Positions 1-64,000 of a DNA stretch of 64,000 nt are shown in pieces. Origin of the DNA: Kutzneria viridogrisea (GTDB lineage: Bacteria > Actinomycetota > Actinomycetes > Mycobacteriales > Pseudonocardiaceae); contig JACJID010000001.1 of the NCBI GenBank assembly GCA_014138725.1, positions 1,364,001 to 1,428,000 of the forward strand. Reading direction: 5' to 3'. The translations under genes and the position numbers were made by a program. The stretch's first letter is position 1; the number at the start of each line of letters is the position of its first letter. The notes below the pieces were generated by a model that made no database searches, was not told the origin of the DNA, and saw only the letters and a list, made by a program, of their open reading frames with translations.

Positions 1-181
1 CGGCGCACCACTCCACGACATCGGAGTCGGTCGCCGTCTGGCGACCGCGTTCGATCTTCGACACCTTCGAAGCTGTCCAGCCCAACCGCTCGGCCATGCT
101 GGCGCCGGTCAACCCGGCGGCTTCACGTAGCCGCAGCAGCTCATCGCCGAATGCCAGCCGCTCGGACTCGAAGTCGTTCAC
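1..181 (-). CDS. Helix-turn-helix (XRE-type) regulator, C-terminus outside the window
   Basis: The first 60 residues are visible. They hold an XRE-type helix-turn-helix with the turn and recognition helix around AERLGWTASKVSKIERGRQT (residues 31-50). The start is a GTG at 181, preceded by GAGGAGAG. It sits 11 bases after the stop of the DUF6879 gene, so the two are almost surely one operon. In actinomycetes such regulators often continue into a DUF5753 domain, but that part cannot be seen here. Role inferred: DNA-binding partner of the DUF6879 protein. Confidence 0.85.
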   Translation of the reverse strand, partial: MNDFESERLAFGDELLRLREAAGLTGASMAERLGWTASKVSKIERGRQTATDSDVVEWCA

Positions 182-192
182 GCTCTCCTCGA

Positions 193-711
193 TCAGTTCG
201 TGTACTCCCGGAACGGGACAGCATGATCCCACGCCCGGGTCTGCACCTCCCGGAACCGCGCGACCTCGACCGGGTCAGTCACCAGCTCGCCACCTGTCAC
301 CGCGTGGTCGACGAAGTGCGGCACCAGCACCCGCTCGTCGTCGAGCACCCAGAAATCGACCGTGCCGAGGTCCAGGCGGCGGGCCACCGTCGCGGGCAAG
401 ATCCGAATGTCCTCCCCGGCGGTCACCGCGGGGCTGGTGATCCTGGCCAGCTGGTACCGCAGGTAGTCGGTCAGCGGGTCCGTCAGCACCCGCACCCGCT
501 CGAATCGCACGCCGATGGCCTCCAGCTCACGGATCCGGGTGAGCCAGCCCTGGAACCACACGAGGTCGTCCGGCTCGCCCGCGAGGTACCGGCGTACCGG
601 CTCGCGCTCGCTCGGCTCGTTGTAGGTGCCCTGGATTTCCAGCCGCCATGCTGACTTGGTGACCGAGCGCACCAGCTCCCGATGCTCTTCGCGGGTGACC
701 AACTGCCCCAT
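193..711 (-). CDS. DUF6879 family protein
   Basis: The 172-residue protein reads as a DUF6879 member, with the conserved N-terminal pattern of a charged helix followed by WRLEIQGTYN and the central WFLD-like stretch FWVLDDERVL. DUF6879 proteins are common in Pseudonocardiales and Streptomyces, usually beside a helix-turn-helix gene and often DUF397. Their biochemical role is not known to me. The ATG overlaps the stop of the upstream small gene (TGATG), which suggests translational coupling. No membrane segment or signal peptide is visible. Confidence 0.85.
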   Translation of the reverse strand: MGQLVTREEHRELVRSVTKSAWRLEIQGTYNEPSEREPVRRYLAGEPDDLVWFQGWLTRIRELEAIGVRFERVRVLTDPLTDYLRYQLARITSPAVTAGEDIRILPATVARRLDLGTVDFWVLDDERVLVPHFVDHAVTGGELVTDPVEVARFREVQTRAWDHAVPFREYTN

Positions 712-944
712 CAGGCGCCGGTCTCCGGCTGGGCCGGAGAGTGCTTAAGCAGCCGGAGCGGGATCTCGACGGCCGTCTCGTGGTCCGGCAGCCCACGACG
801 CTGCATCTCCGCGATGGCCTCGGGGTCGGTGACGCGCCAGCCCTGCACGACGACGGTCGGCTCGCCGTCGTGCGTGCGGTCGGTCAGGAACATGCTCGGG
901 CAGCCGTCTTCGCCGGACTCGGTGCCGAGGTGGGTCAACCGCAT
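711..944 (-). CDS. Small conserved protein heading the DUF6879 operon
   Basis: This is a 77-residue protein beginning MRLTHLGTESGEDGCPSMF, with a core VVQGWRVTDPEAIAEM. The start at 944 was chosen over an earlier ATG because GGAGG lies five to six bases upstream. It overlaps the start of the DUF6879 gene. Similar short proteins regularly precede DUF6879 genes in related genomes (recalled, not searched). Function unknown. The 945-1121 gap upstream is locally AT-richer and probably carries divergent promoters for this operon and the rightward genes. Confidence 0.75.
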   Translation of the reverse strand: MRLTHLGTESGEDGCPSMFLTDRTHDGEPTVVVQGWRVTDPEAIAEMQRRGLPDHETAVEIPLRLLKHSPAQPETGA

Positions 945-1121
945 GGGTGCCTCCAGTAAGCGGGACGTGCTGGTCACGTCCGTACGCCCATACAACCCGA
1001 CCGAATGCCGAGAACGGTTCGCCCAATCGAGTGGACACGGCCGCGATATTTCTCAGATTTCTTGTGTCATTCTCATGTCGGGCGCAGAGTGGGGCTCCCA
1101 CCTGCTCCCCTTGGAGTCGTC

Positions 1122-1586
1122 ATGGCAGACACCCCAGCAGCACCGATCGCGGCCCTGGCCCTGCTCGTGTACCTCGTGGGCATGCTGCTCGTGGCGCTCG
1201 CGCGATGGGCCTGGCAGACGGTCGCGATTCAGGATCTTGTTCTCCGCCTAACTGGAGAGAGCAGCTACGTGCCGACGTCGTGGTCGTCACGCCGTCCGCT
1301 GCGGCGCGGCCACGGCCCCCAGCCCGCCCGGCACCGCCGGTGCGGGGGATTCCCGGCCAGCGCGCGCAGCCACGGCACCCGCCGGACGCCGCTGGCCGGG
1401 GCCCAGTCTCCGGCGGGACCTTCCCCGGTTCCCGTCGGACCCAGCTCCGTCCCGACAACCCCCGTTCGCGGGACGGAGGCCGCCACCCTGCGCACGTCGG
1501 CGCGGGGTGGCACCCAGCCCGCTCCGGCGGCACGTGACCACATGAGCACCGTGCCGCCGGAGTGCCCCAGCCGGGGCGCATCGTGA
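1122..1586 (+). CDS. Single-pass membrane protein with a long disordered tail
   Basis: The 154-residue product starts at an ATG preceded by TTGGAG. Residues 10-33 form a hydrophobic segment (AALALLVYLVGMLLVALARW). The remaining roughly 110 residues are rich in Pro, Arg, Ser and Thr and look disordered. The stop overlaps the GTG of the next gene (GTGA), which supports the reading frame. No family recognised. The low-complexity tail makes a frameshift or sequencing error hard to exclude. It heads a five-gene rightward set between the DUF6879 operon and the phage lysis genes. Confidence 0.55.
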   Translation: MADTPAAPIAALALLVYLVGMLLVALARWAWQTVAIQDLVLRLTGESSYVPTSWSSRRPLRRGHGPQPARHRRCGGFPASARSHGTRRTPLAGAQSPAGPSPVPVGPSSVPTTPVRGTEAATLRTSARGGTQPAPAARDHMSTVPPECPSRGAS

Positions 1587-1879
1587 GCGCACTCGATGAC
1601 GCCATCGCCCGCTGGCCAGAGCTGGAGCAGTTGCGGACCTGGCAAGGCTGGACGTGGGAGTACCCGCGCGACGATCGGCTGGTCGGCACCTGTGGGGACG
1701 CGGGAGTGCTGCGGGACCACCTGTCCTACGGCGACCCGGATGGACGGACGCTCGTGTGCGCCTGGATGCGGTTCGCCGACGGCTACCGCCTTCTCGGCCA
1801 TGCGGGCGGCAGCCTCGACAAGGTGCTCGACGTGTATCGGGCGGCACCGGCGTTCGACGAGTTGGAGCGGCGGCCATGA
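1583..1879 (+). CDS. Small protein, first of a tandem paralogous pair
   Basis: The GTG start at 1583 overlaps the previous stop, and the stop overlaps the next start (ATGA at 1876). The 98-residue product begins with a helix, LDDAIARWPELEQLRTWQGW, and continues WTWEYPRDDRL. The same block recurs at the N-terminus of the next gene, so the two are diverged duplicates. The rest is an alpha/beta-looking stretch with no recognisable motif. It is acidic and probably cytoplasmic. Function unknown. Its position beside the lysis cassette, on the opposite strand, suggests cargo rather than a virion gene. Confidence 0.7.
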   Translation: MSALDDAIARWPELEQLRTWQGWTWEYPRDDRLVGTCGDAGVLRDHLSYGDPDGRTLVCAWMRFADGYRLLGHAGGSLDKVLDVYRAAPAFDELERRP

Positions 1880-2238
1880 CCGGCGAACCGGTGCCGCTGC
1901 GCCCGGCGCCCAGCACCGCGCTGGAGGACGCCATCCGAGTCTGGCCGGAGCTGGAGGCCCTGCGGTACCTCGACGGGTGGACGTGGCAGGTCTGCGGGTC
2001 AGTCGTCAGCCGAGACGGGCTGCTCGGCTACCGGTCGCTCACGCTGAGCGGCTTGTGGCTGGAGGTGTTGCTGATTTTCGGACCGGACGACTGCGAAGCG
2101 CAGCGCGCATTCGACAACCGCGCCGTGTGGGAGCGCCGGGGCACCGTCGCCGAGGTGCTGGCCGCCGTCGCCGTGCTGCCCCCACCCGGCGCCCCCGGCG
2201 CTCCGCTCCTGCCCGCGACCGGCTGGCGCACCGACTAG
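1876..2238 (+). CDS. Small protein, second of a tandem paralogous pair
   Basis: This 120-residue protein is coupled to the gene before it through ATGA. After 15 residues it shows LEDAIRVWPELEALRYLDGW, matching the start of its neighbour at most positions (AL-DAI--WPELE-LR---GWTW). The C-terminus is Pro/Ala-rich. Beyond the shared N-terminal helix the paralogues have drifted far apart, which suggests an old duplication or different partners. No family recognised. Confidence 0.7.
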   Translation: MTGEPVPLRPAPSTALEDAIRVWPELEALRYLDGWTWQVCGSVVSRDGLLGYRSLTLSGLWLEVLLIFGPDDCEAQRAFDNRAVWERRGTVAEVLAAVAVLPPPGAPGAPLLPATGWRTD

Positions 2239-2277
2239 TGACGGCCCGGTACCGGGCCGGGCGAGGAAGGGTCCCCG

Positions 2278-2469
2278 ATGGCGTACGCAGTTGACCGTGT
2301 GGAGGCCACGGTCTCGACCACCGCGGGCGGGTACCGGGTGGTGCAGGCCCTGCCGCCCGATCCGGCTGGCAACCGCGCCCAGCGCCGAGCAGCTCGGCGC
2401 CGACAGGGCAAACGAAGCCGTAACACCGGCCAGGCACGCAACGACACCAGCAGCAACGAGAGCGCGTGA
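2278..2469 (+). CDS. Small basic phage-type protein
   Basis: A 63-residue protein preceded by GAGGAAGG. Its basic centre, GNRAQRRAARRRQGKRS, is a pattern I associate with small actinophage proteins that bind nucleic acid or are structural. The first 30 residues may form beta strands. The stop overlaps the region leading into the next gene. Function unknown. Confidence 0.55.
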   Translation: MAYAVDRVEATVSTTAGGYRVVQALPPDPAGNRAQRRAARRRQGKRSRNTGQARNDTSSNESA

Positions 2470-2483
2470 AGGAGCACACCGCC

Positions 2484-2657
2484 ATGTCCGACTTCCCCCA
2501 CAAGGCCATCAGCAGAGAGCGCAAGAAGACCTCGCATGGCCTGCACCTCTTCCTGACCATCATCACGTTCGGTGTTTGGGGCCTGTGCGTGTGGCTGCCG
2601 CTCACGCTGTGGCACAAGATGGGCCCGAAGAAGAAGACGGTCACCCACTACCGCTGA
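2484..2657 (+). CDS. Small single-pass membrane protein (phage type)
   Basis: The start at 2484 was preferred over a GTG at 2466 because GAAGGAG lies eight bases upstream. The 57-residue product has one hydrophobic segment (residues 19-40, HLFLTIITFGVWGLCVWLPL) between basic ends and closes with KKKTVTHYR. Short proteins of this form are common in actinophages and their prophages. It is too short for a classic two-helix holin. A superinfection or lysis-accessory role is possible but not shown. Confidence 0.6.
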   Translation: MSDFPHKAISRERKKTSHGLHLFLTIITFGVWGLCVWLPLTLWHKMGPKKKTVTHYR

Positions 2658-2678
2658 CCCCACCCAGAACGCAGAACA

Positions 2679-2708
2679 GGCCCCCACGCTCCGAAGAGCG
2701 CGGGGGCC
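2679..2708. terminator. Bidirectional terminator between convergent phage genes
   Basis: A 13-position stem (GGCCCCCACGCTC paired with GAGCGCGGGGGCC, one A-C mismatch) has a CGAA loop and is followed by TTGT. It lies between the rightward gene ending at 2657 and the leftward holin gene ending at 2726, so it probably stops transcripts from both sides. Confidence 0.85.
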
Positions 2709-2725
2709 TTGTCGTACAGCGCGGG

Positions 2726-3040
2726 TCAGGGCCGCGGGGGAACGACCACCGGTCCGGTCGTCGCCGAGCTGGGACTCGGCGCGCTGTAGGTCGGAGTCTT
2801 GTTGCTGCCCAACAGGAGCGCGGTCAGCCACGGCGGCAGGTGCTGCTCGACCGAGGACCACACGACCTTCCAGGCAGCCAGGGCGATGCCGACGGCCAGC
2901 ACGGTCAGCGTGCCGCCGAGCGGGCTCACCTGGTCGACCACGTCGGCGGGCAGCAGGCCGTGGGCGGCCAGCCAGCCGAGCAGTGTGGCCCAGAGGCCGG
3001 GCACCACGGTGCGCAGCCAGGCAGTGATCAGGTCGGACAC
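2726..3040 (-). CDS. Holin-like membrane protein
   Basis: The 104-residue protein has two hydrophobic stretches, about residues 12-31 and 44-62 (TLTVLAVGIALAAWKVVW), then a Pro/Ser/Thr-rich tail. It lies directly downstream of the endolysin gene, at the end of the leftward late operon. Size, two-helix form and position fit a class II phage holin, which would let the endolysin reach the cell wall. The assignment rests on form and context; the sequence itself shows no family signature I can name. Confidence 0.7.
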   Translation of the reverse strand: MSDLITAWLRTVVPGLWATLLGWLAAHGLLPADVVDQVSPLGGTLTVLAVGIALAAWKVVWSSVEQHLPPWLTALLLGSNKTPTYSAPSPSSATTGPVVVPPRP

Positions 3041-3049
3041 GTCAGCTCC

Positions 3050-3997
3050 TCAGCTGGTCTGGTCGGTGGGGGAGCCGGTGACGGACACCGTCACCTGCAC
3101 GTGGCGGGCGACCGCCTCATCGATGTACTGGCGGAGCTGGTCCGCGGTGACCGGCGAGCCGGTGCCGCCCGCGAGGGCCTGCACGGCGGCGGTCAGGGCG
3201 GCCACCTGGGCGCCCTGCTCGGCGAACCGCTGGTCGAGCCAGAGCACCATGCGCCCGGCGCCGCGTACGCCCTCCTCGCCGGGCAGGTACTGGTCGGCCA
3301 TGTCGGCGAGGCTGGCCTGCTGCTGGTCGGACAGTGCGCTCATCAGGTCGGTCCCTTCTGTGTTGCTGTGCAGCAACTCGGCCAGCTCGGCCGCGCTGCC
3401 CCGGAACGCGCTCACGTCGATGGCGCGCTGGTAGTTCGCCACGGTGGCGTTGTCGGTGAACTGCCACAGGGCCACGGTGTTCCCGCCGTACCCGATCCAG
3501 TTGGGCGAGTTGTCGCCGCCCGCCTGGCCGTACTTCTCCGCGCCGTACTGGCCAGCCGTCCCCGGGTAGGCCGATGCCCACAGCGGCGGCAGACCGGACA
3601 GGTCCGGCGAGCCGATCTGCTGCCAGTACCAGCGCGGCAGGTACACCAGCGGCACCTGGTAGCCCGCGGCGCGCAGCTCGGCGACGATGCCCCGGGTGAG
3701 GCCGACGCTGCCGGAGTTCGCCTCAACATCCACGATGATCGGGCAGTCGGTCGGCACGCCCATGCGCCGCAGCACCGCGACGTGGTCCGCCGCGCTGGAC
3801 TCTGCGCGCTGGTAGACGAACCCGGCGAACAGCACGCCCGCAGCACGGGCGGCGGCCATGAAACCCAGGAAGGTCGGGTCGGCGTAGGTCGCGCCCTCAG
3901 ACGCCTTGGCGAAGATCGCCGAGTAGCCCTCGCTGACCGCGTCCGCGATGTCGAAGCCGGGCTTGTGGTTGCTGATGTCCGCGACGAACACGGTCAC
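3050..3997 (-). CDS. Endolysin, glycoside hydrolase family 25-like (lysozyme)
   Basis: The 315-residue protein begins VTVFVADISNHKPGFD. The DISN/H strand and the later IIVDVEANSG (the Asp-X-Glu signature region) fit the GH25 barrel, whose members cut the N-acetylmuramic acid bond in peptidoglycan. The catalytic part covers about residues 1-215. The rest (LSDQQQASLADMADQYL and onward) is helical and may bind the wall or help assembly. The GTG at 3997 was chosen because GGGAGG lies eight bases upstream; a reading starting at 4105 would extend into the upstream gene. No signal peptide is visible, so release should need the holin. Confidence 0.85.
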   Translation of the reverse strand: MTVFVADISNHKPGFDIADAVSEGYSAIFAKASEGATYADPTFLGFMAAARAAGVLFAGFVYQRAESSAADHVAVLRRMGVPTDCPIIVDVEANSGSVGLTRGIVAELRAAGYQVPLVYLPRWYWQQIGSPDLSGLPPLWASAYPGTAGQYGAEKYGQAGGDNSPNWIGYGGNTVALWQFTDNATVANYQRAIDVSAFRGSAAELAELLHSNTEGTDLMSALSDQQQASLADMADQYLPGEEGVRGAGRMVLWLDQRFAEQGAQVAALTAAVQALAGGTGSPVTADQLRQYIDEAVARHVQVTVSVTGSPTDQTS

Positions 3998-4002
3998 GGC
4001 GG

Positions 4003-4647
4003 TCACCTCCCTCGGAGCAGCGTCACGCCGCTCGTGGTCGTCGGAGTGGTCGCGGTGCAGGTGTAGGTCGGTGCGGTGTCCGGGCTGCTGGTGTCGCGGG
4101 TGCATCGCTGCTCACGGCCGGTGCTGTCGGTCCACACCCACCCGGCGGGCGGCTGCCCGTCACGGCCGTTCGTGCCAGGAGCACCATCGGCGCCCGGCTG
4201 GCCGGGCTGGCCTGGCGCACCGTCCTGCCCCGCGGTGCCCGCCGCACCGTCCGCACCGGTCGCGCCCTGGGCACCGGTGGGGCCAGGAGGCCCAGACGGA
4301 CCCGTGGGCCCGGTCGGACCAGTCGGCCCAGCGGGGCCTGTCGCGCCGGTGGCACCCTGCGGGCCAGCCGGACCGGCAGGGCCCGCGGGCACCGTGGACG
4401 GCGTGCCGCCGAGCGCCCGCACCTGGTTCGCCAGCTGCTGCGCCGCAGTGTGGTTGTCCTGGGCCGAGGCGGTGAGCGCATCCACCTGGGACTGCAACTC
4501 GGTGCTGCGCAGGAGGAACAGGGTGCCGAGGGCCAGCACCCCGAGCACCGCGACCGCGGCGGCCAGCCAGATAGCTCGGTGGCCACCCTGGTCCCGCGCG
4601 CGCTCGGCCGCGGGCTCCACGATCCTGGCGCGCACGTCATCCGTCAT
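4003..4647 (-). CDS. Membrane-anchored collagen-like phage protein
   Basis: The 214 residues fall into clear parts: a charged N-terminus, a membrane helix at about 25-47 ([20 protein letters not shown]), a short coiled-coil-like stretch (50-75), then about 26 uninterrupted Gly-X-Y triplets, and a C-terminal region with two cysteines and many Thr. Collagen repeats form trimeric rods, known in phage fibres, but a fibre would not normally carry an N-terminal membrane anchor. It sits between tip proteins and the endolysin, coupled to the gene before it by ATGA. It could span the envelope during lysis or be displayed by the lysogen. Confidence 0.8.
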
Positions 4648-4892
4648 GGCTCGTCCACCTCCTGGCGGTCCTCTTGGCGGTGCCTGCCGGGGCGCAGCGC
4701 GCGCCGGATCTGGCGTAGCTCGTCCTCGGTGTAGTCGCCGTCGAGGATCTCGGCGGCGACCTCCTTGGCCGCGTCGGTGCGCTCACGTCTGCTGGTGCGC
4801 AGCGCGAGGAGGACTGCCGCCACCGCGCCGCCGAGCGCGGTAACCAGTGATGCGATCGCCCCCAGCAGCGTCGCGACGTCACCCACGGTCAC
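4644..4892 (-). CDS. Small single-pass membrane protein of the lysis region
   Basis: An 82-residue protein with a GTG start and an N-terminal membrane segment (about residues 8-32, [20 protein letters not shown]), followed by a charged helical tail with [20 protein letters not shown]. Two GTG codons six bases apart could serve as start. Its stop overlaps the start of the collagen-like gene. Form and position suggest a second holin, antiholin or lysis-accessory protein. No family recognised. Confidence 0.65.
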
Positions 4893-4919
4893 CCCCTCTG
4901 TCTACAGTGGATCGATGCA

Positions 4920-5633
4920 TCAGGACTGGACACCCCGGAACCTGCTGGGACTAATGGCGATCTGGTTGCTGGTAGTGCCGCTGGTCCGGCGGGCCTGGAG
5001 CTGTATGTTGCAGGTGCTCCCGATCGCCTTGCCGTGCGCGACCTTCAGCTGCCAGCTGGTCGGATTGCCCTGGGTGTAGGTGAAAGTCGGTCCGAGCTGC
5101 ACGCCGTCGACCATCATGCGTACCTCGCCGCTGCACCCGTTATCGGTGACGTTAAACGACCAGTCCCAATTCGCGTGCTGGACCGTCACGTCACCGCTGT
5201 ACACCGAGGCGAAGCTCGACGAGGTCGTGCTGCACCACTGGTTGACGTTGCCCGGGTATAGCGGCAGATCGAGGTAGGGGCGGGCTAGCCCCGCACCGGC
5301 CTGGATGTCGTCGGACAACACGATGTTGCCCGCCTTGTCCCACATCGCCCAGAAGTCGTCGTTGCTGGTGTTGTCGTGCTGCACGGACATCACCAGGCTG
5401 CCCGTTCGGCGACGCACCACGATGCCCTGATAGCCCGCACCGTCCGGGCCGATGTAGAGCACCTGCACACCGGTGCTGTTCACCATCGAGAGGAACGCGC
5501 CACTCAGGAGCTTGAGCCCGCCCTTGGTGATCGTCGCCGAGGCGAGGCCGACCGCCCGCCGCACGTCGGCGATCTGCCCGCGCAACTCCTTAATCTGGTC
5601 GAGTAGGTTGCTGGGCTGGTTGACCTGGCCCAA
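4920..5633 (-). CDS. Minor tail/tip protein, possible receptor-binding
   Basis: The 237-residue protein starts with a coiled-coil-like segment (LLDQIKELRGQIADVRRAVG, residues 10-29), then turns to beta-rich sequence with many aromatic residues and Asn/Gly/Ser. This form, with an N-terminal attachment helix and a C-terminal beta domain, is common for phage tip or receptor-binding proteins. It is the last structural gene before the lysis cassette, where such proteins often lie. No named family recognised; the role is inferred from form and place. Confidence 0.65.
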   Translation of the reverse strand: MGQVNQPSNLLDQIKELRGQIADVRRAVGLASATITKGGLKLLSGAFLSMVNSTGVQVLYIGPDGAGYQGIVVRRRTGSLVMSVQHDNTSNDDFWAMWDKAGNIVLSDDIQAGAGLARPYLDLPLYPGNVNQWCSTTSSSFASVYSGDVTVQHANWDWSFNVTDNGCSGEVRMMVDGVQLGPTFTYTQGNPTSWQLKVAHGKAIGSTCNIQLQARRTSGTTSNQIAISPSRFRGVQS

Positions 5634-5643
5634 GGTGGCCTCC

Positions 5644-6783
5644 TCAGTAGACGTCGTCGAGCACGGGCGCCATCGTCAGTGAGCAGTCCTCGCCACCCTC
5701 ATCGCGTGGCTTCACGTCCACTCCGATGATCCGCAGCGAGGTGTCGAGTCCTCGCGTGTGGAACGGGTCGCCGGGCGGGACTACGAAGCGCGCGTCGTCG
5801 CCGACGGACAGCTCGTCGAGGGTGGGCGACAGGCCGGAGTTGATGTGCAGCACGGGGAGCACCACCGGGAGTCGGTTCACATCCTGGTCAGACTGTGCGT
5901 GCCCGTACAGGGTCGAGGTGTCGGACACGTTGCTGTAGTTGGCGTCGCCCTCCAGCAGGGGCCAGCTCAATGGGTACAGCGTGGCGTCCTCGGCCACGGC
6001 GATCGGCGTCCCCTCGGCGGTCCCGTCGGTGTCGGCGAACGCGCGGGTCTGCATTCGAGTGCCGTCGGAAGGCCAGTCGTAGTCGAAGCAGTTCCCGCCG
6101 ACCTCCCACACCCAGCTGCTGCCCTGCTGCCCGAGCCGCGGCGTGCCCTGCCGAAGAAGGCGCCTCGGGCGGCCGTTCGCGTCCGTACCGCCGACGTCGA
6201 AAAGCATGTCCTGCCCGAAAAGCACCTGTGACAGATCCTTGAGGGCATCGCCCATGTTGGTCAGCTTGTACCCATACCAGTTGCGGTCACGGGGAAACCC
6301 TGAGCTGGTCGTGTCGCTGACGTCGACGCCGATGTTGCCACCGGTGTGTGACTGCGCGAGGGTCACCAGGTTGCGGGCGATCTGGTTCTGTTCGACCGAC
6401 GAGTAGGACACGACGCGACCGGCCACGTAGGTCGGGTCGGACTGCTCGGCGCCGGAGAGGACCGGCAGCACCTTGCGGTGGTTGAAGTACGACCACCAGT
6501 CGGCGGCACCGATCTGCACCTGCCTGCTCGCCGAGGAGTACTTGCGGGTCCAGATGATCCCGCCCCAGCGTGGCGTGTCCCCGCGCATCACGTACACCAC
6601 CCGCAGCACCGGAGAGGTGAGGTCGTACGGGTCGCCCTTGAACTTCGACGACAGGTTCAGCGTCGCCGACAAGGTGCCCGAGTCGCACAGCTTCTTGCTG
6701 TAGCTGACCCCGGTCAACGGCAGCTCGCCGAGGATGGCGTTGGTTCTCAGGTCGGCGATCAGGTACGAGTACTGGGAAGCCAC
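5644..6783 (-). CDS. Tail protein, ReqiPepy6 Gp37-like family
   Basis: The 379-residue protein has the features of the Gp37-like tail proteins of actinophages: an N-terminal beta region (YSYLIADLRTNAILGELPL), then RWGGIIWTRKYSS and a central region with a characteristic WWSYFNHR. These are baseplate/tail-hub proteins of siphoviruses. It follows the distal tail and an upper-baseplate-like gene in the expected order. Ten bases separate it from the next gene. Confidence 0.8.
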   Translation of the reverse strand: MASQYSYLIADLRTNAILGELPLTGVSYSKKLCDSGTLSATLNLSSKFKGDPYDLTSPVLRVVYVMRGDTPRWGGIIWTRKYSSASRQVQIGAADWWSYFNHRKVLPVLSGAEQSDPTYVAGRVVSYSSVEQNQIARNLVTLAQSHTGGNIGVDVSDTTSSGFPRDRNWYGYKLTNMGDALKDLSQVLFGQDMLFDVGGTDANGRPRRLLRQGTPRLGQQGSSWVWEVGGNCFDYDWPSDGTRMQTRAFADTDGTAEGTPIAVAEDATLYPLSWPLLEGDANYSNVSDTSTLYGHAQSDQDVNRLPVVLPVLHINSGLSPTLDELSVGDDARFVVPPGDPFHTRGLDTSLRIIGVDVKPRDEGGEDCSLTMAPVLDDVY

Positions 6784-6784
6784 C

Positions 6785-8023
6785 TCACACCCCGACGTCT
6801 TCCAGGATCAGCGTCGCCACCTCGGCCGCGGATCCGTCGCGGGTGATGGTGCCGGTTCCCGACGACCGCAGCAGCGACAGGCCGATCGTCGCCGTGCCCG
6901 CGGTGATGCCGGTGACCTCACCGACCATACAAATCGATTCCCGGGTGCTCGTCGCCTTGACGCCATCGCGCTGGGACTGGAACAGCGTGCCGGACGTGGT
7001 GAGTGAGCTGCCGGCCTGCCACCGCATCTGGTACTGGATCTGGTCGCCCGCGGCAGACGAAAAGCACCCGAAGTTGGCGGTGAGCTTGTACCGCCTGCCT
7101 GCAATCGCCGTGAAGGTGATGCTGTCGGTCACGGTCTCGGCCACGATGCCGGCCACCTGGCTGGTCGCCGACGAACCACCGATCCGGCCGTAGGGCAACG
7201 CCTGCCACGTCGTGGAGCGCCGCACCCACAGAGTCCTCGCGTCAGTGGTGTAGGCCATCTGGCCGTCGTACGGGGTAGTGATCGCCGCATCCCGGTCGGC
7301 AGTCGACGAGCACACGGCGTCGGACTGCACCAGCCAGCCACCCGCGGCGATCGAGTAGACCTCGGCCCAGCGCCGGTCAATGCGCCAGATGCCCATGCCG
7401 TCGTACGGGGTCAAGGTGGCTCGGTCGGTGGCGTCCTTGATGGGCAGCAGCCCGCCGAGCGCGACCATCCATGGTGGACGCAAGTCGTCGATCATCGAGG
7501 CGGTGATCGTGAGCGCGTTGGCTGGCACCCGGATGCGGGCCAACGTGATGTAGTCCGGGCTGTTGGTCGTGGCGCCATTGGTGGTGTTGACGGTGGGGTC
7601 GGTCGGCGTCCCACTGGGCGTGCCCCAGACCGGGATCACGTTGAACCCGTTGACGCTGTCCCACGTCTTGTCGGACACCTGCGCGACGATCAGGTGATTA
7701 GTCTGAAGGCTGCCGTGCGCGGGGTGGCTGGTGAGTAGGTCAATGTTCTTCACCGCGTCGAGGGTCACCACGTAGGACCCAGTACCCCGGCTGGCGGGGA
7801 TCACGGCCTGGAACGGCTGGATCTTGATGGTCTTGTCGGCGACGGTCTGCTGTGCGACCAGGCCGGGCTGTGTCGTCAGGCTGGACGAGCCGACGCGCAG
7901 CCCCTTGCGGACGCTGACGTTGCTGCTACCCGGCGTCCACAGCGCGCTGTCGCCGATCCGGGCGTCGTCGATGGTGACGACACCGCCGGTGTCGCTGACC
8001 CACAGCGGGTTGCGATCGGCCAC
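6785..8023 (-). CDS. Minor tail protein, baseplate/tip component
   Basis: A 412-residue protein rich in Thr, Ser, Asp and Gly throughout, as expected of beta-structured tip proteins. The C-terminal third (about 280-412) looks like a jelly-roll domain: FTAIAGRRYKLTANFGCFS and later ATIGLSLLRSSG. Similar C-terminal domains occur on actinophage minor tail proteins, often tied to surface binding. It lies between the distal tail gene and the Gp37-like gene, with one base to the next start. Exact role not determined. Confidence 0.75.
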   Translation of the reverse strand: MADRNPLWVSDTGGVVTIDDARIGDSALWTPGSSNVSVRKGLRVGSSSLTTQPGLVAQQTVADKTIKIQPFQAVIPASRGTGSYVVTLDAVKNIDLLTSHPAHGSLQTNHLIVAQVSDKTWDSVNGFNVIPVWGTPSGTPTDPTVNTTNGATTNSPDYITLARIRVPANALTITASMIDDLRPPWMVALGGLLPIKDATDRATLTPYDGMGIWRIDRRWAEVYSIAAGGWLVQSDAVCSSTADRDAAITTPYDGQMAYTTDARTLWVRRSTTWQALPYGRIGGSSATSQVAGIVAETVTDSITFTAIAGRRYKLTANFGCFSSAAGDQIQYQMRWQAGSSLTTSGTLFQSQRDGVKATSTRESICMVGEVTGITAGTATIGLSLLRSSGTGTITRDGSAAEVATLILEDVGV

Positions 8024-8038
8024 GAGTTCCTCCAGGGG

Positions 8039-8911
8039 TCAGGCTGCGGCGTCGCGCCAGCGGCAGGTGAGCAGTGCTGCGGGGTCGTAGGACGAGGCCG
8101 TGAAGTCCAGCCGGGTCGCCGTGCCGGGCAGGAGCGGGAACCAGCCGCGCGTCAGCAGCAGGTTCGAGGCGTTGCCGCCGTTGAGGGTGACCGCACGCTG
8201 GTCGGTGTCGAGCACGAGGGACTGGCCAGCAGTGATGGGCACTGTGGGGTCGAAGGCCAGCCGCTCGCCGGTGGCGTGGTTGGTGATGACCGGGCCGGTG
8301 ACCGGGCCGTCAATCTGGAGCGTCGGCCAGCTGGCGACGCTGCCCGTGTTCGTCGCGGTCAGAAAGCCGCCCGTCGGCCCAGTCCCGAAGTCGAACGGTG
8401 CCTGAACGGGGAACTTCAGCCCCGTTGTCGCTGGGCTGGCGAGGGGTGTGGTGAGCACGTGCTCGGCGGGGGAGTACAGCCGCGGGTCGGTTGCCTCCCA
8501 GCGGATCGCGCCCGTGGTGTAGCCGAGCGCATAGTACTTGTCCACGTTGAGGGTTCGGCCCTTGCAGCGGGCCATGGTCATCCAGGACTGGCCGCCGAGC
8601 CGGATCACGAGGGGCTGCTCAACTGGCTGCTCGACAGGCGCGGTCAGGGCTCGCATCCAGTCCACCATGGACTGAAACTGAGCCAGCGGCACGCCCTTGA
8701 CGAGGAAGGAGAACGTGACGACCCGCTTGCCCATCAGCGACGCACCGGGGTACATACCGTGCCGGGACGGCCGGTCGTAGTCGTCGCCGCGCATCTCGGT
8801 CAGGTCGAGCCAGCCCTCCAGCTTGGTGAGCCGGAACGGCGTGGCGCTCCCCAGCAGGGCGCCACGCCACTCCAGTTGGCCATCGGCGGTGATGAGGTCC
8901 CCGGCCGTCAT
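8039..8911 (-). CDS. Distal tail-like protein
   Basis: The start at 8911 overlaps the stop of the tape measure gene (TGATG), so translation is probably coupled; the open frame runs further upstream but inside the tape measure gene. The 290-residue product has the layout of siphovirus distal tail proteins: an N-terminal ring domain to about 130 (with DRPSRHGMYPGASL and FSFLVKGVPL) and a beta-sandwich second half. Such proteins form the hexameric hub joining tail tube and baseplate. Its place straight after the tape measure gene agrees. Confidence 0.78.
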   Translation of the reverse strand: MTAGDLITADGQLEWRGALLGSATPFRLTKLEGWLDLTEMRGDDYDRPSRHGMYPGASLMGKRVVTFSFLVKGVPLAQFQSMVDWMRALTAPVEQPVEQPLVIRLGGQSWMTMARCKGRTLNVDKYYALGYTTGAIRWEATDPRLYSPAEHVLTTPLASPATTGLKFPVQAPFDFGTGPTGGFLTATNTGSVASWPTLQIDGPVTGPVITNHATGERLAFDPTVPITAGQSLVLDTDQRAVTLNGGNASNLLLTRGWFPLLPGTATRLDFTASSYDPAALLTCRWRDAAA

Positions 8912-11388
8912 CAGCCACCACCCTTCCCGAGCCACGCGAGGTCGTGCGCGATGTCCGTAGGGGACTGCGCAGGGGTGGCGTTGAACTGCTCGATGTGCAC
9001 CAGCGCGCCGGACGGCGATGTGCCGGCCGAACCGAACCCGGTGCCGCCCACGGCGTTGACCGAGGCGGACATGCCGATTCCAGCCAGGCCGGGCGTGGAC
9101 AGCCCGGACATGCCTCCGGCGACGGTTGCGGCCAGGCGGCCGGTCGCGTCGCTGGCCAGGCTCGCGGCGCCGTCGATGCCTTGTGCCAAACCGGCGGGTA
9201 TCCACCGGCCGATGTCGGCGAAAAGCCTTGAGGGAGAAGCAATCCCCAAGAACTTGAGGACTGGTCCGGGAACGAAGCTCTTGATGAACCCGGTGATCTG
9301 CGAGGCCAGCCACGAGCCCATGGACTGGATACCGCGCCAGAGGCCGGAGATCAGGTCAGAGCCCGCGTTCCACAGCCACGAGCCGATGTTGCCGAGCGCG
9401 CCGAGAATCCGACCCGGTAGGCCACCGAGCCAGCCCAGCAGGCCCTGAATCGCGCCGACAGCGCCGTTGTAGGCGGCCTGGAACCAGCCGCTGAAGAGGC
9501 TTCCGAGCTGGCCGAACCAGTTCAGCACGGCCTTGATGCCGTCGACGTACAGCATGATGTACGCCTTGATCAGGCCCCACACGAAATTGATCACGGCGAG
9601 GATCGCGTTCCACACGGTCTGGAAGAACGCGAGCATCTGGTTCCACCGGTCGGTGACGAACCCGACCACCGCCTGCACCACAGTGGTGACCACACCCACG
9701 ATCGCGTTCCAGGCGGTGGTCGTCCACTGCACCACGGTGTCCCAGTTGGCAATGATGAGCGCGACCAGACCCACAACGGCGGCGATGATCCATCCGACTG
9801 GGCCCATGGCCAGTACCCAGGCGGCGGCCATCTGTGCCGCGCGGATCAGGGACTGGACACCCATCATCACCCACCCGGCAACCACGCTGGCGGCGGTGGC
9901 GGCCATGCTGCCGACCATCACGGCGCCCTGCGCGACTGCTCCGGCGCCAGCTGCTACCCACCCAGCAACGGTCTTGGCGGCGTTGACGGTCGCGGCAGCG
10001 CCCATAGCCACCCAGCCGGCCACTGTGGTGGTCACCGACCAGGACATCGCCAGCGCCGAGCCGATGGCCTCGACCTTCTGCATCACCCACGCGGCAGCGA
10101 CCTTGGCGCCGTTGATGGTGGCCTGGATGCCCATCGCGACGAGCGCCGGGAGGAACACGGCCGTCACAAGCCCGGCGATGACCTCGATCGGTGTCCTGTT
10201 GGCCTCGACCCACTGGGCCATGCCCTGCACTGCGGGAATGACCTGGTTCTGCACGATGTCCGAGGCGGCGGCGAGCGCCGGACCGAAGTTCGCCGACAGC
10301 CAGCCGGTGAACGCCGTGACGGCCGGAAGTGCTTTGCCTCCGACGAAATCTACGAACGCGACCTGCACCTGACGAGCGAACGTGGACAGGTTGCTGGACG
10401 CGGTAGCCGACAGCGTCTTGCCCATCTCGTCGGCAGCCCCGCCGACCTGGCCGAGCGCGTCGGTTGCGTGCGCCGGGTCCAAAGCGAACAGGGCCTTGCC
10501 CAAATCTTCGGCTTGCGTGCCGAACAGCGCCACGGCGGCCTGCGACTGGGCCACCGGGTCCTTCATGCCGCGGAGCTTGTCCAGCACGAGCTGGAGCGCG
10601 TCAGAGGCGGGCTTGCCGCCCTTGCCGATGTCCGCGGCCACCTTCGTGGCGGACAAGCCCAGGGCCTCGAAGCCCTGCCGGGTTGAGTCGGAGTCCTCCA
10701 GAGCCCGGATGCTGAACTCCTTGAGCGCGTCCGCGACCACGTCCGCATCCCGTGCGCCAGCGTGGAGCCCCTGCGAGAGCAGGCCCGTCGCGGTAGTGCC
10801 GTCAATGCCCAACTTGCGGAACTGAGTGCCGTACTCGTTCAGGGTGTCGAGGAAGTCGCCGCCCTTGTCCACCCCGGCCTGAAACCCGGCGGTTACGACG
10901 TCGAACGCCTCGGTGGCGTCCTTGGCCAGTCCGGTCCGCATGAGCTGACCGGCGGCTGCGGTGGCCTCGTTGACGTCCACGTTGAACACCGAGGCGAGGG
11001 TCAGTGCCTTGCGGCTGGCGTCTTCCAGGCCCTGGCCGTGAATCTCCGGGTCGCCGAGGTTGTTGACGACCCCCTTGATGGCGTCGTTGACTTCCTCCAT
11101 AGAGCCGCCGAAGCCACCCGCGTAGAGGTGGCCAGCGGACTCGCCGAGCTGCTGCGCCTGCTTCGGTGTGCTGCCCAGCTGGGCGGCGAGCTTGGCGTTG
11201 GCGTCCTGGAAGTCCATGGCGCCAGCGAGCCCGGCACCGAATGCGACTGCACCGGCGCCACCGGCGACCGCGAGCCCTTTGCCGATCTTGCCGCCGAACT
11301 CGCCGACCTTGTCCAGGGCCTTGGCCAGGCCCTCGCCAAAACCCTTGTCCTCCAGGGAGAGGAAGCCAACCAACTCGCCGATGTTCAC
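8911..11388 (-). CDS. Tail tape measure protein
   Basis: At 825 residues this is the second-longest phage protein after the 830-residue MuF protein. The N-terminal 330 residues contain the PhageMin_Tail-type helical domain (KGVVNNLGDPEIHG and LMRTGLAKDATEAFDVV). The middle (about 390-640) is a run of hydrophobic helices with repeated AAAWV/AGWV units, and the C-terminus is Gly-rich and may be cleaved. The protein sets tail length during assembly and enters with the DNA. By the usual rule of about 0.15 nm per residue the tail would be near 120 nm. It follows the tail chaperone genes, the standard siphovirus order. Confidence 0.93.
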   Translation of the reverse strand: MNIGELVGFLSLEDKGFGEGLAKALDKVGEFGGKIGKGLAVAGGAGAVAFGAGLAGAMDFQDANAKLAAQLGSTPKQAQQLGESAGHLYAGGFGGSMEEVNDAIKGVVNNLGDPEIHGQGLEDASRKALTLASVFNVDVNEATAAAGQLMRTGLAKDATEAFDVVTAGFQAGVDKGGDFLDTLNEYGTQFRKLGIDGTTATGLLSQGLHAGARDADVVADALKEFSIRALEDSDSTRQGFEALGLSATKVAADIGKGGKPASDALQLVLDKLRGMKDPVAQSQAAVALFGTQAEDLGKALFALDPAHATDALGQVGGAADEMGKTLSATASSNLSTFARQVQVAFVDFVGGKALPAVTAFTGWLSANFGPALAAASDIVQNQVIPAVQGMAQWVEANRTPIEVIAGLVTAVFLPALVAMGIQATINGAKVAAAWVMQKVEAIGSALAMSWSVTTTVAGWVAMGAAATVNAAKTVAGWVAAGAGAVAQGAVMVGSMAATAASVVAGWVMMGVQSLIRAAQMAAAWVLAMGPVGWIIAAVVGLVALIIANWDTVVQWTTTAWNAIVGVVTTVVQAVVGFVTDRWNQMLAFFQTVWNAILAVINFVWGLIKAYIMLYVDGIKAVLNWFGQLGSLFSGWFQAAYNGAVGAIQGLLGWLGGLPGRILGALGNIGSWLWNAGSDLISGLWRGIQSMGSWLASQITGFIKSFVPGPVLKFLGIASPSRLFADIGRWIPAGLAQGIDGAASLASDATGRLAATVAGGMSGLSTPGLAGIGMSASVNAVGGTGFGSAGTSPSGALVHIEQFNATPAQSPTDIAHDLAWLGKGGG

Positions 11389-11401
11389 CTGCGGGACCTC
11401 C

Positions 11402-11641
11402 TCACAGGTTGTCGATGGCCGCTGCTACGGCGTCACCGGTCAGCTCGACCGGTTCCTCGGAAGCGATGCGGCGCCACACGCTGTGCTCGGACAGACCGGC
11501 CAGCAGGGCGGCGAACTCCCACCAGGACAGCCCGGCGTCCATCTCGTCCATCAGGTCGGCGTGGTACTCGCGGCGCCAGTCCGCGTAGAGCAGCCGCCAG
11601 TGCTTCAGGATCAGCTCGGCGACGGCGCGTCCGTTGCCCCC
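11402..11641 (-). CDS. Tail assembly chaperone, -1 frameshift extension (T-like)
   Basis: This stretch has no start of its own. Read in the -1 frame from the slippery site it gives about 78 further residues, including LILKHWRLLYADWRREYHAD, SWWEFAALLAGLSEHSVWRR and a final AAAIDNL, with the stop at 11404-11402. It ends just before the tape measure start. This matches the conserved lambda G/GT layout, in which a minority of ribosomes shift back one base to make a longer chaperone whose extension binds the tape measure. The coding quality of the extension is the main evidence that it is real. Confidence 0.85.
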   Translation of the reverse strand, partial: GGNGRAVAELILKHWRLLYADWRREYHADLMDEMDAGLSWWEFAALLAGLSEHSVWRRIASEEPVELTGDAVAAAIDNL

Positions 11642-12036
11642 GTCGTCGCGGGGGCGCCGGGGTTTCCCTGGCGCCGCTTGTACAGCTCCTGGCAGCGCTC
11701 CAGCACGTCGGGCAGGTCGGCCATCTCCAGCCCGGCGTCGAGGATCTCGGCGAGGTTGGTCCGGCCGAGCAGCGAGGCCAGCAGCTCGTAGGCTTCCTCG
11801 ATCTGCACCTGGCTGTCAGCCGGGCGACCGCTGCGGCTGGCCTTGACTGCGAACAGGATCAGCTTGGCGGGCAGCGAGTTCGGCAGGGTGTAGACCTTGC
11901 CGAACAGCCTGATCCTAGGGGGCTTCTGGGCGGCCTTGCGCTCGCGCCACGCCTCGTCGAAATCGTAGTCGACCACGTCCTCGACGTCGTCCGGCCACAG
12001 CTCGCCGCCGACGCTCGTCGGCTCGACCGCGGTCAC
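11611..12036 (-). CDS. Tail assembly chaperone, unshifted (G-like) product
   Basis: The 141-residue product starts at a GTG that overlaps the tail tube stop (GTGA). It has an acidic first part, then a helical domain (RIRLFGKVYTLPNSLPAKLI and YELLASLLGRTNLAEILDAG) typical of siphovirus tail assembly chaperones. These coat the tape measure protein while the tail tube grows around it and are not in the mature particle. The frame ends at 11611 in APSPS, shortly after a run of five G that allows a shift into the frame of the next entry. Confidence 0.87.
   Translation of the reverse strand: MTAVEPTSVGGELWPDDVEDVVDYDFDEAWRERKAAQKPPRIRLFGKVYTLPNSLPAKLILFAVKASRSGRPADSQVQIEEAYELLASLLGRTNLAEILDAGLEMADLPDVLERCQELYKRRQGNPGAPATTGATDAPSPS
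11636..11641 (-). other. Slippery site for -1 ribosomal frameshifting
   Basis: On the coding strand the sequence is GACGGGGGCAAC. In the zero frame it reads ACG GGG GCA ACG; slipping back one base on the G run gives GGG then GGC AAC and enters the extension frame. G-run slippery sites (for example GGGGGAA in mycobacteriophage L5) are known for this gene pair. The exact slip codon is inferred. Confidence 0.75.
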
Positions 12037-12485
12037 GGGGCGCTCGTGGTCGTGCTCGCGCCGGACCGGGTGATGGAGCACTTCCACGACCCCTTGTCGT
12101 TGGTGCCACCTCCCTGCTCACCGACGCTGAACACGGCCGTCCAGTTCTTCCACGTGTTCTGTGCCGGGTAGCGGAACCTGACCGAGCCGAGGGAGTTGTA
12201 GCCGGTCTGGGTGGCCAGCACCTCGCACCGAGCCTGACCGGGGTCCTGCGCGCCGGTCGTCGGGTCCATGAGGGCAAAGCCCTCCAGGTCCAGCGCCGCA
12301 CCGCGCTGCATGGCCTCGGACTCGGCGTTGCCCGCGGAGTCGAACGTGGTCGTGTCGACGGTCTCCTCGGAGTCGTCGAGCTTGATGGCGATCTTGTTCA
12401 GTGCGCCGATTCCGATCCAGGTGGTGCCGTCAGCGGCGAGCACCTGGAGGATGAAATCGCGGGCGTTGACCTTCCGCGTGGGCAT
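12033..12485 (-). CDS. Major tail tube protein
   Basis: The 150-residue protein starts at MPTRKVNARDF, with ACGGAGGA well placed upstream; the frame is open far upstream but unsupported there. Beta-rich sequence with DDSEETVDTTTFDSAGNAES and RFRYPAQNTWKNWTAVF fits the tail tube fold, which stacks as hexamers around the tape measure. Position between the tail terminator-like gene and the chaperone pair is canonical. The stop overlaps the chaperone GTG. A 7-bp hairpin (12512-12531) lies just upstream and may punctuate the transcript. Confidence 0.85.
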   Translation of the reverse strand: MPTRKVNARDFILQVLAADGTTWIGIGALNKIAIKLDDSEETVDTTTFDSAGNAESEAMQRGAALDLEGFALMDPTTGAQDPGQARCEVLATQTGYNSLGSVRFRYPAQNTWKNWTAVFSVGEQGGGTNDKGSWKCSITRSGASTTTSAP

Positions 12486-12549
12486 CGTGGGTTCCTCCGT
12501 GCATGACGAGAACCCGGCGCGGCGGCCGGGTGCTGGGGTTGCTGGTAGG

Positions 12550-12975
12550 TCAGGGGCGGTTCGGGGTGGGGTGCTCGATCTCGCAGCGCAGGTTGACCGT
12601 CCACTCGTGACGGCCGTTGCCGTCGCGACCCATGTAGTTCGGTGACCCCTGCTGTGCGATGGCCAGCTGGAGCCACGTACCGCCCGCGAGGGTGCGCAAA
12701 CCGAGGCCGTGCAGCGCGTCCCACACCGCCTGGGCGCGAGCCTCGCCGACCGTGACGTCGGCTGCGGCATCGCGGATGCGGACCTGGATTCCGGGCTCGT
12801 CGTAGTGCAGCCGCGAGTCCGGCTCGGCCAGCCCGTACCGGGCGACCGCGAGCGCGGCGTCGGGGGCCTGCGGGAGGTTGGTCAGGTAGATGGTGCCGCC
12901 CGCGGTGCCGTCGGCCTTGTAGACGCCAAGGGCGAGGTCGTGGAGCAGCTGCGCGAACTCCTCGGTGAGCGTCAC
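12550..12975 (-). CDS. Tail terminator/minor capsid-like completion protein
   Basis: A 141-residue protein with a GTG start overlapping the stop of the gene before it (GTGA). The N-terminal helix (LTEEFAQLLHDLALGVY) followed by a strand (GIQVRIRDAAADVTVGEARA) and helix (AQAVWDALHGLG) agrees with the small alpha/beta fold of tail terminator and related minor capsid proteins, which cap the tail and join it to the head. Assignment is by form and gene order. Confidence 0.72.
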   Translation of the reverse strand: MTLTEEFAQLLHDLALGVYKADGTAGGTIYLTNLPQAPDAALAVARYGLAEPDSRLHYDEPGIQVRIRDAAADVTVGEARAQAVWDALHGLGLRTLAGGTWLQLAIAQQGSPNYMGRDGNGRHEWTVNLRCEIEHPTPNRP

Positions 12976-13322
12976 TGGAGTGCCCGCCGGATCTGCGCGG
13001 CCACGATCTCCTGCACGGTCTCGGCCTCGCTGTGCAACGGGCCCTCGAGGTACTTGGCCTTGCGGCCCTCGTCGTGCCTGAGGCTCATGTCCTCGTGCTG
13101 GCGCACGGCGTAGGGGGTGTCGTAGCTGATGGCGGCGCGGAGGTTGGCCTCATCCACGCTGGCGACCCCGGACCGTTCGAGCGTGCCCTCTTCGAGCGGG
13201 ACCTCGGTCCGGGACACCTGGAGCACGTGCTCGGCGGCGAGTGCGAGGCCCTTGACCGCAGCCTCTCTCGCTGCCTTCGAGGCGATGTCCCCATTCCACT
13301 TGATCTTGACGTTCTGGGTCAC
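12972..13322 (-). CDS. Head-tail adaptor, HK97 gp10-like
   Basis: The 116-residue protein has the gp10-like pattern: an N-terminal amphipathic helix (AREAAVKGLALAAEHVLQVS), then the short motif VPLEEGTLERSG and YDTPYAVRQHED, a run of residues kept in this family (the T-G-L-S and Y-x-x-Y-V-E-H analogues). These proteins help close the neck between head and tail. It overlaps both neighbours by four bases, so the connector genes are translated as a unit. Confidence 0.82.
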   Translation of the reverse strand: MTQNVKIKWNGDIASKAAREAAVKGLALAAEHVLQVSRTEVPLEEGTLERSGVASVDEANLRAAISYDTPYAVRQHEDMSLRHDEGRKAKYLEGPLHSEAETVQEIVAAQIRRALQ

Positions 13323-13636
13323 TGGAGCACCACCTCCAGGTGGTCGGGCGTCGGCAGGCCACCGCCGTCGCGCCGGAACGTGGTGAATACCGTCGCGGGC
13401 CTGTGGCCGTTGACGGTGACGCGCGACTCAGCCGGGGCGACGGTGTCGAGCGGGCAGTAGAGCGTGGCTGAGCTGACCGCCTCAGTGCCGTCGCCGGAAC
13501 GAACCAGCCGGGACACGTCGTCGACGAAGCAGCGCACGGTGACCGGCGCCCCGTAGATCGGGCCCGCGGCGCCAGTGCCCTCGTACGGCTCGATGGTCGC
13601 GGTGTGCCGCAGCAACCAGGCGGGGATGTCGGCCAC
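13319..13636 (-). CDS. Head-tail connector (stopper-like)
   Basis: A 105-residue, beta-rich protein. The GTG at 13636 was chosen because GAGGAGG lies about eight bases upstream; a GTG nine bases earlier is too close to it. The sequence (WLLRHTATIEPYEGTGAAG, CFVDDVSRLVR, a C-terminal PDHLEVVLQ) fits the small head-completion or stopper proteins that seal the portal after packaging. No strong motif is present, so gene order between two other connectors carries much of the weight. Confidence 0.7.
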   Translation of the reverse strand: MADIPAWLLRHTATIEPYEGTGAAGPIYGAPVTVRCFVDDVSRLVRSGDGTEAVSSATLYCPLDTVAPAESRVTVNGHRPATVFTTFRRDGGGLPTPDHLEVVLQ

Positions 13637-13651
13637 GGCGGACACCTCCTC

Positions 13652-14062
13652 TCACCACCAGGTGGTGATGACTCCAGGGGTGAGCCCGGCGGCCTTGAGC
13701 GGGCCACCGAGGTACGGGCAGACGCGCGGCAGGGGGTCCGTTGCCGAGCTGCCCGAGCCCTTGCTCAAGCTCACCGAGCCGATGCTGACCGATTGGTACT
13801 GGTTGGCCTGCCCCGACTCCACGCCGGGGTTCTGCAACCACCACACGGCCTGCTGGCAGGTGGCGTTGCGGAGAGCCTCGATCACTGCGGCGTCGGTAGG
13901 CATCCCGTTGTCGTCGGTGGCGTACACCGCGGACAGCAGCACCTGGTCGATGACCTCGGAGGCGCGCGTCAGGAGCCGGGTCGCCTCCGGGTCGGTCGGG
14001 ACGATGACACCGGCTGGTGCGTAGGCGACCAGTGCAGCGCGGTCGGCGTAGACGCGCGCCAC
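13652..14062 (-). CDS. Head-tail connector (adaptor, gp6-like)
   Basis: The 136-residue protein is helical in the first 90 residues, with TRLLTRASEVIDQVLLSAVY and AVIEALRNATCQQAVWWLQN. This is the layout of the gp6/gp15-like adaptors that bind below the portal. The C-terminus is Gly/Ser-rich and then hydrophobic. It is the first of four small connector genes. A GTG start is used. Confidence 0.72.
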   Translation of the reverse strand: MARVYADRAALVAYAPAGVIVPTDPEATRLLTRASEVIDQVLLSAVYATDDNGMPTDAAVIEALRNATCQQAVWWLQNPGVESGQANQYQSVSIGSVSLSKGSGSSATDPLPRVCPYLGGPLKAAGLTPGVITTWW

Positions 14063-14065
14063 CGC

Positions 14066-14404
14066 TCACACCACCGGCAGTTCGAGTACCGCGCGGGTGA
14101 CGCTGGCGGTCGCCGAGTAGTCCAGGTAGACAGTGCCGTCCGCCTGGTTGTAGCTGGCAGGGAAAGGACCGATGAACTTGTCGGCGCCCGCGGCGATGCT
14201 GACAGCGACGCCGGTGGGGCTGTGGCCGTTGATGGCGCCACCGATTCCCACGGTGACGGTCAGCGAGCTGCCGCCACCGTTCTTCACGTGCACCAGGCGA
14301 CGGCCGTTGTTGGCGACCTGGTCGTTGTTGCCGGACACCGCGCTGTAGGTCGGCGCGACCCCGTCAATGACGAATGCCTGCGGGGTGGGGACGTCACGAG
14401 CCAT
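14066..14404 (-). CDS. Possible head decoration protein (paralogue of 15027-15392)
   Basis: The start MARDVPTPQAF at 14404 overlaps the end of the gene before it by 11 bases. The 112-residue product is beta-rich. Its second half (FIGPFPASYNQADGTVYLDY) lines up with GPFESGRFLQADGSLSLDL in the other protein, so both probably have the same fold. Location beside the coat protein and connectors suggests binding to the capsid surface. A neck role is also possible. Confidence 0.62.
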   Translation of the reverse strand: MARDVPTPQAFVIDGVAPTYSAVSGNNDQVANNGRRLVHVKNGGGSSLTVTVGIGGAINGHSPTGVAVSIAAGADKFIGPFPASYNQADGTVYLDYSATASVTRAVLELPVV

Positions 14405-14642
14405 CGCGGGCGCTCCTGTTCTGCTTGTCCGCGGGCTTCGCGGGCTCGGCGGGCGGCTGCTCGCCGTCGCCGTCCTGGTTGGACTCCTCGGCCTGCTCGA
14501 CGACCTGGCCCTCGCGGCGCCAGCCGTCGCCGCCCTGGTACTCCAGGGCCTTGCAGCCGAGCAGGGTGTCGGTGTAGTCGCCGTCAACGGGGATCACGCG
14601 CTCGACGACCTCGCCGTCGACGACGTTCTCGTAGGTGGGCAC
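14394..14642 (-). CDS. Small phage protein of the head region
   Basis: An 82-residue acidic protein with a GTG start (VPTYENVVDGEVVERVIPVD). The first 40 residues look like strands; the remainder (EQAEESNQDGDGEQPPAEPA) is charged and disordered. A longer open frame exists but begins inside the upstream gene. Similar short proteins with a Tyr/Val N-terminus and charged tail occur beside capsid genes in actinophages. Function unknown. Confidence 0.6.
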   Translation of the reverse strand: MPTYENVVDGEVVERVIPVDGDYTDTLLGCKALEYQGGDGWRREGQVVEQAEESNQDGDGEQPPAEPAKPADKQNRSARDGS

Positions 14643-14663
14643 GGTGCTTCCTTCCCGTGAGGA

Positions 14664-14698
14664 GCCAGCCCGGCCGGAGGGGATGCGGCCGGGCTGGC
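14664..14698. terminator. Strong hairpin inside the late operon
   Basis: A perfect 12-bp stem (GCCAGCCCGGCC with its complement) has an 11-base loop and lies between the genes ending at 14705 and starting at 14642. There is no clear T tract on the transcript side, so it may be a partial terminator or an mRNA-processing point that lowers expression of the downstream connector genes relative to the coat gene. Confidence 0.65.
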
Positions 14699-14704
14699 GG
14701 GTCC

Positions 14705-15016
14705 TCACTGCTGGCCGTAGCGCTCGCGCATGTCCTGCACGGTCATGGCCTGCGCCTCGTCGACGGTCACCGGGTGCTCGGTGTCGGCGGTGACCCGCAC
14801 GACGTAGCCCACCCACTCGTCCTTGCGAGCGTTGGCCGCGGGCGGCGTCAGCTCCTGCGGCCCACCGTCCTCGACCGGCTCGACGTACGGGTCGCCGTTC
14901 TCGTCGCAGCGCCGCATCTCGCCGCGGGTGATCTGCGCGAGCACGGCCTCGTGCGGCGGCCAGTCCAGCGCGAGGAGTTGGCCGCCCGGTGCCCGGTAGT
15001 ACCTGGTCTCAGCCAT
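14705..15016 (-). CDS. Phage protein of the head region, unknown function
   Basis: The start MAETRYYRAPGG at 15016 was preferred over an ATG nine bases upstream because AGGTGA is correctly spaced. The 103-residue product has an acidic middle (DENGDPYVEPVEDGG) and a C-terminal helix (VDEAQAMTVQDMRERYG). No family recognised. It sits between a possible decoration gene and the hairpin at 14664. Confidence 0.62.
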   Translation of the reverse strand: MAETRYYRAPGGQLLALDWPPHEAVLAQITRGEMRRCDENGDPYVEPVEDGGPQELTPPAANARKDEWVGYVVRVTADTEHPVTVDEAQAMTVQDMRERYGQQ

Positions 15017-15026
15017 CCCAGTCACC

Positions 15027-15392
15027 TCAGGTGTTCCGCGGCATCAGGAACGCGGTCACGCTCCCGGTGAAACCGCTGCCGAGGTCCAGGGACAGGGAAC
15101 CGTCGGCCTGGAGGAAGCGACCGGACTCGAACGGGCCGAGCCACTCGATTCCGTTGCTGGCCACCGACACCGTGAAGTCGCCCTGAACCGAGGCGATGGC
15201 CGGCGGGTACGCCCCGGCCTTCACCGTGGCGTTCTTGGCGGTGCCCGCGGTGTTGAACACGCGCAGCATCGTCAGCTCGGGCTTGGCCTTGGCGATGGTG
15301 TGCCCGTTGGTCGCGTCGGCCGTGGTCGGGGTCGGGTCGGTGAGGTGCCCGTTGGGCACGAGGTTGCTGTAGGGAACGGCGGTGCGCGCCAT
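15027..15392 (-). CDS. Possible head decoration protein
   Basis: A 121-residue, beta-rich protein directly downstream of the coat gene, where many siphoviruses place a decoration or cement protein. Ala/Thr/Gly-rich strands (VFNTAGTAKNATVKAGAY, GFTGSVTAFLMPRN) fit a small beta-barrel or Ig-like fold. A diverged copy lies at 14066-14404. A direct role on the capsid is inferred from size and position. Confidence 0.65.
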   Translation of the reverse strand: MARTAVPYSNLVPNGHLTDPTPTTADATNGHTIAKAKPELTMLRVFNTAGTAKNATVKAGAYPPAIASVQGDFTVSVASNGIEWLGPFESGRFLQADGSLSLDLGSGFTGSVTAFLMPRNT

Positions 15393-15428
15393 GATCAGTG
15401 CTCCTGTTCTGGTTCAGGCGGTCGCCGG

Positions 15429-16301
15429 TCAGATGCCCGCGGTCGAGCCGTCGACGTAGGCCACGGCCAGGCACTCGGGACGGACCAGCTTGGCGCCGTA
15501 CAGGGCCAGACCCTTGACGGCGTCGGCGAACTTCGACTCGGGCCGGTACGCCTCGGTCTTGTTGATCTGCTCGGCGAAGCTGATCGCCATGTTCGTGCCT
15601 GCGGTGAGGGCCTGCACCGTGCCGGTCGGCACCGGGGTGTTGTTCGACTCGTAGATGTCGAAGCCTGCGGCGCGGCCGATGTTGCCGTTGCGCAGGGCGT
15701 CCCCGCCGTCGCCGGACTCGTTGACCCGGATGAAGCGGTTGTCCTTGCGCAGAGCGGCCTTGAACTCGGGGGAGACGACCACGTACCGGCCCTCGGTAGG
15801 CACGTTCGCCTTGGTGAGCCGGGCGTCCAGCGGCACGAGCACCTTGTCGTAGGCGTCGGTCGGCGTCGCCAGGGAGATCGGCGAGCCGGTCGAGCCGACG
15901 GTGTTGGCGGTGGGTGCGCCGGTGAAGAGCGCGGCGACATACTGGTCGACGACGTCGGCCAGCTTGTAGGCGGCGCGGCGCATGGCCTCGGGCATGACGT
16001 TGCCCTTGGCCTGCCGGGCGTCCACGTCGTCGACGAAGAACGCGAAGTACTTCGCCTGGTCGATCACCATGGTCCGCTGCGCGTCGGTCAGCTCCTCGGG
16101 GGTGATGACCGTGCTGTTGGGGCTGTAGGTGCCGATGGTCGGGTCCGAGATCGAGGTGATGCGGACGGTGTCACCGGCCTGCGTGATCTCGCCCTCGTAG
16201 TCGCGGTTGACGATGGCGGGGCCCGCGTAGACCAGCTTCTTCCGCAGGGCCACGAGGAGCTGTGCGCTCCAGATTTCGGGGCGGAACCTGGTGATGGACA
16301 T
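15429..16301 (-). CDS. Major capsid (coat) protein
   Basis: The 290-residue protein has the features of the P22 coat-like branch of the HK97 fold: an N-terminal arm (FRPEIWSAQLLVALRKKLVY), IVNRDYEGEI, a spine helix with FFVDDVDARQAKGN, and the long alpha region MRRAAYKLADVVDQYVAAL. A 3' domain includes AGFDIYESNN. It would form the icosahedral shell. It lies just after the scaffold gene, as usual. No decoration insert is obvious, which agrees with separate small decoration genes downstream. Confidence 0.9.
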   Translation of the reverse strand: MSITRFRPEIWSAQLLVALRKKLVYAGPAIVNRDYEGEITQAGDTVRITSISDPTIGTYSPNSTVITPEELTDAQRTMVIDQAKYFAFFVDDVDARQAKGNVMPEAMRRAAYKLADVVDQYVAALFTGAPTANTVGSTGSPISLATPTDAYDKVLVPLDARLTKANVPTEGRYVVVSPEFKAALRKDNRFIRVNESGDGGDALRNGNIGRAAGFDIYESNNTPVPTGTVQALTAGTNMAISFAEQINKTEAYRPESKFADAVKGLALYGAKLVRPECLAVAYVDGSTAGI

Positions 16302-16319
16302 GGGGGTGTGCCTCTCTGG

Positions 16320-17018
16320 TTACCCGCCGAGCAGGTTGCGGAGCTGGCCCTTCGCTTGGGCCTCGACGATCTGCTCGGGCGTCATGGTCTTCAGCTGGTC
16401 TTCGGTGATCTGGTCCGGTGCGCCGGGCGCCCCGGTGAACTGGCCACCGGACCGAGCCGGACCGCTCGGAGCGGCCTTGAGGAGCGGGTTGCCCGCAACC
16501 GCTGTGGTGATGGCCTGCTCGACCTGGGCAGCGAAGTCGGCCGCGGCGGGGTCCAACTCCTTGACTGCGTTGGCGAACGTCACCGAGTCGAGCAGGGCGT
16601 CGGCGTTCGCTCCGGCCTTGCCTGCGGCCCGGTACACCGCCAGCTGGACGGCGGACTGCCGGGCTGCGGCGGTCTGCGCGGTGAGCTGTTCGGTGAGCTT
16701 GGCCGGGTCGGGCTTGTCGTCCTGCACGAGGCCGAGGGCCTGGCCGATCTGCTTGGCCAGCTCGGTGCGGGCCTCGTCGGCGGCCTGCTGCTTGGCCGTG
16801 GTGCGCGCCGAGGCGGCCTCGCCGCGGGCCTTGGTGATCAGCTTCTGCGCCCAGTCGGGCAGCGTGCTGACGTCCTCGGCGCCGGGAGTCTGCCCGGCTG
16901 GCTGCGGCTGCTGCGGGGCGACCGGGGCCGCGGGGTCGGGCTGACCGGTGGGCGCCTGGCCCTGCTCGGTCGGGGTACCCGGCGTGGTTGCGGGGGTGCC
17001 TGCTGCTGGAGTGGTCAC
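16320..17018 (-). CDS. Scaffolding protein
   Basis: The 232-residue protein has a Pro/Gln/Thr-rich disordered start (1-50), a long predicted helix (about 55-180, KLITKARGEAASARTTAKQQ and KLTEQLTAQTAAARQSAVQL) and a short C-terminal helical region (TEDQLKTMTPEQIVEAQAKG) that may contact the coat protein. Highly helical, Ala/Gln-rich composition directly before the coat gene is the scaffold signature. It would guide shell assembly and leave or be degraded before packaging. Confidence 0.85.
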   Translation of the reverse strand: MTTPAAGTPATTPGTPTEQGQAPTGQPDPAAPVAPQQPQPAGQTPGAEDVSTLPDWAQKLITKARGEAASARTTAKQQAADEARTELAKQIGQALGLVQDDKPDPAKLTEQLTAQTAAARQSAVQLAVYRAAGKAGANADALLDSVTFANAVKELDPAAADFAAQVEQAITTAVAGNPLLKAAPSGPARSGGQFTGAPGAPDQITEDQLKTMTPEQIVEAQAKGQLRNLLGG

Positions 17019-17155
17019 GGTGGTCCTTCCGTCAGCGCGGGCGCCTGGCCCGGCTGGTGGTGTGCACGCGCGGCGCCTGGCCGCGGTGTCGAGCTGGCGC
17101 GGGCACCTGGCCTGCGCGGTGTAGCGATCACTGCTGCCGCAGCGATACCCAGCTC
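17019..17155. promoter_or_regulatory. Divergent control region with three short repeats
   Basis: This gap separates the leftward scaffold gene from the rightward lipoprotein gene, so it should hold at least one promoter. It carries three imperfect copies of a G(C/G)RCCTGGCC-type repeat near 17040, 17068 and 17103. No consensus -35/-10 pair is clear; GTAGCGAT near 17120 could serve the rightward gene. Regulatory function is inferred. Confidence 0.4.
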
Positions 17156-17530
17156 ATGACGAGGTGGGGACTGGCTGCGGTGGTCTTGGGTGCGGGCGTG
17201 CTGCTCGCGGGATGTGGCGGTGCGGCGCAGCAGACCGGACAGGTGCCCGTGCAGACCGGCACGGCTACGACGGTGGTGTCGACGGGCTCGGCGCCAGGCG
17301 ACCAGGCGGGCTACTTGTCGGCGCTCCGGGCGATTAATCCGGGGCTGGTGTCCAACGAGAGCCGCGCGATTGACCGGGGCAAGAACACCTGCCAGGAGAT
17401 CAAGGCAGGCAAGGACGCGGCCACGGTGGCAAGCAACGCGAGCCAGCGGTTCAGTGGCGGCTCAGTGACCTTGACCGCCGAGCAGGCGGCCAAGGTGGTC
17501 GACGCTGTTCGCCAGCACCTCTGCGGCTAG
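17156..17530 (+). CDS. DUF732-type lipoprotein (phage cargo)
   Basis: The 124-residue protein starts with a lipoprotein signal ending in the lipobox LLAGC (Cys at about 20), then a Thr/Gly-rich linker and a mature domain with two cysteines, NTCQEIKAG and HLCG at the end. The core (YLSALRAINPGLVSNESRAI) fits DUF732 proteins, small exported actinobacterial proteins. It is transcribed against the late operon and overlaps the end of the next gene by four bases. This is the pattern of a moron: a gene expressed by the lysogen that alters the host surface, for example by excluding other phages. That role is inferred. Confidence 0.82.
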   Translation: MTRWGLAAVVLGAGVLLAGCGGAAQQTGQVPVQTGTATTVVSTGSAPGDQAGYLSALRAINPGLVSNESRAIDRGKNTCQEIKAGKDAATVASNASQRFSGGSVTLTAEQAAKVVDAVRQHLCG

Positions 17531-17820
17531 GACACGGCGTCGTTGGGCACCGGGGGCACCGGCGGTAGAGCCGGTGCGTTCCCGGTGACCACCGGACCGC
17601 CAGGCATCGCCGCGGCGGCGTTCAGGTACAACGCGACCTCGTCGGCCTCGCCTTCGGGCCGGTACACGGGCCCGACCGGGGTACACAGCGCGGGCCCGTG
17701 CGGGCCCTGCGGCAGCTGCTGAAGCCTGTCGGTGGTGGCCGCATCGGCTGTCCATGTGGAGCCGGTCCACTGGAGCCAGCGGCTGGAGTCGAGCCGACCG
17801 CGCATCGTCCACGCGGGCAC
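17527..17820 (-). CDS. Small phage protein between MuF and scaffold genes
   Basis: A 97-residue protein with GTG start and GGAAGGAG nine bases upstream; the longer open frame upstream lies inside the MuF gene. It opens with WTMRGRLDSSRWLQWTGSTW, a Trp-rich strand pattern, and ends in a Pro-rich tail. It overlaps the convergent DUF732 gene by four bases. No family recognised; a minor head component is possible. Confidence 0.6.
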   Translation of the reverse strand: MPAWTMRGRLDSSRWLQWTGSTWTADAATTDRLQQLPQGPHGPALCTPVGPVYRPEGEADEVALYLNAAAAMPGGPVVTGNAPALPPVPPVPNDAVS

Positions 17821-17825
17821 GTTGA

Positions 17826-20318
17826 TCAGCTCCTTCCCAGCAGCGACAGCACGCCCAGCACGAAGTGCTGAGCCTCGGTGCCAGCGTAAACCACATCGCC
17901 ACGGCCGAAGGTGTCCTGCACCCCGACCTGGAACAGTTCCCACGCCACGCTGGCTGGGTGCTCCCGGTTGCGTGCCTCGTAGGTCTTGCCGGTGTAGGCA
18001 TCCGGCCACTCGTCCGCGAGAGTGATCTCGGCCGGACTGTAGGCACTGCTGCCGGTGACCTTGCTGAGTAGCTGTTCCTCCTCCAGCACACCACTGCGGG
18101 TGGCCCGGCGACGTACGAGCGTGAACTCCATGTGCGTCAGGCCAGGCACCGCCTGTTCCATACGGTGTCCGACCTCGTGGGCGGTGACCTCTGCGGCGTA
18201 GGAGCTGAAGGCGGTGCCAGCCTCGTACGTGTCGGTGTCGAAGGCGATGCGGTCGGCCGTCCTGGTGCCGCTCTTGGCCAGGAAGTAGGCGCGGTCGGTG
18301 GGCAGGATGTCCAGCGGACCACGGGCGTCGGCCAGCTTCAGCCAGTCGGTCGGGTAGATCGACTCGGCTTCCCGCAGCAGATCCACCGCATCGGACCGGA
18401 CTCCGTCCGCTCTCGTGCCGATCCGCTGCTGGTGTCCGGCCATGTCCCGCACCGAGGCCAGCAGGTCGCGCAGGATCTCAGAGTGCCTGGCTCGGGCCTG
18501 TCGCTGCGCCTGTTTTGCCTCAGCGCTGCCGGTGCCGTGCTGGGTGCGGGCCTCCTCCAGCAGGTGTTGTAGTCGCTCGGCCTCGGCGTCCTTGGTGAGC
18601 GCGTCGTAGAAGTCGTTGTGGATCGAGGCTCCGACGTCGAGCACCGTATCGAGGTGCTTCTCGTACTCGCGCGGCGCCAGTCGGCGCCCGTCCGAGGTCA
18701 GTGGGTAGTGGTACCGGGTCTCGACCTGGTGCAGGAACTGCTCGGAGCTATGCACCTCGCCGGGCGCCTTGGCTGCGGTCTCCCGGTAGGAGGTCAGCAT
18801 GTACTCGCGCTGGACGATTGCGCTGTCCAGGTCGCGGGTGCGCTCGCGCAGCAGGTCGTCCCGCTTGTACTTCGGGGTGCGCTTGCGCTTGAACTCCGCC
18901 TGCACCTCGGCGACCAGCTCGTCGCGCTGCTGCTTCAGCTTGTCGAGTTCGGCCTCGGTCTCCCTGATCCGGGTGTCGACTCGCCGCTCGGTGCGGACGA
19001 CGACGTCGTCCCAGTCCTGCCTGGACTTCGGCAGGCTGGCCGCCGCGTGCTTGATCTTCTGGCGCGTCTCCTCGCCGACCTTGGCCCGCGGCTTCGCCGG
19101 TGGCGGTGGCGGGGTCGGCTTGGAGCGCGGAACGATGCCGCCAGCGGCGTCGTCACGGCCCTTCGGGGGGATGTTCCCGGCACCGATCTGCTCGCGGTAC
19201 CGCAGTCGCTTCAGCTGGGGGTGCGCGGCCAGGTGGTCACGCAGTTGGGCCTGTGCCGCGGCGACCTTGCGGCCTGCTGCCTTGTGGCCCTCGTCGTCCA
19301 GTGCCGCGGCCTGGGCCACCTTGTGCCGCCGGATCTTCCGCTCGATCGCGCGCTGCTGCTGCCTGGCCTTGTCGCCCTCGGGGTCCTCGGTGGGCTTGTC
19401 GGGCAACCTGGACAGTCCAGGCAGGTAGGCGGAAACGCTGTGTCGGCAGTTCGGGTGGAACAGGCCCTGTCGCCTTGCCTCGTCCAGCGTGGCCACCACG
19501 TTCACCGTGACGGTCCGGTCGTCCTGGGTGGCGTGCTGCACCTCGATCCGACCAGCCGAGCCGCTCAGGGCAAGGATCTTGCCCTCGAACGGACGGCACA
19601 GCTTGCACTCCTGCGCGGCGTTGCTGACCACGACCAGTTGCACGCCGAGCGCGTCGAGCCGGTCGGTCTGGCCAGCGACGGCAGCGCGCTGGGTGACGGT
19701 GCGGGTGGCCATCTCCACGTAGGACGACAGCTGCCAGCGGCGGCCGGCACGGTCGGTGAACCCGGTGATGCCGCGGTCGGTCAGCCGCCTCCAGGCGGCT
19801 TGTGCTGCGTCGCGGCGGGTCTGTGCGCCGGTGACCAGTCGGGCGGTGGCCGCGGTGATGACTTCGCGGTAGGCGTCGGTGACGTCGCGGAGGATGTTTG
19901 CTGAGCGCTCGCCGACGTCCTGGTGCACTGCGGTGGCCAGTGCTTCGACGGCGCCGAAGCCGGGGACCTCGTCGGCGGTCGCGCGCTGCGCCTCCTCGGC
20001 CAGCTTGGACTGAGGCTTCCACTGTGCTGGCAGGTCGGTCAGCGCCGAGTGCCACCCGGACCGGAACGCGGTGGCAGCCGCCTCCCGCATCGCGGTGCCG
20101 CTGTCGGCGTTCAGGGTGTCAACGATGCCCTGCGCCGAGCGCCGCAGCGCACCGACAGCGGCGAGCTTCCGCTCAGCCCACTCGGGTGCCTGCATGTCCG
20201 AGTCGAGGTTCCCGGCCAGGTGCCGGGCGATGAGCCGCGCGAGCGCGGTCTCGGCTTCCTGGTAGATGTCGGTGACGGTGGCGGCGATCTGGTCGACCTG
20301 CTCGACGTCCACCGCCAT
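17826..20318 (-). CDS. MuF-like minor capsid protein fused to a zinc-metallopeptidase-like domain
   Basis: The 830-residue protein has three parts. The N-terminal 300 residues match phage minor capsid/MuF-type proteins, with AAQECKLCRPFEGKIL and LFHPNCRHSVSAYLPG. The middle (300-620) is charged and helical with a Pro-rich hinge (PTPPPPPAKPRAKVG). The C-terminus holds AHEVGHRM at 713-720, a zinc-binding HEXXH motif, and a possible third ligand Glu at 794 in VAWELFQVG. MuF proteins sit at the portal and may enter the cell with DNA. The protease part could mature the head or act as an injected effector. The ATG is 7 bases from the portal stop. Confidence 0.82.
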   Translation of the reverse strand: MAVDVEQVDQIAATVTDIYQEAETALARLIARHLAGNLDSDMQAPEWAERKLAAVGALRRSAQGIVDTLNADSGTAMREAAATAFRSGWHSALTDLPAQWKPQSKLAEEAQRATADEVPGFGAVEALATAVHQDVGERSANILRDVTDAYREVITAATARLVTGAQTRRDAAQAAWRRLTDRGITGFTDRAGRRWQLSSYVEMATRTVTQRAAVAGQTDRLDALGVQLVVVSNAAQECKLCRPFEGKILALSGSAGRIEVQHATQDDRTVTVNVVATLDEARRQGLFHPNCRHSVSAYLPGLSRLPDKPTEDPEGDKARQQQRAIERKIRRHKVAQAAALDDEGHKAAGRKVAAAQAQLRDHLAAHPQLKRLRYREQIGAGNIPPKGRDDAAGGIVPRSKPTPPPPPAKPRAKVGEETRQKIKHAAASLPKSRQDWDDVVVRTERRVDTRIRETEAELDKLKQQRDELVAEVQAEFKRKRTPKYKRDDLLRERTRDLDSAIVQREYMLTSYRETAAKAPGEVHSSEQFLHQVETRYHYPLTSDGRRLAPREYEKHLDTVLDVGASIHNDFYDALTKDAEAERLQHLLEEARTQHGTGSAEAKQAQRQARARHSEILRDLLASVRDMAGHQQRIGTRADGVRSDAVDLLREAESIYPTDWLKLADARGPLDILPTDRAYFLAKSGTRTADRIAFDTDTYEAGTAFSSYAAEVTAHEVGHRMEQAVPGLTHMEFTLVRRRATRSGVLEEEQLLSKVTGSSAYSPAEITLADEWPDAYTGKTYEARNREHPASVAWELFQVGVQDTFGRGDVVYAGTEAQHFVLGVLSLLGRS

Positions 20319-20324
20319 CGCCGA

Positions 20325-21944
20325 TCACCTCCCGACAGGATCCCCTTGCGGGTCCACCTCGACGCTGGTCGGCTCAGGCGGGCCGACTGTGCCAGTGGCG
20401 GCGATCTGGCTTGCCACCTCGATGGGGTCGGCTGTGCTGGCGCCCTGCTCGTCGCGGATCGCAGCGACCTCGTCGTCGATCTGCTGCTCGTCCCAGTCCG
20501 GGTGCAGCATCTGCACCTTGGTGCGGGTCGAGGCAGCCTCGGCGGCCTGGAGCAGCTGGAGCGTCCGCGCCATCGACTCGGGGTCCTGCGTGGCGGCGTC
20601 GGGCCACTCGACGTCGGGCTCTTCGGCGGTGATGCCCGATCCGAACTGCGTGGCGTCGACGAGCTGGAGCGTCTCCAGGATCTCGGCCAGCTCGGGCCGC
20701 CAGTACTCCTGCTTGCGGCCCCGCGTGGTCTCGCTCTTACGGTCCCTGCTGTTGACCTCGGTCGCAGTGGCCGCAGTCGCCGAGTCCATGCCGAACGATT
20801 GGAGGCTGTACCCGGCGTCGGACACGATCCGGGCCAGCAGCTCGGTCGCGGTGCGCGAATGCTCCTCCACACGGATCGCGAACTGCACGACCTCCAGCTG
20901 CACGGGCCCACCGGGCTGCGGCAGCATGTTGAGGGTCTCGTAGACCTCGCGGTCGGCTTCCCAGCGCGCGCCGCGGCCGGGCCCGTTGCTGTCGAGGTAG
21001 TTCTCCGGGACGACGGCGCGGCCCTTGCCGAGCCGGATGTCGCGCATCCAGCTGGACCACACCTCGTCGAGCTGGTCCATGGGTCCCTCGATCCCGGCGT
21101 AGTCGCTGCGGCCGAGGTAGGCGGCGGCCGGGTTCGCACGCCACAGCCGGTTCGGGCGCATGTTCGGCACGTAGACCGCGGTGAGCCTGTCCACACCGGT
21201 CGGGACGATGTCGCCGGGCAGCATCTGCTCGTCGACGAGGTCGGCGGTTGCCGGGTGGTCCTCCAGCGCCATGCGGGTGCCGAGGGTGTCGGGGCTGCCC
21301 TTGTAGAGGCCGTGGGCGATGGCGCCGGGCTCGTGGCGCTCCAGGTGGCGCCAGACCACGTCGGCGTCCTGGTCGACGATGCGCCAGAAGGTGACCGCGC
21401 CCAAGCTGTCGTAGCACCACTCGGGCACCGCGGCGTCGGCGTGCACGGCGGAGATCCATGGCCCGTCGGGGCGCTGCACCTTGTCCCAGCAGACTCGCAG
21501 GTACACCCCACCGAGCGCGGCCTGCACCTCGGCGGCCTCCAGCAGGGCCGTCTTCAGGCGGCGGGTCAGCTTGTCCAGGCGGGCCTGCGTCTTCTCCGCC
21601 TCGACGGTGATGGTGGGTGGCTCGGAGAACAGCAGGTTGGCGCTCGTGGCGGCGATGTCCCCGGCGATGGGGATGTGCAGCTTCGAGCGCTGCTCGCCCT
21701 GCGGCGTGCGGCGGCCCCACCACATCCGCGAGAAGAACCCGGCCATGCCGCCGCGCGGGTAGCCGCCCTGCTGGGAGGCGAAGAACCCGGTGTTGCCGGG
21801 GTCGGTGCCGATCTGTCCGCCGTAGACAGAGGACAGCTGGTCGGGGTCGCCGCTGTACCAAGCCGACCAGGTGCCCACGCGGGCCTGTACGGGCTGAAGC
21901 TGGCGGGGCGGCCACGGCGTCTTGCCTCCGATGGGGAGCGGCAC
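20325..21944 (-). CDS. Portal protein
   Basis: The 539-residue protein carries the SPP1 gp6-type portal layout: an N-terminal wing (FFSRMWWGRRTPQGEQRSKL, HIPIAGDIAATSANLLF), the crown/stem region, and a C-terminal acidic tail with DWDEQQIDDEVAAIRDEQG. Twelve copies form the DNA channel at one head vertex. The start was set at GTG (VPLPIGGKT) because GAGAGGAGG lies six bases upstream; an in-frame ATG 24 bases earlier has no such site and touches a hairpin. Between the Acb2-like gene and the MuF gene. Confidence 0.9.
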   Translation of the reverse strand: MPLPIGGKTPWPPRQLQPVQARVGTWSAWYSGDPDQLSSVYGGQIGTDPGNTGFFASQQGGYPRGGMAGFFSRMWWGRRTPQGEQRSKLHIPIAGDIAATSANLLFSEPPTITVEAEKTQARLDKLTRRLKTALLEAAEVQAALGGVYLRVCWDKVQRPDGPWISAVHADAAVPEWCYDSLGAVTFWRIVDQDADVVWRHLERHEPGAIAHGLYKGSPDTLGTRMALEDHPATADLVDEQMLPGDIVPTGVDRLTAVYVPNMRPNRLWRANPAAAYLGRSDYAGIEGPMDQLDEVWSSWMRDIRLGKGRAVVPENYLDSNGPGRGARWEADREVYETLNMLPQPGGPVQLEVVQFAIRVEEHSRTATELLARIVSDAGYSLQSFGMDSATAATATEVNSRDRKSETTRGRKQEYWRPELAEILETLQLVDATQFGSGITAEEPDVEWPDAATQDPESMARTLQLLQAAEAASTRTKVQMLHPDWDEQQIDDEVAAIRDEQGASTADPIEVASQIAATGTVGPPEPTSVEVDPQGDPVGR

Positions 21945-21969
21945 GGTGCGCCTCCTCTCGTTCGACATC

Positions 21970-22004
21970 GGCCAGGCCGAGGTTGATCACTCCTCGGCCT
22001 GGCC
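21970..22004. terminator. Perfect hairpin upstream of the portal gene
   Basis: A perfect 13-bp stem (GGCCAGGCCGAGG and its complement) with a 9-base loop lies between the Acb2-like gene (stop at 22052) and the portal gene. It ends a few bases before the in-frame ATG at 21968 that was rejected as portal start. There is no T tract, so it may act as an attenuator or processing site that separates expression of terminase and sponge from that of head genes. Confidence 0.65.
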
Positions 22005-22051
22005 GAGCGATCCCGGATTCGGTAGGCGGCCGGGCCCTTCCTTGGGGGAGC

Positions 22052-22393
22052 TCAGAAGTTGGTGGGCTGGGCGACCGCGCGCACCAGGGCCATGAGCCCG
22101 GTCTGCATGTCGGTGGCGGCGATCGAGGCCCAGCGCTGGTCGACGCCGTCGGTGGCGCGGACCTTGTCGACGAGTTGGCCGAGCTGCTCGCCCTGGGCCT
22201 TGATCTCGTTGATGAGGTCCACCTCGGCCTGCGTGAGGTCGCGGTAGCCGCGCACCGGCGGGGTGTTCGGGTGGATGTTGATCAGCGGTTCGGGCGACTC
22301 GGTGCCGGGCGTCGCCGGGTCGGCCTGGTCCACGGTCGGCGGGTCCATGTCGGTGGGCTCGACGGTGCCGGGCGCATCGGGCTGCTCGGTCAT
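22052..22393 (-). CDS. Acb2/Tad1-like cyclic-nucleotide sponge (anti-CBASS candidate)
   Basis: The 113-residue protein has a Pro/Thr-rich disordered start (1-47), then a helical hairpin: YRDLTQAEVDLINEIKAQGE (50-69), LGQLVDKVRA, then VDQRWASIAATDMQTGLMAL (84-103) and VRAVAQPTNF. The pattern RDLT--E---INEIK with later RW--IA-TD-Q-G-MAL-RAVA is, from memory, that of the Acb2/Tad1 hairpin domain. Acb2 binds CBASS cyclic di- and trinucleotides, Tad1 the Thoeris signal, hiding them from defence effectors. Its start overlaps the TerL stop (ATGA). The class is fairly secure; the ligand is not. Confidence 0.78.
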   Translation of the reverse strand: MTEQPDAPGTVEPTDMDPPTVDQADPATPGTESPEPLINIHPNTPPVRGYRDLTQAEVDLINEIKAQGEQLGQLVDKVRATDGVDQRWASIAATDMQTGLMALVRAVAQPTNF

Positions 22394-23682
22394 GCTGCTG
22401 CCTCCAGGAGGTGCGGGCGCCACAGCGCCTCGGTGGTCTTCAGGACGTACCGGCCAGCGTCGAGGCTGTGGTCGGCGTCCTTAATCGGCCGGTCTTCGCC
22501 CTTGGCCGCGGCCTTGTCGTCCCAGGAGTAGCCGCCAACCTCCTCGATCCACCCGGCGCATGAGCGATGCACGAGCAGGAGCCCGGCGGCCAGCAGCGAC
22601 GAGATAAGGCGGATGCCGTCGAGCACGCTGTTGTCAGCCAGCGTGGGGGACAGGCCGTCGCGGTAGAGCTGGGCAACGAACGAGGCGGCCGAGGGGTCAA
22701 CGACTGTCCACTCGGGATGCACGCCGAGGACGCTCGGTGCGCCGGGGTGGGGGATGCGGGCGAGCCAGCCGCGGAGCCGCTCGGAGTACTCGTGATCGGT
22801 GAGGGACCGGCGCGCGGCCTTCGAGTCGTAGCGCCACTCGTTGGTCAGGTACAGGCGGCCGTCTGCGCCGAGGCCGAGCACGAGCCCGGCGAACGGGTTC
22901 ACCGTGCCGTAGTCGACGCCCAACCCGATCCACCGGTCGATGCGCGGCAGGATGTCGACGACGTGCCGGTCGGGGTCCCACATGTCGTAGATCGCGCCCT
23001 GCGCGAGGACCCACTCGCCGAGGACGAAGCGCCGGTAGAACAGGCCGACGTACTCGCGCTTGAGGGCGTCCACGTAGGACGCGGAGAGCGTGGGGTTGTC
23101 GGCGAGCTGGAACGTGAACCGGTGAAGGTCCAACGCGCCGGGGTCGGCGGACTCGACGATGCGGCCGTCGCGGGTGAGGTGCAGGCTGGCCCGGTCGAGG
23201 TAGTCCTTCTTGAACCAGTGGTTTGGGCCCTCAGGGTTGGTCGTCCCGAACCCCTGGGCGCCGTCGGTGCTGAGCCGGGTGCCGAGCATCGAGAAGAACG
23301 ACTGCGGGTAGGTGGTGACCTCGTCGCAGTAGGCCCCGGAGAGCGTGAGGCCCTTGATCTTGTCGGAGGCCAGCTCATTGTTGGCACCGACGGTGTAGAT
23401 GGTGCGGCCGAAGAGGTCGAGCTCGCCGGCGCCCTCGCGGTAGCGGCAGCGGCGCTTGCCAACCATCTCCTGGATCGGGTCGATGACGTTGCGCTTCAGG
23501 GTGCGTTCGGTCTTGCCGACCATGAGCAGGTTGCCGCTCGGTCCCGTTCGGACGTAGCGCAGCCAGTTGAGAATGCTGCACACGGTCTTCGAGGACCGGA
23601 CCGCTCCCTCCCAGATGTTCCAGCGGGCGGTGGCCAGGCGAAGGCTTTCGCGCTGCTTGCCGACGAGCGGGGTGACGGCCAT
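22390..23682 (-). CDS. Terminase large subunit
   Basis: The 430-residue protein starts at MAVTPLVGKQ. The ATPase domain has a Walker A-type GAVRSSKT (26-33) and a Walker B region LSGAYCDEV with Asp120-Glu121. The nuclease domain has GLGVDYG with Asp257 and a C-terminal DADHSLDAGRY. This is the PBSX/SPP1-type terminase that packages DNA into the head and cuts it. It follows the small subunit, and overlaps the Acb2-like gene by four bases. Confidence 0.93.
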   Translation of the reverse strand: MAVTPLVGKQRESLRLATARWNIWEGAVRSSKTVCSILNWLRYVRTGPSGNLLMVGKTERTLKRNVIDPIQEMVGKRRCRYREGAGELDLFGRTIYTVGANNELASDKIKGLTLSGAYCDEVTTYPQSFFSMLGTRLSTDGAQGFGTTNPEGPNHWFKKDYLDRASLHLTRDGRIVESADPGALDLHRFTFQLADNPTLSASYVDALKREYVGLFYRRFVLGEWVLAQGAIYDMWDPDRHVVDILPRIDRWIGLGVDYGTVNPFAGLVLGLGADGRLYLTNEWRYDSKAARRSLTDHEYSERLRGWLARIPHPGAPSVLGVHPEWTVVDPSAASFVAQLYRDGLSPTLADNSVLDGIRLISSLLAAGLLLVHRSCAGWIEEVGGYSWDDKAAAKGEDRPIKDADHSLDAGRYVLKTTEALWRPHLLEAAA

Positions 23683-23693
23683 CGTGCCCCCGT

Positions 23694-24170
23694 TCAGTCT
23701 CCGATCATGTCGCGGAGCCACTGGTCGACGGCGGCCAAGCCGTGGGTGTCGGCGTCGTGGGCCTCAATGCGCATCACCTTGTCGAGGGCGACGCCGGTGG
23801 CCTGGAGGATCTTCAGCTGGGCGGCGAAGTCGGGGCGCTCGTGCCATTCTTCGCTGTAGACGTTGTCGCGTCCGCCGAAGGAGTAGACCCGGCAGGGCTG
23901 CCACAGCTGCTCGCGGATGCGTTCGGCGTCACCGAGGAGGTTCAGGGCGAGCGCGGCGCGGCGGCTCTTCGCGTCGGCGACCTTGGCCTCGGTGGCGGCA
24001 CGGGTCTTGGACCGGTCGAAGGTGAGGCCCAGTTCCTTCGCCAGCTTCGAGACGGTGGAGGCCGAGCGGCCGATGGCGCGGCCGATCTCGTTCCGGGTGA
24101 GCCCCTGCGCGTGCAGCTCGCGGACACGCTGCCGATCCTGCTCGGTGAGGGGCGGGTTGCCGTTGGGCAC
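23694..24170 (-). CDS. Terminase small subunit
   Basis: The 158-residue protein starts at GTG (VPNGNPPLTEQ) with GGAGG eight bases upstream. A helix-turn-helix occupies about residues 8-45 (DRQRVRELHAQGLTRNEIGR, then AIGRSASTVSKLAKELGL), as used by small subunits to bind the packaging site. The rest is helical and could form the oligomer core. It is first in the late operon; the packaging site is probably in or near this gene. Confidence 0.82.
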   Translation of the reverse strand: MPNGNPPLTEQDRQRVRELHAQGLTRNEIGRAIGRSASTVSKLAKELGLTFDRSKTRAATEAKVADAKSRRAALALNLLGDAERIREQLWQPCRVYSFGGRDNVYSEEWHERPDFAAQLKILQATGVALDKVMRIEAHDADTHGLAAVDQWLRDMIGD

Positions 24171-24271
24171 GGTGACCACCTCCTCGCGCGCGACCGGTAG
24201 CGCGACCGGGCGCGGTGGTGGTCGCGGTCTGTGCAGGTAACGCGCTTGCAGAGCCGAGCGAAGTTCAGCCC
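24171..24271. promoter_or_regulatory. Divergent control region, start of the late operon
   Basis: This 101-base gap separates the leftward terminase gene from a rightward small gene, so two promoters are expected. The sequence includes GGTAACGCGCTTGCAGAG. No strong consensus boxes can be named. The late promoter for the whole structural operon is likely here or just upstream, because the terminator at 24459-24493 would block read-through from the early genes. Confidence 0.4.
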
Positions 24272-24454
24272 ATGAGTGTGCGAGTGAAGAAGCCAGTTGG
24301 CGGTGACGCCACATTCGAACAAGGTGCCTCGATCAAGGTGGAGGAAGGGCACCTGCATGTCATGGGTGAGTCTGACGGCTACGGCGGCGATGTCGTTGCG
24401 ATCTACGCACCCAGCCAATGGAAGTCGGCGTCGGTCGGCGCAGACGAGAAGTAA
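24272..24454 (+). CDS. Small rightward protein at the early/late boundary
   Basis: A 60-residue protein, MSVRVKKPVGGDATFEQGAS and onward, mostly beta-like, ending in a charged tail. It is one of only a few phage genes on the + strand and lies alone between the early and late operons with its own terminator. An own transcript, perhaps made in the lysogen, is likely. No family recognised, but coding is supported by the divergent layout and the downstream hairpin. Confidence 0.55.
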   Translation: MSVRVKKPVGGDATFEQGASIKVEEGHLHVMGESDGYGGDVVAIYAPSQWKSASVGADEK

Positions 24455-24458
24455 CGCC

Positions 24459-24493
24459 GAAGCCCCAGCCGACTTGCGCCTGGCTGGGGCTTC
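24459..24493. terminator. Terminator after the small + strand gene
   Basis: A perfect 12-bp stem (GAAGCCCCAGCC with GGCTGGGGCTTC) with an 11-base loop starts a few bases after the stop at 24454. It can end the + strand transcript and block early leftward transcription from entering the late genes. Confidence 0.85.
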
Positions 24494-24557
24494 TGGCAGT
24501 CCTGTTCCCGCTGCACGCGAGGTTAACACCCGTGATCGTGTCCATCAAGGACGCTGG

Positions 24558-24818
24558 TCAGCGGGGCAGTTGGCGTCGGTCAGCGCGCTCGGAGTAGGCG
24601 CGACGCGGTCGACGGGTCGCGGGCGGGCTCGCCTCGGTCTCGTGGGGTCGGTAACCGGGCAGTTGAGCCATGCCGAACGCGCGGGCGCCGCTGTCGCGGT
24701 GGTTCCGCGCGAGGCCCCCGTCGGCCATCACGGTGACGGGCTCTCCGGCGACGAGCGCGGCCATGACGGCGGCGACCTCGGCGTGGTCCTGGCCCATGAG
24801 CCTGATCTGGACGGCCAT
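24558..24818 (-). CDS. Last gene of the early operon, unknown function
   Basis: An 86-residue protein starting MAVQIRLMGQDHAEVAAVMA at 24818, with GAGGA six bases upstream; an ATG six bases earlier is too close to it. The first half is alpha/beta-like, the second basic (PATRRPRRAYSERADRRQ). It is the most distal early gene, near the terminase genes. Function unknown. Confidence 0.6.
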   Translation of the reverse strand: MAVQIRLMGQDHAEVAAVMAALVAGEPVTVMADGGLARNHRDSGARAFGMAQLPGYRPHETEASPPATRRPRRAYSERADRRQLPR

Positions 24819-24820
24819 CG

Positions 24821-25042
24821 TCATTCCTCGCCGCAGTAGCAGCCGTCGCAGTTGGTACAGACTCCGCAGCCGCCGCATGTCTCGCGGCGGAGGTGGCCGC
24901 AAGCGGGGTTGAACTGGCCGGACCGGTGCTCTTGATAGCGGCCTTGTGGGCAGGGGTAGAGCCCTGACGCCTTGCAGTCGTCGCCGTCGGGGTCGGTGCA
25001 GCCGCGGGGGCAGTTGTTGAGGGGCCGCTCGGTGGTGGTCAT
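24821..25042 (-). CDS. Small cysteine-rich protein
   Basis: A 73-residue protein with 11 cysteines: NNCPRGCTDPDGDDC, then YPC, and near the end CGGCGVCTNCDGCYCGEE. It probably binds two or more zinc ions, or is a metal-binding peptide. ATG codons at 25051 and 25042 are both possible; the second has better spacing to GGGAG, the first gives an ATGA overlap with the next gene upstream. No family recognised. Confidence 0.6.
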   Translation of the reverse strand: MTTTERPLNNCPRGCTDPDGDDCKASGLYPCPQGRYQEHRSGQFNPACGHLRRETCGGCGVCTNCDGCYCGEE

Positions 25043-25047
25043 GGTGG

Positions 25048-25899
25048 TCATTCTCCCGTGGATGCGTTGGTGTGGAGCGGTTTCCGCGCGATGTCGCTCG
25101 ACTGGTCGAGGAGTCGCCGCACGTCGCCGACCCGGTACCTGAAGCTCCGCTCGCCCTTGCGCGGCCGGTGCTGGACGATCTGCCCGCGCCGGGCCCACAT
25201 GCCGATGCGGGCGAGGGTCAGCTCGACACCGGCGTACGCGGCGAAGGCGCGGGCCACCTCGGTCGCGGTGCCGAGCTGGTCGTCGAGCGCACCGAGCAGC
25301 ACCTCGCGCCGGTGGCCGACGTGGTGCACGGCGCCGCACTCGCGGCAGGTGACGGTAGGCCGGTCCTCGTCAACGTAGAGGTCGGCGCCGCAGCGCACGC
25401 GGGCGTTGGCGGCCTCGATCCACTCGGAACAGATGCCGACGTAGCGCCGGTCGGGCCTGCGGTCGATGACGTGGCGCACCTGCTCGATGTGCTCGCGGAC
25501 CTCCTGCCAGAGGTCGTCAACGGCGGGGTGCGCGCGAACCTCGGTCTCGTGCTGGAGCAGCCAGGCTGCGAGCGCGGGGATGGTGTCCCGCACCCGCAGC
25601 GGCAGCGCGTTGTCCTCGCACAGCACGCGGACCCACCCGCCGAGGCACTGTCGCAGGTCGCGGGCCAGGTCGGCGGCTCGCTCGTCGAACCCAAGTCCGC
25701 GGCTGGCGCTGCGCACGACGATGCCGATCGGACTCCCGCCGGAGCGGCCGAGCCCGGCAAGGGTGATGTCGAGGTCGGCGGCAAGGGAGTCGACCAGCTC
25801 GACGAGGTCGTGCTCCAGGTCGCTCCAGCAGGCCCCACAGATTCGACCGGCAACGAGGACGGGGCGGGCGTCGACGACGCAGAGGGCGTAGCGGGTCAT
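25048..25899 (-). CDS. Zinc-ribbon and helix-turn-helix phage protein
   Basis: The 283-residue protein starts MTRYALCVVDARPVLV. It contains a CGAC pair near residue 22 and a later CRECGAVHH near residue 191, which could form zinc ribbons. The C-terminal 70 residues (TEVARAFAAYAGVELTLARI then GMWARRGQIVQHRPRKGE) look like a MerR/excisionase-type helix-turn-helix with wing. A DNA-binding role in early regulation or replication is likely but the target is unknown. Confidence 0.65.
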   Translation of the reverse strand: MTRYALCVVDARPVLVAGRICGACWSDLEHDLVELVDSLAADLDITLAGLGRSGGSPIGIVVRSASRGLGFDERAADLARDLRQCLGGWVRVLCEDNALPLRVRDTIPALAAWLLQHETEVRAHPAVDDLWQEVREHIEQVRHVIDRRPDRRYVGICSEWIEAANARVRCGADLYVDEDRPTVTCRECGAVHHVGHRREVLLGALDDQLGTATEVARAFAAYAGVELTLARIGMWARRGQIVQHRPRKGERSFRYRVGDVRRLLDQSSDIARKPLHTNASTGE

Positions 25900-26195
25900 C
25901 CGGCCACCCCGCAGTCATTGCAGGTGAAGCCTGCGGGCGGCATGCCCTTGCAGCGCTCACAGCTGGTCGGGTCGACCAGGAGTGTGATGGGCACGCCGAA
26001 GGCGCGGGCGAACCAGACGGCCTGGTCGATGGTGACCCTGTGCCGGGGCTTGGTTTCGATCTGGGCGATGGAGTGGCCAGTGACGCAGCCTCCCAGGCCC
26101 AAGATCACTGAGGCGAGGTGTTGGACGGTCCAGCCTCGCTGTCTGCGGAATCGGCGGATGTTGGCGGCGGTTGCTCGGCTGATGTCGATGTTCAT
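25896..26195 (-). CDS. XRE helix-turn-helix protein with a C-terminal zinc ribbon
   Basis: A 99-residue protein. Residues 10-75 form an XRE helix-turn-helix (IRRFRRQRGWTVQHLASVIL, then GHSIAQIETKPRHRVTIDQA). The last 20 residues carry CERCKG and CNDCG, a zinc-ribbon pair. It overlaps both neighbouring genes by four bases. It probably regulates phage early genes or acts on host DNA. Confidence 0.75.
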   Translation of the reverse strand: MNIDISRATAANIRRFRRQRGWTVQHLASVILGLGGCVTGHSIAQIETKPRHRVTIDQAVWFARAFGVPITLLVDPTSCERCKGMPPAGFTCNDCGVAG

Positions 26196-26665
26196 GGGGT
26201 CACCTCGGGTTCCTTCAGGCTGATCCGGCAGCCGGGTGTCTCGTCGACCTCGGCGAGCCGCTTGGTGAGGACCAGGCCGACGACCTGTGAGTCGTCCTGC
26301 CAGGTGCCCGCCGAGGTGAGCGCGTCGAGGACGGCGCGGGCGAGTTTGTCGAGGTCGGGGCGCTTTACTGCGCGCGGGGTGCGGCGCTTCGGTGTGCTGG
26401 TGGGGCGGGGGAGGACGAACTCCAGGGCGGCAAACACCGGTGTGCCGCTGGGGAATCCGGTGTGGCCGGTGGTGGCCATGGTGGCGAGGACGGTGCCGCG
26501 GATGTCGTCGCGCCAGGTGCCGACGGTCTTGGAGGACTCGACGAGGATGCCGCGGCCGACGTGGCGCTTGGAGCCCTGAGGGGCGGGGCGGCCGGGCACG
26601 AAGACGTCGAGGCGCTGTGCGGCTCTCAGGGCTTCGCCGCCGTCCGGCGGGGTGTCGTTGGTCAT
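26192..26665 (-). CDS. RusA-like Holliday junction resolvase
   Basis: The 157-residue protein has the RusA layout: VFVPGRPAPQGSKRHVGRG near the start, and KRPDLDKLARAVLDALTSAG followed by TWQDDSQVVGL, which holds the metal-binding acidic residues. RusA cuts four-way junctions and would resolve branched phage replication and recombination products before packaging. It lies in the replication module, a few genes from the primase. Confidence 0.88.
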   Translation of the reverse strand: MTNDTPPDGGEALRAAQRLDVFVPGRPAPQGSKRHVGRGILVESSKTVGTWRDDIRGTVLATMATTGHTGFPSGTPVFAALEFVLPRPTSTPKRRTPRAVKRPDLDKLARAVLDALTSAGTWQDDSQVVGLVLTKRLAEVDETPGCRISLKEPEVTP

Positions 26666-26702
26666 GATCGGTCCGTTCTCGCGTCCTGGTGGCGTTCAGC
26701 CG

Positions 26703-27146
26703 TCAGAACGGGGGCGTGTGGTTGGTGATGTCGATGACTCGGGCGCCGAGGTTGGTGGCGAGTAGGAACAGGGCGTTCTCGTCGTCGCCGTCGGCGGTGG
26801 CCGTCTCACCGGTGAGCCGGTCGAGCAGCTGGGCGACGTGGGCCACGCGGGTGGTGTCGATGTGGCTGGGGTCGGGTGGCCAGGGTTGGCAACGGTGGTC
26901 GGCCAGCACGGTGGGACGGCCGGTTGTGGTGTCGCCGCGGATGCGGTGTTGGTCGCGGTGGGCGAGGTAGCCGGCGACGAGCCCGTAGGTCTGGCGGCTG
27001 GCGAGGCGGGCGTGCAGTTCGCCCAGCGGCGTGAGTGGGGTGGGGTCGACGCGGTGGGGGAGTCCGTCGTCGATGCCTCGCAGTAGCAGGCGGTGACAGG
27101 CGGCGCAGTTGCCGAGGGTGGGGCGGCGGTTGATGAAGTGGCTCAT
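26703..27146 (-). CDS. Phage early protein with N-terminal Cys pair, unknown function
   Basis: A 147-residue protein, MSHFINRRPTLGNCAACHRL. The CAAC pair and a later HRC could bind zinc. The rest is helical. Its start overlaps the stop of the repeat-rich frame upstream (ATGA), which argues that the latter is translated. No family recognised. Confidence 0.6.
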   Translation of the reverse strand: MSHFINRRPTLGNCAACHRLLLRGIDDGLPHRVDPTPLTPLGELHARLASRQTYGLVAGYLAHRDQHRIRGDTTTGRPTVLADHRCQPWPPDPSHIDTTRVAHVAQLLDRLTGETATADGDDENALFLLATNLGARVIDITNHTPPF

Positions 27147-27421
27147 TGCCGCACCTGCTCAAGATCACGTGATGACGCAAGTGACGCATGTTCCGGTTCG
27201 GCTCCTTTGGGCGCGTGTACGCGCTCGCGCGAGGAGGGATAGCAAGGGCTTGCGTCACATCCGTCACAGACATATTTCGGCGTGACGGATCGGTTCAAGA
27301 TCACTCCGTGTCCCGTTTGGACCGTGACGGAGTGATCTTGAAATGACGCGTCACATCCGTCATTCCGGTGATGACGCGTCAAAGGCGATGCGTCACAGCG
27401 CGGTCCGGTCGTCGGGGTCAC
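27143..27421 (-). CDS. Repeat-rich reading frame over the possible origin
   Basis: The frame starts at a GTG that overlaps the primase stop (GTGA) and ends in an ATGA overlap with the next gene, so it sits as a real member of the operon. Yet its 92-residue product is odd: CDAS occurs three times because the DNA repeats TGTGACGC. Either a coding gene contains DNA-level repeats, as lambda O contains its origin, or the frame is incidental. No family recognised. Confidence 0.4.
   Translation of the reverse strand: MTPTTGPRCDASPLTRHHRNDGCDASFQDHSVTVQTGHGVILNRSVTPKYVCDGCDASPCYPSSRERVHAPKGAEPEHASLASSRDLEQVRQ
27159..27395. repeat. Cluster of TGACG repeats with a perfect 16-bp inverted repeat
   Basis: Within 240 bases the motif TGACG or its complement occurs at least nine times. 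Two are full palindromes TGACGCGTCA (27344-27353 and 27372-27381), 28 bases apart. A perfect inverted repeat has arms at 27294-27309 (TTCAAGATCACTCCGT) and 27327-27342, with 17 bases between; part of the arm, TCAAGATCAC, recurs at 27159-27168. The array lies just after the primase gene. Iterons beside a replication gene are typical of origins, so this is my candidate for the phage origin. A regulator-binding array is the alternative. Confidence 0.65.
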
Positions 27422-29883
27422 TGGAAGTCCAGCCGCTCGAAGCGCTGTGACGCGTTGTCGACCTCATCCGGGTCAGCGAACAAGGTGATTCCGGTGTAGA
27501 ACCGCGTGCTCCCGGACCGGTCGTCACCAACCCCATGTTGGCTACGCAGCGTGGTGCCCAACTTCCTGGCGGACACCGGGGTGAGGCTCTCCGCGTGGCA
27601 CCAGCGTTCGTAGGCGTCGCGGAGCTTGCCGACCCGGATTTTCACGTTCTCCCCACCGCCGAGGTGGCATTGGTCCTCGATGAACCGGCCGACCGTGTCC
27701 TGTTCGTGCGCGTACTCGGCGGTGGCGTCCCGCACGCTCTGCGGCTCCCGCAGGCCCCCGGTGCTGTACTCGGCGGCGCCCCGCACGACCCAGGCCAGCA
27801 CGGCGGCGGCGTGCTCGGTGGCCAGGATTCCCTGGAGGTCCTCGACACGGCGGTGCTCGGGCACGGTGTTGACGAACGGCACGATCCGCAGTCGCCGCCA
27901 GAAGGAGTGCCCGCCGCCGTTGACGGTGGGCTGGTGGTTGCCCATCAGCCAGAGCTTGTGCGTGGGCTGGAACGTGAAGTGGTCCATGCGCATGAACCGC
28001 GCCGCCAACGTGTCGCCGCCGGTGAGCTGCTTGACCTTGGCCTCGTCGAACCGGTCGCCCTCGTTGATCTCGGAGCAGACGACCATGCGGGCCCCGGCGA
28101 GGCGGGCGATCTCGGTCTCGTGGCCGCTGTAGTTCTTGGCCATCAGGAAGCCGCTGGGCGCGGTGGTGGCGTAGTCGCCGAGGACGGCGCGCAGGGTCTC
28201 CAGGAACACGCCCTTGCCGTTGGCGCCGGGGCCGAACGCGAACGGCAGCACGTGTTCGCGGACCACGCCGGTCACGGAGTAGCCGACGAGGCGCCGGAGG
28301 TAGGCGGGCAGCTCGTCGTGGCCGTCGAAGGTGTCGCCGAGGAAGTTCAGCCACCTCGCCGGATCGGCGTCGGGGTCGGGTGCGGTTGCGGTGATCCGGG
28401 TGTGCAGGCGGGCCGGGTCCGCGGGCAACAGGTCACCGGTGCGGAGGTCGACGATCCCGGACGGGGTGTTCAGCTCGAACGGGTGGGCGTCCAGGTCGGA
28501 CAGTGCGACGACGATGCGGGGGTCGGTCTGGGCCTGCGTGAGCGCGGCGGTGGTGCCGATCGCGGACAGGGCGCGCTGCTTGTGACGGGCCTCAGGTTTG
28601 GTGTCGTCGGGCAGCTGGCGGGCCAGCGTCTTGAGGTGCTCGCGGACAACGCCGCCACCGGAGGGGCACCATTCCCAGCGGGCGCCGGTCCAGTGCAGCC
28701 AGCGTCCGCGTTCGGGCACGTAGCGGATGTGCCGGCCGAAGTGGTCGACCAGACCGAGGGCGAGGGCGTCGTCGGAGTGCGCGAGGGTCGTGGCCGCGGC
28801 CTGCTCGGTCTGCTCGGGCTCGGTGACGACCACGGTGGACCCGCTGACGATGGTGGGCAGCACGGTGAGCACCGGGCGTGTGGGCTCGGGAAGCGGGGTG
28901 CCGAAGCCCTTGCGGCGCAATGTCGAGGCGGCGGCCGAGAAGTCGCCGCCGTGCTCCAGCAGCGCGTAGACGCGCCATTTCGACATGGCCTCCTCGGCGG
29001 GCAGCTCGGTGCTGGTGGACCAGACGTAGAGGTAGTCGCCCTGGTCGCCCCCGGTCACCGCGGAGATGCCGAAGGACTTGCCGGGGCGTGTCCAGTAGGT
29101 GCGGTCGCCGTGCTGGCGTGCTGGGGTCCAGCCGTGGTCGCCGAGGAGTTCGGCCCAGGTGGCGCGTTCGTTGTAGTCGTCGCCGGGGCTGCGCTCCCCG
29201 GGGCGCCGGTCGCGGTCGAGGGGAACCGGGTCGGGGATCGGCGGCGGGGGCGGCATCTCGTCGAGTTGGCGGGCGGCCAGGTGCAGCGCGTCGCGCTCGG
29301 CCGGGGTGATGGTGACGATGCTGGTCGGGCTGCCGGACACGGTGGTCCAGGGGCGGCCGGTGGGATGCACGGGCCCGCCACTGGGAGCGACGACCACGAA
29401 GCCGCCTTCGCCGCGGGTCTCGGCGAGCACGTCGACGCGCGGGCGACCGGTGGCCAGGTCGGGTTCGCCGGGGCGGCGGGCCAGCTTGGTGTTGCCGTCG
29501 ACGCCGCCCTCGACGCGGTAGAGGACGTGGATGCCGCCGCCGGGAGTGGTCTCGCAGTACCCGGCGGCGATGCGGGCGAACAGGTCGGGGTGGCCGTCGG
29601 CGGCCAGCTGCGCGGCGAGTTGCTCGAGGAGCGCGGTCGCGCGGCCCTCGAGTTCGAACATCTCCAGGTGGCCGGAGATGGCGCCGGTGATGACACCGAT
29701 GCCGGGGTGACCGGCCTGGAACCAGGTGGCGATGGTGTCGCGGTCGGCGCGTTGGGTCTGGTAGGTCTTCCACAGCCCGTCGGGGGCCTTGGTGCCGTCG
29801 AGGGCGACCCGCACGACGGCGCATCCGGCGTCGTGCCAGGCGAGTGCGGCGGCGAGCATCTCGCTGGGGGTCGTGTGGTGCAC
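27418..29883 (-). CDS. Primase-polymerase/helicase, P4-type
   Basis: The 821-residue protein joins an N-terminal bifunctional primase/polymerase domain (about 1-200; GIGVITGAISGHLEMFELEG and GGGIHVLYRVEGG) to a C-terminal D5/P4 superfamily-3 helicase with GPGANGKGVFLETL (Walker A near 551) and, later, MVVCSEINEGDRFDEAKVK. It should prime and unwind phage DNA at the origin. The usual Asp-X-Asp of the primase reads as Glu-Met-Phe-Glu-Leu-Glu, which is worth noting. A GTG start has GGAGG seven bases upstream. Confidence 0.9.
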   Translation of the reverse strand: MHHTTPSEMLAAALAWHDAGCAVVRVALDGTKAPDGLWKTYQTQRADRDTIATWFQAGHPGIGVITGAISGHLEMFELEGRATALLEQLAAQLAADGHPDLFARIAAGYCETTPGGGIHVLYRVEGGVDGNTKLARRPGEPDLATGRPRVDVLAETRGEGGFVVVAPSGGPVHPTGRPWTTVSGSPTSIVTITPAERDALHLAARQLDEMPPPPPIPDPVPLDRDRRPGERSPGDDYNERATWAELLGDHGWTPARQHGDRTYWTRPGKSFGISAVTGGDQGDYLYVWSTSTELPAEEAMSKWRVYALLEHGGDFSAAASTLRRKGFGTPLPEPTRPVLTVLPTIVSGSTVVVTEPEQTEQAAATTLAHSDDALALGLVDHFGRHIRYVPERGRWLHWTGARWEWCPSGGGVVREHLKTLARQLPDDTKPEARHKQRALSAIGTTAALTQAQTDPRIVVALSDLDAHPFELNTPSGIVDLRTGDLLPADPARLHTRITATAPDPDADPARWLNFLGDTFDGHDELPAYLRRLVGYSVTGVVREHVLPFAFGPGANGKGVFLETLRAVLGDYATTAPSGFLMAKNYSGHETEIARLAGARMVVCSEINEGDRFDEAKVKQLTGGDTLAARFMRMDHFTFQPTHKLWLMGNHQPTVNGGGHSFWRRLRIVPFVNTVPEHRRVEDLQGILATEHAAAVLAWVVRGAAEYSTGGLREPQSVRDATAEYAHEQDTVGRFIEDQCHLGGGENVKIRVGKLRDAYERWCHAESLTPVSARKLGTTLRSQHGVGDDRSGSTRFYTGITLFADPDEVDNASQRFERLDFQ

Positions 29884-29922
29884 GGTGTGGCCTCCGGTGA
29901 TGCTGGTGCTGGGGCGGGGGAG

Positions 29923-29956
29923 GCCGCCCGGCGCCGGGGAAGGGGCGCCGGGCGGC
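29923..29956. terminator. Hairpin between primase and upstream early gene
   Basis: A perfect 13-bp GC stem (GCCGCCCGGCGCC with its complement) and an 8-base loop fill the gap between the gene ending at 29962 and the primase start at 29883. No T tract follows. It may lower primase expression relative to the upstream genes. Confidence 0.7.
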
Positions 29957-29961
29957 TGGGA

Positions 29962-30573
29962 TCACGCCTTGGGCGGGGTCTGCCCTCCGGCGATCTGCGC
30001 GAGCAGGGCCTGCACGGCGGGGTCGGTGACGTCGATGGCGCCGGTGTTGCTGGCGGGCGGCTGTGGTGCGGCCACTGGCGCGGCGGCGGGCTGCTGCGCG
30101 ACCGGGGCCGGTGCCTGCTGCACGGGTGCGGCCTGCGGCGTCTGCTGCTGGAACTGGGCGGCTTGCGTGGCGCGCTGCTGCCGCTCGGTGTCGAACCGGG
30201 TCGGGTTCGACGTGGCCCACTGCTGTGCGGCGGCCAGCTCGGCGCCCTCCAGCGGGCGCACGCTGATGTAGGGGTTGCCGCCCTTCGCCGAGGGCGTCCA
30301 CACCAGCTTGATCGGGACTGCCTGTCCGAGGTAGGGGGCGAGGTTGTCGACGACGGCGCCGTTCATCCACAGGACGTCGATGTAGACCTTGTTCTCGGCG
30401 ATGACAGCGACGTCGAGCTGCACGCCCTCGCCGCCCTCGGGCTTGAACTTGGTGATGATGCCGGTGCGGTGCTCGCGCACCAGTACGACGAGGGGCTTGT
30501 CGACGGTCTCCTTGGCCTGGAGGCTGTCGCCCTGCGCGGTGTGCTCGCGTTCGGTGAAGGTTCCGAGCTGCAT
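29962..30573 (-). CDS. Early phage protein, possible single-stranded DNA-binding role
   Basis: A 203-residue protein starting MQLGTFTEREHTAQGD. The first 115 residues are beta-rich (PLVVLVREHRTGIITKFKPE, YIDVLWMNGAVVDNL) and could be an OB-like fold; the rest is a Gln/Pro/Ala-rich linker and a C-terminal helix (DPAVQALLAQIAGGQ). Such an ordered domain plus flexible tail, between a nuclease and a primase, would suit a DNA-binding protein, but no single-strand-binding signature is visible. Confidence 0.6.
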   Translation of the reverse strand: MQLGTFTEREHTAQGDSLQAKETVDKPLVVLVREHRTGIITKFKPEGGEGVQLDVAVIAENKVYIDVLWMNGAVVDNLAPYLGQAVPIKLVWTPSAKGGNPYISVRPLEGAELAAAQQWATSNPTRFDTERQQRATQAAQFQQQTPQAAPVQQAPAPVAQQPAAAPVAAPQPPASNTGAIDVTDPAVQALLAQIAGGQTPPKA

Positions 30574-30599
30574 GTTCAGGTTTCCGTTTCTCGTTGCTG

Positions 30600-31361
30600 T
30601 TACTTGGCCAGGTGGCCGGGGCAGCCGCGGCCGGTGTCGGTGCCGGGCTTGAACCACGGGCAGTAGGTGCATCCGTGGGACGGGGTGGCCGGCAGGTGCC
30701 GGTAGTTCGCGGGGTTGCGCTCGACGTCGAGGGTGTCGACGAGCGCGAGGACCTGGTCGTGCCGGTCGAGGGCGGCCTGCGCGATGGCGGGGTCGAACGG
30801 CTCGGACCACACGTGCAGACCGGACAGGAGGCCGCCGCGCGGGTAGAACGCGAGGGCGACCTCGCGGACCGGCAGGCCGAGGTTGGCGTAGCCGACGCCG
30901 TAGAGGTGGGCCTGCGCGCGGTAGTGCGGCGGTGGGCCCTGGAGCCGGTACTCGCGCATCTTCGTGGTGCCGACGACCTTGTGGTCGATGACGGTCATGG
31001 TGTCGGCGTCGAACAGGTCGCAGGACCCGGTGAGGCCGGGGCGGACCTCGACGCGGCGCTCGACGAGGTACCGGATGCGGCCGAGCCGGGTGTTGGCGGC
31101 CTCGAAGGCGTCGGCGAGCCAGGCGTGCACGGCGGTGCCGATGATCGCGGCCCACGGGTCGGAGTCGGCGTTGGTGCGCGTCTCGTCCATGAGCCGGTAG
31201 GCGAGCTTGCGTGCGCACGGTTCGCCGATCTCGGACGGGCCGAGGGCCACCTGCACCGAGCGGGGCGCGTGCCGGTCGGTGTCGATGACGACCTGGCGGA
31301 GCCCGGCGGCGAGTGGGTGGTCGCCGGGCTCAGGGGCGGCGGCGAAGGTGGCCAACTGCAT
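30600..31361 (-). CDS. Cas4/RecB-like PD-(D/E)XK exonuclease
   Basis: The 253-residue protein has a nuclease core with GTAVHAWL (His79), GSCDLFDAD (Asp115) and VIDHKVVG (Asp126, Lys128). Four cysteines frame it: Cys49 in EPCARKLAYR and Cys231, 234 and 247 in GCTYCPWF and GRGCPGH. That is the iron-sulfur Cas4/AddB pattern. It probably resects DNA ends for phage recombination. No CRISPR array or other cas gene is near. The start at 31361 overlaps the preceding stop (TGATG). Confidence 0.85.
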   Translation of the reverse strand: MQLATFAAAPEPGDHPLAAGLRQVVIDTDRHAPRSVQVALGPSEIGEPCARKLAYRLMDETRTNADSDPWAAIIGTAVHAWLADAFEAANTRLGRIRYLVERRVEVRPGLTGSCDLFDADTMTVIDHKVVGTTKMREYRLQGPPPHYRAQAHLYGVGYANLGLPVREVALAFYPRGGLLSGLHVWSEPFDPAIAQAALDRHDQVLALVDTLDVERNPANYRHLPATPSHGCTYCPWFKPGTDTGRGCPGHLAK

Positions 31362-31606
31362 CAGGCATCGCCCGCAAATTCGAAGGGCGGCAGCGCGCTG
31401 GCGACGCGCCGCCACTCCTCGGCGTCTTGGACCGTCGGTGTGTTGTCGCCAGCCGTGGTCATCAGCGCCGTCGCGGCGGCGAGCGCGAGCGTGGCGTGAA
31501 CTTTCGCTGCCTGCTCACAGTCGGAGGCAAGAGTCGTGTTCTCCGTGTCAGCTGCCATGCGCAGCAGCTTCTCGGCCTCGCGGTAGTGCTCCGGTCCGGT
31601 AGCCAT
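31361..31606 (-). CDS. Small helical phage protein
   Basis: An 81-residue, strongly helical protein (GPEHYREAEKLLRMAADTEN, ALAAATALMTT, AEEWRRVASALPP). It is coupled to both neighbours through overlapping stop and start codons. Similar short helical proteins occur next to recombination nucleases in actinophages. No function can be named. Confidence 0.6.
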   Translation of the reverse strand: MATGPEHYREAEKLLRMAADTENTTLASDCEQAAKVHATLALAAATALMTTAGDNTPTVQDAEEWRRVASALPPFEFAGDA

Positions 31607-31911
31607 CAGGCACCGTCCACGAGGGTGAACCGGCGCGACGTGGTGGGCACCGTGAACTGCTCGACGATGTCGGGGTGCTCGGCCTTCAGCTTCTTCGAGT
31701 CCAGGCGCGTCCCGTTGACGACGGTGTACCGGGCGACCGGCTCGCCGTCGACGGTGCCGACCTCGTTGTCGCCCAGCGCGTCGGTGATGTGCTTCCGGGC
31801 TCGGTCGGCGATCTCCGTCCACCGCTTCGCGTTCGCGGTCGCCTCACGGTAGGCGGCCACCCAGGGCGCGGCGCCGTCGATCGCGGCCCGCGGCTTCTGC
31901 TCGGTGCTCAT
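31606..31911 (-). CDS. Small phage protein beside the nuclease
   Basis: The 101-residue protein starts MSTEQKPRAAIDGAAPWVAA. A helical first half (AYREATANAKRWTEIADRA) is followed by VGTVDGEPVARYTVVNGTRL, a strand-turn-strand pattern found in small proteins next to YqaJ- or Cas4-type phage nucleases. It may be an accessory factor of the recombination module. Assignment is by context. Confidence 0.65.
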   Translation of the reverse strand: MSTEQKPRAAIDGAAPWVAAYREATANAKRWTEIADRARKHITDALGDNEVGTVDGEPVARYTVVNGTRLDSKKLKAEHPDIVEQFTVPTTSRRFTLVDGA

Positions 31912-32246
31912 GCTGCTGTGTCCTTCCTGGACGGTGATGCGGTTGCGGCCAGCACCGCGGCGGTCCGGGTGTCGACGCCGAGGCCGCGTAGCCGCTGGTA
32001 TTCGGTGGGGTTGCTGCGCCACGCCAGCAGCTCGGCGGGGGTGGCGTCGTCGTCGCACATCGCGGCCAGCACCACCACGAGCGCTCGGGTTGCGGCGAGC
32101 GAGTCGCCGAGGAGCTGCTCGGCCTCGCCGAGAGCGGCCTCGATGCCGGTGGCGTCGTTGTCGTGCGCGGCGCCGACCAAGCGCCCGGCGAGCGGGAGGA
32201 GCGCGTCCGTGCTGGGGTCGCCGGTCGGCGACGGAGCCGCGGTCAC
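31908..32246 (-). CDS. Helical phage early protein, unknown function
   Basis: A 112-residue Ala-rich protein with GTG start, overlapping its neighbours by four bases on both sides. Helices: LLPLAGRLVGAAHDND, EAALGEAEQLLGDSLAATRA. No motif or family recognised. Confidence 0.6.
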   Translation of the reverse strand: MTAAPSPTGDPSTDALLPLAGRLVGAAHDNDATGIEAALGEAEQLLGDSLAATRALVVVLAAMCDDDATPAELLAWRSNPTEYQRLRGLGVDTRTAAVLAATASPSRKDTAA

Positions 32247-32476
32247 CGGTCACCTCGCGGCAGTTCCTCGCGGCGCAGGCGCGCGGTGTCCTCGGTGATG
32301 CGGGTCAGCTCGCCGTGCTCGACCACCAGGTCGATCAGCTCGCGCTCGTGCTCGCCCTCCCATCCGTCGTGCTCCGGCTCGTCGAGGTCGAGGAAGTGCC
32401 TTACCAGCAGGGCGAAGGCGATCCCGCCGAGGATGGCGGCGAGGGTGATCCAGGGCAGCAGGTCGGGGTCAGCCAC
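32243..32476 (-). CDS. Small single-pass membrane protein
   Basis: A 77-residue protein with an N-terminal hydrophobic segment (residues 7-27, LPWITLAAILGGIAFALLVR) and an acidic, helical C-terminus (HERELIDLVVEHGELTRITE). It probably faces the cytoplasm with the C-terminus. In the middle of early genes it may act on host envelope functions. No family recognised. Confidence 0.62.
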   Translation of the reverse strand: MADPDLLPWITLAAILGGIAFALLVRHFLDLDEPEHDGWEGEHERELIDLVVEHGELTRITEDTARLRREELPRGDR

Positions 32477-32894
32477 GGTCGGTCACCTCCAGCGCGGTGC
32501 GTGCCTTGGTGAGCGCTGCGTCGAAGGTGCTGGTGTCGCAGGTGTTTTCGGTGACCACCTCGTCGGCGGGGGTGATGTCGCCGTACTCGTCGTAGAACTC
32601 GGCCTCGCGGCCGCCGCTGTCCCAGACGCAGCGGCAGCGCGGGCAGGTCCAGCTGTCCCCGTCCAGCTCGACTTCCTCCGAGCAGCGCGGGCAGATCGGG
32701 TTCTGCCACTCCAGCTCGCCGGGCGGTTCGGTGTGCCCGGCGGCGTGGCGGCGGCGCATCGAGCAGTGGCATAACCACAAGACGGATCCGTGACGGTCGG
32801 TCTTGCCGTACTCGCACTTGGCGTCGTGCTCGCCGCGCTCGACCTCGGCGGCGTGGGCCTGACGGCAGCGCTCCGCGTAGTCCTCAAGCGCCAT
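32469..32894 (-). CDS. Zinc-ribbon protein of the early operon
   Basis: A 141-residue protein starting MALEDYAERCRQAHAAEVER. CHC near residue 42 and ICPRCSEEVELDGDSWTCPR with another Cys near residues 67-86 form a clear zinc ribbon. The acidic tail ends in ALEVTDRG. Nucleic-acid or protein binding is likely; the target is unknown. Confidence 0.65.
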   Translation of the reverse strand: MALEDYAERCRQAHAAEVERGEHDAKCEYGKTDRHGSVLWLCHCSMRRRHAAGHTEPPGELEWQNPICPRCSEEVELDGDSWTCPRCRCVWDSGGREAEFYDEYGDITPADEVVTENTCDTSTFDAALTKARTALEVTDRG

Positions 32895-33321
32895 GGCGAC
32901 CGCCTTGCGGGTCGAACTGGTCGGCAACAACGATCATTCGCGCGGGGTCGAGGCCAACACTGTCGGCGGCGGTGGTGCGCAGGAACGCGGCGATGGCGAT
33001 GCCGCTGAGGTGCTGCGCGTCGGCGATGTGGCGCTGCCACATGCGGTCACTGCCGGTTGCGGACGCGGCCAGGCGGCGGGCGATACGCTCGACGGCGGGG
33101 TGCACGGTGCCGCTGATGTTCCGCAGCACTGCCTGCTCACCGGCGTACCACTGGATGGCGTCAGCCATGGCTTCGCGGTGCGCGGCCGGGTCGGTGCCGT
33201 GGGCGAACGTGATGGCCTCGCGGAGGTCGCGGGGGAGCCGCAGCCAGCCCGCGCGGCACGCGAACACCTGGTTGCGGACCATGCTGCCGCATCCGCATGG
33301 GCACAGGTGGGTGCTAGGCAT
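32884..33321 (-). CDS. Phage early protein with N-terminal zinc knuckle
   Basis: The 145-residue protein begins MPSTHLCPCGCGSMVRNQVF, with four Cys within 28 residues that can bind zinc, then a helical body (DLREAITFAHGTD, AVERIARRLAASATG, GIAIAAFLRTTAAD). It overlaps both neighbours. I have the impression of a repeated actinophage family but cannot name it. Confidence 0.6.
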   Translation of the reverse strand: MPSTHLCPCGCGSMVRNQVFACRAGWLRLPRDLREAITFAHGTDPAAHREAMADAIQWYAGEQAVLRNISGTVHPAVERIARRLAASATGSDRMWQRHIADAQHLSGIAIAAFLRTTAADSVGLDPARMIVVADQFDPQGGRHGA

Positions 33322-33619
33322 CGGCCTGTCCCTTCAGCTGAGCGACGCGGATCTCGATGGCGTCGAGCACCTCGCCCGTGAGCGCCTCGGCCAGCAGCGC
33401 AGGCACGTCCACGCCGGGTTCCAGCAGGGCGGCCACGGTGGTGATTGGCAGGTTCGCCGTCGTCACCTTCCCGGTGAGGATCTTGCGGGCGCGCTGGTAG
33501 CGGGCGTTCGCGTCGGAGCAGGCGAGGCACGCGCGGGTGCGGCTCTTCAGGTGCTGGCGGTAGCCGCCGTTGGTGCCGTGCACCACCTGGATGTTCTGAT
33601 CGGACTGTGTGTCAGCCAC
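33314..33619 (-). CDS. Small phage protein with GGY-H...C-x2-C signature
   Basis: A 101-residue protein with HGTNGGYRQHLKSRTRACLA then CSDANARYQRARK, a signature common in short actinophage proteins, which probably bind zinc through Cys pairs. The C-terminal half is helical. A related version lies at 33971-34336. GTG start with GGAG nine bases upstream. Confidence 0.65.
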   Translation of the reverse strand: MADTQSDQNIQVVHGTNGGYRQHLKSRTRACLACSDANARYQRARKILTGKVTTANLPITTVAALLEPGVDVPALLAEALTGEVLDAIEIRVAQLKGQADA

Positions 33620-33749
33620 GGGTCTTCACTCCTCTCTGCTTGGTGGTGCAGGTGCGGCGGAGCCGCTTGGGGAGCCCGGCGGAGCAGTCCGGCCACGAGC
33701 AGTCGGCCGTGGTGCCCACCGGGCACGGGCAGTTGGGCGAGTCAGGCAC
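33612..33749 (-). CDS. Very small cysteine-rich protein
   Basis: A 45-residue frame from a GTG at 33749, overlapping the upstream stop by eight bases and the downstream start by eight. It contains six cysteines (NCPCPVGTTADCSWPDCSAG and a later TCTTK), a likely zinc site. Fit between neighbours and even spacing of Cys support translation; GAAGGG lies eight bases upstream. Function unknown. Confidence 0.55.
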   Translation of the reverse strand: MPDSPNCPCPVGTTADCSWPDCSAGLPKRLRRTCTTKQRGVKTRG

Positions 33750-33978
33750 CGGTACCGCCCTTCTTCAGGTCGCGGACGGCGTAGGTCACGAGGACGGCGA
33801 CGCAGACGATGAGCCAGCCCCACAGCACGACCACGCCCACGCTGGGCCCGTAGTCGGCGGACGCGGCCAGCGACAGCAGCACGCCAGCGACGGCGAGGCC
33901 GAGTCCACCGAGGACACCGAGCGCGTAGCGCAGGACCAGGTCGGCGCCGCGGCCGAGACGGGAGAGGACGTCAGGCAT
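33742..33978 (-). CDS. Two-helix membrane protein
   Basis: The 78-residue product has two hydrophobic segments (about 14-35, LRYALGVLGGLGLAVAGVLL, and 42-63, GVVVLWGWLIVCVAVLVTYA) and basic ends. It overlaps the genes on both sides. A role in superinfection exclusion is possible, but nothing beyond topology is seen. Confidence 0.65.
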   Translation of the reverse strand: MPDVLSRLGRGADLVLRYALGVLGGLGLAVAGVLLSLAASADYGPSVGVVVLWGWLIVCVAVLVTYAVRDLKKGGTGA

Positions 33979-34336
33979 CGAGCACATCTCCTTCCGTGCG
34001 TCCATCTCGGAGAGCGACTGCGACGGCGGCAGTGACCGGGTTCGCCCCGATCTGCTGCTCGGCCCACTCCTCGACCTCGGTGGGAGCGGCGGCCAGCAGG
34101 GCGCCGAGCACCTGGACTGGGACGAGCACATGCTTGGTCTTGCCGGAGCGGGCTCGCCACAGCGCGATGTAGGTGGCGGCGGCCTTCTTGCACGGCCTGC
34201 ACGGGGTCTCGCCCCTCTTGTAGTGCCGCTGGTATGCGCCGTAGGAACCACATGGCGCGGGTTGCCGCCGCACCTTGGCAGGCGTGGGCTGGCGTACTGC
34301 TGGCCCGTAGAGGCCGAGACGCTCAGTCACGGTCAT
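33971..34336 (-). CDS. Small phage protein with YKRGETPC-x2-C signature
   Basis: The 121-residue protein has CGSYGAYQRHYKRGETPCRP followed by CKKAAATY, the zinc-binding signature seen in the gene at 33314. The C-terminal half is helical (VLGALLAAAPTEVEEWAEQQ). An ATG at 34336 was used; a GTG one codon earlier is also possible. It overlaps the gene upstream by 14 bases. Confidence 0.65.
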   Translation of the reverse strand: MTVTERLGLYGPAVRQPTPAKVRRQPAPCGSYGAYQRHYKRGETPCRPCKKAAATYIALWRARSGKTKHVLVPVQVLGALLAAAPTEVEEWAEQQIGANPVTAAVAVALRDGRTEGDVLDA

Positions 34337-34643
34337 CACCAGCAGCTCGTTCCCGGGCCTCGGCCTCGCGCAGCTTGCGCTGCGCGTCCTCGGCCAGCTC
34401 TGCGAGCATGTCCCGGTCTCGCTGCTGCGCCTGGCGCGCGTCCTGCTGCCGGGTCAACGTGTCCTCCTGCTCGGTGTCGGCGTATGGGTTGGTGTTGCGG
34501 ATGTCGCTGGGGTCGACGAGCCGGGACGGCGCCATGCCGATGATGAGCACGCGCACCAGCGACGTCCCGTAGACCTGCTCCAGGCGGATGGCCGGACGCC
34601 AGCGTTCGTGCAGCCACACCCAGCACTTCGTGTTGGCGTTCAC
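34323..34643 (-). CDS. Phage early protein with helical C-terminus
   Basis: The 106-residue product starts at a GTG overlapping the previous stop (GTGA). It has a Trp-rich first part (NTKCWVWLHERWRPAIRLEQ), a hydrophobic strand (VRVLIIGM), and a long charged helix (ARQAQQRDRDMLAELAEDAQ). The helix could form a coiled coil. No family recognised. Confidence 0.6.
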   Translation of the reverse strand: MNANTKCWVWLHERWRPAIRLEQVYGTSLVRVLIIGMAPSRLVDPSDIRNTNPYADTEQEDTLTRQQDARQAQQRDRDMLAELAEDAQRKLREAEARERAAGDDRD

Positions 34644-34852
34644 CGGGCACCGCCAGCGGGCGGAGTCGGCTCGGTGAAGCGGAGCACCGGCAGGTTGGCG
34701 TTCCATCGCATCTCAGTGCCACCAACGGGGCACACCGTGTGCACGGGACGATCGGCAGCGAACAGGGACCGCCACACGGCGGTGCCGCACAGGCATCCGT
34801 CGACGTGGTCAACGTCCTCGTCGATCAGTCCGGTGTAGACGGTGCTGATCAT
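34640..34852 (-). CDS. Small phage protein
   Basis: A 70-residue protein (MISTVYTGLIDEDVDHVDGC), with CLCG and a later VCPVGG. The four-base overlaps at both ends support it. No family recognised; a metal-binding site is possible. Confidence 0.58.
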   Translation of the reverse strand: MISTVYTGLIDEDVDHVDGCLCGTAVWRSLFAADRPVHTVCPVGGTEMRWNANLPVLRFTEPTPPAGGAR

Positions 34853-35595
34853 CGGGCCCCACCGATCTGCTGATGGTTGCTGCCGATCCGTGTGCTGCCG
34901 ATGTCGGCGCGCTGCCCAGCCCTATACCCGGCGGCCATGCCGCCTCCGGTCGACGAGCGGCGCCTGCCGGTCTTCACCTTCGGGTAGGCGGCTCGGATGA
35001 CCTGCTCGACGATGGCCGACCGGTCCGCGAGTACCAGCTCGACCGACCGCCCAACGGTTTCGCTGGTGGCGGCAGAACCGCGCTCATGCTCGGCGTCGGT
35101 CGCGGCGCGCTGCTCGGCCAGCCGGATGCGCCTGCCGACAGCGGAAGCGAACCCAACGAGCCAGGTTCGGCGGAACGGTGCGGTCTGCTCGTAGTAGGGA
35201 ACTTCGGCGCGCAGCACGTCACGGGTGGCCTGGAGCAGCAATGAGGTGTACAGCAGTTCGACGCGCTCCAGGTCCGAGGTGAACCCGAACACCGTCGCGT
35301 GGTTGACGACTCGCCCGAAGGACGTGGTGATCACCTTGCAGCGCAACGCGTACGCCACCGAGGCGAGCAGGTCGGCCTTCTCGTGGGTGTACGGCTGCGC
35401 GAACCCGAACCGGCGCTGGCCGACCTCGTCGCGGGCTGGTGCGCGGTCGGCGAGCAGGGCTTGGTCAATGCCGTACTTGGCCATCAGCACGGTCGCGCGC
35501 TCGGTGAACGCCTCGGCCTCCATCTGGGAGGTGTTGGGGTGCTCGGCCTGCGCGAGCAGTGCGCGAACGCGGTCGAGCAGCTTGTCGTCGCTCAT
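34849..35595 (-). CDS. DUF2786 domain protein
   Basis: The 248-residue protein begins with a DUF2786 domain (DKLLDRVRALLAQAEHPNTS then EAEAFTERATVLMAKYGID). The central region has helices with HEKADLLASVAYAL and FGFTSDLERVELLYTSLLLQ. The Arg/Gly-rich C-terminus may bind nucleic acid. DUF2786 proteins are widespread in actinomycetes and their phages; their role is not established. Coupled to neighbours by ATGA overlaps. Confidence 0.85.
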   Translation of the reverse strand: MSDDKLLDRVRALLAQAEHPNTSQMEAEAFTERATVLMAKYGIDQALLADRAPARDEVGQRRFGFAQPYTHEKADLLASVAYALRCKVITTSFGRVVNHATVFGFTSDLERVELLYTSLLLQATRDVLRAEVPYYEQTAPFRRTWLVGFASAVGRRIRLAEQRAATDAEHERGSAATSETVGRSVELVLADRSAIVEQVIRAAYPKVKTGRRRSSTGGGMAAGYRAGQRADIGSTRIGSNHQQIGGAR

Positions 35596-35732
35596 CGGCC
35601 AACCTCCGGTTCGATGTCGTTACCGCGCTCGATCAGGTCGATCAGCAGGCGCTCGCGGGCGTCCTGGTCGTCGTCGCCCTGCTCGCGGGCGATCCGGGCA
35701 TACGCCTCGGCGTCCGTCTCCTTGCGGCCCAT
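35592..35732 (-). CDS. Very small charged protein
   Basis: A 46-residue frame, MGRKETDAEAYARIAREQGD and onward, ending in a TGA that overlaps the DUF2786 start (ATGA). It is acidic and helical (ERLLIDLIERGND). The chain of overlaps on both sides is the main evidence. Function unknown. Confidence 0.6.
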   Translation of the reverse strand: MGRKETDAEAYARIAREQGDDDQDARERLLIDLIERGNDIEPEVGR

Positions 35733-35893
35733 CAGGCGTCTCCGTCCGGGTCGGTCGTCGGCCAGTCGTAGAGGTGGGAGTCGATGGCCTGCCGGAGGCC
35801 CTCGATCCGCTGCGTCTGGTCCGGGTCGCTGCTGGCGTCGGGCTGGTGACTCTTGCCCGCCTGCTCAGGGGTTCGTAGGGTGTGCTTGCCCAT
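35732..35893 (-). CDS. Very small protein near the head of the early operon
   Basis: A 53-residue frame from an ATG at 35893 (MGKHTLRTPEQAGKSHQPDA) to a TGA that overlaps the next ATG (TGATG). It is hydrophilic, with a short helix RIEGLRQAIDSHLYDW. AGGAGA lies about 12 bases upstream. Function unknown. Confidence 0.55.
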   Translation of the reverse strand: MGKHTLRTPEQAGKSHQPDASSDPDQTQRIEGLRQAIDSHLYDWPTTDPDGDA

Positions 35894-35969
35894 GGGAGGT
35901 GATGTCTCCTGTGGTCACTGCGGGTCGCTCGTTGGCGCGGGCGGCCCGCTTCTGTGTGCGGGGGATTGA

Positions 35970-36179
35970 TCAGGCGGTCTGCTGCTGGTCGAGGTAGGCC
36001 TCGATGTCGGCCCAGCGCCAGCGCAGGTGACCGCCGATCTTCTTGGCGAGGGCGCCGATGTCGACTCGGCGGTGCCGCTGGTTGTAGAGCGTGGCGACCG
36101 GGATCTGGAGGTAGGCGGCCACTTCGGCGATCGTGGCCAGCGGCCGGGTGTCGCGAGGAGCAGCCTTGGGGGCGGCCAT
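35970..36179 (-). CDS. Excisionase-like helix-turn-helix protein
   Basis: The 69-residue protein has a MerR/HTH_17-type fold: LATIAEVAAYLQIPVATLYN, QRHRRV, then IGGHLRWRWADIEAYLDQ. This is the layout of phage excisionases and helix-turn-helix AlpA-like regulators. It starts at 36179 right at the end of the Cro-like gene, at the head of the leftward operon, a normal place for an excisionase (Xis) that turns the integrase to excision. A transcription-factor role is possible too. Confidence 0.75.
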   Translation of the reverse strand: MAAPKAAPRDTRPLATIAEVAAYLQIPVATLYNQRHRRVDIGALAKKIGGHLRWRWADIEAYLDQQQTA

Positions 36180-36427
36180 CACGCGCTCTTCAGCGTGGCG
36201 TCGAGCAGGTCGTCGACGGCGCCGCCGAGGGCTTCGGCGAGCGCCTTGAGCAGCGGTGCTGAGGGCTTGTGCGTGCCCGCTTCTAGGCGGCAGAGGTGCT
36301 GTGCGGTGACCGAGTGGCCAACCTCCCTGCATCTCATGACCAGGGCGGGCCTCGTCAATCCCCGGCGCTCGCGCATCTCGCGGAGTCGGCTCCCGCTGAA
36401 CGGGAGGCTGAGGTGTGATCGGGGCAT
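36179..36427 (-). CDS. Cro-like XRE regulator
   Basis: An 82-residue XRE helix-turn-helix protein: LREMRERRGLTRPALVMRC, HSVTAQHLCRLEAGTHKPSA, LLKALAEALGGAVDDLL. It is transcribed away from the repressor gene at 36568 and opens the leftward early operon. By position it is the Cro counterpart in the lysis/lysogeny switch. Confidence 0.8.
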   Translation of the reverse strand: MPRSHLSLPFSGSRLREMRERRGLTRPALVMRCREVGHSVTAQHLCRLEAGTHKPSAPLLKALAEALGGAVDDLLDATLKSA

Positions 36428-36567
36428 GCGTGGACATTAGGTCGCGCGGCAACGCATGGCAACACATTACGACACATGTGTATGAACTACTTCGCAGAGC
36501 AACCCGCGTGCTACGCTCTGCGTCGTAAATGTGCGAACACGTTCACTCATGAGCACGGGGAGCCCTG
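36428..36567. promoter_or_regulatory. Lysis/lysogeny control region with operator-like repeats
   Basis: This divergent gap between Cro-like and repressor genes is AT-richer than its surroundings. It holds the palindrome ACACATGTGT (36472-36481), repeated CACATT-like elements just before it, and an inverted repeat with 8-bp arms CGCAGAGC (36493-36500) and its complement (36515-36522). Opposed promoters are expected here. Which repeat is bound by which regulator is not known. Confidence 0.7.
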
Positions 36568-37002
36568 GTGGACCTGGCACGTGAACGACTGGCGCTGGCG
36601 ATGAACGACCGCAGGCTGGAGCTGGGCCTGTACTGGACCGACGTGGCCAAGCGCGCCGGCATGACGGCGCAGAACCTGCTGCGCATCCGCAACGGCGAGA
36701 TCGGCCTCACCCCACTGTCCAAGCGAGCCATCGATCGCGCGATGAGCTGGGAGCCCGGCCGCGGCGTCGACCACGTGCTCAACGCGATGCGGCCCGTAGC
36801 TACGGGCGTGGACGTGCCTGCGTTCGCGGTCGCCCCCGGCGACGGCATCGAGGAGCTACTCGCCACCTGGAAGCAGGTGCGCGACACCCTCGGCGAGGAG
36901 CAGGCCGACCGGTTCATCGTGCAGGCCTTGCGTGACCGAGACGCCGTGCGAGAGCGCGACCGCGCAGCGGAGTCGGCCGACGACGGTGGGCGAGAAAGTT
37001 AG
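36568..37002 (+). CDS. Phage repressor (XRE family)
   Basis: The 144-residue protein starts at a GTG with GGGGAG upstream. The N-terminus is a helix-turn-helix (LYWTDVAKRAGMTAQNLLRI, RNGEIGLTPLSKRAIDRAMS). The C-terminal half contains AFAVAPGDGIEELLATWKQV and a charged helix, probably for dimerisation. No Ser-Lys protease dyad (LexA/CI type) is evident, so induction may not use RecA-driven self-cleavage. Divergent to the Cro-like gene, with its own rightward operon toward the integrase. Confidence 0.78.
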   Translation: MDLARERLALAMNDRRLELGLYWTDVAKRAGMTAQNLLRIRNGEIGLTPLSKRAIDRAMSWEPGRGVDHVLNAMRPVATGVDVPAFAVAPGDGIEELLATWKQVRDTLGEEQADRFIVQALRDRDAVRERDRAAESADDGGRES

Positions 37003-37130
37003 TCCGATCGGGTACCGCAAGCGGCCGATCAGCCTCAACCCCTTGAGTGGTCCATCACACAGTGCAACGGTGGTCAGACGACGGACCGCTTGGCTGCGGC
37101 GGCCCCAGGGGAGTGGGAAAGGGCGGGCCA

Positions 37131-37367
37131 GTGCTATTCAGACACAAACTGCTGTTGGTGGCGTTCGCGCTTAGTTTCATTGCGGTGCAAGGGATTGTGC
37201 TCGGCCTCATGGTCGACCTCGACGACGGCGTGCGGGACCTCTTCGCGTTCGGCAGGGGCCTCACGCTGGTGGCGTGGGTTGCGTTCATCGCGATTGCAGT
37301 GAGTGACCGCATCCTCGACCGCGTGCACATGCTCGAACTCATAGGAGAGGCCGGCCGAGGCGAGTAG
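37131..37367 (+). CDS. Two-helix membrane protein between repressor and integrase
   Basis: A 78-residue protein from a GTG (VLFRHKLLLVAFALSFIAVQ). Two membrane segments lie at about 6-25 and 42-62 (GLTLVAWVAFIAIAVS). It is in the lysogenic transcript with the repressor, a typical site for superinfection-exclusion or immunity cargo. An upstream ATG at 37047 is less likely. No family recognised. Confidence 0.6.
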   Translation: MLFRHKLLLVAFALSFIAVQGIVLGLMVDLDDGVRDLFAFGRGLTLVAWVAFIAIAVSDRILDRVHMLELIGEAGRGE

Positions 37368-37480
37368 GCCGCAGCGTGGCCTCGGTACTTCCCCTGCCGA
37401 GGCCACGCCACTCGCTCGCGCTCTTCGCGCACACACGACGTCCCGCGGCCACGGGGCTGCGGGTGAGGAGGGGCAGCCGC

Positions 37481-38698
37481 ATGCCAGACGATCTGTGGTA
37501 CCTGAAGAAGAAGGGCGACGACAAGCCGTTGCCCAGCAAGAGACACGGGCGCGGCTCGCGGTGGCGAGTCCGCTGGACCGACCCCATCACCGGCAAGGAC
37601 AGGTCCGAGCTGTTCGAGCGCCGGGCCGACGCCGAGCGACACGAGAACAGCATCAAGGCCGACATCAGCCGCGGCCAGTACATCGACCCGCGCGACGGGC
37701 AGATCACAGTCGCCGAGTACGCCGAGGAGTGGCGGAAGTCGTTGCTCCAGCGCAAGAACACGGCGGCGAACGTCGAACGGTTTCTCCGCCTGCACATAGT
37801 CCCTGTACTGGGACATCTGCCGCTCGCGGGTGTGCGGGCCTCGCACATCCGAAGCTGGGTCCTCGACAGGTCGGCCGTTCTCGCGCCCAACTCGCTTCAC
37901 AGGGTGTATAGCGGCGTGCTTGCGGCGCTGTTCAAGTCCGCGCTCGTCGACCGCCGCATCGGTTTCTCGCCATGCCTTGGGATTCGCCTGCCGGAACTCG
38001 TCGATCCGCAGTACACCATCGCCACTGCCGAACAGGTGCACGCGCTGTCGGAGGCGCTGCCCAAGAGGTTCGGCGCAGTCCCGATCTTCGCTGCTGGATG
38101 TGGATGGCGTGCGGGCGAGATTATGGGCCTGGAGCCCGAGGGGCTGAACTTCCTGCGTCGTGAGGCGTACGTTCGTCAACAGCTCCTGAATGTACCCAAG
38201 GCGCCGCTGCGGATCGCGCGACCGAAAACGCGCACGAGTGTTCGTACCAATGAAATGGCCGACCTGGTGCGGTTGACAATGGCGCGGCACCTGGAGCGAT
38301 TCCCGCCGACGACAGTGGAGATCGAGGACGAGACCGACGATCCGCGCAGGCCGGTTCAGCGCAAGGCCAAGCTGATTTTCACGCTGGAGAACGGCAAGCC
38401 GATCAGCAGTGCTGCCTGGTCGCTGATCTGGGCCCCCGCGGTCAAGGCTGTCGGCCTGCCCGCCGGATACGGGCTGCGTGACCTGCGCCATTTCTACGCC
38501 ACGGTCCTGATCTACGGCGGGGCATCGGTCAAGACGGTGCAGAAAGCCCTCGGGCACACCAAGCCGTCGACGACGCTCGACGTCTACACCGGGTACTGGC
38601 CGGAGGCCGCCGCACAGAACCGGGTTCTGGTGCAGGACGCACTGACGGTTGCCTCGGCAGATGGCGCCACTCTGGCGAGCGGCCAAGATCAACAGTAG
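37481..38698 (+). CDS. int: Tyrosine recombinase (phage integrase)
   Basis: The 405-residue protein starts MPDDLWYLKKKGDDK; GGAGG lies upstream. It has an arm-binding N-terminus (SRWRVRWTDPITGKDR), a core-binding SAM-like domain (ITVAEYAEEWRKSL) and a catalytic domain with Arg210 (GCGWRAGE), RDLRH (Arg336, His337), His359 (LGHTKPSTTL) and nucleophile Tyr369. The His of the usual HxxR motif is Arg333 here, as in some other actinobacterial integrases. It would integrate at a site beyond its 3' end. Confidence 0.92.
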   Translation: MPDDLWYLKKKGDDKPLPSKRHGRGSRWRVRWTDPITGKDRSELFERRADAERHENSIKADISRGQYIDPRDGQITVAEYAEEWRKSLLQRKNTAANVERFLRLHIVPVLGHLPLAGVRASHIRSWVLDRSAVLAPNSLHRVYSGVLAALFKSALVDRRIGFSPCLGIRLPELVDPQYTIATAEQVHALSEALPKRFGAVPIFAAGCGWRAGEIMGLEPEGLNFLRREAYVRQQLLNVPKAPLRIARPKTRTSVRTNEMADLVRLTMARHLERFPPTTVEIEDETDDPRRPVQRKAKLIFTLENGKPISSAAWSLIWAPAVKAVGLPAGYGLRDLRHFYATVLIYGGASVKTVQKALGHTKPSTTLDVYTGYWPEAAAQNRVLVQDALTVASADGATLASGQDQQ

Positions 38699-38797
38699 GT
38701 TGTGCCCGAACTGTGCCGCCAAGATCAGATAGCAGCTCGTCCCCAGGTCAGCGACATACACCCGAATGAATTTAGCGTTTCTGGTAGTAATGCAAGG
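38699..38797. other. Probable right attachment region
   Basis: The 99 bases between integrase and DUF885 gene are where phage and host sequences should meet. No tRNA gene or long inverted repeat is visible. A direct repeat of this sequence near the left end was not found in the window, so the att core cannot be drawn. The TAGTAAT near 38786 may be a promoter element of the following gene. Confidence 0.5.
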
Positions 38798-40450
38798 GTG
38801 ACCGATGTGTCCGCGTTGGCTGGGGAGCTGCTCGGGCTGCTGTTCACCGAGCAGCCGGTGCAGGCGACCCTGATCGGGGTGCACGAGCACGACGAGCGGC
38901 TGCCGGAGCTGGACGAGTCGGCCAGACAGCTGATGCGCGAGCGGGCGGGCCAGCTCGCCGACCGGGCGCGGGACCTGCTGGCGAGTGGGCTGCCCGAGCA
39001 GGACCGGATCACCGCGGCGCTGGTGGTGCAGCAGGCCGAGGCGCTGGTCTCCCGCATCGAGTTCCCGCTGATCGACCACGTGGTGGCCTCGCCGCTGTCG
39101 GCCTGCGCGCTGAAACTGCTCCTGGTGCTGCCGTTGATCCGGCCCGCCGACGAGCCCCAGCAGCGTGCCTACCTGGCCCGGCTCGCGGCCCTGCCCGAGG
39201 CCCTGGGCGCGCTGGCGGATCGGCAGCGGCAAGCCCTCGCGCGGGGGCACGCCCCGGTGGCGAGCCTGGTGCGCTCCGCGATCCGAGCGATCGACCGGTA
39301 CCTGGACGACCCCGGCAACGACCCGCTGCGCAGGCCGGAGTTGGCGGATCACCTGGTGCCCCAACGGGAACAGTTGCTGACCGTGGCCGTGCGCCCGGCC
39401 TACGCCCGCTACCGGGAGCTGCTCGCCACCCAGCTGCTCGGCCACGCCCGGCCCGACGCCCGCCCCGGCCTGTGCTGGCTGCCGGGCGGGAAAGCCGCGT
39501 ACGCCAGGCTGATCCGCGACCACACCACCACGGAGCTGACCGCCGACCAGTTGCACCGAACGGGCCTGGACCTGATCGAGCGCCTGGACGAGGAGTACCG
39601 GGAGATCGGCGGCCGGGCGTTCGGCCTGGACACCGCGGCGGCGGTCCGCGAACGGCTGCTCACCGACCCGGGCCTGCGCTGGCGCGACGAGGCGCAGATC
39701 CTCGCCGTGGCCAGGGACGCCGTGGCTCGCGCGCACCGGGCGGCACCCGGCTGGTTCGGGCGGCTACCGGAGCATGAGTGCCTGGTCGAGCCGGTGCCGG
39801 CGGAGCTGGCCGCCGACCTGCCCGCGGCTTACTACACGATCCCCTCCGTGGACGGCGCGCGGCTGGGCACCTACTTCGCCAACACCTCCACCCCCGACGA
39901 GCGTGAGCGGTACACCGCGGAGGCCACGGCCTTCCACGAAGCCGTGCCGGGGCACCACTTCCAGTTCGCCACCACGGTCGGCCGAGGGGACCTGCCGCTG
40001 CTGCGCCGGTTCGCCGCGATCGGCGCCAACGTGGAGGGCTGGGGCCTGTACGCCGAACGGCTCGCCGAGGAGATGGGCCTGTACTCCGACGACGTGGCAC
40101 GGCTGGGCATGCTGGCGATGGACTCGCTGCGCGCGGCCCGGCTGGTGGTGGACACCGGGCTGCACGCGCTGGGCTGGAGCCGCGAGCAGGCGCTGGACTA
40201 CCTGCGGGAGAACACCGCGCAGACCGAGGTCGACGTGGTGAACGAGGTGGACCGGTACATCGAGAACCCGGGGCAGGCGCTGGGCTACATGGTGGGGCGG
40301 CTGGAGATCCAGCGGCTGCGCGGGCTGGCCGAGCGCACCTGGGGCGCCGACTTCGACCTGCGCGCGTTCCACGACCTGGTGCTCGGCGCGGGCATCGTGC
40401 CGCTGGACCTGTTGGCGGAGTTGGTGCGGGAGTGGCGCCCGCGGGCCTGA
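38798..40450 (+). CDS. DUF885 family protein, metalloprotease-like
   Basis: The 550-residue protein contains FHEAVPGHHFQF, the HEXXH-like signature of DUF885 (a group resembling M32/M2 zinc proteases), plus a downstream acidic region NVEGWGLYAERLAEEMGL. It has no signal peptide, so is probably cytoplasmic. The start is GTG at 38798; a GTG nine bases downstream has better spacing to AAGGG and is equally possible. The reading frame runs on into the attachment region upstream but lacks support there. Substrate unknown. Confidence 0.85.
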   Translation: MTDVSALAGELLGLLFTEQPVQATLIGVHEHDERLPELDESARQLMRERAGQLADRARDLLASGLPEQDRITAALVVQQAEALVSRIEFPLIDHVVASPLSACALKLLLVLPLIRPADEPQQRAYLARLAALPEALGALADRQRQALARGHAPVASLVRSAIRAIDRYLDDPGNDPLRRPELADHLVPQREQLLTVAVRPAYARYRELLATQLLGHARPDARPGLCWLPGGKAAYARLIRDHTTTELTADQLHRTGLDLIERLDEEYREIGGRAFGLDTAAAVRERLLTDPGLRWRDEAQILAVARDAVARAHRAAPGWFGRLPEHECLVEPVPAELAADLPAAYYTIPSVDGARLGTYFANTSTPDERERYTAEATAFHEAVPGHHFQFATTVGRGDLPLLRRFAAIGANVEGWGLYAERLAEEMGLYSDDVARLGMLAMDSLRAARLVVDTGLHALGWSREQALDYLRENTAQTEVDVVNEVDRYIENPGQALGYMVGRLEIQRLRGLAERTWGADFDLRAFHDLVLGAGIVPLDLLAELVREWRPRA

Positions 40451-40457
40451 GCGGATA

Positions 40458-40475
40458 TGTTCAGCTTGCTGAACA
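40458..40475. promoter_or_regulatory. Operator-like palindrome over the monooxygenase promoter
   Basis: TGTTCAGC-TT-GCTGAACA is a perfect 8-bp inverted repeat with a 2-base centre. A -10-like TATGTT (40456-40461) overlaps its left edge, so a bound protein would block transcription of the monooxygenase gene. TetR, MarR and ArsR genes lie 4-5 kb away; which one, if any, binds is not known. Confidence 0.65.
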
Positions 40476-40492
40476 ATTTCCGGGAGGCCGGT

Positions 40493-41695
40493 GTGCGCTG
40501 TTGCGTGGTGGGTGGGGGACCGGGCGGCATGGTGCTGACGCACCTGTTGGCCAGGGCGGGGGTCGAGGTGACCCTGCTGGAGGCGCACCAGGACTTCGAC
40601 CGGGAGTTCCGGGGCGACTCGCTGCACCCGGCGACCCTGGAGCTGATGGACACCCTGGGCCTGGCCGAGGACCTGTTGGCGTTGGAGCACTTCAAGGCCA
40701 GCCACTTCCGCTTCCACACTCCGCGCGGCAGCTTCACCACCACCGACTACAACCGGCTGGACACCAAGTTTCCCTACGTGGCGCTGATGCCGCAGGCCCG
40801 GTTCCTGGACTTCCTCGCCGAGCGCACCCGCGACCTGCCCGGGGCGCGGATCATCACCGGTGCCAAGGTCGTGGAGTTGCTGCGGGACGGCGAGCGGATC
40901 ACCGGCGTGCGCTACGGCGACCAGGAGTCGCGCGCCGACCTGGTGATCGCCTCGGACGGGCGGTTCTCGCGAATGCGCAGGCTCGCCGACCTGCCCGTGA
41001 CCTCACTGGGCGCCAGCAGCGACCTGCTCTGGTTCCTGCTGCCGCGCCGACCCGAGACCGATCCGCCCGAGGCCGACGTGGACCTGTACTTCGGCAGCGA
41101 CCACTACGTCGGGCTGCTGGGGCGGCCCACGCAGTGGCAGATCGGCTACACGCTGCCCAAGGGCGGGTACGCCGCCGCGCGGCAGGCCGGGGTCGAGCCG
41201 ATCCGGCGGTTCCTGCGCGAGCACGTGAGCTGGCTGGCCGACCGCGCCGACCTGCTCACCGACTTCGCGCAGACCACCCTGCTGTCCGTGGAGATCGCCC
41301 GCGCCCCGCGCTGGCACCGGCCGGGTCTGCTCATGATCGGTGATGCCGCACATGTGATCTCACCCGTGGGCGGCAACGGCATCCTGATGGCGATCCAGGA
41401 CGCCGTCGTCGCCGCCAACGAGCTGATCCCGTTGCTGCGCAAGGGCTTGCCCCTACCGGAGGAGGCGCTGGCCCGGGTGCAGCGGCTGCGTGAGCCCGCG
41501 ATCGTCCAGGTCCAGGACCAGCAGGTCCGGGTCGAACGCCGGATCGCCGCCAACATCGCGGCCGGTCGCCCGCTCGCCCCCGGCGGGGTCTTCCGCCTGC
41601 TGGCGAGCCTGCCCGCCTTCCGCCGCCGCGCCGCCCTGGCCAACGCCTACGGCCCCGGCCGCCCCAGCCTGGACCCGGCGCTGATCACGAGCTGA
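40493..41695 (+). CDS. FAD-dependent aromatic monooxygenase
   Basis: The 400-residue protein has the class A flavin monooxygenase plan: an N-terminal Rossmann motif VVGGGPGGMVLTHLLARAGV (residues 5-24) ending in LLEAH, and near the C-terminus GDAAHVISPVGGNGILMAIQ for FAD ribityl binding. Such enzymes hydroxylate phenolic rings with NAD(P)H and O2. The start is GTG at 40493, five bases after GGAGG; an earlier ATG at 40457 sits in the operator. It overlaps the convergent fused catabolic gene by 11 bases. Confidence 0.87.
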   Translation: MRCCVVGGGPGGMVLTHLLARAGVEVTLLEAHQDFDREFRGDSLHPATLELMDTLGLAEDLLALEHFKASHFRFHTPRGSFTTTDYNRLDTKFPYVALMPQARFLDFLAERTRDLPGARIITGAKVVELLRDGERITGVRYGDQESRADLVIASDGRFSRMRRLADLPVTSLGASSDLLWFLLPRRPETDPPEADVDLYFGSDHYVGLLGRPTQWQIGYTLPKGGYAAARQAGVEPIRRFLREHVSWLADRADLLTDFAQTTLLSVEIARAPRWHRPGLLMIGDAAHVISPVGGNGILMAIQDAVVAANELIPLLRKGLPLPEEALARVQRLREPAIVQVQDQQVRVERRIAANIAAGRPLAPGGVFRLLASLPAFRRRAALANAYGPGRPSLDPALITS

Positions 41696-43442
41696 GCCGG
41701 CCGATGCGGAACTCGTAGTCCAGTAGCCGGGATCCGTCCGGCTGGGGCGTGAACTCCACGACCAGCGCGTCCTTCACGCCGAACACCGTGTCCGAGTCGA
41801 GGTACTCGCCGCCGCGCACGAACAACTGGGTCACCAGCCTGCGGTGTCCCGGCGCGGAGATCATGAAGTGCACGTGCGGGGCGCGGTACGGGTGGCGGCC
41901 CACCTCGGCCAGCAGGCCGCCGACGGGGCCGTCGGCCGGGATCGGGTACGCCGAGGGCAGGATCGACCGGAAGTGCAGGCGGCCCAACGGGTCGGTGTGG
42001 AACCGGGCACGCAGCACCGGTCCGTCCAGCTCGGGAAGCTGCACGTCGTAGAAACCGTCCTCATTGGACTGCCACACGTCGACGACCGCGCCCGGCACCG
42101 GCTCGCCCGCCTCGTCGGTGACCCGCGCGCGCACGACCAGCGGCGTGCCGGGCAACCCGTCGGAGATGTCGGCCCCGTGCTCGGCGGCGGGCGGACCGTC
42201 CACATAGAACGGTCCCAGTACGGCGGAGGGCGTCGTGTCGGGCGTGCGGGAATTGGTGAGCAGGTCGACCACGCTGGACAGGCCGAGCACGTCGGAGAGC
42301 AGCACGAACTCCTGGCGCTTGTCGTCGGTGATGTGCCCGGTGTCGGTGAGGAACTCGATCGCGCGGGTCCACTCCCGCTCGGTCAGGTCGTTGCGCACGG
42401 CGTAGGAGTGCAGGTGCCGCACCAGGTCGGTGATCAGCTGGTGGGTGCGCGGGTCCTCGGTGCCCGCGAAGCTGGCGAGCACCTGACGGGTCAGCGCGCT
42501 CACCGCCTCGCCGGGGCGCTGTCCGCGCCACGCCCGGTGCAGGAACTCGTCCTGCGGTTCGGGCATGCCCAGTTCGCGCAGCGAGGTCGGTCCGCCCAAC
42601 TCCGAGATCAGGTCGTACAGCGCGCCGGGTGCGTCCGTGACGCCCATGGCCCGCGCTACTGTGTCGGTGGAACCGTGTGCTGCCAACGAATGCGGCAGCA
42701 ACACCGTGTGCGTCTCGGAGTGTGGGAGCCGGTACCGGCCGCCGAGTTCGTGGCAGAGCTTGTGGTGCCGCCCCGTGCTGACCGAGGCCAGGCAGTTGCC
42801 CGCGAGCCAGGCCGCTTCGAGCAGTTCGGCGCGGGAATCCACGGTGGACAGATCGCGCAGCGCGCGCGGGATCGTGCCGATCACGTGCAGTGCCATGGCA
42901 TCGGTCATCGGTGAGGCCTGCGGCGAGTAGAGCGCCTCGATGGCGTGCGCGAGGGCGTTCACGGCGCTGGTGACCGTGGTGGCCACCGGCAGCGAGCGGG
43001 TCAGCTCCACGTCGTAGACCACCGTGCCGGGCAGCACCTCGGGCAACCGCCGGGTGGTCTTGACCCCGTCCCGCGTCTCGCCGAGCACGGGGGTGACCTC
43101 CGACCCGGCGTAGGTCGTGGGGACCACGATCTGCGGCGCCGCGGTGTGCGCGGCCAGCGCCTTGGACAGCCCCGTGGTCGAGCCCCCGCCGATGGCCACG
43201 ATGCTGTCCGCGCCGTGCTCGCGGAACACCGCCAGCGCCTGCTCAGTGACCTCGACCGGGGTGTGCATGGTCGCGCCGCCGAACCGGGCCGCCGCGGGCA
43301 CGCCGCAGTCGGCCCACCGGTCGCTGGCCAGCAGCAGTGGGCGTGTGCTGCCCAGCCTGGCCAGTTCCTCGGGGACCTGGGCGAGGGTGCCCGCGCCGAA
43401 CACGATGCGGGCCGGTGAGCCGGACCAGGCGAAGCTGCGCAT
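41685..43442 (-). CDS. Maleylacetate reductase fused to hydroxyquinol 1,2-dioxygenase
   Basis: The 585-residue protein has two enzymes in one chain. Residues 1-320: an iron-type alcohol dehydrogenase fold as in maleylacetate reductases (SIVAIGGGSTTGLSKAL, PTTYAGSEVTPVLGE, ALAHAIEALYSPQASP). Residues 330-585: an intradiol dioxygenase of hydroxyquinol type, with DVWQSNEDGFYDVQ and HPYRAPHVHFMISAPG giving Tyr and His ligands for Fe(III). The dioxygenase opens hydroxyquinol to maleylacetate, the reductase turns that into 3-oxoadipate. The start MRSFAWSG matches normal reductase starts; upstream codons exist. Divergent from a LysR gene. Confidence 0.9.
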   Translation of the reverse strand: MRSFAWSGSPARIVFGAGTLAQVPEELARLGSTRPLLLASDRWADCGVPAAARFGGATMHTPVEVTEQALAVFREHGADSIVAIGGGSTTGLSKALAAHTAAPQIVVPTTYAGSEVTPVLGETRDGVKTTRRLPEVLPGTVVYDVELTRSLPVATTVTSAVNALAHAIEALYSPQASPMTDAMALHVIGTIPRALRDLSTVDSRAELLEAAWLAGNCLASVSTGRHHKLCHELGGRYRLPHSETHTVLLPHSLAAHGSTDTVARAMGVTDAPGALYDLISELGGPTSLRELGMPEPQDEFLHRAWRGQRPGEAVSALTRQVLASFAGTEDPRTHQLITDLVRHLHSYAVRNDLTEREWTRAIEFLTDTGHITDDKRQEFVLLSDVLGLSSVVDLLTNSRTPDTTPSAVLGPFYVDGPPAAEHGADISDGLPGTPLVVRARVTDEAGEPVPGAVVDVWQSNEDGFYDVQLPELDGPVLRARFHTDPLGRLHFRSILPSAYPIPADGPVGGLLAEVGRHPYRAPHVHFMISAPGHRRLVTQLFVRGGEYLDSDTVFGVKDALVVEFTPQPDGSRLLDYEFRIGRLSS

Positions 43443-43544
43443 GATCCGAGCTAACCGCTGCCCGCCCGCCGGGGCCATCCCGATCCGTGACCGCACCCAT
43501 TCAGGAAGTTGTGGTGTCCTGGGTCACTGCTAAAGTTCGCGAAT
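43443..43544. promoter_or_regulatory. Divergent promoter region of fused catabolic gene and LysR gene
   Basis: About 100 bases between the two divergent starts, the classic site for autoregulated LysR control with a T-N11-A type site. Candidates include the AT-richer stretch at 43500-43545 (CTGCTAAAGTTCGCGAAT). If the fused gene starts at 43478 or 43496 instead, the gap is shorter. Binding sites are not resolved. Confidence 0.5.
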
Positions 43545-44405
43545 GTGTCCACCCGCCCCGAACTGGTCGCGCTGCGCTCGTTCCTGAGCGTGTACCGGAC
43601 CGGGGGCGTGTCCAGGGCCGCGGAGGCCCTGCACCTGTCCCAGCCCGCGGTGTCGCACCACCTGCGGGCGATCGAGTCCGTGGTCGGGCGGCCGCTGTTC
43701 CACCGGGCGGGCCGCGGCATCGCACCCACCGAGGCGGGCCACAAGCTGGCCGCGGAGATCGCCGAGCACGTGGACGCGCTGGAGGGCGCGCTGGACACCC
43801 TGCGCAGCGCGGCCGAGTGCGCGACCGGCCCGGTGTTCCTCGGCGCCCCGGCCGACCTGCTGGCCGGGCACCTGATCGAACGGCTCGCCCCGCTGCTGGC
43901 CACCGGGCTCACTGTGCGCTGCCGGGTGGGCCTGTCCCCGGACCTGCTGGCCGGGCTGCTCGCCGACGAGCTGGACGTGGCCCTGCTGACCAAGATCGAG
44001 GGCGTGTCCAGCCGCGGCCTGTACCTGGTGCACTCGCACGACGAGGAGTTCGTGCTGATCGGCCGGGCCGGTGAGGCGCCGTACGAGCCGGGGGAGCGGC
44101 CGTTCGTCGGCTACTCCGAGGACATGCCGATGGCCCGTCGCTACTTCCGGGACTGCTGGGGCACCGCCCCGCCCAAGCCGGTGTTCACCGTCGCCGACAT
44201 GCGGGCCGTGGTCGTCGCCGTGCAGGCGGGCGCGGGTCTGTCGGTGGTGCCGCGCTACCTTGCCCAGCCCGCCATCGACGCCGGCTCGGTGCGGGTCCTG
44301 CACACCCCGCGCGAGCCCGTGCTCAACCCGCTCCACCTGGCCGCCCGGCGCGGCCGTGAGCACCTACCCCGCATCCGCGCCGTGTTCGCCGCCGTCACCC
44401 AGTAG
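43545..44405 (+). CDS. LysR-family regulator of the aromatic catabolic gene
   Basis: The 286-residue protein has the LysR N-terminal winged helix-turn-helix (LVALRSFLSVYRTGGVSRAA then EALHLSQPAVSHHLRAIESV) and a periplasmic-binding-type effector domain. GTG start (VSTRPELVAL). Divergence from the reductase/dioxygenase gene suggests it activates that gene in response to a pathway intermediate. Its 3' end overlaps the convergent TetR gene by 42 bases, unusual and perhaps a source of antisense interference. Confidence 0.88.
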   Translation: MSTRPELVALRSFLSVYRTGGVSRAAEALHLSQPAVSHHLRAIESVVGRPLFHRAGRGIAPTEAGHKLAAEIAEHVDALEGALDTLRSAAECATGPVFLGAPADLLAGHLIERLAPLLATGLTVRCRVGLSPDLLAGLLADELDVALLTKIEGVSSRGLYLVHSHDEEFVLIGRAGEAPYEPGERPFVGYSEDMPMARRYFRDCWGTAPPKPVFTVADMRAVVVAVQAGAGLSVVPRYLAQPAIDAGSVRVLHTPREPVLNPLHLAARRGREHLPRIRAVFAAVTQ

Positions 44406-44909
44406 CGCCAGCAACGCCCGCTTGGCCTGCCGGGCGGGCTCGGCCGAACCGGTCACCGCCGCCATCGTGATCGCGCCCTCGGCGAGCAGCAGGGCGTGGT
44501 CGGCCAGCTCCGGGGTTGGCGCGATGCCCACCAGGTACTCGCGGAACGCCAGCTTGTGCGCCCGCGCCGTCTCGGCCACCGGCGGGCAGCTCGCGCCCAG
44601 CTCGCCGAAGGAGTTGACGAACGCGCAGCCGCGGAAGTCCGGCTCGCTGAACCAGTCGTGCAGCCAGTCGAACACCGCGAGCAGCGGTTCGGGCCGGGCG
44701 TCCGCGTACTGCGCCACCGAGCGGCGCCACCGCTCGTCGCGGCGCAGCAGGTACGCCTCCACCAACGCGTCCTTGGACGGGAACAACTGGTAGAGGCGCT
44801 TGAGCGAGGCCCCGGAGGCGGCGCGGACCTGGTCCATGCCCACCTGCTGCACGCCGCGTCCGTAGAACAGCGGCTCGACCGCTTCGAGCACCGCTTCTGG
44901 GGTCAGCAC
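44364..44909 (-). CDS. TetR/AcrR-family regulator
   Basis: The 181-residue protein shows a TetR helix-turn-helix (GVQQVGMDQVRAASGASLKR then LYQLFPSKDALVEAYLLRRD). The C-terminal domain is helical with no obvious ligand motif. The GTG at 44909 has GGAGG five bases upstream; a GTG six bases further is too close. Convergent overlap with LysR. It may control the SnoaL-like gene upstream or the monooxygenase; no target site is proven. Confidence 0.85.
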   Translation of the reverse strand: MLTPEAVLEAVEPLFYGRGVQQVGMDQVRAASGASLKRLYQLFPSKDALVEAYLLRRDERWRRSVAQYADARPEPLLAVFDWLHDWFSEPDFRGCAFVNSFGELGASCPPVAETARAHKLAFREYLVGIAPTPELADHALLLAEGAITMAAVTGSAEPARQAKRALLALLGDGGEHGADAG

Positions 44910-44955
44910 CGACACCTCCGGGCGCGTGAGAACTCACGTTCTCAACCACCGTAGC

Positions 44956-45339
44956 TCAGCGGAAGAAAGCGCTCATACCCGGTACGTCGCTGAGGTAGGT
45001 GTCGATCCCGGCGATCTTGTCCCCGCGCACGGTCAGCACCGTGGCCAGGTGCTCGTCCAGCACCCGGCCGTCCGGCTTGGTGGCGGTGTTGTGCAGGGAC
45101 AGCGCCACGCCGTCCTGTCCGACCAGCACGTGCAGCAGTTCGGTCCGCACCCCGTTGCCGCGGATCGCCATGGCCCGCGCGACAACCGCGTCGGCGCCCT
45201 CGATCCGGTCGGAGATCGTGCCCTCGCCGGGCATGCTCCACCACGCGTCCTCGGTGAACAGCTCGCGCAGCGCTGCCGCATCATCGGTGGTGAAGGCGTG
45301 CAGGAACCGGTGCGCGAGGGTGGCGTCGGCGGTGGGCAT
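44956..45339 (-). CDS. SnoaL/NTF2-like protein
   Basis: The 127-residue protein starts MPTADATLAHRFLHAFTTDD, with AGGAGT upstream. The pattern of helix, then ALRELFTEDAWWSMPGEGTI and a C-terminal LTVRGDKIAGIDTYLSDVPG, is the cone-shaped NTF2-like/SnoaL fold, used for cyclases, isomerases and small-molecule binding. Divergent to an ArsR regulator, with which it probably forms a regulated pair. Substrate unknown. Confidence 0.8.
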   Translation of the reverse strand: MPTADATLAHRFLHAFTTDDAAALRELFTEDAWWSMPGEGTISDRIEGADAVVARAMAIRGNGVRTELLHVLVGQDGVALSLHNTATKPDGRVLDEHLATVLTVRGDKIAGIDTYLSDVPGMSAFFR

Positions 45340-45353
45340 GGTGACTCCTGACC

Positions 45354-45369
45354 GTTCGATAGTTCGAAT
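45354..45369. promoter_or_regulatory. Possible ArsR operator
   Basis: GTTCGATAGTTCGAAT holds two TTCGA boxes four bases apart in the divergent gap between the SnoaL-like and ArsR-type genes. Paired short boxes of this kind are usual for winged-helix repressors. Assigned by place and form. Confidence 0.5.
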
Positions 45370-45405
45370 GTACGTGAACTGTAGCCCATCGGCTAGGCTG
45401 GGGGC

Positions 45406-45714
45406 GTGGTAGCACTCGTCCACCCGGCCCGGGAGCAGTTGCGCATCGAGGACGTCCTGGAGGCGCTGGCCAACCCGATCCGGCTGCGCATCGTGCACCG
45501 GCTGGCCGCCGGTGAGGAGCTGACCTGCGGCACGACCCTGCCCGAGGTGTCCAAGTCCACCGCCAGCCACCACTGGCGCGTGCTGCGCGAGGGCGGGGTG
45601 CTGTTCCAGCGCAGGGTCGGGCGCACCGTGCTGATGTCCCTGCGCCGCGAGGACCTCGACGCGCGCTTCCCCGGGCTGCTCGCCAGCGTGCTGGCCGCCG
45701 TGGACAGCGACTGA
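45406..45714 (+). CDS. ArsR-type winged-helix regulator
   Basis: The 102-residue protein has the ArsR/HTH_20 pattern: ALANPIRLRIVHRLAAGEEL, TCGTTLPEVSKSTASHHWRV, LREGGVLFQRRVGRTVLMSL. The single Cys does not form a metal site of the ELCVCDL type, so it may sense something other than metal. Divergent from the SnoaL-like gene. GTG start with a -10-like TAGGCT close by, so the mRNA may be nearly leaderless. Confidence 0.82.
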   Translation: MVALVHPAREQLRIEDVLEALANPIRLRIVHRLAAGEELTCGTTLPEVSKSTASHHWRVLREGGVLFQRRVGRTVLMSLRREDLDARFPGLLASVLAAVDSD

Positions 45715-45735
45715 CACCTGCGCTTGGATTGCCCG

Positions 45736-46170
45736 ATGACCGAGCCCAATCCGCTGGCGACCTGGCCCACCGGCAGGCTGCTGTCGGTCGCCGCCCGACT
45801 CACCGAGCGCTCCTGGGAACAGGTCCTTGCCGGGATGGGGCTGACCCACGCCGGTCTGATCGCACTGCACGTGCTCACCGAGGGGCCGCTGACCCAGCGC
45901 GGGCTCGCGCGGCGCTGCCGCGTAACCGACCAGACGATCAGCCGCACCGTGGACCGGCTCGTCACCGCCGGGCACGCCGAGCGCACCGTGGACGAGGTGG
46001 ACCGCCGCAAGGTCCTCGTGTCGATCACCCCGGCCGGTGCCGCCGTGCACGCCCGCGCCACCCGTGCCGAGCGCGAGGACCCCGTGCTGCTCGGCGCGGT
46101 CGAGGACTACGAGGGCCTGCGCCGCCAACTCGTCCAGCTCATCGCCGCGATCGGCCTGGACGAGGACTGA
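45736..46170 (+). CDS. MarR-family regulator
   Basis: The 144-residue protein begins MTEPNPLATWPTGRLLSVAA. It has the MarR winged helix: GLTHAGLIALHVLTEGPLTQ, GLARRCRVTDQTISRTVDRL, GHAERTVDEVDRRKVLVSIT with the DxR wing motif. It follows the ArsR gene by 21 bases and is likely co-transcribed. Target not known. A long palindrome follows its stop and may end transcription. Confidence 0.85.
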   Translation: MTEPNPLATWPTGRLLSVAARLTERSWEQVLAGMGLTHAGLIALHVLTEGPLTQRGLARRCRVTDQTISRTVDRLVTAGHAERTVDEVDRRKVLVSITPAGAAVHARATRAEREDPVLLGAVEDYEGLRRQLVQLIAAIGLDED

Positions 46171-46187
46171 GCGGTCGACGTCGGAAC

Positions 46188-46244
46188 GTGCCATGAAAGT
46201 GCCTTTCACTGCGTTCAACGCAGTGAAAGGCACTTTCATGGCAC
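46188..46244. repeat. KVPF-type palindrome, copy 1 (26-bp arms)
   Basis: Arms at 46188-46213 (starting GTGCCATGAAAGTGCCTTTC) and 46219-46244 are perfect complements, with loop TTCAA. It lies between the convergent MarR gene and the I36-like gene. The DNA would read MKVPFTAFNAVKGTFMA as protein. A related palindrome occurs three more times in this window (copies at 51317, 53851, 55581). Possible roles: bidirectional terminator, non-autonomous mobile repeat, or structured RNA. Confidence 0.9.
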
Positions 46245-46256
46245 TGACCGGGTGGA

Positions 46257-46871
46257 TCAGCCGCTGACGGCCCGGATCCCGGTGACCAGCCAACTGGTGC
46301 TGGGCTGGCGCTCGTTCGCGGTCATGTTCAGCACGCGACAGGTACCGCCGGGCGGGCAACTGGTCATCATGTTGCCCTCACGGGTGTTCTGGTAGCTGCG
46401 CGCGGTGAAGTCCATGGCCACGAACACATTCGGCGCCCCGACCGGCAGGGTGAGCAGTTCGCCGGTGAAGTTCTCCCCGGACCAGACGCACACCTGGTGC
46501 TTGGTGCCCAGTTCACAGCGGCGCCCGCTCCAGTTGTGCAGCAACTGCTTGACCGGGTCGGCGGAGTCGCCGCCCGCGAACTGGGCGACCTCGCCCTTGC
46601 CCAGGACCAGCGCGTGGTCGTCGCCGGGATCGGTGTTGGAGGTGACCAGCGCGTTCTGCCGTGAGGCGCTGCGGTAGCTGTGCACCTCCACCGAGGAGGG
46701 CAGGGTCACCTTGCTCGCCCCGACGGGCAGGCGGTAGAGCTGCCCGGTGAAGTTCGGGCCGGTCCACACGCACAGCTCGTCGCTGCTGCCCAGGTGGCAC
46801 TCGCAGGGGGCGGCCACCGCGGGCAGCGGCAGTGCGATCAGCAGGGCGAACGCCGCCAGCAGTCGCTTCAC
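46257..46871 (-). CDS. Secreted peptidase inhibitor I36/crystallin-like protein
   Basis: The 204-residue protein has a signal peptide (KRLLAAFALLIALPLPAVAA) and two similar domains, marked by CVWTGPNFTGQLYRLPVGAS and CVWSGENFTGELLTLPVGAP. That pattern is the peptidase inhibitor I36/beta-gamma crystallin-like fold found in secreted actinomycete proteins. Cysteine pairs suggest disulfides, which fits the thioredoxin gene just upstream whose stop overlaps this GTG start. Probably exported with thioredoxin-assisted folding; protease inhibition is not shown. Confidence 0.78.
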   Translation of the reverse strand: MKRLLAAFALLIALPLPAVAAPCECHLGSSDELCVWTGPNFTGQLYRLPVGASKVTLPSSVEVHSYRSASRQNALVTSNTDPGDDHALVLGKGEVAQFAGGDSADPVKQLLHNWSGRRCELGTKHQVCVWSGENFTGELLTLPVGAPNVFVAMDFTARSYQNTREGNMMTSCPPGGTCRVLNMTANERQPSTSWLVTGIRAVSG

Positions 46872-47323
46872 GACCCGTACTCGGTGATCTTCTTGGCGAT
46901 CCACGCCTTGATCTGCTCGTTGGACATCATGGTGCCGTTGTCCCGGGCAGCGCCACGGTCGTGGCCCATCTCCGCGCCGTTCTTGTGCGCGATCAGCGTG
47001 GGGATGTACTTGATGCTGTACCCGTTGGTGAAGCTGCGGTTCTGGTCCACGTCCACCTCGGCCAGGATCCACTTGCCGCCGTTGGACCTGGCCTGCTGCT
47101 CCAGCCAGGGCTTGAGCTGGCGGCAGCCGGGACACCAGGTGGCGCCGAAGTCCATGATCACCAGCTTGGTCTTGGACATGTCCAGGACCTGCTGCTGGTT
47201 GCTGGGGGTGAGCGTGACGATCGAGTCGTCCTTGATCTGGGCGGCACTCGCGGTGGGCGCGGCCATCGCCAGTGCCGCAGCCACGGCGACGAGGGCGCCG
47301 AGGACCTTGCTGATCCCGAACAT
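46868..47323 (-). CDS. Secreted thioredoxin-fold protein
   Basis: A 151-residue protein with a signal peptide ending near ASA (residues 1-28) and a thioredoxin domain with active site WCPGC (FGATWCPGCRQLKPWLEQQ), later a cis-Pro in YIPTLIA. CPGC rather than CGPC suggests an oxidising or reducing role outside the cytoplasm. Its stop overlaps the next start (GTGA), so it is produced with the cysteine-containing I36-like protein. Confidence 0.88.
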   Translation of the reverse strand: MFGISKVLGALVAVAAALAMAAPTASAAQIKDDSIVTLTPSNQQQVLDMSKTKLVIMDFGATWCPGCRQLKPWLEQQARSNGGKWILAEVDVDQNRSFTNGYSIKYIPTLIAHKNGAEMGHDRGAARDNGTMMSNEQIKAWIAKKITEYGS

Positions 47324-47339
47324 GCAGGGGCTCCTCTCG

Positions 47340-47369
47340 GGCGGTACCGGCAGGGTTGCCGATACCGCC
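47340..47369. terminator. Hairpin between kinase gene and thioredoxin gene
   Basis: A 13-position stem with one mismatch (GGCGGTA-C-CGGCA against TGCCG-A-TACCGCC) and GGGT loop lies 17 bases before the thioredoxin start. It may end the leftward kinase transcript or serve as operator for the thioredoxin operon. Confidence 0.6.
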
Positions 47370-47436
47370 TACAGGGCACCAGAAGCCGTGTTCCGGTCAG
47401 CACCTGCGATCGGCGCGGACTTTTTCAGCGGCGGGT

Positions 47437-48900
47437 TCAGGACGGGCGCGCGATGGCGGACTGGGTGAGCTGGCTGCCGTCGGCGGCGAACAGCACGCAG
47501 AAGGACTCCCGGGCCGGGCCCTCGGAGGAGTCCTCCGACTTCTTGCGGTTCCACGCGTCGGCCGAGGGCACCAGCGCGCGGAAGCGCAGCTTCGTGTCCC
47601 GGTCCTGGAAGCTGATCTTGTCCGAGGCGAACACCAGGGCGCAACTGCCCTCGGCGTCGCGGGAAACCGCGTCCTGCCCCGGGTAGCTGCCCTTGTAGCT
47701 GGTGTCCAGCGTGCTGGGGTTGGCGAACACCTCGATGTCGTGCGGCTCGGTGCAGGCGGTGCCGGTGGTGTACGAGCGGCTGGTGGCCATCGCCCCGCTC
47801 GCGCAGCTACCGGTGTTCAGCTTGAACTGGGGAATCTGCCCGCCGTCCCCGTAGGTCCAGGTCTGTTGCAGCGCGGGCGAGGCGACACTGGTCGCGGTGC
47901 CGCCGAGCTTGCCGGTCAGCCAGCCCCCGCCGAAGGCCGCGGCGGCCACCAGCACGGCGACCCCGGCCAGCACCGCCACGCGCCTGACCCGTGAGCCGGT
48001 GCTCGGCTCGGGCGTGATCGGGGTGGTCGCCGGTACCGCGAGGTTGGGCTGCGACTGCCCGTTGTGCGGCCCGGCGGCGGCCAGGTCCATCAGGTGCGCC
48101 GCCTGCTGGGCGGTCAGCCGGGCCTGCGGCGAGCTGATCAGCATGCCCATGATCGCCGAGGCGAGCGGGCCCTGGCAGCGGGTCAGGTAGGGCACCTCGG
48201 TCATCACCGCGTGCAGGGTGGTCGCCGTGGTGGACCGCTCGAAGGCCGACCGGCCCTCCACCGCGTAGTACAGGGTCGCGCCCAGGGCCCACAGGTCGGT
48301 GGCCGGTGTGGCGCTGCCCAGCTGGATGCGCTCCGGTGCGAGGTAACCCGGTGAACCGACCACGGCCCCGGTGGAGGTCAGCCGGGGGTCGTCGTCGATG
48401 CGCGCGATGCCGAAGTCGGTCAGCTTGGCCCGCCCCGAGGCGGAGACCATCACGTTGCTGGGCTTGACGTCGCGGTGCACGATGCCCGCCGCGTGCGCGC
48501 ACATCAGCGCGGAGAGCACCTGCTTGCCCATCGCCGCGGCAGCCGCCGGGTGCATCGGCCCGTTCTGCCGCACCAGCTCGGTCAGCGTGGGCGCCTCGAT
48601 CAGTTCCATCACCAGGTAGGTGGTGTTCGCGTCGGAGACCACGTCGAACACGGTGACCACGGCCGGGTCGTTGAGCCGCCCGGCGCTGCGCGCCTCACGC
48701 AGCACGCGCTCCTCCAGGACCGCGCGCTCCTCACCGTGTACCCCGTCGGGCAGCCTCAGCTCCTTGAGCGCCACGTGCCTGCCGATCACGGTGTCCTCGG
48801 CGCGCCACACGACGCCCATGCCGCCCCTGCCGATCTCGGTGAGCAGGGCGTAGCGGCCGGCCACCAGTCGTGTGGTCCCAGGCGTGGTCACGTGCGACAT
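47437..48900 (-). CDS. Membrane Ser/Thr protein kinase
   Basis: The 487-residue protein has a Hanks-type kinase domain (residues 17-275): GRGGMGVVWRAED glycine loop, VALKEL lysine, HRDVKPSNVMV catalytic loop, DFGIARIDDD. A Pro/Thr linker leads to a membrane helix (about 318-340, VAVLAGVAVLVAAAAFGGGW) and an extracellular domain with cysteines (TGSCASGAM, TACTEPHDIEVFA, GSCALVFASDK), of the septum-formation type. It probably senses an external signal and phosphorylates cytoplasmic targets. Start at MSHVTTPG; the longer frame lacks support. Confidence 0.9.
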   Translation of the reverse strand: MSHVTTPGTTRLVAGRYALLTEIGRGGMGVVWRAEDTVIGRHVALKELRLPDGVHGEERAVLEERVLREARSAGRLNDPAVVTVFDVVSDANTTYLVMELIEAPTLTELVRQNGPMHPAAAAAMGKQVLSALMCAHAAGIVHRDVKPSNVMVSASGRAKLTDFGIARIDDDPRLTSTGAVVGSPGYLAPERIQLGSATPATDLWALGATLYYAVEGRSAFERSTTATTLHAVMTEVPYLTRCQGPLASAIMGMLISSPQARLTAQQAAHLMDLAAAGPHNGQSQPNLAVPATTPITPEPSTGSRVRRVAVLAGVAVLVAAAAFGGGWLTGKLGGTATSVASPALQQTWTYGDGGQIPQFKLNTGSCASGAMATSRSYTTGTACTEPHDIEVFANPSTLDTSYKGSYPGQDAVSRDAEGSCALVFASDKISFQDRDTKLRFRALVPSADAWNRKKSEDSSEGPARESFCVLFAADGSQLTQSAIARPS

Positions 48901-49037
48901 CCTCCAACGAACTTTGCCCAGCCGAATTCGGCTCGGACGGTACAGAATGGGTCTTCGCGGGTGGCACCGCGTGGTGCCATTGCGCCCTTTGGGGCAGTCC
49001 CGCCCGCGCGCTGGGAGTCTCGTCGTCAGGGGAGGCG

Positions 49038-51287
49038 ATGATCGTGCACCCATCCGTTCCGTTGTCCACCTGTGTCCTGACCGTGTTGCTCGCGCAACCG
49101 GTGCTGGCGGCCCCGGTCCAGCTCACCACCCCGTGGACCACCCAGGTCGACCAGAACAACCCGTTGCCCGAGTACCCGCGCCCGCAACTGGTGCGCCAGG
49201 ACTGGCTCAGCCTCAACGGCCGCTGGCAGTTCGCCCCCGCCACCCAGGGCCAGGCCCCGCCGATCGGCACCTCCCTGCCCGACGCCGTGACCGTGCCCTA
49301 CCCGGTGGAGTCGCTGCTGTCCGGCCACCGGCGGCACGAGGACCGGATGTGGTACCGGCGGCTGTTCACCGTGCCCGCCAACTGGTCCGGGCAACACGTA
49401 TGGCTGAACTTCGGCGCCGTGGACTGGGACAGCACCGTCTGGGTGAACGGCACCCAGGTCGGTACGCACCGGGGCGGCTACGACTCGTTCCGGTTCGACA
49501 TCAGCCCGGCCCTGCACGCGGGTGAGAACGAACTCGTGGTCGGGGTGCACGACCCGGTGGACGCGGGCGACGGGCCGATCGGCAAGCAGCGGCTCAACCC
49601 GGACCAGTTCTACAAGTACACCGCGGCCTCGGGCATCTGGCAGACCGTCTGGCTGGAGCCGACCCCGGCCCAGTCGGTCGCCGGGCTGGACCTGGTGCCC
49701 GACGTGCCCGCGGGCGTGCTGCGCGTGACGGTGCGCACCGACCAGACCGGTGGCGTACCGGTGCGGGTCTCCTCGGCCGCCAGCGGCACCTCGGTGAGCG
49801 GGGCGGCGTTCCAGCAACTGCTGCTGCCGATACCCAACGCACGCCTGTGGTCCCCGGAGGACCCGTACCTGTACGACCTCACCGTCACGGCCGGTTCCGA
49901 CACCGTCACCAGCTACTTCGGCATGCGCGGCATCGGCGTCCAGCGGGTCGCGGGCGCGCCCAGACCCGTCCTCAATGGACGGTTCACCTTCCAGGTGGGC
50001 GCGCTGGACCAGGGCTACTGGCCGGACGGGATCTACACGGCGCCCACCGACGAGGCGCTGCGCTACGACCTGGAGCAGCAGAAGCAGCTCGGCTTCACCA
50101 TGGTGCGCAAGCACATGAAGGTGGAACCGCAGCGCTGGTACTACTGGGCCGACAAGCTGGGGCTGCTGGTGTGGCAGGACATGCCCGCCATGGACGAGGA
50201 GAAGCCGCCGTCGAGCACCGCGCGGGCGCAGTTCGAGACCGAGCTGCACGCGATGGTCGACCAGCACCGCAACTCGCCCTCGATCATCGCGTGGGTGAAC
50301 CAGAACGAGGGCTGGGGCCAGTTCGACCAGGCCCGGCTGGCCACCGCCGTCAAGTCCTGGGACCCCAGCCGCCTGGTGGACAACATGAGCGGGATCAACT
50401 GCTGCGGCTCGGTGGACGGCGGCAACGGGGACCTCGCCGACGTGCACGTCTACGTCGGCCCCGGCTCGCCCGGCCACGGCGGTCGCGCCGGTGTGCTGGG
50501 GGAGTTCGGTGGGCTCGGGCTCGTCGTGCCCGGCCATGTCTGGGACCCCGCGCGGACCGTCAGCTACGAGATGCAGCCCGACGCCGCCGCGCTGACCCGC
50601 CGCTACACCGGGCTGATGTCGGACATGATCGGCTGGATGCGCGCCCGCGCGCTGGGGGCCTCGGTGTTCACCCAGGTCACCGACGTGGAGTCCGAGGTCA
50701 ACGGCCTGCTCACCTACGACCGCCGCGCGGTCAAGGGCGATCCCGCCGCGATCCGCGCCGCCAACCAGCGAGTCCTCGCGGCCTCGCAGTGGCTCAACAC
50801 CCCGGAGTCCCTCCAGATCGGGCGCCGCGTGTCGCTGCGGGTCACCACCCCGGGCTTCACCGACCGGTACGTGCGGCACCAGTTCGGGCTCGGCGTCACC
50901 TCGGTGGTCAACGGGGCGAGCAGCCCGCTGGACAAGCAGGACGCCAGCTTCACCGTGCGGCCCGGGCTGGCCAACCCGGACTGCTACTCGCTCCAGTCGG
51001 TGAACTTCCCCGGCGCCTACCTGCGGCACAGCCAGTTCCGGCTGCACCTGGACGACAACAACGGCACCCCGCTGTTCGCCGCCGACGCCACGTTCTGCCT
51101 GCTGCCCGGGCTGTCCGGGCACGACGTGAGCCTGCAGTCGGGCAACTTCCCGGACCACCTGCTGCGGCACATCAACGCCGAGGTGTGGATCGCCGGGCTG
51201 GGCGGGGGCGGGGCGCAGGACAATCCGGCGCACTACGAGGAGGACACGACCTTCGCGGTGGAGGACGCCTGGTCGGCCAGGTCCTGA
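49038..51287 (+). CDS. Secreted glycoside hydrolase family 2 enzyme with AbfB-like domain
   Basis: The 749-residue protein has a signal peptide (about 1-25), a sugar-binding domain (RQDWLSLNGRWQFAP), an Ig-like domain, a TIM barrel with acid/base Glu424 (WVNQNEGWG) and likely nucleophile Glu489 (VLGEFGG). From about 590 an AbfB-like beta-trefoil (TDRYVRHQFGLG, CYSLQSVNFPGAYLRH, LQSGNFPDHLLRH) suggests binding of arabinose-containing polymers. Probably acts on plant hemicellulose side chains outside the cell. GGGGAGG precedes the ATG. Confidence 0.88.
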   Translation: MIVHPSVPLSTCVLTVLLAQPVLAAPVQLTTPWTTQVDQNNPLPEYPRPQLVRQDWLSLNGRWQFAPATQGQAPPIGTSLPDAVTVPYPVESLLSGHRRHEDRMWYRRLFTVPANWSGQHVWLNFGAVDWDSTVWVNGTQVGTHRGGYDSFRFDISPALHAGENELVVGVHDPVDAGDGPIGKQRLNPDQFYKYTAASGIWQTVWLEPTPAQSVAGLDLVPDVPAGVLRVTVRTDQTGGVPVRVSSAASGTSVSGAAFQQLLLPIPNARLWSPEDPYLYDLTVTAGSDTVTSYFGMRGIGVQRVAGAPRPVLNGRFTFQVGALDQGYWPDGIYTAPTDEALRYDLEQQKQLGFTMVRKHMKVEPQRWYYWADKLGLLVWQDMPAMDEEKPPSSTARAQFETELHAMVDQHRNSPSIIAWVNQNEGWGQFDQARLATAVKSWDPSRLVDNMSGINCCGSVDGGNGDLADVHVYVGPGSPGHGGRAGVLGEFGGLGLVVPGHVWDPARTVSYEMQPDAAALTRRYTGLMSDMIGWMRARALGASVFTQVTDVESEVNGLLTYDRRAVKGDPAAIRAANQRVLAASQWLNTPESLQIGRRVSLRVTTPGFTDRYVRHQFGLGVTSVVNGASSPLDKQDASFTVRPGLANPDCYSLQSVNFPGAYLRHSQFRLHLDDNNGTPLFAADATFCLLPGLSGHDVSLQSGNFPDHLLRHINAEVWIAGLGGGGAQDNPAHYEEDTTFAVEDAWSARS

Positions 51288-51316
51288 AGGGCACCTTCGC
51301 GACCTCGGCGAGGCGT

Positions 51317-51369
51317 GCCATGAAAGTGCCGTTCCTTGCGTTCGACGCAAGGAACGGCACTTTCATGGC
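51317..51369. repeat. KVPF-type palindrome, copy 2 (24-bp arms)
   Basis: Perfect arms 51317-51340 (starting GCCATGAAAGTGCCGTTCCT) and 51346-51369, loop TTCGA, then CCTTTT as a possible terminator tract. Relative to copy 1 paired bases have changed on both sides of the stem (CCTTTC to CCGTTC with the matching complement; ACTGCG to CTTGCG likewise). It lies between the convergent GH2 and TetR genes. Confidence 0.9.
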
Positions 51370-51386
51370 CTTTTGAGCGGGGTTGG

Positions 51387-52064
51387 TCAGCGCGCCAGCT
51401 TGTCCAGCCACTCCAGCAGTAGGGCCGTCTCGGCGGGGGTGAGCGCCTCGGGTTGGTCGGCGCGCAGCCGTGCGGCGAGTTGCAGCACGGTCGCCGCCCC
51501 GTCGTGCTGCGCCGGGGTCGGGGCCTCGGTGAGCAGCGAGGCGTGCACGGCGTCGCGCACGCGGTGCGACAGCTCGGGGTCGGTGTAGGTCTCGGACTGC
51601 GTCACCAGGTTCAGCGCCACCCCGATGTTCGCGGCCATGATCACCTGTGCGGCCGTGTCGGGGTCGACGCGCAGCCTGCCCGCCTCGGCGCAGCGCACGA
51701 GTACCTCGCGCAGCAGGCCCATCGCCTCGGCCGCGGCGTTGGGCACCGCGCTGAAGCTGGGGGAGAACATCAGCCGGTACACCGCCGGGTGGGCCCGGGC
51801 GAAGGCGACGTGGGTGTCCCAGCCGGTGCGCAGGTCGGTGACCGGGTCGGCGGAGGGCTCCGCGGCGCGCTTGGTCGACAGGTAGCGCTCGAACCCGTAG
51901 TCGACCACGGCGCTGAGCAGCCCGTTCTTGTCCCCGAACAGCCGGTACAGCATCGGCGCCCCCACGCCAACGGCCTCGCACACCGCGCGGGTGGCGATGT
52001 CCCGGTCGGGCGAGGCGTCCAGCAGGGCCTCGGCCGCCTCCAGCATCTGTGTGCGCACGTCCAT
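51387..52064 (-). CDS. TetR-family regulator
   Basis: The 225-residue protein has a TetR helix-turn-helix (RDIATRAVCEAVGVGAPMLY, RLFGDKNGLLSAVVDYGFER). The C-terminal domain is of the TetR_C_33 or similar kind. It is divergent from two dehydrogenase genes, the usual layout for a TetR repressor of a neighbouring operon. GTTACGAC and CGTCGTTAC elements in the gap (52080-52130) may be its sites. Confidence 0.88.
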   Translation of the reverse strand: MDVRTQMLEAAEALLDASPDRDIATRAVCEAVGVGAPMLYRLFGDKNGLLSAVVDYGFERYLSTKRAAEPSADPVTDLRTGWDTHVAFARAHPAVYRLMFSPSFSAVPNAAAEAMGLLREVLVRCAEAGRLRVDPDTAAQVIMAANIGVALNLVTQSETYTDPELSHRVRDAVHASLLTEAPTPAQHDGAATVLQLAARLRADQPEALTPAETALLLEWLDKLAR

Positions 52065-52167
52065 GAGCCCATGTTAGCGCAGTTACGACTCTTGGCTAGC
52101 GCGGATACGCATCCGGATGTAGCGTCGTTACCAGTTGAACGGAACGGCGATACGAGGAGTGGGTTCC

Positions 52168-52902
52168 ATGACCGGCCAGCAGCGGGTGGCGATCGTGACC
52201 GGGGCGTCGGGAGGTATCGGCAGGGCGGTGGCCGAGCGGCTGGCCGCCGACGGCATGAGCGTGCTCGTGCACTACGCGGGCAACCCGGCCCGCGTGGAGG
52301 AGACCGTGCGGGCCATCACCGAGGCGGGCGGCACGGCCAGCGCGGCCCGTGCCGACGTGGCCGAGGAGTCGGAGGTCGCCGCCCTGTTCGACCTCGCGGA
52401 GCAGCGCTACGGCGGGATCGACGTGGTGGCGCACACCGCGGGCGTCATGCACCTGTCCCCGCTGGCCGAGCTGGACCTGGCGGAGTTCGACCGGCTGCAC
52501 CGCACCAACGTGCGCGGCACCTTCGTGGTCGACCAGCAGGCGGTGCGCCGGGTCCGCCAGGGCGGGGCGATCATCAACTTCTCCACCTCGGTGGTCAAGA
52601 TCGCGCTGCCCGGCTACGCGGCCTACGCGGCGACCAAGGGCGCGGTGGACGCGATGACCCTGATCCTGGCCAAGGAGGTGCGGGGCCGCGACATCACCGT
52701 GAACGCGGTGGCACCCGGCCCGACGGCGACCCCGTTGTTCCTGGACGGCAAGGACCAGGCCACCGTCGACCACATGGCGTCCATGGCCCCGCTGGAGCGG
52801 CTGGGCGTGCCCGAGGACATCGCCGAGGCCGTGTCCTTCCTGGCCGGTCCGGCCCGCTGGATCAACGGCCAGGTCATCTACACCAACGGAGGGATCATCT
52901 GA
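52168..52902 (+). CDS. Short-chain dehydrogenase/reductase (3-oxoacyl-ACP reductase-like)
   Basis: A 244-residue classical SDR: NAD(P) motif TGASGGIGRAVAERLAADG, catalytic Ser in NFSTSVVK, YAAYAATKGAVDAM with Tyr and Lys. Basic residues after the second strand are weak, so cofactor preference is unclear. The start MTGQQR was preferred over an upstream ATG because GAGGAG is well placed. First of two SDR genes under the TetR gene. Confidence 0.9.
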   Translation: MTGQQRVAIVTGASGGIGRAVAERLAADGMSVLVHYAGNPARVEETVRAITEAGGTASAARADVAEESEVAALFDLAEQRYGGIDVVAHTAGVMHLSPLAELDLAEFDRLHRTNVRGTFVVDQQAVRRVRQGGAIINFSTSVVKIALPGYAAYAATKGAVDAMTLILAKEVRGRDITVNAVAPGPTATPLFLDGKDQATVDHMASMAPLERLGVPEDIAEAVSFLAGPARWINGQVIYTNGGII

Positions 52903-53786
52903 TGTCGAGCACCATTGTGATCACCGGCGCGTCCAGCGGCTTCGGCGCCATGACCGCCCGTGCCCTGGCCGATGCCGGGCACGCCGTGTACGCCGGGATG
53001 CGCGAGACCACCGGCCGCAACGTCCCCGCCGTGGCCGCGGCCGAGCAGTACTCGGCACAGCACGGGGTTCGGCTGCACGCGGTGGAGATGGACGTGTCCG
53101 ACCAGGACTCGGTGGACGCGGCGATCAACCGGATCCTGGCCGAGTCCCACCGGCTGGACGTGGTCGTCCACAACGCCGGGCACATGGTGCTGGGTCCGGC
53201 CGAGGCGTTCAGCGTGCGGCAGCTCGCCGCCGTGTACGACACCAACGTGCTGTCCACGCAGCGGGTCAACCGCGCGGCCCTGCCGCACCTGCGTGCCCAG
53301 CGCGACGGGCTGCTGGTCTGGGTGGGCTCCAGCAGCAGCCGGGGCGGCACCCCGCCCTACCTCGCGCCGTACTTCGCCGCGAAGGCCGCCGAGGACGCGC
53401 TGGCCGTCAGCTACGCAGCCGAGCTGGCCCGCTTCGGTATCGACACCACGATAGTCGTGCCGGGGGCCTTTCCCAGCGGTACCAACCACTTCGCGCACTC
53501 GGGGCGGCCCGAGCACACGGCGGTTGCCGAGCAGTACGAGCAGCTCTACGCCGACCTGGCGCAGGTGCCCGAACGGCTGGCCGCCATCACCCCGGCCGAG
53601 GCCGACCCGGTCGAGGTGGCCCGTGAGATCGTGCGCGTGGTGGACCTGCCCAAGGGGCAGCGGCCGTTCCGGGTGCACGTGGACCCGGCACGGGACGGCG
53701 CCGAGCAGGTCTTCGAGCTCGGCGACCGCATCCGCACCGAGTTCTACGAGCGCATCGGGTTCCCCGACCTGCTCTCGCCCCGTTAG
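52902..53786 (+). CDS. Short-chain dehydrogenase/reductase
   Basis: A 294-residue SDR: TGASSGFGAMTARALADAG cofactor motif, VVVHNAGHMVLGPAE, catalytic Ser in VGSSSSRGGTP, YLAPYFAAKAAEDALA with Tyr and Lys. Its start overlaps the previous stop (TGATG), so the two form an operon. Substrate unknown; this size resembles SDRs of secondary metabolites or lipids. Confidence 0.9.
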   Translation: MSSTIVITGASSGFGAMTARALADAGHAVYAGMRETTGRNVPAVAAAEQYSAQHGVRLHAVEMDVSDQDSVDAAINRILAESHRLDVVVHNAGHMVLGPAEAFSVRQLAAVYDTNVLSTQRVNRAALPHLRAQRDGLLVWVGSSSSRGGTPPYLAPYFAAKAAEDALAVSYAAELARFGIDTTIVVPGAFPSGTNHFAHSGRPEHTAVAEQYEQLYADLAQVPERLAAITPAEADPVEVAREIVRVVDLPKGQRPFRVHVDPARDGAEQVFELGDRIRTEFYERIGFPDLLSPR

Positions 53787-53850
53787 TGGCTCGCTTGACC
53801 GTGTCTCGCCGGCGACCACCCAGCCGCGCCCGCCGACACGGGCCGTGCCA

Positions 53851-53895
53851 TGAAAGTGCCGTTCAAGACACCGGATGTCCCGAACGGCACATTCA
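53851..53895. repeat. KVPF-type palindrome, copy 3 (degenerate)
   Basis: Outer arms TGAAAGTGCCGTTC (53851-53864) and 53882-53895 pair at 13 of 14 positions. Inside them GACA and TGTC form a short inner stem with CCGGA loop. It lies between the convergent dehydrogenase and isomerase-like genes. The outer arms match copies 2 and 4; the centre has been replaced. Confidence 0.8.
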
Positions 53896-53951
53896 GGACA
53901 CCGCAGCCTCGGCCCGGACTGGATACCAGGTCAACGATGCGCGACGCCCCG

Positions 53952-54710
53952 CTAGAAAGTCGTGCAACGGCGCCAGTGCACCAGTTCCTCGACGGCGCCG
54001 AACACCTGGACTCGCGGATCGTCCACCCCGATCCGGTTGGTGAGCACCAGTTGCAGGTCCACGGCCCGGCCGCGCACCGCGACATCGGCCTTGCCGTGCG
54101 TGTGCTCCCAGCTGATCCCCTCCGGCACGCGGTGCACCAGCCACTCGCCCCCGTCCAGGTCGGTGGCGTGGAAGTGCAGGCTCTGGCCGGTCCCCGGCAA
54201 CTCCGCCAGCCCCGGTGACATCCGCACGGCGATCAGCGCGGGCAGCAGCTCCAGGAACTCGGTGATGCCGTCGGCGGCCAGCGCCGGGTCCACCTCGTAG
54301 CGACCACCGGTGGTGAACGCCGCGTCGGCCCGGTGCACCACCGTGTCGTGCGCGATGCGGCGCAGCCAGTACCCGGCGCCACGGCCGGTCGGGGTCCACA
54401 CCCGGGCGTGCACCCCGACCTCGGCCACCGCCGAACGCAGCCGCTCGGCCCCGTCCAGCACCCACTGCACGTGCTGTGCGGGGTCCTGTGGCGGCTCGGC
54501 CTCGTTCGGCAGCGGCTGCTGGGCCCCGCTGGACACGATGTCGGCTGCCCAGTGGTGCGCGCGGCCCACGTGCGTGATCAGGTCGGCGAGTGTCCACTCA
54601 GGACAGGTCGGCACGCGTCGCGCGGTGTCAGCCCCCGCGACGGCCTCGACGAACCTGGCCGCCTCCGCGGGCATCTCGGTCAGGTAGTGCTCGTACCCCA
54701 GTTCTGTCAC
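53952..54710 (-). CDS. Maleylpyruvate isomerase/mycothiol-dependent DinB-like protein
   Basis: The 252-residue protein begins with the maleylpyruvate isomerase N-domain: RVPTCPEWTLADLITHVGRA, HHWAADIVSS, and HDTVVHRADA later, with His residues for metal. Actinomycetes use this four-helix family with mycothiol in place of glutathione. A C-terminal beta domain is also present. Substrate unknown; not near the hydroxyquinol genes. Separate transcript from the neighbours. Confidence 0.87.
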   Translation of the reverse strand: MTELGYEHYLTEMPAEAARFVEAVAGADTARRVPTCPEWTLADLITHVGRAHHWAADIVSSGAQQPLPNEAEPPQDPAQHVQWVLDGAERLRSAVAEVGVHARVWTPTGRGAGYWLRRIAHDTVVHRADAAFTTGGRYEVDPALAADGITEFLELLPALIAVRMSPGLAELPGTGQSLHFHATDLDGGEWLVHRVPEGISWEHTHGKADVAVRGRAVDLQLVLTNRIGVDDPRVQVFGAVEELVHWRRCTTF

Positions 54711-54723
54711 GGGCAGCAGCGTA

Positions 54724-55509
54724 TTACCGGGCCATCACCCGGGACAGCTCCTCGTAGCTCAGCCCCGTCGCCGGTGCCGTGCCCGCCAGCAGCCCGGACA
54801 TCGCCTGCCGGGCGGCGTCCCAGGCCACGCGGGCAAGGCCCGAACCGGTCGACACCCGGCGCACCCCCGCCGCGGCCAACTCCGCCAGCGAGGGCATGCC
54901 GGGCCCCGCGAGCACGTTCAACGGGGCGCCACCGAGTTCGCGCAGCACGCTCGGCAACTCCTGCCACGGAAGACCCGGCGCGAACAGGCACGACGCGCCC
55001 GCGTCCCAGTACCGCAGCAGGCGGTCGACCCCCTCGGAGTGGTCCCCGCCGCCCGACCACCAGGTGTCGGTCCGCGCGTTGATCACGATCGGCACCCCGG
55101 CGTCCTCGGCCGCCCGCCTGGCCTGCGCGACGCGGTCCGCCGCCTGCTCCGCACCGTGCAGGTCGGTGCTCGGGTGGGCCGTGTCCTCCAGGTTGACCCC
55201 GGCCACCCCCACCTCGATCGCCGCCCGCACCGTGCCGTACACGTCCCCGTAGCCGCCCTCCAGGTCGGCCGAAACGGGCAGGTCCACCGCCCGCACGACT
55301 GCCCCGACGGCCTCGATCATCGCCTCGGCCCGCACCAGTTGGCCGTCCGCCGCACCCAGTACGGCGGCCACCGCCGCGCTGCTGGTGCCGATCGCCGACA
55401 CCTCGGGCAGCGCCGCGAGCAGCCGCGCGGAGGGCAGGTCCCACGCGCAGGGCAGCACCAGCAGCCCGCTCTCGTGCATGTGCCGGAACTTGATCACCTT
55501 GTCGGACAT
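54724..55509 (-). CDS. Isocitrate lyase/PEP mutase family protein
   Basis: The 261-residue protein (MSDKVIKFRHMHESG) has the barrel pattern of this superfamily: LPCAWDLPSARLLAALPEVS, VSADLEGGYGDVYGTVRAAI with metal-binding acidic residues, VNLEDTAHPS and INARTDTWW. The KKCGH loop of true isocitrate lyase is absent. Such stand-alone proteins are usually oxaloacetate- or methylisocitrate-type lyases, often of unknown substrate. The start was put at the second ATG as the usual beginning. Confidence 0.85.
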   Translation of the reverse strand: MSDKVIKFRHMHESGLLVLPCAWDLPSARLLAALPEVSAIGTSSAAVAAVLGAADGQLVRAEAMIEAVGAVVRAVDLPVSADLEGGYGDVYGTVRAAIEVGVAGVNLEDTAHPSTDLHGAEQAADRVAQARRAAEDAGVPIVINARTDTWWSGGGDHSEGVDRLLRYWDAGASCLFAPGLPWQELPSVLRELGGAPLNVLAGPGMPSLAELAAAGVRRVSTGSGLARVAWDAARQAMSGLLAGTAPATGLSYEELSRVMAR

Positions 55510-55580
55510 GGCCCCACCGTAGGCCGTGCACCTGTCGGCCGCCGCCGACACGTGGGCCAGCCCGCCTGAGCCGCAGGTGT

Positions 55581-55629
55581 CATGAAAGTGCCGTTCACTG
55601 CGTTCAACGCAGTGAACGGCACTTTCATG
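55581..55629. repeat. KVPF-type palindrome, copy 4 (22-bp arms)
   Basis: Perfect arms 55581-55602 (starting CATGAAAGTGCCGTTCACTG) and 55608-55629, loop TTCAA. Unlike copies 1-3 it lies between divergent genes. Its right end, TTCATG (55624-55629), is 18 bases before a TATAGT box and could act as a -35 element for the SnoaL/NmrA operon. Confidence 0.9.
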
Positions 55630-55647
55630 GCATCGCCCGCCCTGGTC

Positions 55648-55680
55648 TATAGTTTGGACGGGACGGTACCGTTCCGTCCA
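55648..55680 (+). promoter_or_regulatory. Promoter with a 26-bp palindromic operator
   Basis: A -10-like TATAGT (55648-55653) is followed at once by a 26-base palindrome (55655-55680) with 13-base arms (TGGACGGGACGGT), one mismatch. A dimeric repressor on it would cover the transcription start. No regulator gene is adjacent to the operon it controls, so the repressor is elsewhere or is one of the TetR proteins in the window. Confidence 0.7.
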
Positions 55681-55704
55681 TTTGGAAGTGATCGGAGTCG
55701 CCTC

Positions 55705-56160
55705 ATGTCAGGACCACGCCGTACCGCCCGCGACCTCGTCACCGAGGCGCTGCGGCTGCTGCTCGCCAAGGACATGGCCGGGTTCGCCGGGCTGTGGGCC
55801 GCCGACGGGATCCTCGAGTTCCCCTTCGCCCCGGCGGACTACCCGCAGCGGCTGGTCGGCCGCGATGCCATCGCCGACTACCTGCGGGACTACCCCGACC
55901 ACCTGGACGTGCGGGCGATCACCGCCCAGACCGTGCACGACACGACCGACCCCGAGGTCGTCATCGTCGAGTTCGAGGTGGCGGGCGAGGCGGTGCGCAC
56001 CGGCAGGCCCTACCGGGTGCGCTACATCGCGGTCGTCACGGCACGCGAAGGTTCGATCGTGCACTACCGCGACTACTGGAGCCCGCTGGCCGCCGCGGAG
56101 GCGTTGGGCGGGCTGGACGAGCTGACCGCCTCCTTCGCCAGTGGGGAGCCGAACGCGTGA
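55705..56160 (+). CDS. SnoaL/NTF2-like protein (ketosteroid isomerase fold)
   Basis: A 151-residue protein starting MSGPRRTARDLVTEALRLLL. FAGLWAADGILEFPFAPADY and VVTAREGSIVHYRDYWSPLA fit the NTF2-like fold. Its stop overlaps the GTG of the next gene (GTGA), so the two act together, perhaps as a small-molecule isomerase or hydratase with an oxidoreductase. GGAG-like sequence precedes the ATG. Confidence 0.82.
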   Translation: MSGPRRTARDLVTEALRLLLAKDMAGFAGLWAADGILEFPFAPADYPQRLVGRDAIADYLRDYPDHLDVRAITAQTVHDTTDPEVVIVEFEVAGEAVRTGRPYRVRYIAVVTAREGSIVHYRDYWSPLAAAEALGGLDELTASFASGEPNA

Positions 56161-56996
56161 GCGTGTTGGTCACCGGCGGAACCGGCACCACCGGCAGCAG
56201 GGTCGCCGCCCAGTTGCGCGAGCGGGCAGCCGCGGTGCGGATCGCCACCAGGACACCGGCGGACGGCGATCCCGGGCAGGTGCGGTTCGACTGGGCCGAT
56301 CCGGCCACCCACGGCCCGGCACTGGTTGGGGTGCAACAGATCTACCTGGTGGCCCCGATCGGCGAGGCCAACCCGGTGCCACTGGTCGAACCGTTCCTGA
56401 CCGAGGCGCTGCGGGCGGGCACGCGGCGGGTGGTGCTGCTCAGTTCGTCGGCGATCGGTGAGGGCGATTCCGGACCGGGCGCCCTGCACCGCCTGGTGCG
56501 CACGAGCGTGCCGGAGTGGACCGTGCTGCGGCCGTCCTGGTTCATGCAGAACTTCCTGCACGAGCACCTCATCGCCGTGGGCATCCGGGACCGCGGCGAG
56601 ATCGTCACCGCGACCGGTGCGGGCCGGGTCGCCTTCGTCGACGCCGCCGACATCGCCGCGGTCGCCACCCGGGCGCTGCTGGATCCCTTGCCGCACAACA
56701 CCGAGCACGTGATCACCGGGCCGGAGGCCCTCAGCTACGCCGATGCCGCCGCGGTGATCGCCGGGGCCACCGGCCGACCCATCCGGCACCGGCCGGTCAG
56801 CACCGCCGAGATGGTCGACAGGTTCCTCGCCGCCGGGATCCCGGCGGAGTTCGCCGCCGTGCTGGCCGGTCTCGACGAGGACATCCGGCACGGTGCGGAG
56901 GACCGCGTCACCTCGGTGGTCCCCGAGATCACCGGACGCCCCGCCCGGTCGTTCGCCGAGTTCGTCTCGGCGCACCGGGCGGCACTCGGCGGATAG
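56157..56996 (+). CDS. NmrA-like NAD(P)-binding protein
   Basis: The 279-residue protein starts at GTG with TGGTGTTGSRVAAQL as cofactor loop. It lacks the Tyr-Lys catalytic pair of classical SDRs; VVLLSSSAIG, PEWTVLRPSWFMQNFLHEHL and FVDAADIAAVATRAL are typical of NmrA/HSCARG-like or SDR_a5-like proteins. It may sense redox state or reduce a small carbonyl. Coupled to the SnoaL-like gene under the palindromic operator. Confidence 0.87.
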   Translation: MSVLVTGGTGTTGSRVAAQLRERAAAVRIATRTPADGDPGQVRFDWADPATHGPALVGVQQIYLVAPIGEANPVPLVEPFLTEALRAGTRRVVLLSSSAIGEGDSGPGALHRLVRTSVPEWTVLRPSWFMQNFLHEHLIAVGIRDRGEIVTATGAGRVAFVDAADIAAVATRALLDPLPHNTEHVITGPEALSYADAAAVIAGATGRPIRHRPVSTAEMVDRFLAAGIPAEFAAVLAGLDEDIRHGAEDRVTSVVPEITGRPARSFAEFVSAHRAALGG

Positions 56997-57065
56997 CCCC
57001 GCTGTCAGCGCCGGGGGCCGCCACCGTGCTCGCCTCGGTCGTCTCGTGCACGTGGTCGTCGCGGC

Positions 57066-58229
57066 TCAGCGCGGAACCGCCAGGTGCACGGTCCACCCGC
57101 CGTCCGGGTCGGGCCCGGCCCGGAGCGTGCCGCCGAGCAGGGCGACGCGCTCGCGCATGCCGATCAGGCCCATGCCGCTGCCGCTGGCGACCTCGGCGGG
57201 CGCCTCGGCGGTGGCGGGCGCGTTGGCGACGGTGAGGGACACCTGGTCCTCGGTGCAGGTGAGGGTCATCGCGCGGGCCGCGCCCGGTGCGTACTTGGCG
57301 GCGTTGGTCAGCGCCTCCTGCGCCGCGCGGACCACGGTGTGCGCGGCTTCCACGGTCACCGCCCCGGGTTCCCCGACCACCTGGAATGCGACGGCGTCAC
57401 CGTTGGCCATCAGGCGCAGGGTTTCGGTCAGGGGCAAGGTGTCCTCGCGCAGCGCGTGCACCGCGCGCCGGGTGTCGCCGATGCTGTTCACGGCCAGTGC
57501 CCGCGCCGTGCGGATGGCCTGGACGGCCTCCTCGCCCCGGCCACTGCTGTTGAGGGCGTCGGCCATGTCCAGTTGCAGCGCGATCCCGGACAGGGAGTGC
57601 CCGAGCACGTCGTGGATCTCGCGGGCGATCCGGCCGCGTTCCACCAGCGCCGCCTCCCGCGCCTCGGATGCCGCCGCCCGCTGGGCCTGCAGCGCCGCCC
57701 GCCGGGCGCTCAGCACGGCGTTCACCTGGTCCCGGCGGGAGATTCCGATGTAGACGGGCAGCCCGACGGTCAGCGTGAGCCACCAGGGCCACTGGCCCGG
57801 CGCCGAGGTGACCTGGGTGACGACCCAGGTCGTGGCCGTCGCGGTCAGCGCGCCGAGGACCGCGACCGCGACCGCGGCCCGCCGGGACGCCAACTTGGCA
57901 CCGGCGGCGGCCGAGGCGAGGAAGGCGAACGCGGCCGAGACCGAGGTCGCGTGGGCGAGCGGGAGCAGGACCGCCGCGCCCACCGCGTAACCGGCCAGGA
58001 GACCGGCCCGGTGCCAGGGACGTAGCCGGGGCCACGGGAACAGGGCGCTGATCGAGAGCGCCGAGACGACCGCGAACAGCGACAGTGCCAGGACCGGGGC
58101 GATGAGCCGTGCGCCCGGCAGTTCCACCGCGGTCACGATGATCACGGTGACGGTGGCGAAGGGGCGGATCAGCGCGTCGTGGAACCGGTCCGGCCGCGGT
58201 TGAGCCGGACTCGGTTCGCGCGAGGTCAC
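57066..58229 (-). CDS. Sensor histidine kinase, orphan in this window
   Basis: The 387-residue protein has four to six membrane helices in residues 20-165, a HisKA_3 dimerisation domain with phospho-His206 (REIHDVLGHSLSGIALQLDM), and an HATPase domain (VVRAAQEALTNAAKYAPG, GSGMGLIGMRERVALLGGTL). The NarL/LiaS-type pattern normally pairs with a LuxR-type response regulator next door, but none is present on either side. It senses an unknown signal, perhaps through membrane helices. GTG start with GAAGGAG eight bases upstream. Confidence 0.9.
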   Translation of the reverse strand: MTSREPSPAQPRPDRFHDALIRPFATVTVIIVTAVELPGARLIAPVLALSLFAVVSALSISALFPWPRLRPWHRAGLLAGYAVGAAVLLPLAHATSVSAAFAFLASAAAGAKLASRRAAVAVAVLGALTATATTWVVTQVTSAPGQWPWWLTLTVGLPVYIGISRRDQVNAVLSARRAALQAQRAAASEAREAALVERGRIAREIHDVLGHSLSGIALQLDMADALNSSGRGEEAVQAIRTARALAVNSIGDTRRAVHALREDTLPLTETLRLMANGDAVAFQVVGEPGAVTVEAAHTVVRAAQEALTNAAKYAPGAARAMTLTCTEDQVSLTVANAPATAEAPAEVASGSGMGLIGMRERVALLGGTLRAGPDPDGGWTVHLAVPR

Positions 58230-58246
58230 GGTCCGGGCTCCTTCGC

Positions 58247-58879
58247 TCACCGACGGAACTGCTGCTGGGTACCGGTACTCGGGGTGGGCCCGGTGTCCGA
58301 ACCGTACTCGGCGTGCGGCGTGCCCGCCGGTGCGGTCCGCCCGTTCCTGTTCTGCTGCATGCTGTCCAGCCAGGGGGACAGCTGGTGCGGTGCGCCGTCC
58401 TTGCCCTTGGCCCACAGGATGCGGCCTTCGCCGCGCACCGCCTTGGCCAGGACCACGAGGCCCTCCACGAGCATGCCCGCGCCCAGGGTCAGCAGCAGGC
58501 TGTTGCCCAGCGCGGCGGCATCCTGCGGGTCGATGGCCCGCAGCACGAAGTTCGCCCCGAACTTGACCGCCAGGTTCGCCACCCACAGCGCCACGGTGAC
58601 GCCGGTGTACTGGACGAACGCGAGACCGTCCCGTGCCGAGACGCGCACGCTCGCACCCCGCAGGGCCCCGATCACCACACTGATCCCGGCCGTCAGCACC
58701 AGGAACAGGATCGACAGCGGGGACTTGAGGTCGGCGGAGACCTGCGACAGGCCGATCGCCCCCAGCACGGCGGGCAGGACCAGCATCCGCTTGGCCTCTG
58801 CCGGTTCCCCCATCATCCGGCGGACCAGCACGTAACACACGGCGGCCAGCACCAGAACGATTTGGACGGGACTGCTCAT
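58247..58879 (-). CDS. DUF1453/CcdC-like membrane protein
   Basis: The 210-residue protein has four or five membrane helices (SPVQIVLVLAAVCYVLV, LSILFLVLTAGISVVIGAL, TGVTVALWVANLAV, NSLLLTLGAGMLVEGLVV) and a polar C-terminal tail. The YVLVRRMMGEP pattern after the first helix fits DUF1453. It is 17 bases upstream of the histidine kinase gene and probably co-transcribed; it could be its membrane partner. Function unknown. Confidence 0.75.
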   Translation of the reverse strand: MSSPVQIVLVLAAVCYVLVRRMMGEPAEAKRMLVLPAVLGAIGLSQVSADLKSPLSILFLVLTAGISVVIGALRGASVRVSARDGLAFVQYTGVTVALWVANLAVKFGANFVLRAIDPQDAAALGNSLLLTLGAGMLVEGLVVLAKAVRGEGRILWAKGKDGAPHQLSPWLDSMQQNRNGRTAPAGTPHAEYGSDTGPTPSTGTQQQFRR

Positions 58880-58970
58880 CGCGTTGCCTCCTGGCTGTTC
58901 GGACTGCGCATCGCAGTGATCCGAACGCTAGGCACCGGCGGCCGGGAAGTCCTGGGACCAGCGCCGTATT

Positions 58971-58998
58971 CCCGGGTGGAGAAACGCCTCCACCCGGG
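58971..58998. terminator. Terminator after the serine hydrolase-like gene
   Basis: A perfect 11-bp stem (CCCGGGTGGAG and its complement) with a 6-base loop starts 12 bases after the stop of the leftward gene at 59011. Confidence 0.85.
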
Positions 58999-59010
58999 AC
59001 CGCGCGGGCC

Positions 59011-59934
59011 TCAGGCGCGCAGGGCCTCGAACGCGGACCTGGCCGCCGAGCCGATGGCCAGGTCGATGTCCTGGGCGACGGTGGCCCGGCGGGTGGACCT
59101 GGTGAGCGCGGCGATCGCGACCCGGTCGCCGGAGTCGGCCTCGACCACGCCGATCTCGTGGCGCAGGTGCAGGAACGTGCCGGTCTTGCCGCTGACCCGC
59201 ACCGTGTCGGTGCGCAGGTCGCTGGCGAGCCGGTGGGTGAAGACCTGCAAGGACATCAGACGCCGCAGCTCCGCCGTCGCCGCGGGCTCGCTGATCCGGT
59301 CCAGCCAGACGCGGTGCAGCAGGTCGACCAGCGCCGCGGCGCTCGCGGAGTTGGCGTGCGCGGGGTCGAGCGTCTCGATCGTGTGCTGCCCGGAGCGGTC
59401 CGACTGGATCGCGAGCTCCAGTGCCAGCCCGAAGTCGTTGCCCGCCACCCCGGCCGCGCACTCGTACATCCGGTGCAGCCGGTGCCTGACGTGGATGTCC
59501 GCGCAGCCCCAGGCGCGCAGGCTGCCGGTCAGCCCGTCGATGCCGATCAGGTCGAGCAGCACGTCCGAGCTGGCGTTGTCGCTGACGGTCAGCATCATGT
59601 GCACCAGGTCGCCGACCGCCAGCGTCGCCGGGTACCGGAAGGCCGAGACCCCGGTGGAGCCCAGGCTGCTCGTCGCCGGATCGACGGTGATCTGGCGTGC
59701 CGGGTCGAGCGCCCCGGACGCCACGCGTTCCAGCACGGCCAGCGCGAGCGGCACCTTCACCACCGAGGCCAGTGGGATGGCAACGTCCACGTCGAACCCG
59801 AACTGCTCGCCGGTGTCGAGGTTGCGGGCGAGCAGGTGCCCGCGGACACCGGCCCGTGCCCACTGCTCGGCGATCGACTCCGCGAGCGGCAGCAGGTCGG
59901 GTGTGCTGGCGAGGTACGCCGGGTGGGCCGTCAT
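59011..59934 (-). CDS. Class A beta-lactamase-family protein (cytoplasmic, atypical)
   Basis: The 307-residue protein has Ser57-x-x-Lys60 (LASVVKVPLAL), Ser118-Asp119-Asn120 (TVSDNASSD) and Lys250-Thr-Gly (VSGKTGTF), the three motifs of the serine beta-lactamase fold. A clear omega-loop Glu with ExxLN is missing, and no signal peptide is present. It may be an esterase-like or sensing protein and not a drug-hydrolysing enzyme. It is translationally coupled to the LysR gene (ATGA). Confidence 0.82.
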   Translation of the reverse strand: MTAHPAYLASTPDLLPLAESIAEQWARAGVRGHLLARNLDTGEQFGFDVDVAIPLASVVKVPLALAVLERVASGALDPARQITVDPATSSLGSTGVSAFRYPATLAVGDLVHMMLTVSDNASSDVLLDLIGIDGLTGSLRAWGCADIHVRHRLHRMYECAAGVAGNDFGLALELAIQSDRSGQHTIETLDPAHANSASAAALVDLLHRVWLDRISEPAATAELRRLMSLQVFTHRLASDLRTDTVRVSGKTGTFLHLRHEIGVVEADSGDRVAIAALTRSTRRATVAQDIDLAIGSAARSAFEALRA

Positions 59935-60887
59935 CCGCGCATCGCCAGCCGGGCACGCGCGTCCGTGCCCTCAGGACGTGCGCCCAGCGCGCTGCCCACC
60001 GCCGCGCCGAGCAACGGCATCAGCCAACTGGCCGTCCCCGCCGCGCTCGCTTTGCCGGACCGTCCGGGGGCATGGCTGAGTTCGTAGCTCCTGCGGATCG
60101 CGGTGTCGGCCAGCGGGGCCCAGGACACCTGGTGCCGCCGTGCGAACTGCTCGGTGCACAGCAGCAGACCGTCACCGGCGAGGGTCTGGGCGAGCGCGGT
60201 GGACGCGGCCGAGGTGACGCGGATCCACGCCTCGGGCAGACCGGATCGGGCCGCCGCCTTGCGCAGGTGCTCGGTGAGGTGCGAGACATCGTCCTCGGGG
60301 GTGACCAGCAGGGTCGGCCAGGCGGTGCGGTCGGCGCCTCGCCGGGGCCGGAGGCTGTCCAGGTGCACCGGCCGCCCACCGCGGGCAACCTCGCCCGGTG
60401 CGGCCGAGGACAGCCCGAGCGGCACGTCGAGGGCGCCCGTGCCCGGTGGGACGCGCACCAGGGCGAAGGTGAGCGAGCCTTCGGCCAGCGCCGTCGCCCG
60501 TGCCCCGGCTGGCAGTTCGTGCACGTTGATCGCGATGCCGCGCTCGGCGGCGGTGCGGATGACCCGAGCCAGGGCCGGTGGGTCGCAGTCCGGCGGGACG
60601 CCGAGCGTGCGCACCGCGGAGGTCCGCGCGGACTGCGCCACGGCACGCAGCCGCTCCGTCCTGCGCAGCACGTCCTGGGCGTACGGCAACAGCACGGCGC
60701 CGAAGTCGGTGACCTCGATCTGGCGGCGGGACCGGTCGAACAGGTCGCCGCCCAGGTGGTCCTCCAGGGTCTTGATGCGGCGGCTCAGCAGCGGCTGCGC
60801 GATGGCGAGCTGCTCGGCGGCGCGGGAGAAGCTCAGCTCTTCGGCCGTGGCGACGAAGGTCTCGAGGTGCACGAGCAGGTCCACCAC
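59931..60887 (-). CDS. LysR-family regulator, probably of beta-lactamase genes
   Basis: The 318-residue protein has a LysR helix-turn-helix (LETFVATAEELSFSRAAEQL then AIAQPLLSRRIKTLEDHLGG). The effector domain is Ala/Arg-rich. It is divergent from a classic class A beta-lactamase and shares an operon with the atypical one, much like ampR layouts. Likely target is the gap 60888-60994. Confidence 0.88.
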   Translation of the reverse strand: MVDLLVHLETFVATAEELSFSRAAEQLAIAQPLLSRRIKTLEDHLGGDLFDRSRRQIEVTDFGAVLLPYAQDVLRRTERLRAVAQSARTSAVRTLGVPPDCDPPALARVIRTAAERGIAINVHELPAGARATALAEGSLTFALVRVPPGTGALDVPLGLSSAAPGEVARGGRPVHLDSLRPRRGADRTAWPTLLVTPEDDVSHLTEHLRKAAARSGLPEAWIRVTSAASTALAQTLAGDGLLLCTEQFARRHQVSWAPLADTAIRRSYELSHAPGRSGKASAAGTASWLMPLLGAAVGSALGARPEGTDARARLAMRG

Positions 60888-60994
60888 CGACTCATATCAG
60901 AAAGGCATGGGTCGTTCAACTTTGTCTCTTGGACATGTGATCAGGTGGGCTGGTTGGCTCGATGGCACAGCGACCCCGACCACTGGAGTGACAG
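60888..60994. promoter_or_regulatory. Divergent control region of LysR and beta-lactamase
   Basis: The 107-base gap is AT-richer than its flanks (CATATCAGAAAG, CAACTTTGTCTCTTGGACAT). A LysR-type binding site is expected here, by analogy with AmpR sites, but none could be pinned down. Confidence 0.5.
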
Positions 60995-61972
60995 ATGCTG
61001 TGCACCAAGGCAGGCGCGCCCGTCCCGGCCTTGCGCGGTTCCCGCTGGAAGCGGCTCGGCGTGACCGTGCTGGCGGCCTCGGCGCTGCTGGCCTCGACGG
61101 CCTGCGGCACGGGAACGGCCTCGGCGGGCCAGGATCCTCCCCAGAGCAGCGGGACCCCGGCCGCGCCGAGCGGCCTGGAGCGGCAACTGAAGGAGCTGGA
61201 AGCCTCCTCCCACAAGCACATCGGCGCGTTCGCACTGGACACCGGTACGGGTAGGACCGTCGGTTACCGGACGGACGAACGCTTCCCGTCCCTGTCGACG
61301 TTCAAGGCGGTGGAGGCCGCCGCCATCCTGGACAAGGCACGCCGGTCCGACCCCGGACTGCTGGAGCGGACGCTGCACTGGACCCCGGACAAGGAGGTGC
61401 CGCTCGACGGCTCCACGGTCAACGGGCACGGTGCCGCGGGCATGACCGTGTCCGAGCTGGCCTCGGCGGCGGTGACCGCCAGCGACAACACCGCGGCCAA
61501 CCTCCTGATCGAGCAGATCGGCGGCCCGGCGGGCCTGACCCGGTACTACCGCTCGCTCAACGACCCGGTCTCCCGGCTGGACCACACCGAGCCCGCGCTC
61601 AACCTCTGGCAGCCCGGGGAGGAGCAGGACACCACGACCCCCGCGGCCATGGGCCGCGACCTGAACCAGATCAGCCTGGGCAGCGCGCTGACCGCCCAGG
61701 ACCGCGAGATCCTCAACGGCTGGCTGCGCTCCTCGAAGACCGGGGGCGAGCGCATCCGCGCGGGCCTGCCCAAGGACTGGGTGGTCGGCGACAAGACCGG
61801 CACCATCAACGCCTACGCGGGCGCCAACGACATCGCGGTCGCCTGGCCGCCCTCGCACGCCCCGCTGGTGTTCACGGTCTACACCTACGGGCAGCAGGGT
61901 TCGACCATCGACAACAAGGTCCTCGCGACCGTCGCCTCCGCGCTCGCGCGCGAACTGGGCGTCACCTCCTGA
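60995..61972 (+). CDS. Class A beta-lactamase, lipoprotein or secreted
   Basis: The 325-residue protein has all class A motifs: Ser101-Thr-Phe-Lys104 (SLSTFKAVE), Ser163-Asp-Asn165 (TASDNTAAN), Glu199 in HTEPALN and Lys267-Thr-Gly (VGDKTGTINAY). The signal region ends in ASTAC (Cys37), a likely lipobox. It should hydrolyse beta-lactams outside the membrane. Divergent LysR gene suggests induction. No strain-specific spectrum can be read from sequence. Confidence 0.93.
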   Translation: MLCTKAGAPVPALRGSRWKRLGVTVLAASALLASTACGTGTASAGQDPPQSSGTPAAPSGLERQLKELEASSHKHIGAFALDTGTGRTVGYRTDERFPSLSTFKAVEAAAILDKARRSDPGLLERTLHWTPDKEVPLDGSTVNGHGAAGMTVSELASAAVTASDNTAANLLIEQIGGPAGLTRYYRSLNDPVSRLDHTEPALNLWQPGEEQDTTTPAAMGRDLNQISLGSALTAQDREILNGWLRSSKTGGERIRAGLPKDWVVGDKTGTINAYAGANDIAVAWPPSHAPLVFTVYTYGQQGSTIDNKVLATVASALARELGVTS

Positions 61973-62000
61973 CCGCGGCCTCCCACCGCTGACGCCAACA

Positions 62001-62032
62001 CGTGCCGTCCGGGAGCAATCCCGGACGGCACG
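62001..62032. terminator. Bidirectional terminator between beta-lactamase and propeller gene
   Basis: A perfect 14-bp stem (CGTGCCGTCCGGGA and its complement) has a GCAA loop. It lies between the convergent ends at 61972 and 62046. Confidence 0.9.
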
Positions 62033-62045
62033 CGGGGTGCGGGGG

Positions 62046-63677
62046 TCAGCCGGCGAGCTTGCCGCCGAGGCTGGCCCACGCGGAGTAGTTGCCCTGGGCG
62101 TCGTTCTGCCAGCTGGCGACCACGTCGCCGTTCTTGCCGTGGGCGAACAGGACGCGGGCCCCGGCCGGGCCGGTGGCCGAGACGTTGCCGGTGATGTTGC
62201 CGCCCAACGAGGTCCAGGGCGAGTAGTCGCCGAGCGCGGTGTTCTGCCAGCTCGTCACGACGTCGCCGCCGGTGCCCCGGGCGTACAGGATCCGCGCGCC
62301 GGGGTCGCCGAGCACGGTGACGTCACTGGTGATGTTGCCGCCCAAGGAGGTCCAGGGGGAGTAGTTGCCCTGGGCGTCGTTCTGCCAGCTGGCGACCACG
62401 TCCCCGTTGGTGCCTCGGGCGTAGAGCACGCGGGCGCCCGGGTCGCCGACGACCGTGACGTTGCCGGTGATCGAGCCGCCGAGGCTGGTCCAGGGGGTGT
62501 AGTCGCCGAGGTCGCCGGTCTGCCAGCTGGTGACGACATCGCCGCCTGCGCCACGGGCGTAGAGCACCCGTGAGCCCGCGTCGCCGACGACCGTCACCTC
62601 ACTGGTGATGTTGCCGCCCAAGGAGGTCCAGGGCGAGTAGTCGCCGAGCGCGGTGTTCTGCCAGCTGGCGACCACGTCCCCGCCGGTGCCGCGAGCGAAC
62701 AGGACGCGGCCACCGGGCGGGCCGGTGACGGTGATGTCACCGGTGATGTGCCCGCCGAGGGAGGTCCAGGGGGAGTAGTCGCCGAGTGCGGTGTTCTGCC
62801 AGCTGGTGACGACGTCCCCGTTGGCCCCGCGGGCGAACAGGATCCGCGAGCCGGGGTCGCCGACGACGGTGACGTCGCTGGTGATCGAGCCGCCGAGGCT
62901 GGTCCAGGGGGTGTAGTCGCCGAGGTTGCCGGTCTGCCAGCTGGAGATGACGTCCCCGCCGGTGCCCCGGGCGAACAGGACACGTGAGCCACCCTCGCCC
63001 GCGACGGCCACCGGCACGTGCACGGTGGACGTGCCCGCGGCAGTGCCCTGGGCGAGGACCGCGTTGACGATGGTCTGCGCGTCCTCGGCGTTGGGCTGGT
63101 AGCGGTCGGGGTAGGCGGAGCGCTCCACGCCTTGGGCGACCTCGCCGACGGGCTTGGTCTGCCAGGTGTTGTTGGGGTAGGTGCGGGACATGGTGCTGAG
63201 GAACCAGCGGACTTCGTAGTTCACGTCGGTGCGCTGCGCGAAGGTCCCCTTGTCGGCGAGCATCTGGAACAGGCCGACGCTGGTGGCGTCGCCCCCGTTG
63301 AGGTTGAGGATGCTGGTCTCCACGATGGTCGCGGCGACCTCGATCACGGCGGCGTGGCTGTTGTACCCGGCGTTGAGCGTGTTGGTCACGATCGCTCTGG
63401 CGCAGGAGGCCTGTTCGGCGGACAGGCCGCCGGACATCTTGGCGTGCAGCCTGCCGCGCAACGAGTTGGCCAGCGCGCCGTCCTGGGCGGTCGGGCCACC
63501 AGCGTGGCACGCGGTGTAGCCGATGTCGGCCAGGGCACGCTGGTGCTGGGCGTAGGCGCTGTCCTGGCTGGCTGCGCTGGGTGCGGCGGCGGCGACCCCG
63601 TTCAGGCCCACCACCCCGGCCAGGGCCAGACCGGCTGCCACGGCACCACGGAACTTGGCATTTCCTTGCGTAGACAC
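62046..63677 (-). CDS. Secreted lysozyme-like domain fused to a seven-bladed lectin-type propeller
   Basis: The 543-residue protein has a signal peptide (about 1-32), a lysozyme/transglycosylase-like helical domain (40-215; VIEVAATIVETSILNLNGGD and TSVGLFQMLADKGTF), and seven 46-residue repeats to the end. Each repeat carries GxRVLFARGTGGDVVxSWQ and LGDYSPWTSLGG, similar to PLL/tectonin-type sugar-binding propellers. Seven near-identical units suit one closed propeller. It may bind and act on cell walls or glycans of other organisms. A second copy begins at 63723. Confidence 0.85.
   Translation of the reverse strand: MSTQGNAKFRGAVAAGLALAGVVGLNGVAAAAPSAASQDSAYAQHQRALADIGYTACHAGGPTAQDGALANSLRGRLHAKMSGGLSAEQASCARAIVTNTLNAGYNSHAAVIEVAATIVETSILNLNGGDATSVGLFQMLADKGTFAQRTDVNYEVRWFLSTMSRTYPNNTWQTKPVGEVAQGVERSAYPDRYQPNAEDAQTIVNAVLAQGTAAGTSTVHVPVAVAGEGGSRVLFARGTGGDVISSWQTGNLGDYTPWTSLGGSITSDVTVVGDPGSRILFARGANGDVVTSWQNTALGDYSPWTSLGGHITGDITVTGPPGGRVLFARGTGGDVVASWQNTALGDYSPWTSLGGNITSEVTVVGDAGSRVLYARGAGGDVVTSWQTGDLGDYTPWTSLGGSITGNVTVVGDPGARVLYARGTNGDVVASWQNDAQGNYSPWTSLGGNITSDVTVLGDPGARILYARGTGGDVVTSWQNTALGDYSPWTSLGGNITGNVSATGPAGARVLFAHGKNGDVVASWQNDAQGNYSAWASLGGKLAG
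62049..63014 (-). repeat. Seven tandem 138-bp coding repeats
   Basis: The units share long identical stretches at the DNA level (for example CGCCGAGCGCGGTGTTCTGC-like segments recur), each coding a 46-residue propeller blade. High identity suggests recent duplication or gene conversion. The repeats are coding and have no spacers, so this is not a CRISPR array. Confidence 0.88.
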
Positions 63678-63722
63678 AGTTGTCCCCTCTGTGGAATTCG
63701 GAATTGCTTGCTGTGGAGCGGA

Positions 63723-64000
63723 TCAGCCCGCGAGCTTGCCGCCGAGGCTGGTCCAGGGCGTGTAGTCGCCGAGCGCGCCGGTCTGCCAGCTGGCGACGGC
63801 ATCGCCGTTGACCCCGCGGGCGTAGAGGATGCGAGAGCCCGCGTCGCCGACCACGGTCACGTCGCCGGTGATGTTGCCGCCCAAGGAGGTCCAGGGCGAG
63901 TAGTCGCCGAGCGCGGTGTTCTGCCAGCTGGCGACGACGTCGCCGTTCTTGCCGCGGGCGAACATCACGCGGGCTCCGGCCGGGCCGGTGACGGTGACGT
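63723..64000 (-). CDS. Second propeller protein, N-terminus outside the window
   Basis: Only the last two repeats are visible: VVASWQNTALGDYSPWTSLG and VASWQTGALGDYTPWTSLGG, ending in KLAG, the same ending as the neighbour. The stop lies 45 bases from the start of the neighbouring gene on the same strand. The two are tandem paralogues. Whether the lysozyme-like N-terminus is kept here cannot be seen. Confidence 0.85.
   Translation of the reverse strand, partial: VTVTGPAGARVMFARGKNGDVVASWQNTALGDYSPWTSLGGNITGDVTVVGDAGSRILYARGVNGDAVASWQTGALGDYTPWTSLGGKLAG

Follow-up and report, generated by a model that had tools for sequence, protein, structure and literature searches.

A prophage of Kutzneria viridogrisea carries among its head and packaging genes a gene for an Acb2-type protein, which probably acts as a nucleotide sponge for cyclic oligonucleotides and would blunt CBASS, provided that it binds such ligands and assembles as a hexamer in the manner of known Acb2. 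An anti-defence function is plausible from homology and from the ligand-pocket residues that the protein has kept. The family is a known one and Acb2 calls in actinophages are already in print; the host group is one in which the family is rare, and the protein has an odd N-terminal tail.

The gene was found on the minus strand of the 64,000-nucleotide stretch of DNA that was analysed (the window) as an open frame of 113 codons, running from an ATG at 22393 to a stop at 22052. Its ATG overlaps the stop codon of the terminase large-subunit gene by four bases (ATGA, 22390-22393), and on the basis of this overlap the two genes appear to be translationally coupled. An earlier reading of the letters without database searches (the sequence-only reading) had proposed a gene coupled to the terminase within a packaging operon, and the overlap, together with the terminase gene upstream and the portal gene downstream, confirms this arrangement:

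22052..22393, minus strand: acb2-like gene, 113 aa, ATG start (translation; PF24729 match of 69.1 bits)
22067..22249, minus strand: Acb2/Tad1 helical hairpin domain, residues 49-109 (Pfam, with the same span in the whole-genome search; AlphaFold2 helices 55-80 and 86-108)
22250..22393, minus strand: N-terminal tail, residues 1-48, acidic, proline-rich and predicted to be unstructured (alignment; AlphaFold2)
22401..22405, minus strand: GGAGG, likely ribosome-binding site of the acb2-like gene, within the end of terL and 7 bases 5' of the ATG
22390..23721, minus strand: terminase large subunit, upstream neighbour (PF03237; phrog_2, E 1.1e-44)
23694..24314, minus strand: HTH protein (phrog_5536 of PHROGs) at the place of the terminase small subunit, its presumed role
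20325..21968, minus strand: portal protein, downstream neighbour (phrog_533, E 1.7e-114)
17826..20318, minus strand: minor head protein of the same gene cluster (PF06152, Phage_min_cap2, E 2.9e-67)
15429..16301, minus strand: major head protein of the same gene cluster (phrog_267, E 2.8e-74)

A weakly scaffold-like protein is also encoded among the same-strand neighbours of the acb2-like gene, and further minus-strand genes specify a tape measure protein, a minor tail protein, an endolysin, a primase, an exonuclease and a RusA-like resolvase; an integrase gene (37376-38698) lies on the opposite strand. The gene content of the region is that of a temperate phage, present here as a prophage, and of the seven proteins, from HTH to major head protein, that were compared with those of a 38.5 kb IMG/VR viral contig, every one is 100% identical there. 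The minor head protein, at 830 residues, has a long C-terminal extension past its Phage_min_cap2 domain (residues 6-363), of which residues 613-785 give weak matches to PHROGs of unknown function; an HEVGH sequence spotted by eye in this extension is presumably a metallopeptidase-like motif.

The 113-residue product matches the Pfam family Acb2_Tad1_hairpin (PF24729) at 69.1 bits against a cut-off of 27 (E 3.6e-19), the match covering residues 49-109 of the protein and the profile from end to end (1-58 of 58), and a match of this strength is therefore not due to chance. It is the single PF24729 match in the entire K. viridogrisea genome. NCBIfam returned a sub-cut-off match only, and none of the PADLOC models matched the protein at E 0.001. 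A phmmer search of solved structures found Acb2 p26 (8h2j, E 2.4e-13), the sole other kind of protein up to E 1 being a retron-system ATPase at E 0.57, while a profile built from 51 homologues reached Acb2 8h2j at E 1.2e-28 and T4 Vs.4 (7uq2) at E 1.1e-4, followed by five more entries with E of at least 0.13. In the single-chain AlphaFold2 model, the two helices (55-80 and 86-108) fall in a region of high confidence, with block pLDDT of 91-98 over residues 51-110; residues 1-50 show no secondary structure (block pLDDT 52-72), and the overall mean pLDDT is 80 with a pTM of 0.53. When this predicted model was submitted to Foldseek, the top eight matches were Acb2 (8h2x, 8h2j) and Vs.4 (7uq2), all with probability 1.00, and the ninth fell to 0.15. 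These results support the assignment of the protein to the Acb2-type rather than the Tad1-type members of the family, as judged from sequence and predicted fold. The sequence-only reading had described a disordered N-terminus followed by a helical hairpin bearing the patterns RDLT, INEIK, RW--IA-TD-Q-G and RAVAQP, and had proposed an HMM search and a structure prediction as checks; all four patterns are present, and the Pfam match and the AlphaFold2 model agree with that description. A search of genome contigs with the single protein yielded one relative, in an Azonexus MAG, and the nearest viral homologue found, identical copies aside, is 75% identical; an integrase gene lies downstream of this viral homologue (PHROGs; L023).

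Equivalents of T4 residues that others have linked to ligand binding are conserved in the window protein. In the alignment with T4 Acb2, Tyr50 corresponds to T4 Tyr8 and Thr94 to T4 Thr68; in T4 Acb2, Y8A is described as disrupting and T68M as decreasing binding (PMC12657218, PMC12657230). Tyr50, Lys65 and Thr94 are invariant in eight of eight diverse proteins, including that of T4 and two other actinobacterial ones. The same three residues are invariant in 51 of 51 close homologues (window protein counted), as are Arg87, Trp88, Gln97, Arg105, Pro110 and Phe113, though this set is biased to conservation, consisting of the best-scoring loci, mostly retrieved by means of peptide patterns in which Gly-Tyr-Arg or Gln, Gly, Met and Arg are fixed and which favour Tyr50. 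More distant members differ at some conserved positions, T4 having no Arg-Trp and JBD67 a C-terminal Cys. T4 Phe82, which base-stacks with the ligand, is replaced by Ala108 in the window protein; this residue was not taken as defining for the Acb2 family, because PaP2 Acb2 p26 also has Ala at that place. Residues Tyr11 and Lys26 of Pseudomonas Acb2 fit the phmmer alignment with the window protein.

The N-terminal tail sets the protein apart. In 49 of the 51 aligned proteins, 5-9 residues precede the conserved Gly-Tyr, often as MDNQH or MENQH, with 24 in one other (L033) and 48 in the window protein. The tail is probably real, since the start codon is well supported. Its residues 1-47 include nine acidic residues and twelve prolines with neither Lys nor Arg, and the Acb2 proteins compared here have no such tail. 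One distinctly unlikely function for it would be to tether the sponge to the packaging machinery or the virion, so that the protein might be concentrated at assembling capsids or delivered ready-made to the next cell; were this true, the coupling to the terminase would reflect functional timing or delivery more than gene order.

The position of the gene was compared with that of homologues in 20 annotated phage records, hand-picked for diversity from the listed rows of 233 matches among 50,697 records. In 8 of these 20 hand-picked phages (Mwe-JY05, Ab9, the Thiohalocapsa phage, PB119, Lsp-JY19, PS6, SS2019XII and D96a) the homologue is at most two genes away from one annotated with a head or packaging function (terminase, portal, capsid, protease or scaffold). 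MKPT02 was left out of the eight, its terminase being two or three annotated genes off and its matching frame itself unannotated. The other 11 place the homologue beside or after tail genes or 4-5 genes from a terminase, or near replication genes, near RecT, thymidylate synthase or lysis genes, or among genes of unknown function; homologues thus show no fixed position beside packaging genes. The homologue of PaMx41 and T4 vs.4, which was fetched separately, are located among early-type genes. Two orders come close to that of the window, namely terminase, homologue, one gene and portal in PS6, and terminase, one gene, homologue and portal in the viral locus L065. Additionally, JBD67 has a single matching place, and the gene two before it encodes a protein with 96% identity to what is annotated in SS2019XII as a capsid component. 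Late placement had been regarded in the sequence-only reading as unexpected; this did not hold, as 8 of the 20 hand-picked phages and JBD67 have the homologue near head or packaging genes. Sponge genes among structural genes are common in the sampled phages, and the JBD67 precedent works according to others, who have studied its acb2 deletion (PMC13083879). The sections available from literature naming Acb2 together with terminase, a scope that most subscription papers fall outside, do not discuss the location of the acb2 gene. CBASS escape mutations have been mapped to a major capsid gene, which offers a plausible reason for a sponge among structural genes, though those papers do not show direct activation by the capsid (PMC10286901, PMC10419184).

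For a wider scan, 60 dereplicated viral loci were used and the largest open frame flanking each of them upstream (59 frames) and downstream (58 frames) was compared with PHROGs, after removal from the initial 89 of two copies of the window's prophage (L001, L022), one locus with an internal stop (L002) and one truncated locus (L010). With a rough, simple gene caller and counts made per family rather than per locus, among the best 25 of 117 and 25 of 116 families, portal phrog_146 was found in 4 of 59 upstream frames and terminase phrog_2 in 4 of 58 downstream frames, and the neighbours were mixed, with helicase, exonuclease, RNA ligase, primase and ribonucleotide reductase families also represented.

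The distribution of CBASS among hosts is in keeping with part of the claim, made in the sequence-only reading, that hosts of this phage family carry such defences. Of six congeners (G004 being left out of the SMODS search), two possess CBASS cyclase operons, the cyclase adjoining an HNH-SAVED effector gene in one (G001) and accompanied by E2 and E1-E2-like genes in the other (G003). The claim did not extend to the lysogen itself, whose genome gave no match to the SMODS, DncV-like NTFase and SAVED models or to two PADLOC cyclase models, a set that other cyclase types could escape. SAVED matched 8 of 100 relatives, the unmatched lysogen genome being among the 100. The hairpin family PF24729 occurs in 3 of 100 relatives and in 4 of 394 sampled genomes of the class, the lysogen genome counted in both, and of five other hairpin-bearing genomes only one (G476) gave SMODS matches; hairpin and CBASS are thus not simply paired within one genome. 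A sponge on a prophage in a CBASS-less host would be understandable if the phage moves between strains. The mCpol cyclase of Panoptes had no match in 10 genomes, that of the lysogen included. One viral sponge homologue is broken by an in-frame stop codon (L002, about 7986-8207), and altered or shortened acb2 copies are described in phages T2 and PaMx41 (PMC12657218); such copies might perhaps be caused by Panoptes punishing sponges.

The arrangement of the gene could also be explained if the hairpin had been recruited as a head or packaging accessory, for instance one that binds the terminase or the portal through its acidic tail, with the sponge role lost. The ATGA overlap, the similar terminase-hairpin-portal neighbourhoods of PS6 and L065, the unusual tail and the lack of a match in the lysogen to the five CBASS-related models are all compatible with such a part. 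A packaging part, however, would be expected to stay with packaging genes, and the pocket residues are kept while the position of the gene varies, from early-type surroundings in T4 and PaMx41 to RecT, thymidylate synthase and lysis genes elsewhere; we therefore consider this explanation unlikely. That the gene is a decaying, functionless leftover is hardly credible, given an intact frame with a good ribosome-binding site and a terminase overlap, in which the family-conserved residues are retained.

Other targets for a sponge also have to be weighed. Acb2 binds cyclic trinucleotides according to a review (PMC12043709) and the five models found no CBASS in the lysogen, both of which would suit a sponge directed mainly at a cyclic-nucleotide system other than CBASS, such as type III CRISPR cA3 signalling; against this stand the CBASS cyclase operons of the two congeners, and we regard it as very unlikely. 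Extremely improbable is a Tad1-like role in which the protein counters Thoeris by sequestering gcADPR. Pfam unites the Acb2 and Tad1 hairpins in one family, and the lysogen genome contains one ThsB_TIR match, at 22.6 bits against a cut-off of 21.2. However, Tad1 chains were missing from the phmmer results against solved structures, both for the full protein (to E 1) and for its C-terminal 65 residues (to E 10), Tad1 was absent from the best 50 of 131 Foldseek rows, and the AlphaFold2 model contains no strand, whereas Tad1 has an N-terminal antiparallel beta-sheet (PMC12043709). Tad1 chains are present in the structure library, where a more distant hairpin protein (L012) reaches them at E 0.57. 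Membership of the Tad1 group was rejected on these grounds, so that of the Acb2/Tad1-type assignment made in the sequence-only reading the Acb2 part is upheld by Pfam, phmmer and Foldseek and the Tad1 part is not. The ThsB_TIR locus of the lysogen was likewise not accepted as Thoeris, its score lying just over the cut-off and its PADLOC matches being weak and of TIR type, with none for the adjoining 999-aa frame; judged by the ThsB_TIR model and PADLOC only, Thoeris in the lysogen is unlikely. This TIR-like gene, of about 265 aa, and the 999-aa frame beside it are on contig C7 of the host genome (L118, 4167-7956, minus strand).

For the preferred reading of an Acb2-type sponge directed at CBASS, the C-terminal helical hairpin would assemble as the known Acb2 hexamer and trap the cyclic dinucleotides, and probably the cyclic trinucleotides, made by CBASS cyclases during infection or induction, and with these signals trapped the suicide effectors would stay off, to the presumed benefit of the phage. 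Through its coupling to the terminase, the sponge would probably be made alongside the head and packaging genes, at a time when CBASS signalling is probably in progress. Acb2 is described in a review as active in induction and not in lysogenic maintenance (PMC12043709). With this gene an Acb2-type sponge is recorded in a temperate phage whose host is a large-genome actinobacterium, a setting in which the hairpin family is rare, and the CBASS cyclase operons of two of six congeners suggest that CBASS exerts pressure on phages of this genus. The occurrence of sponge genes among structural genes in several unrelated phages would fit a signal that rises late in infection.

Several related loci were observed in the course of these searches. 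In the bacterial family to which the host belongs, a 70-aa protein (L012 in G043, 1489-1701, minus strand) is encoded at a place that scores 83 bits on PF24729, above the window protein; its sequence pattern is a different one, its match in the PDB is 9ptq, 'Acb2 homolog 43' (E 8.8e-8), and it is a separate branch of the hairpin family. In another genus of the same bacterial family (L013 in G026), an Acb2-like gene adjoins an opposite-strand frame of 410 aa that appears integrase-like by eye. Two contigs of one genome (G316 C2 and C3; L102, L105) gave equal-score hairpin-family matches with identical hairpin sequence. Several Pseudomonas phages (L132 and others) have Acb2 homologues annotated as 'NAD/FAD-utilizing enzyme', which looks like a propagated misannotation.

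The window protein exhibits similarity to Acb2 p26 of Pseudomonas phage PaP2 and relatives (8H2J/8H2X), with which it shares the helical hairpin, the GYRDL start, the RW..I..TD.QTG helix and the QP..F end; the phmmer alignment of the pair falls into two stretches, and that of Foldseek extends across 86-88 columns. It differs in its 48-residue acidic tail and short inter-helix turn, where the PaP2 protein has a short MDNQH start and a long inter-helix insert. T4 Vs.4 (7UQ2) has the same fold with a probability of 1.00 and the equivalents of its Tyr8 and Thr68 are kept here, but identity is 30%, Phe82 is replaced by Ala, and the T4 gene sits among early-type genes. With Tad1 (7UAV/8SMD) the protein shares the name of the Pfam hairpin family. 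Acb2 has been annotated in the actinobacteriophages Statler, Xandras and BigBubba (PMC13348362, PMC11953737), which are likened to the window by annotation and not by sequence; Statler gp57 is far from the capsid maturation protease gp24, and the genes of Xandras and BigBubba are reported as numbers 101 of 144 and 102 of 147, respectively. JBD67 Acb2 has a structural-gene neighbourhood like that of the window, its gene lying two after the capsid gene, while it comes from a phage of a different host phylum and is distinguished from the window protein by a long inter-helix insert, a C-terminal Cys in place of Phe and the lack of an acidic tail.
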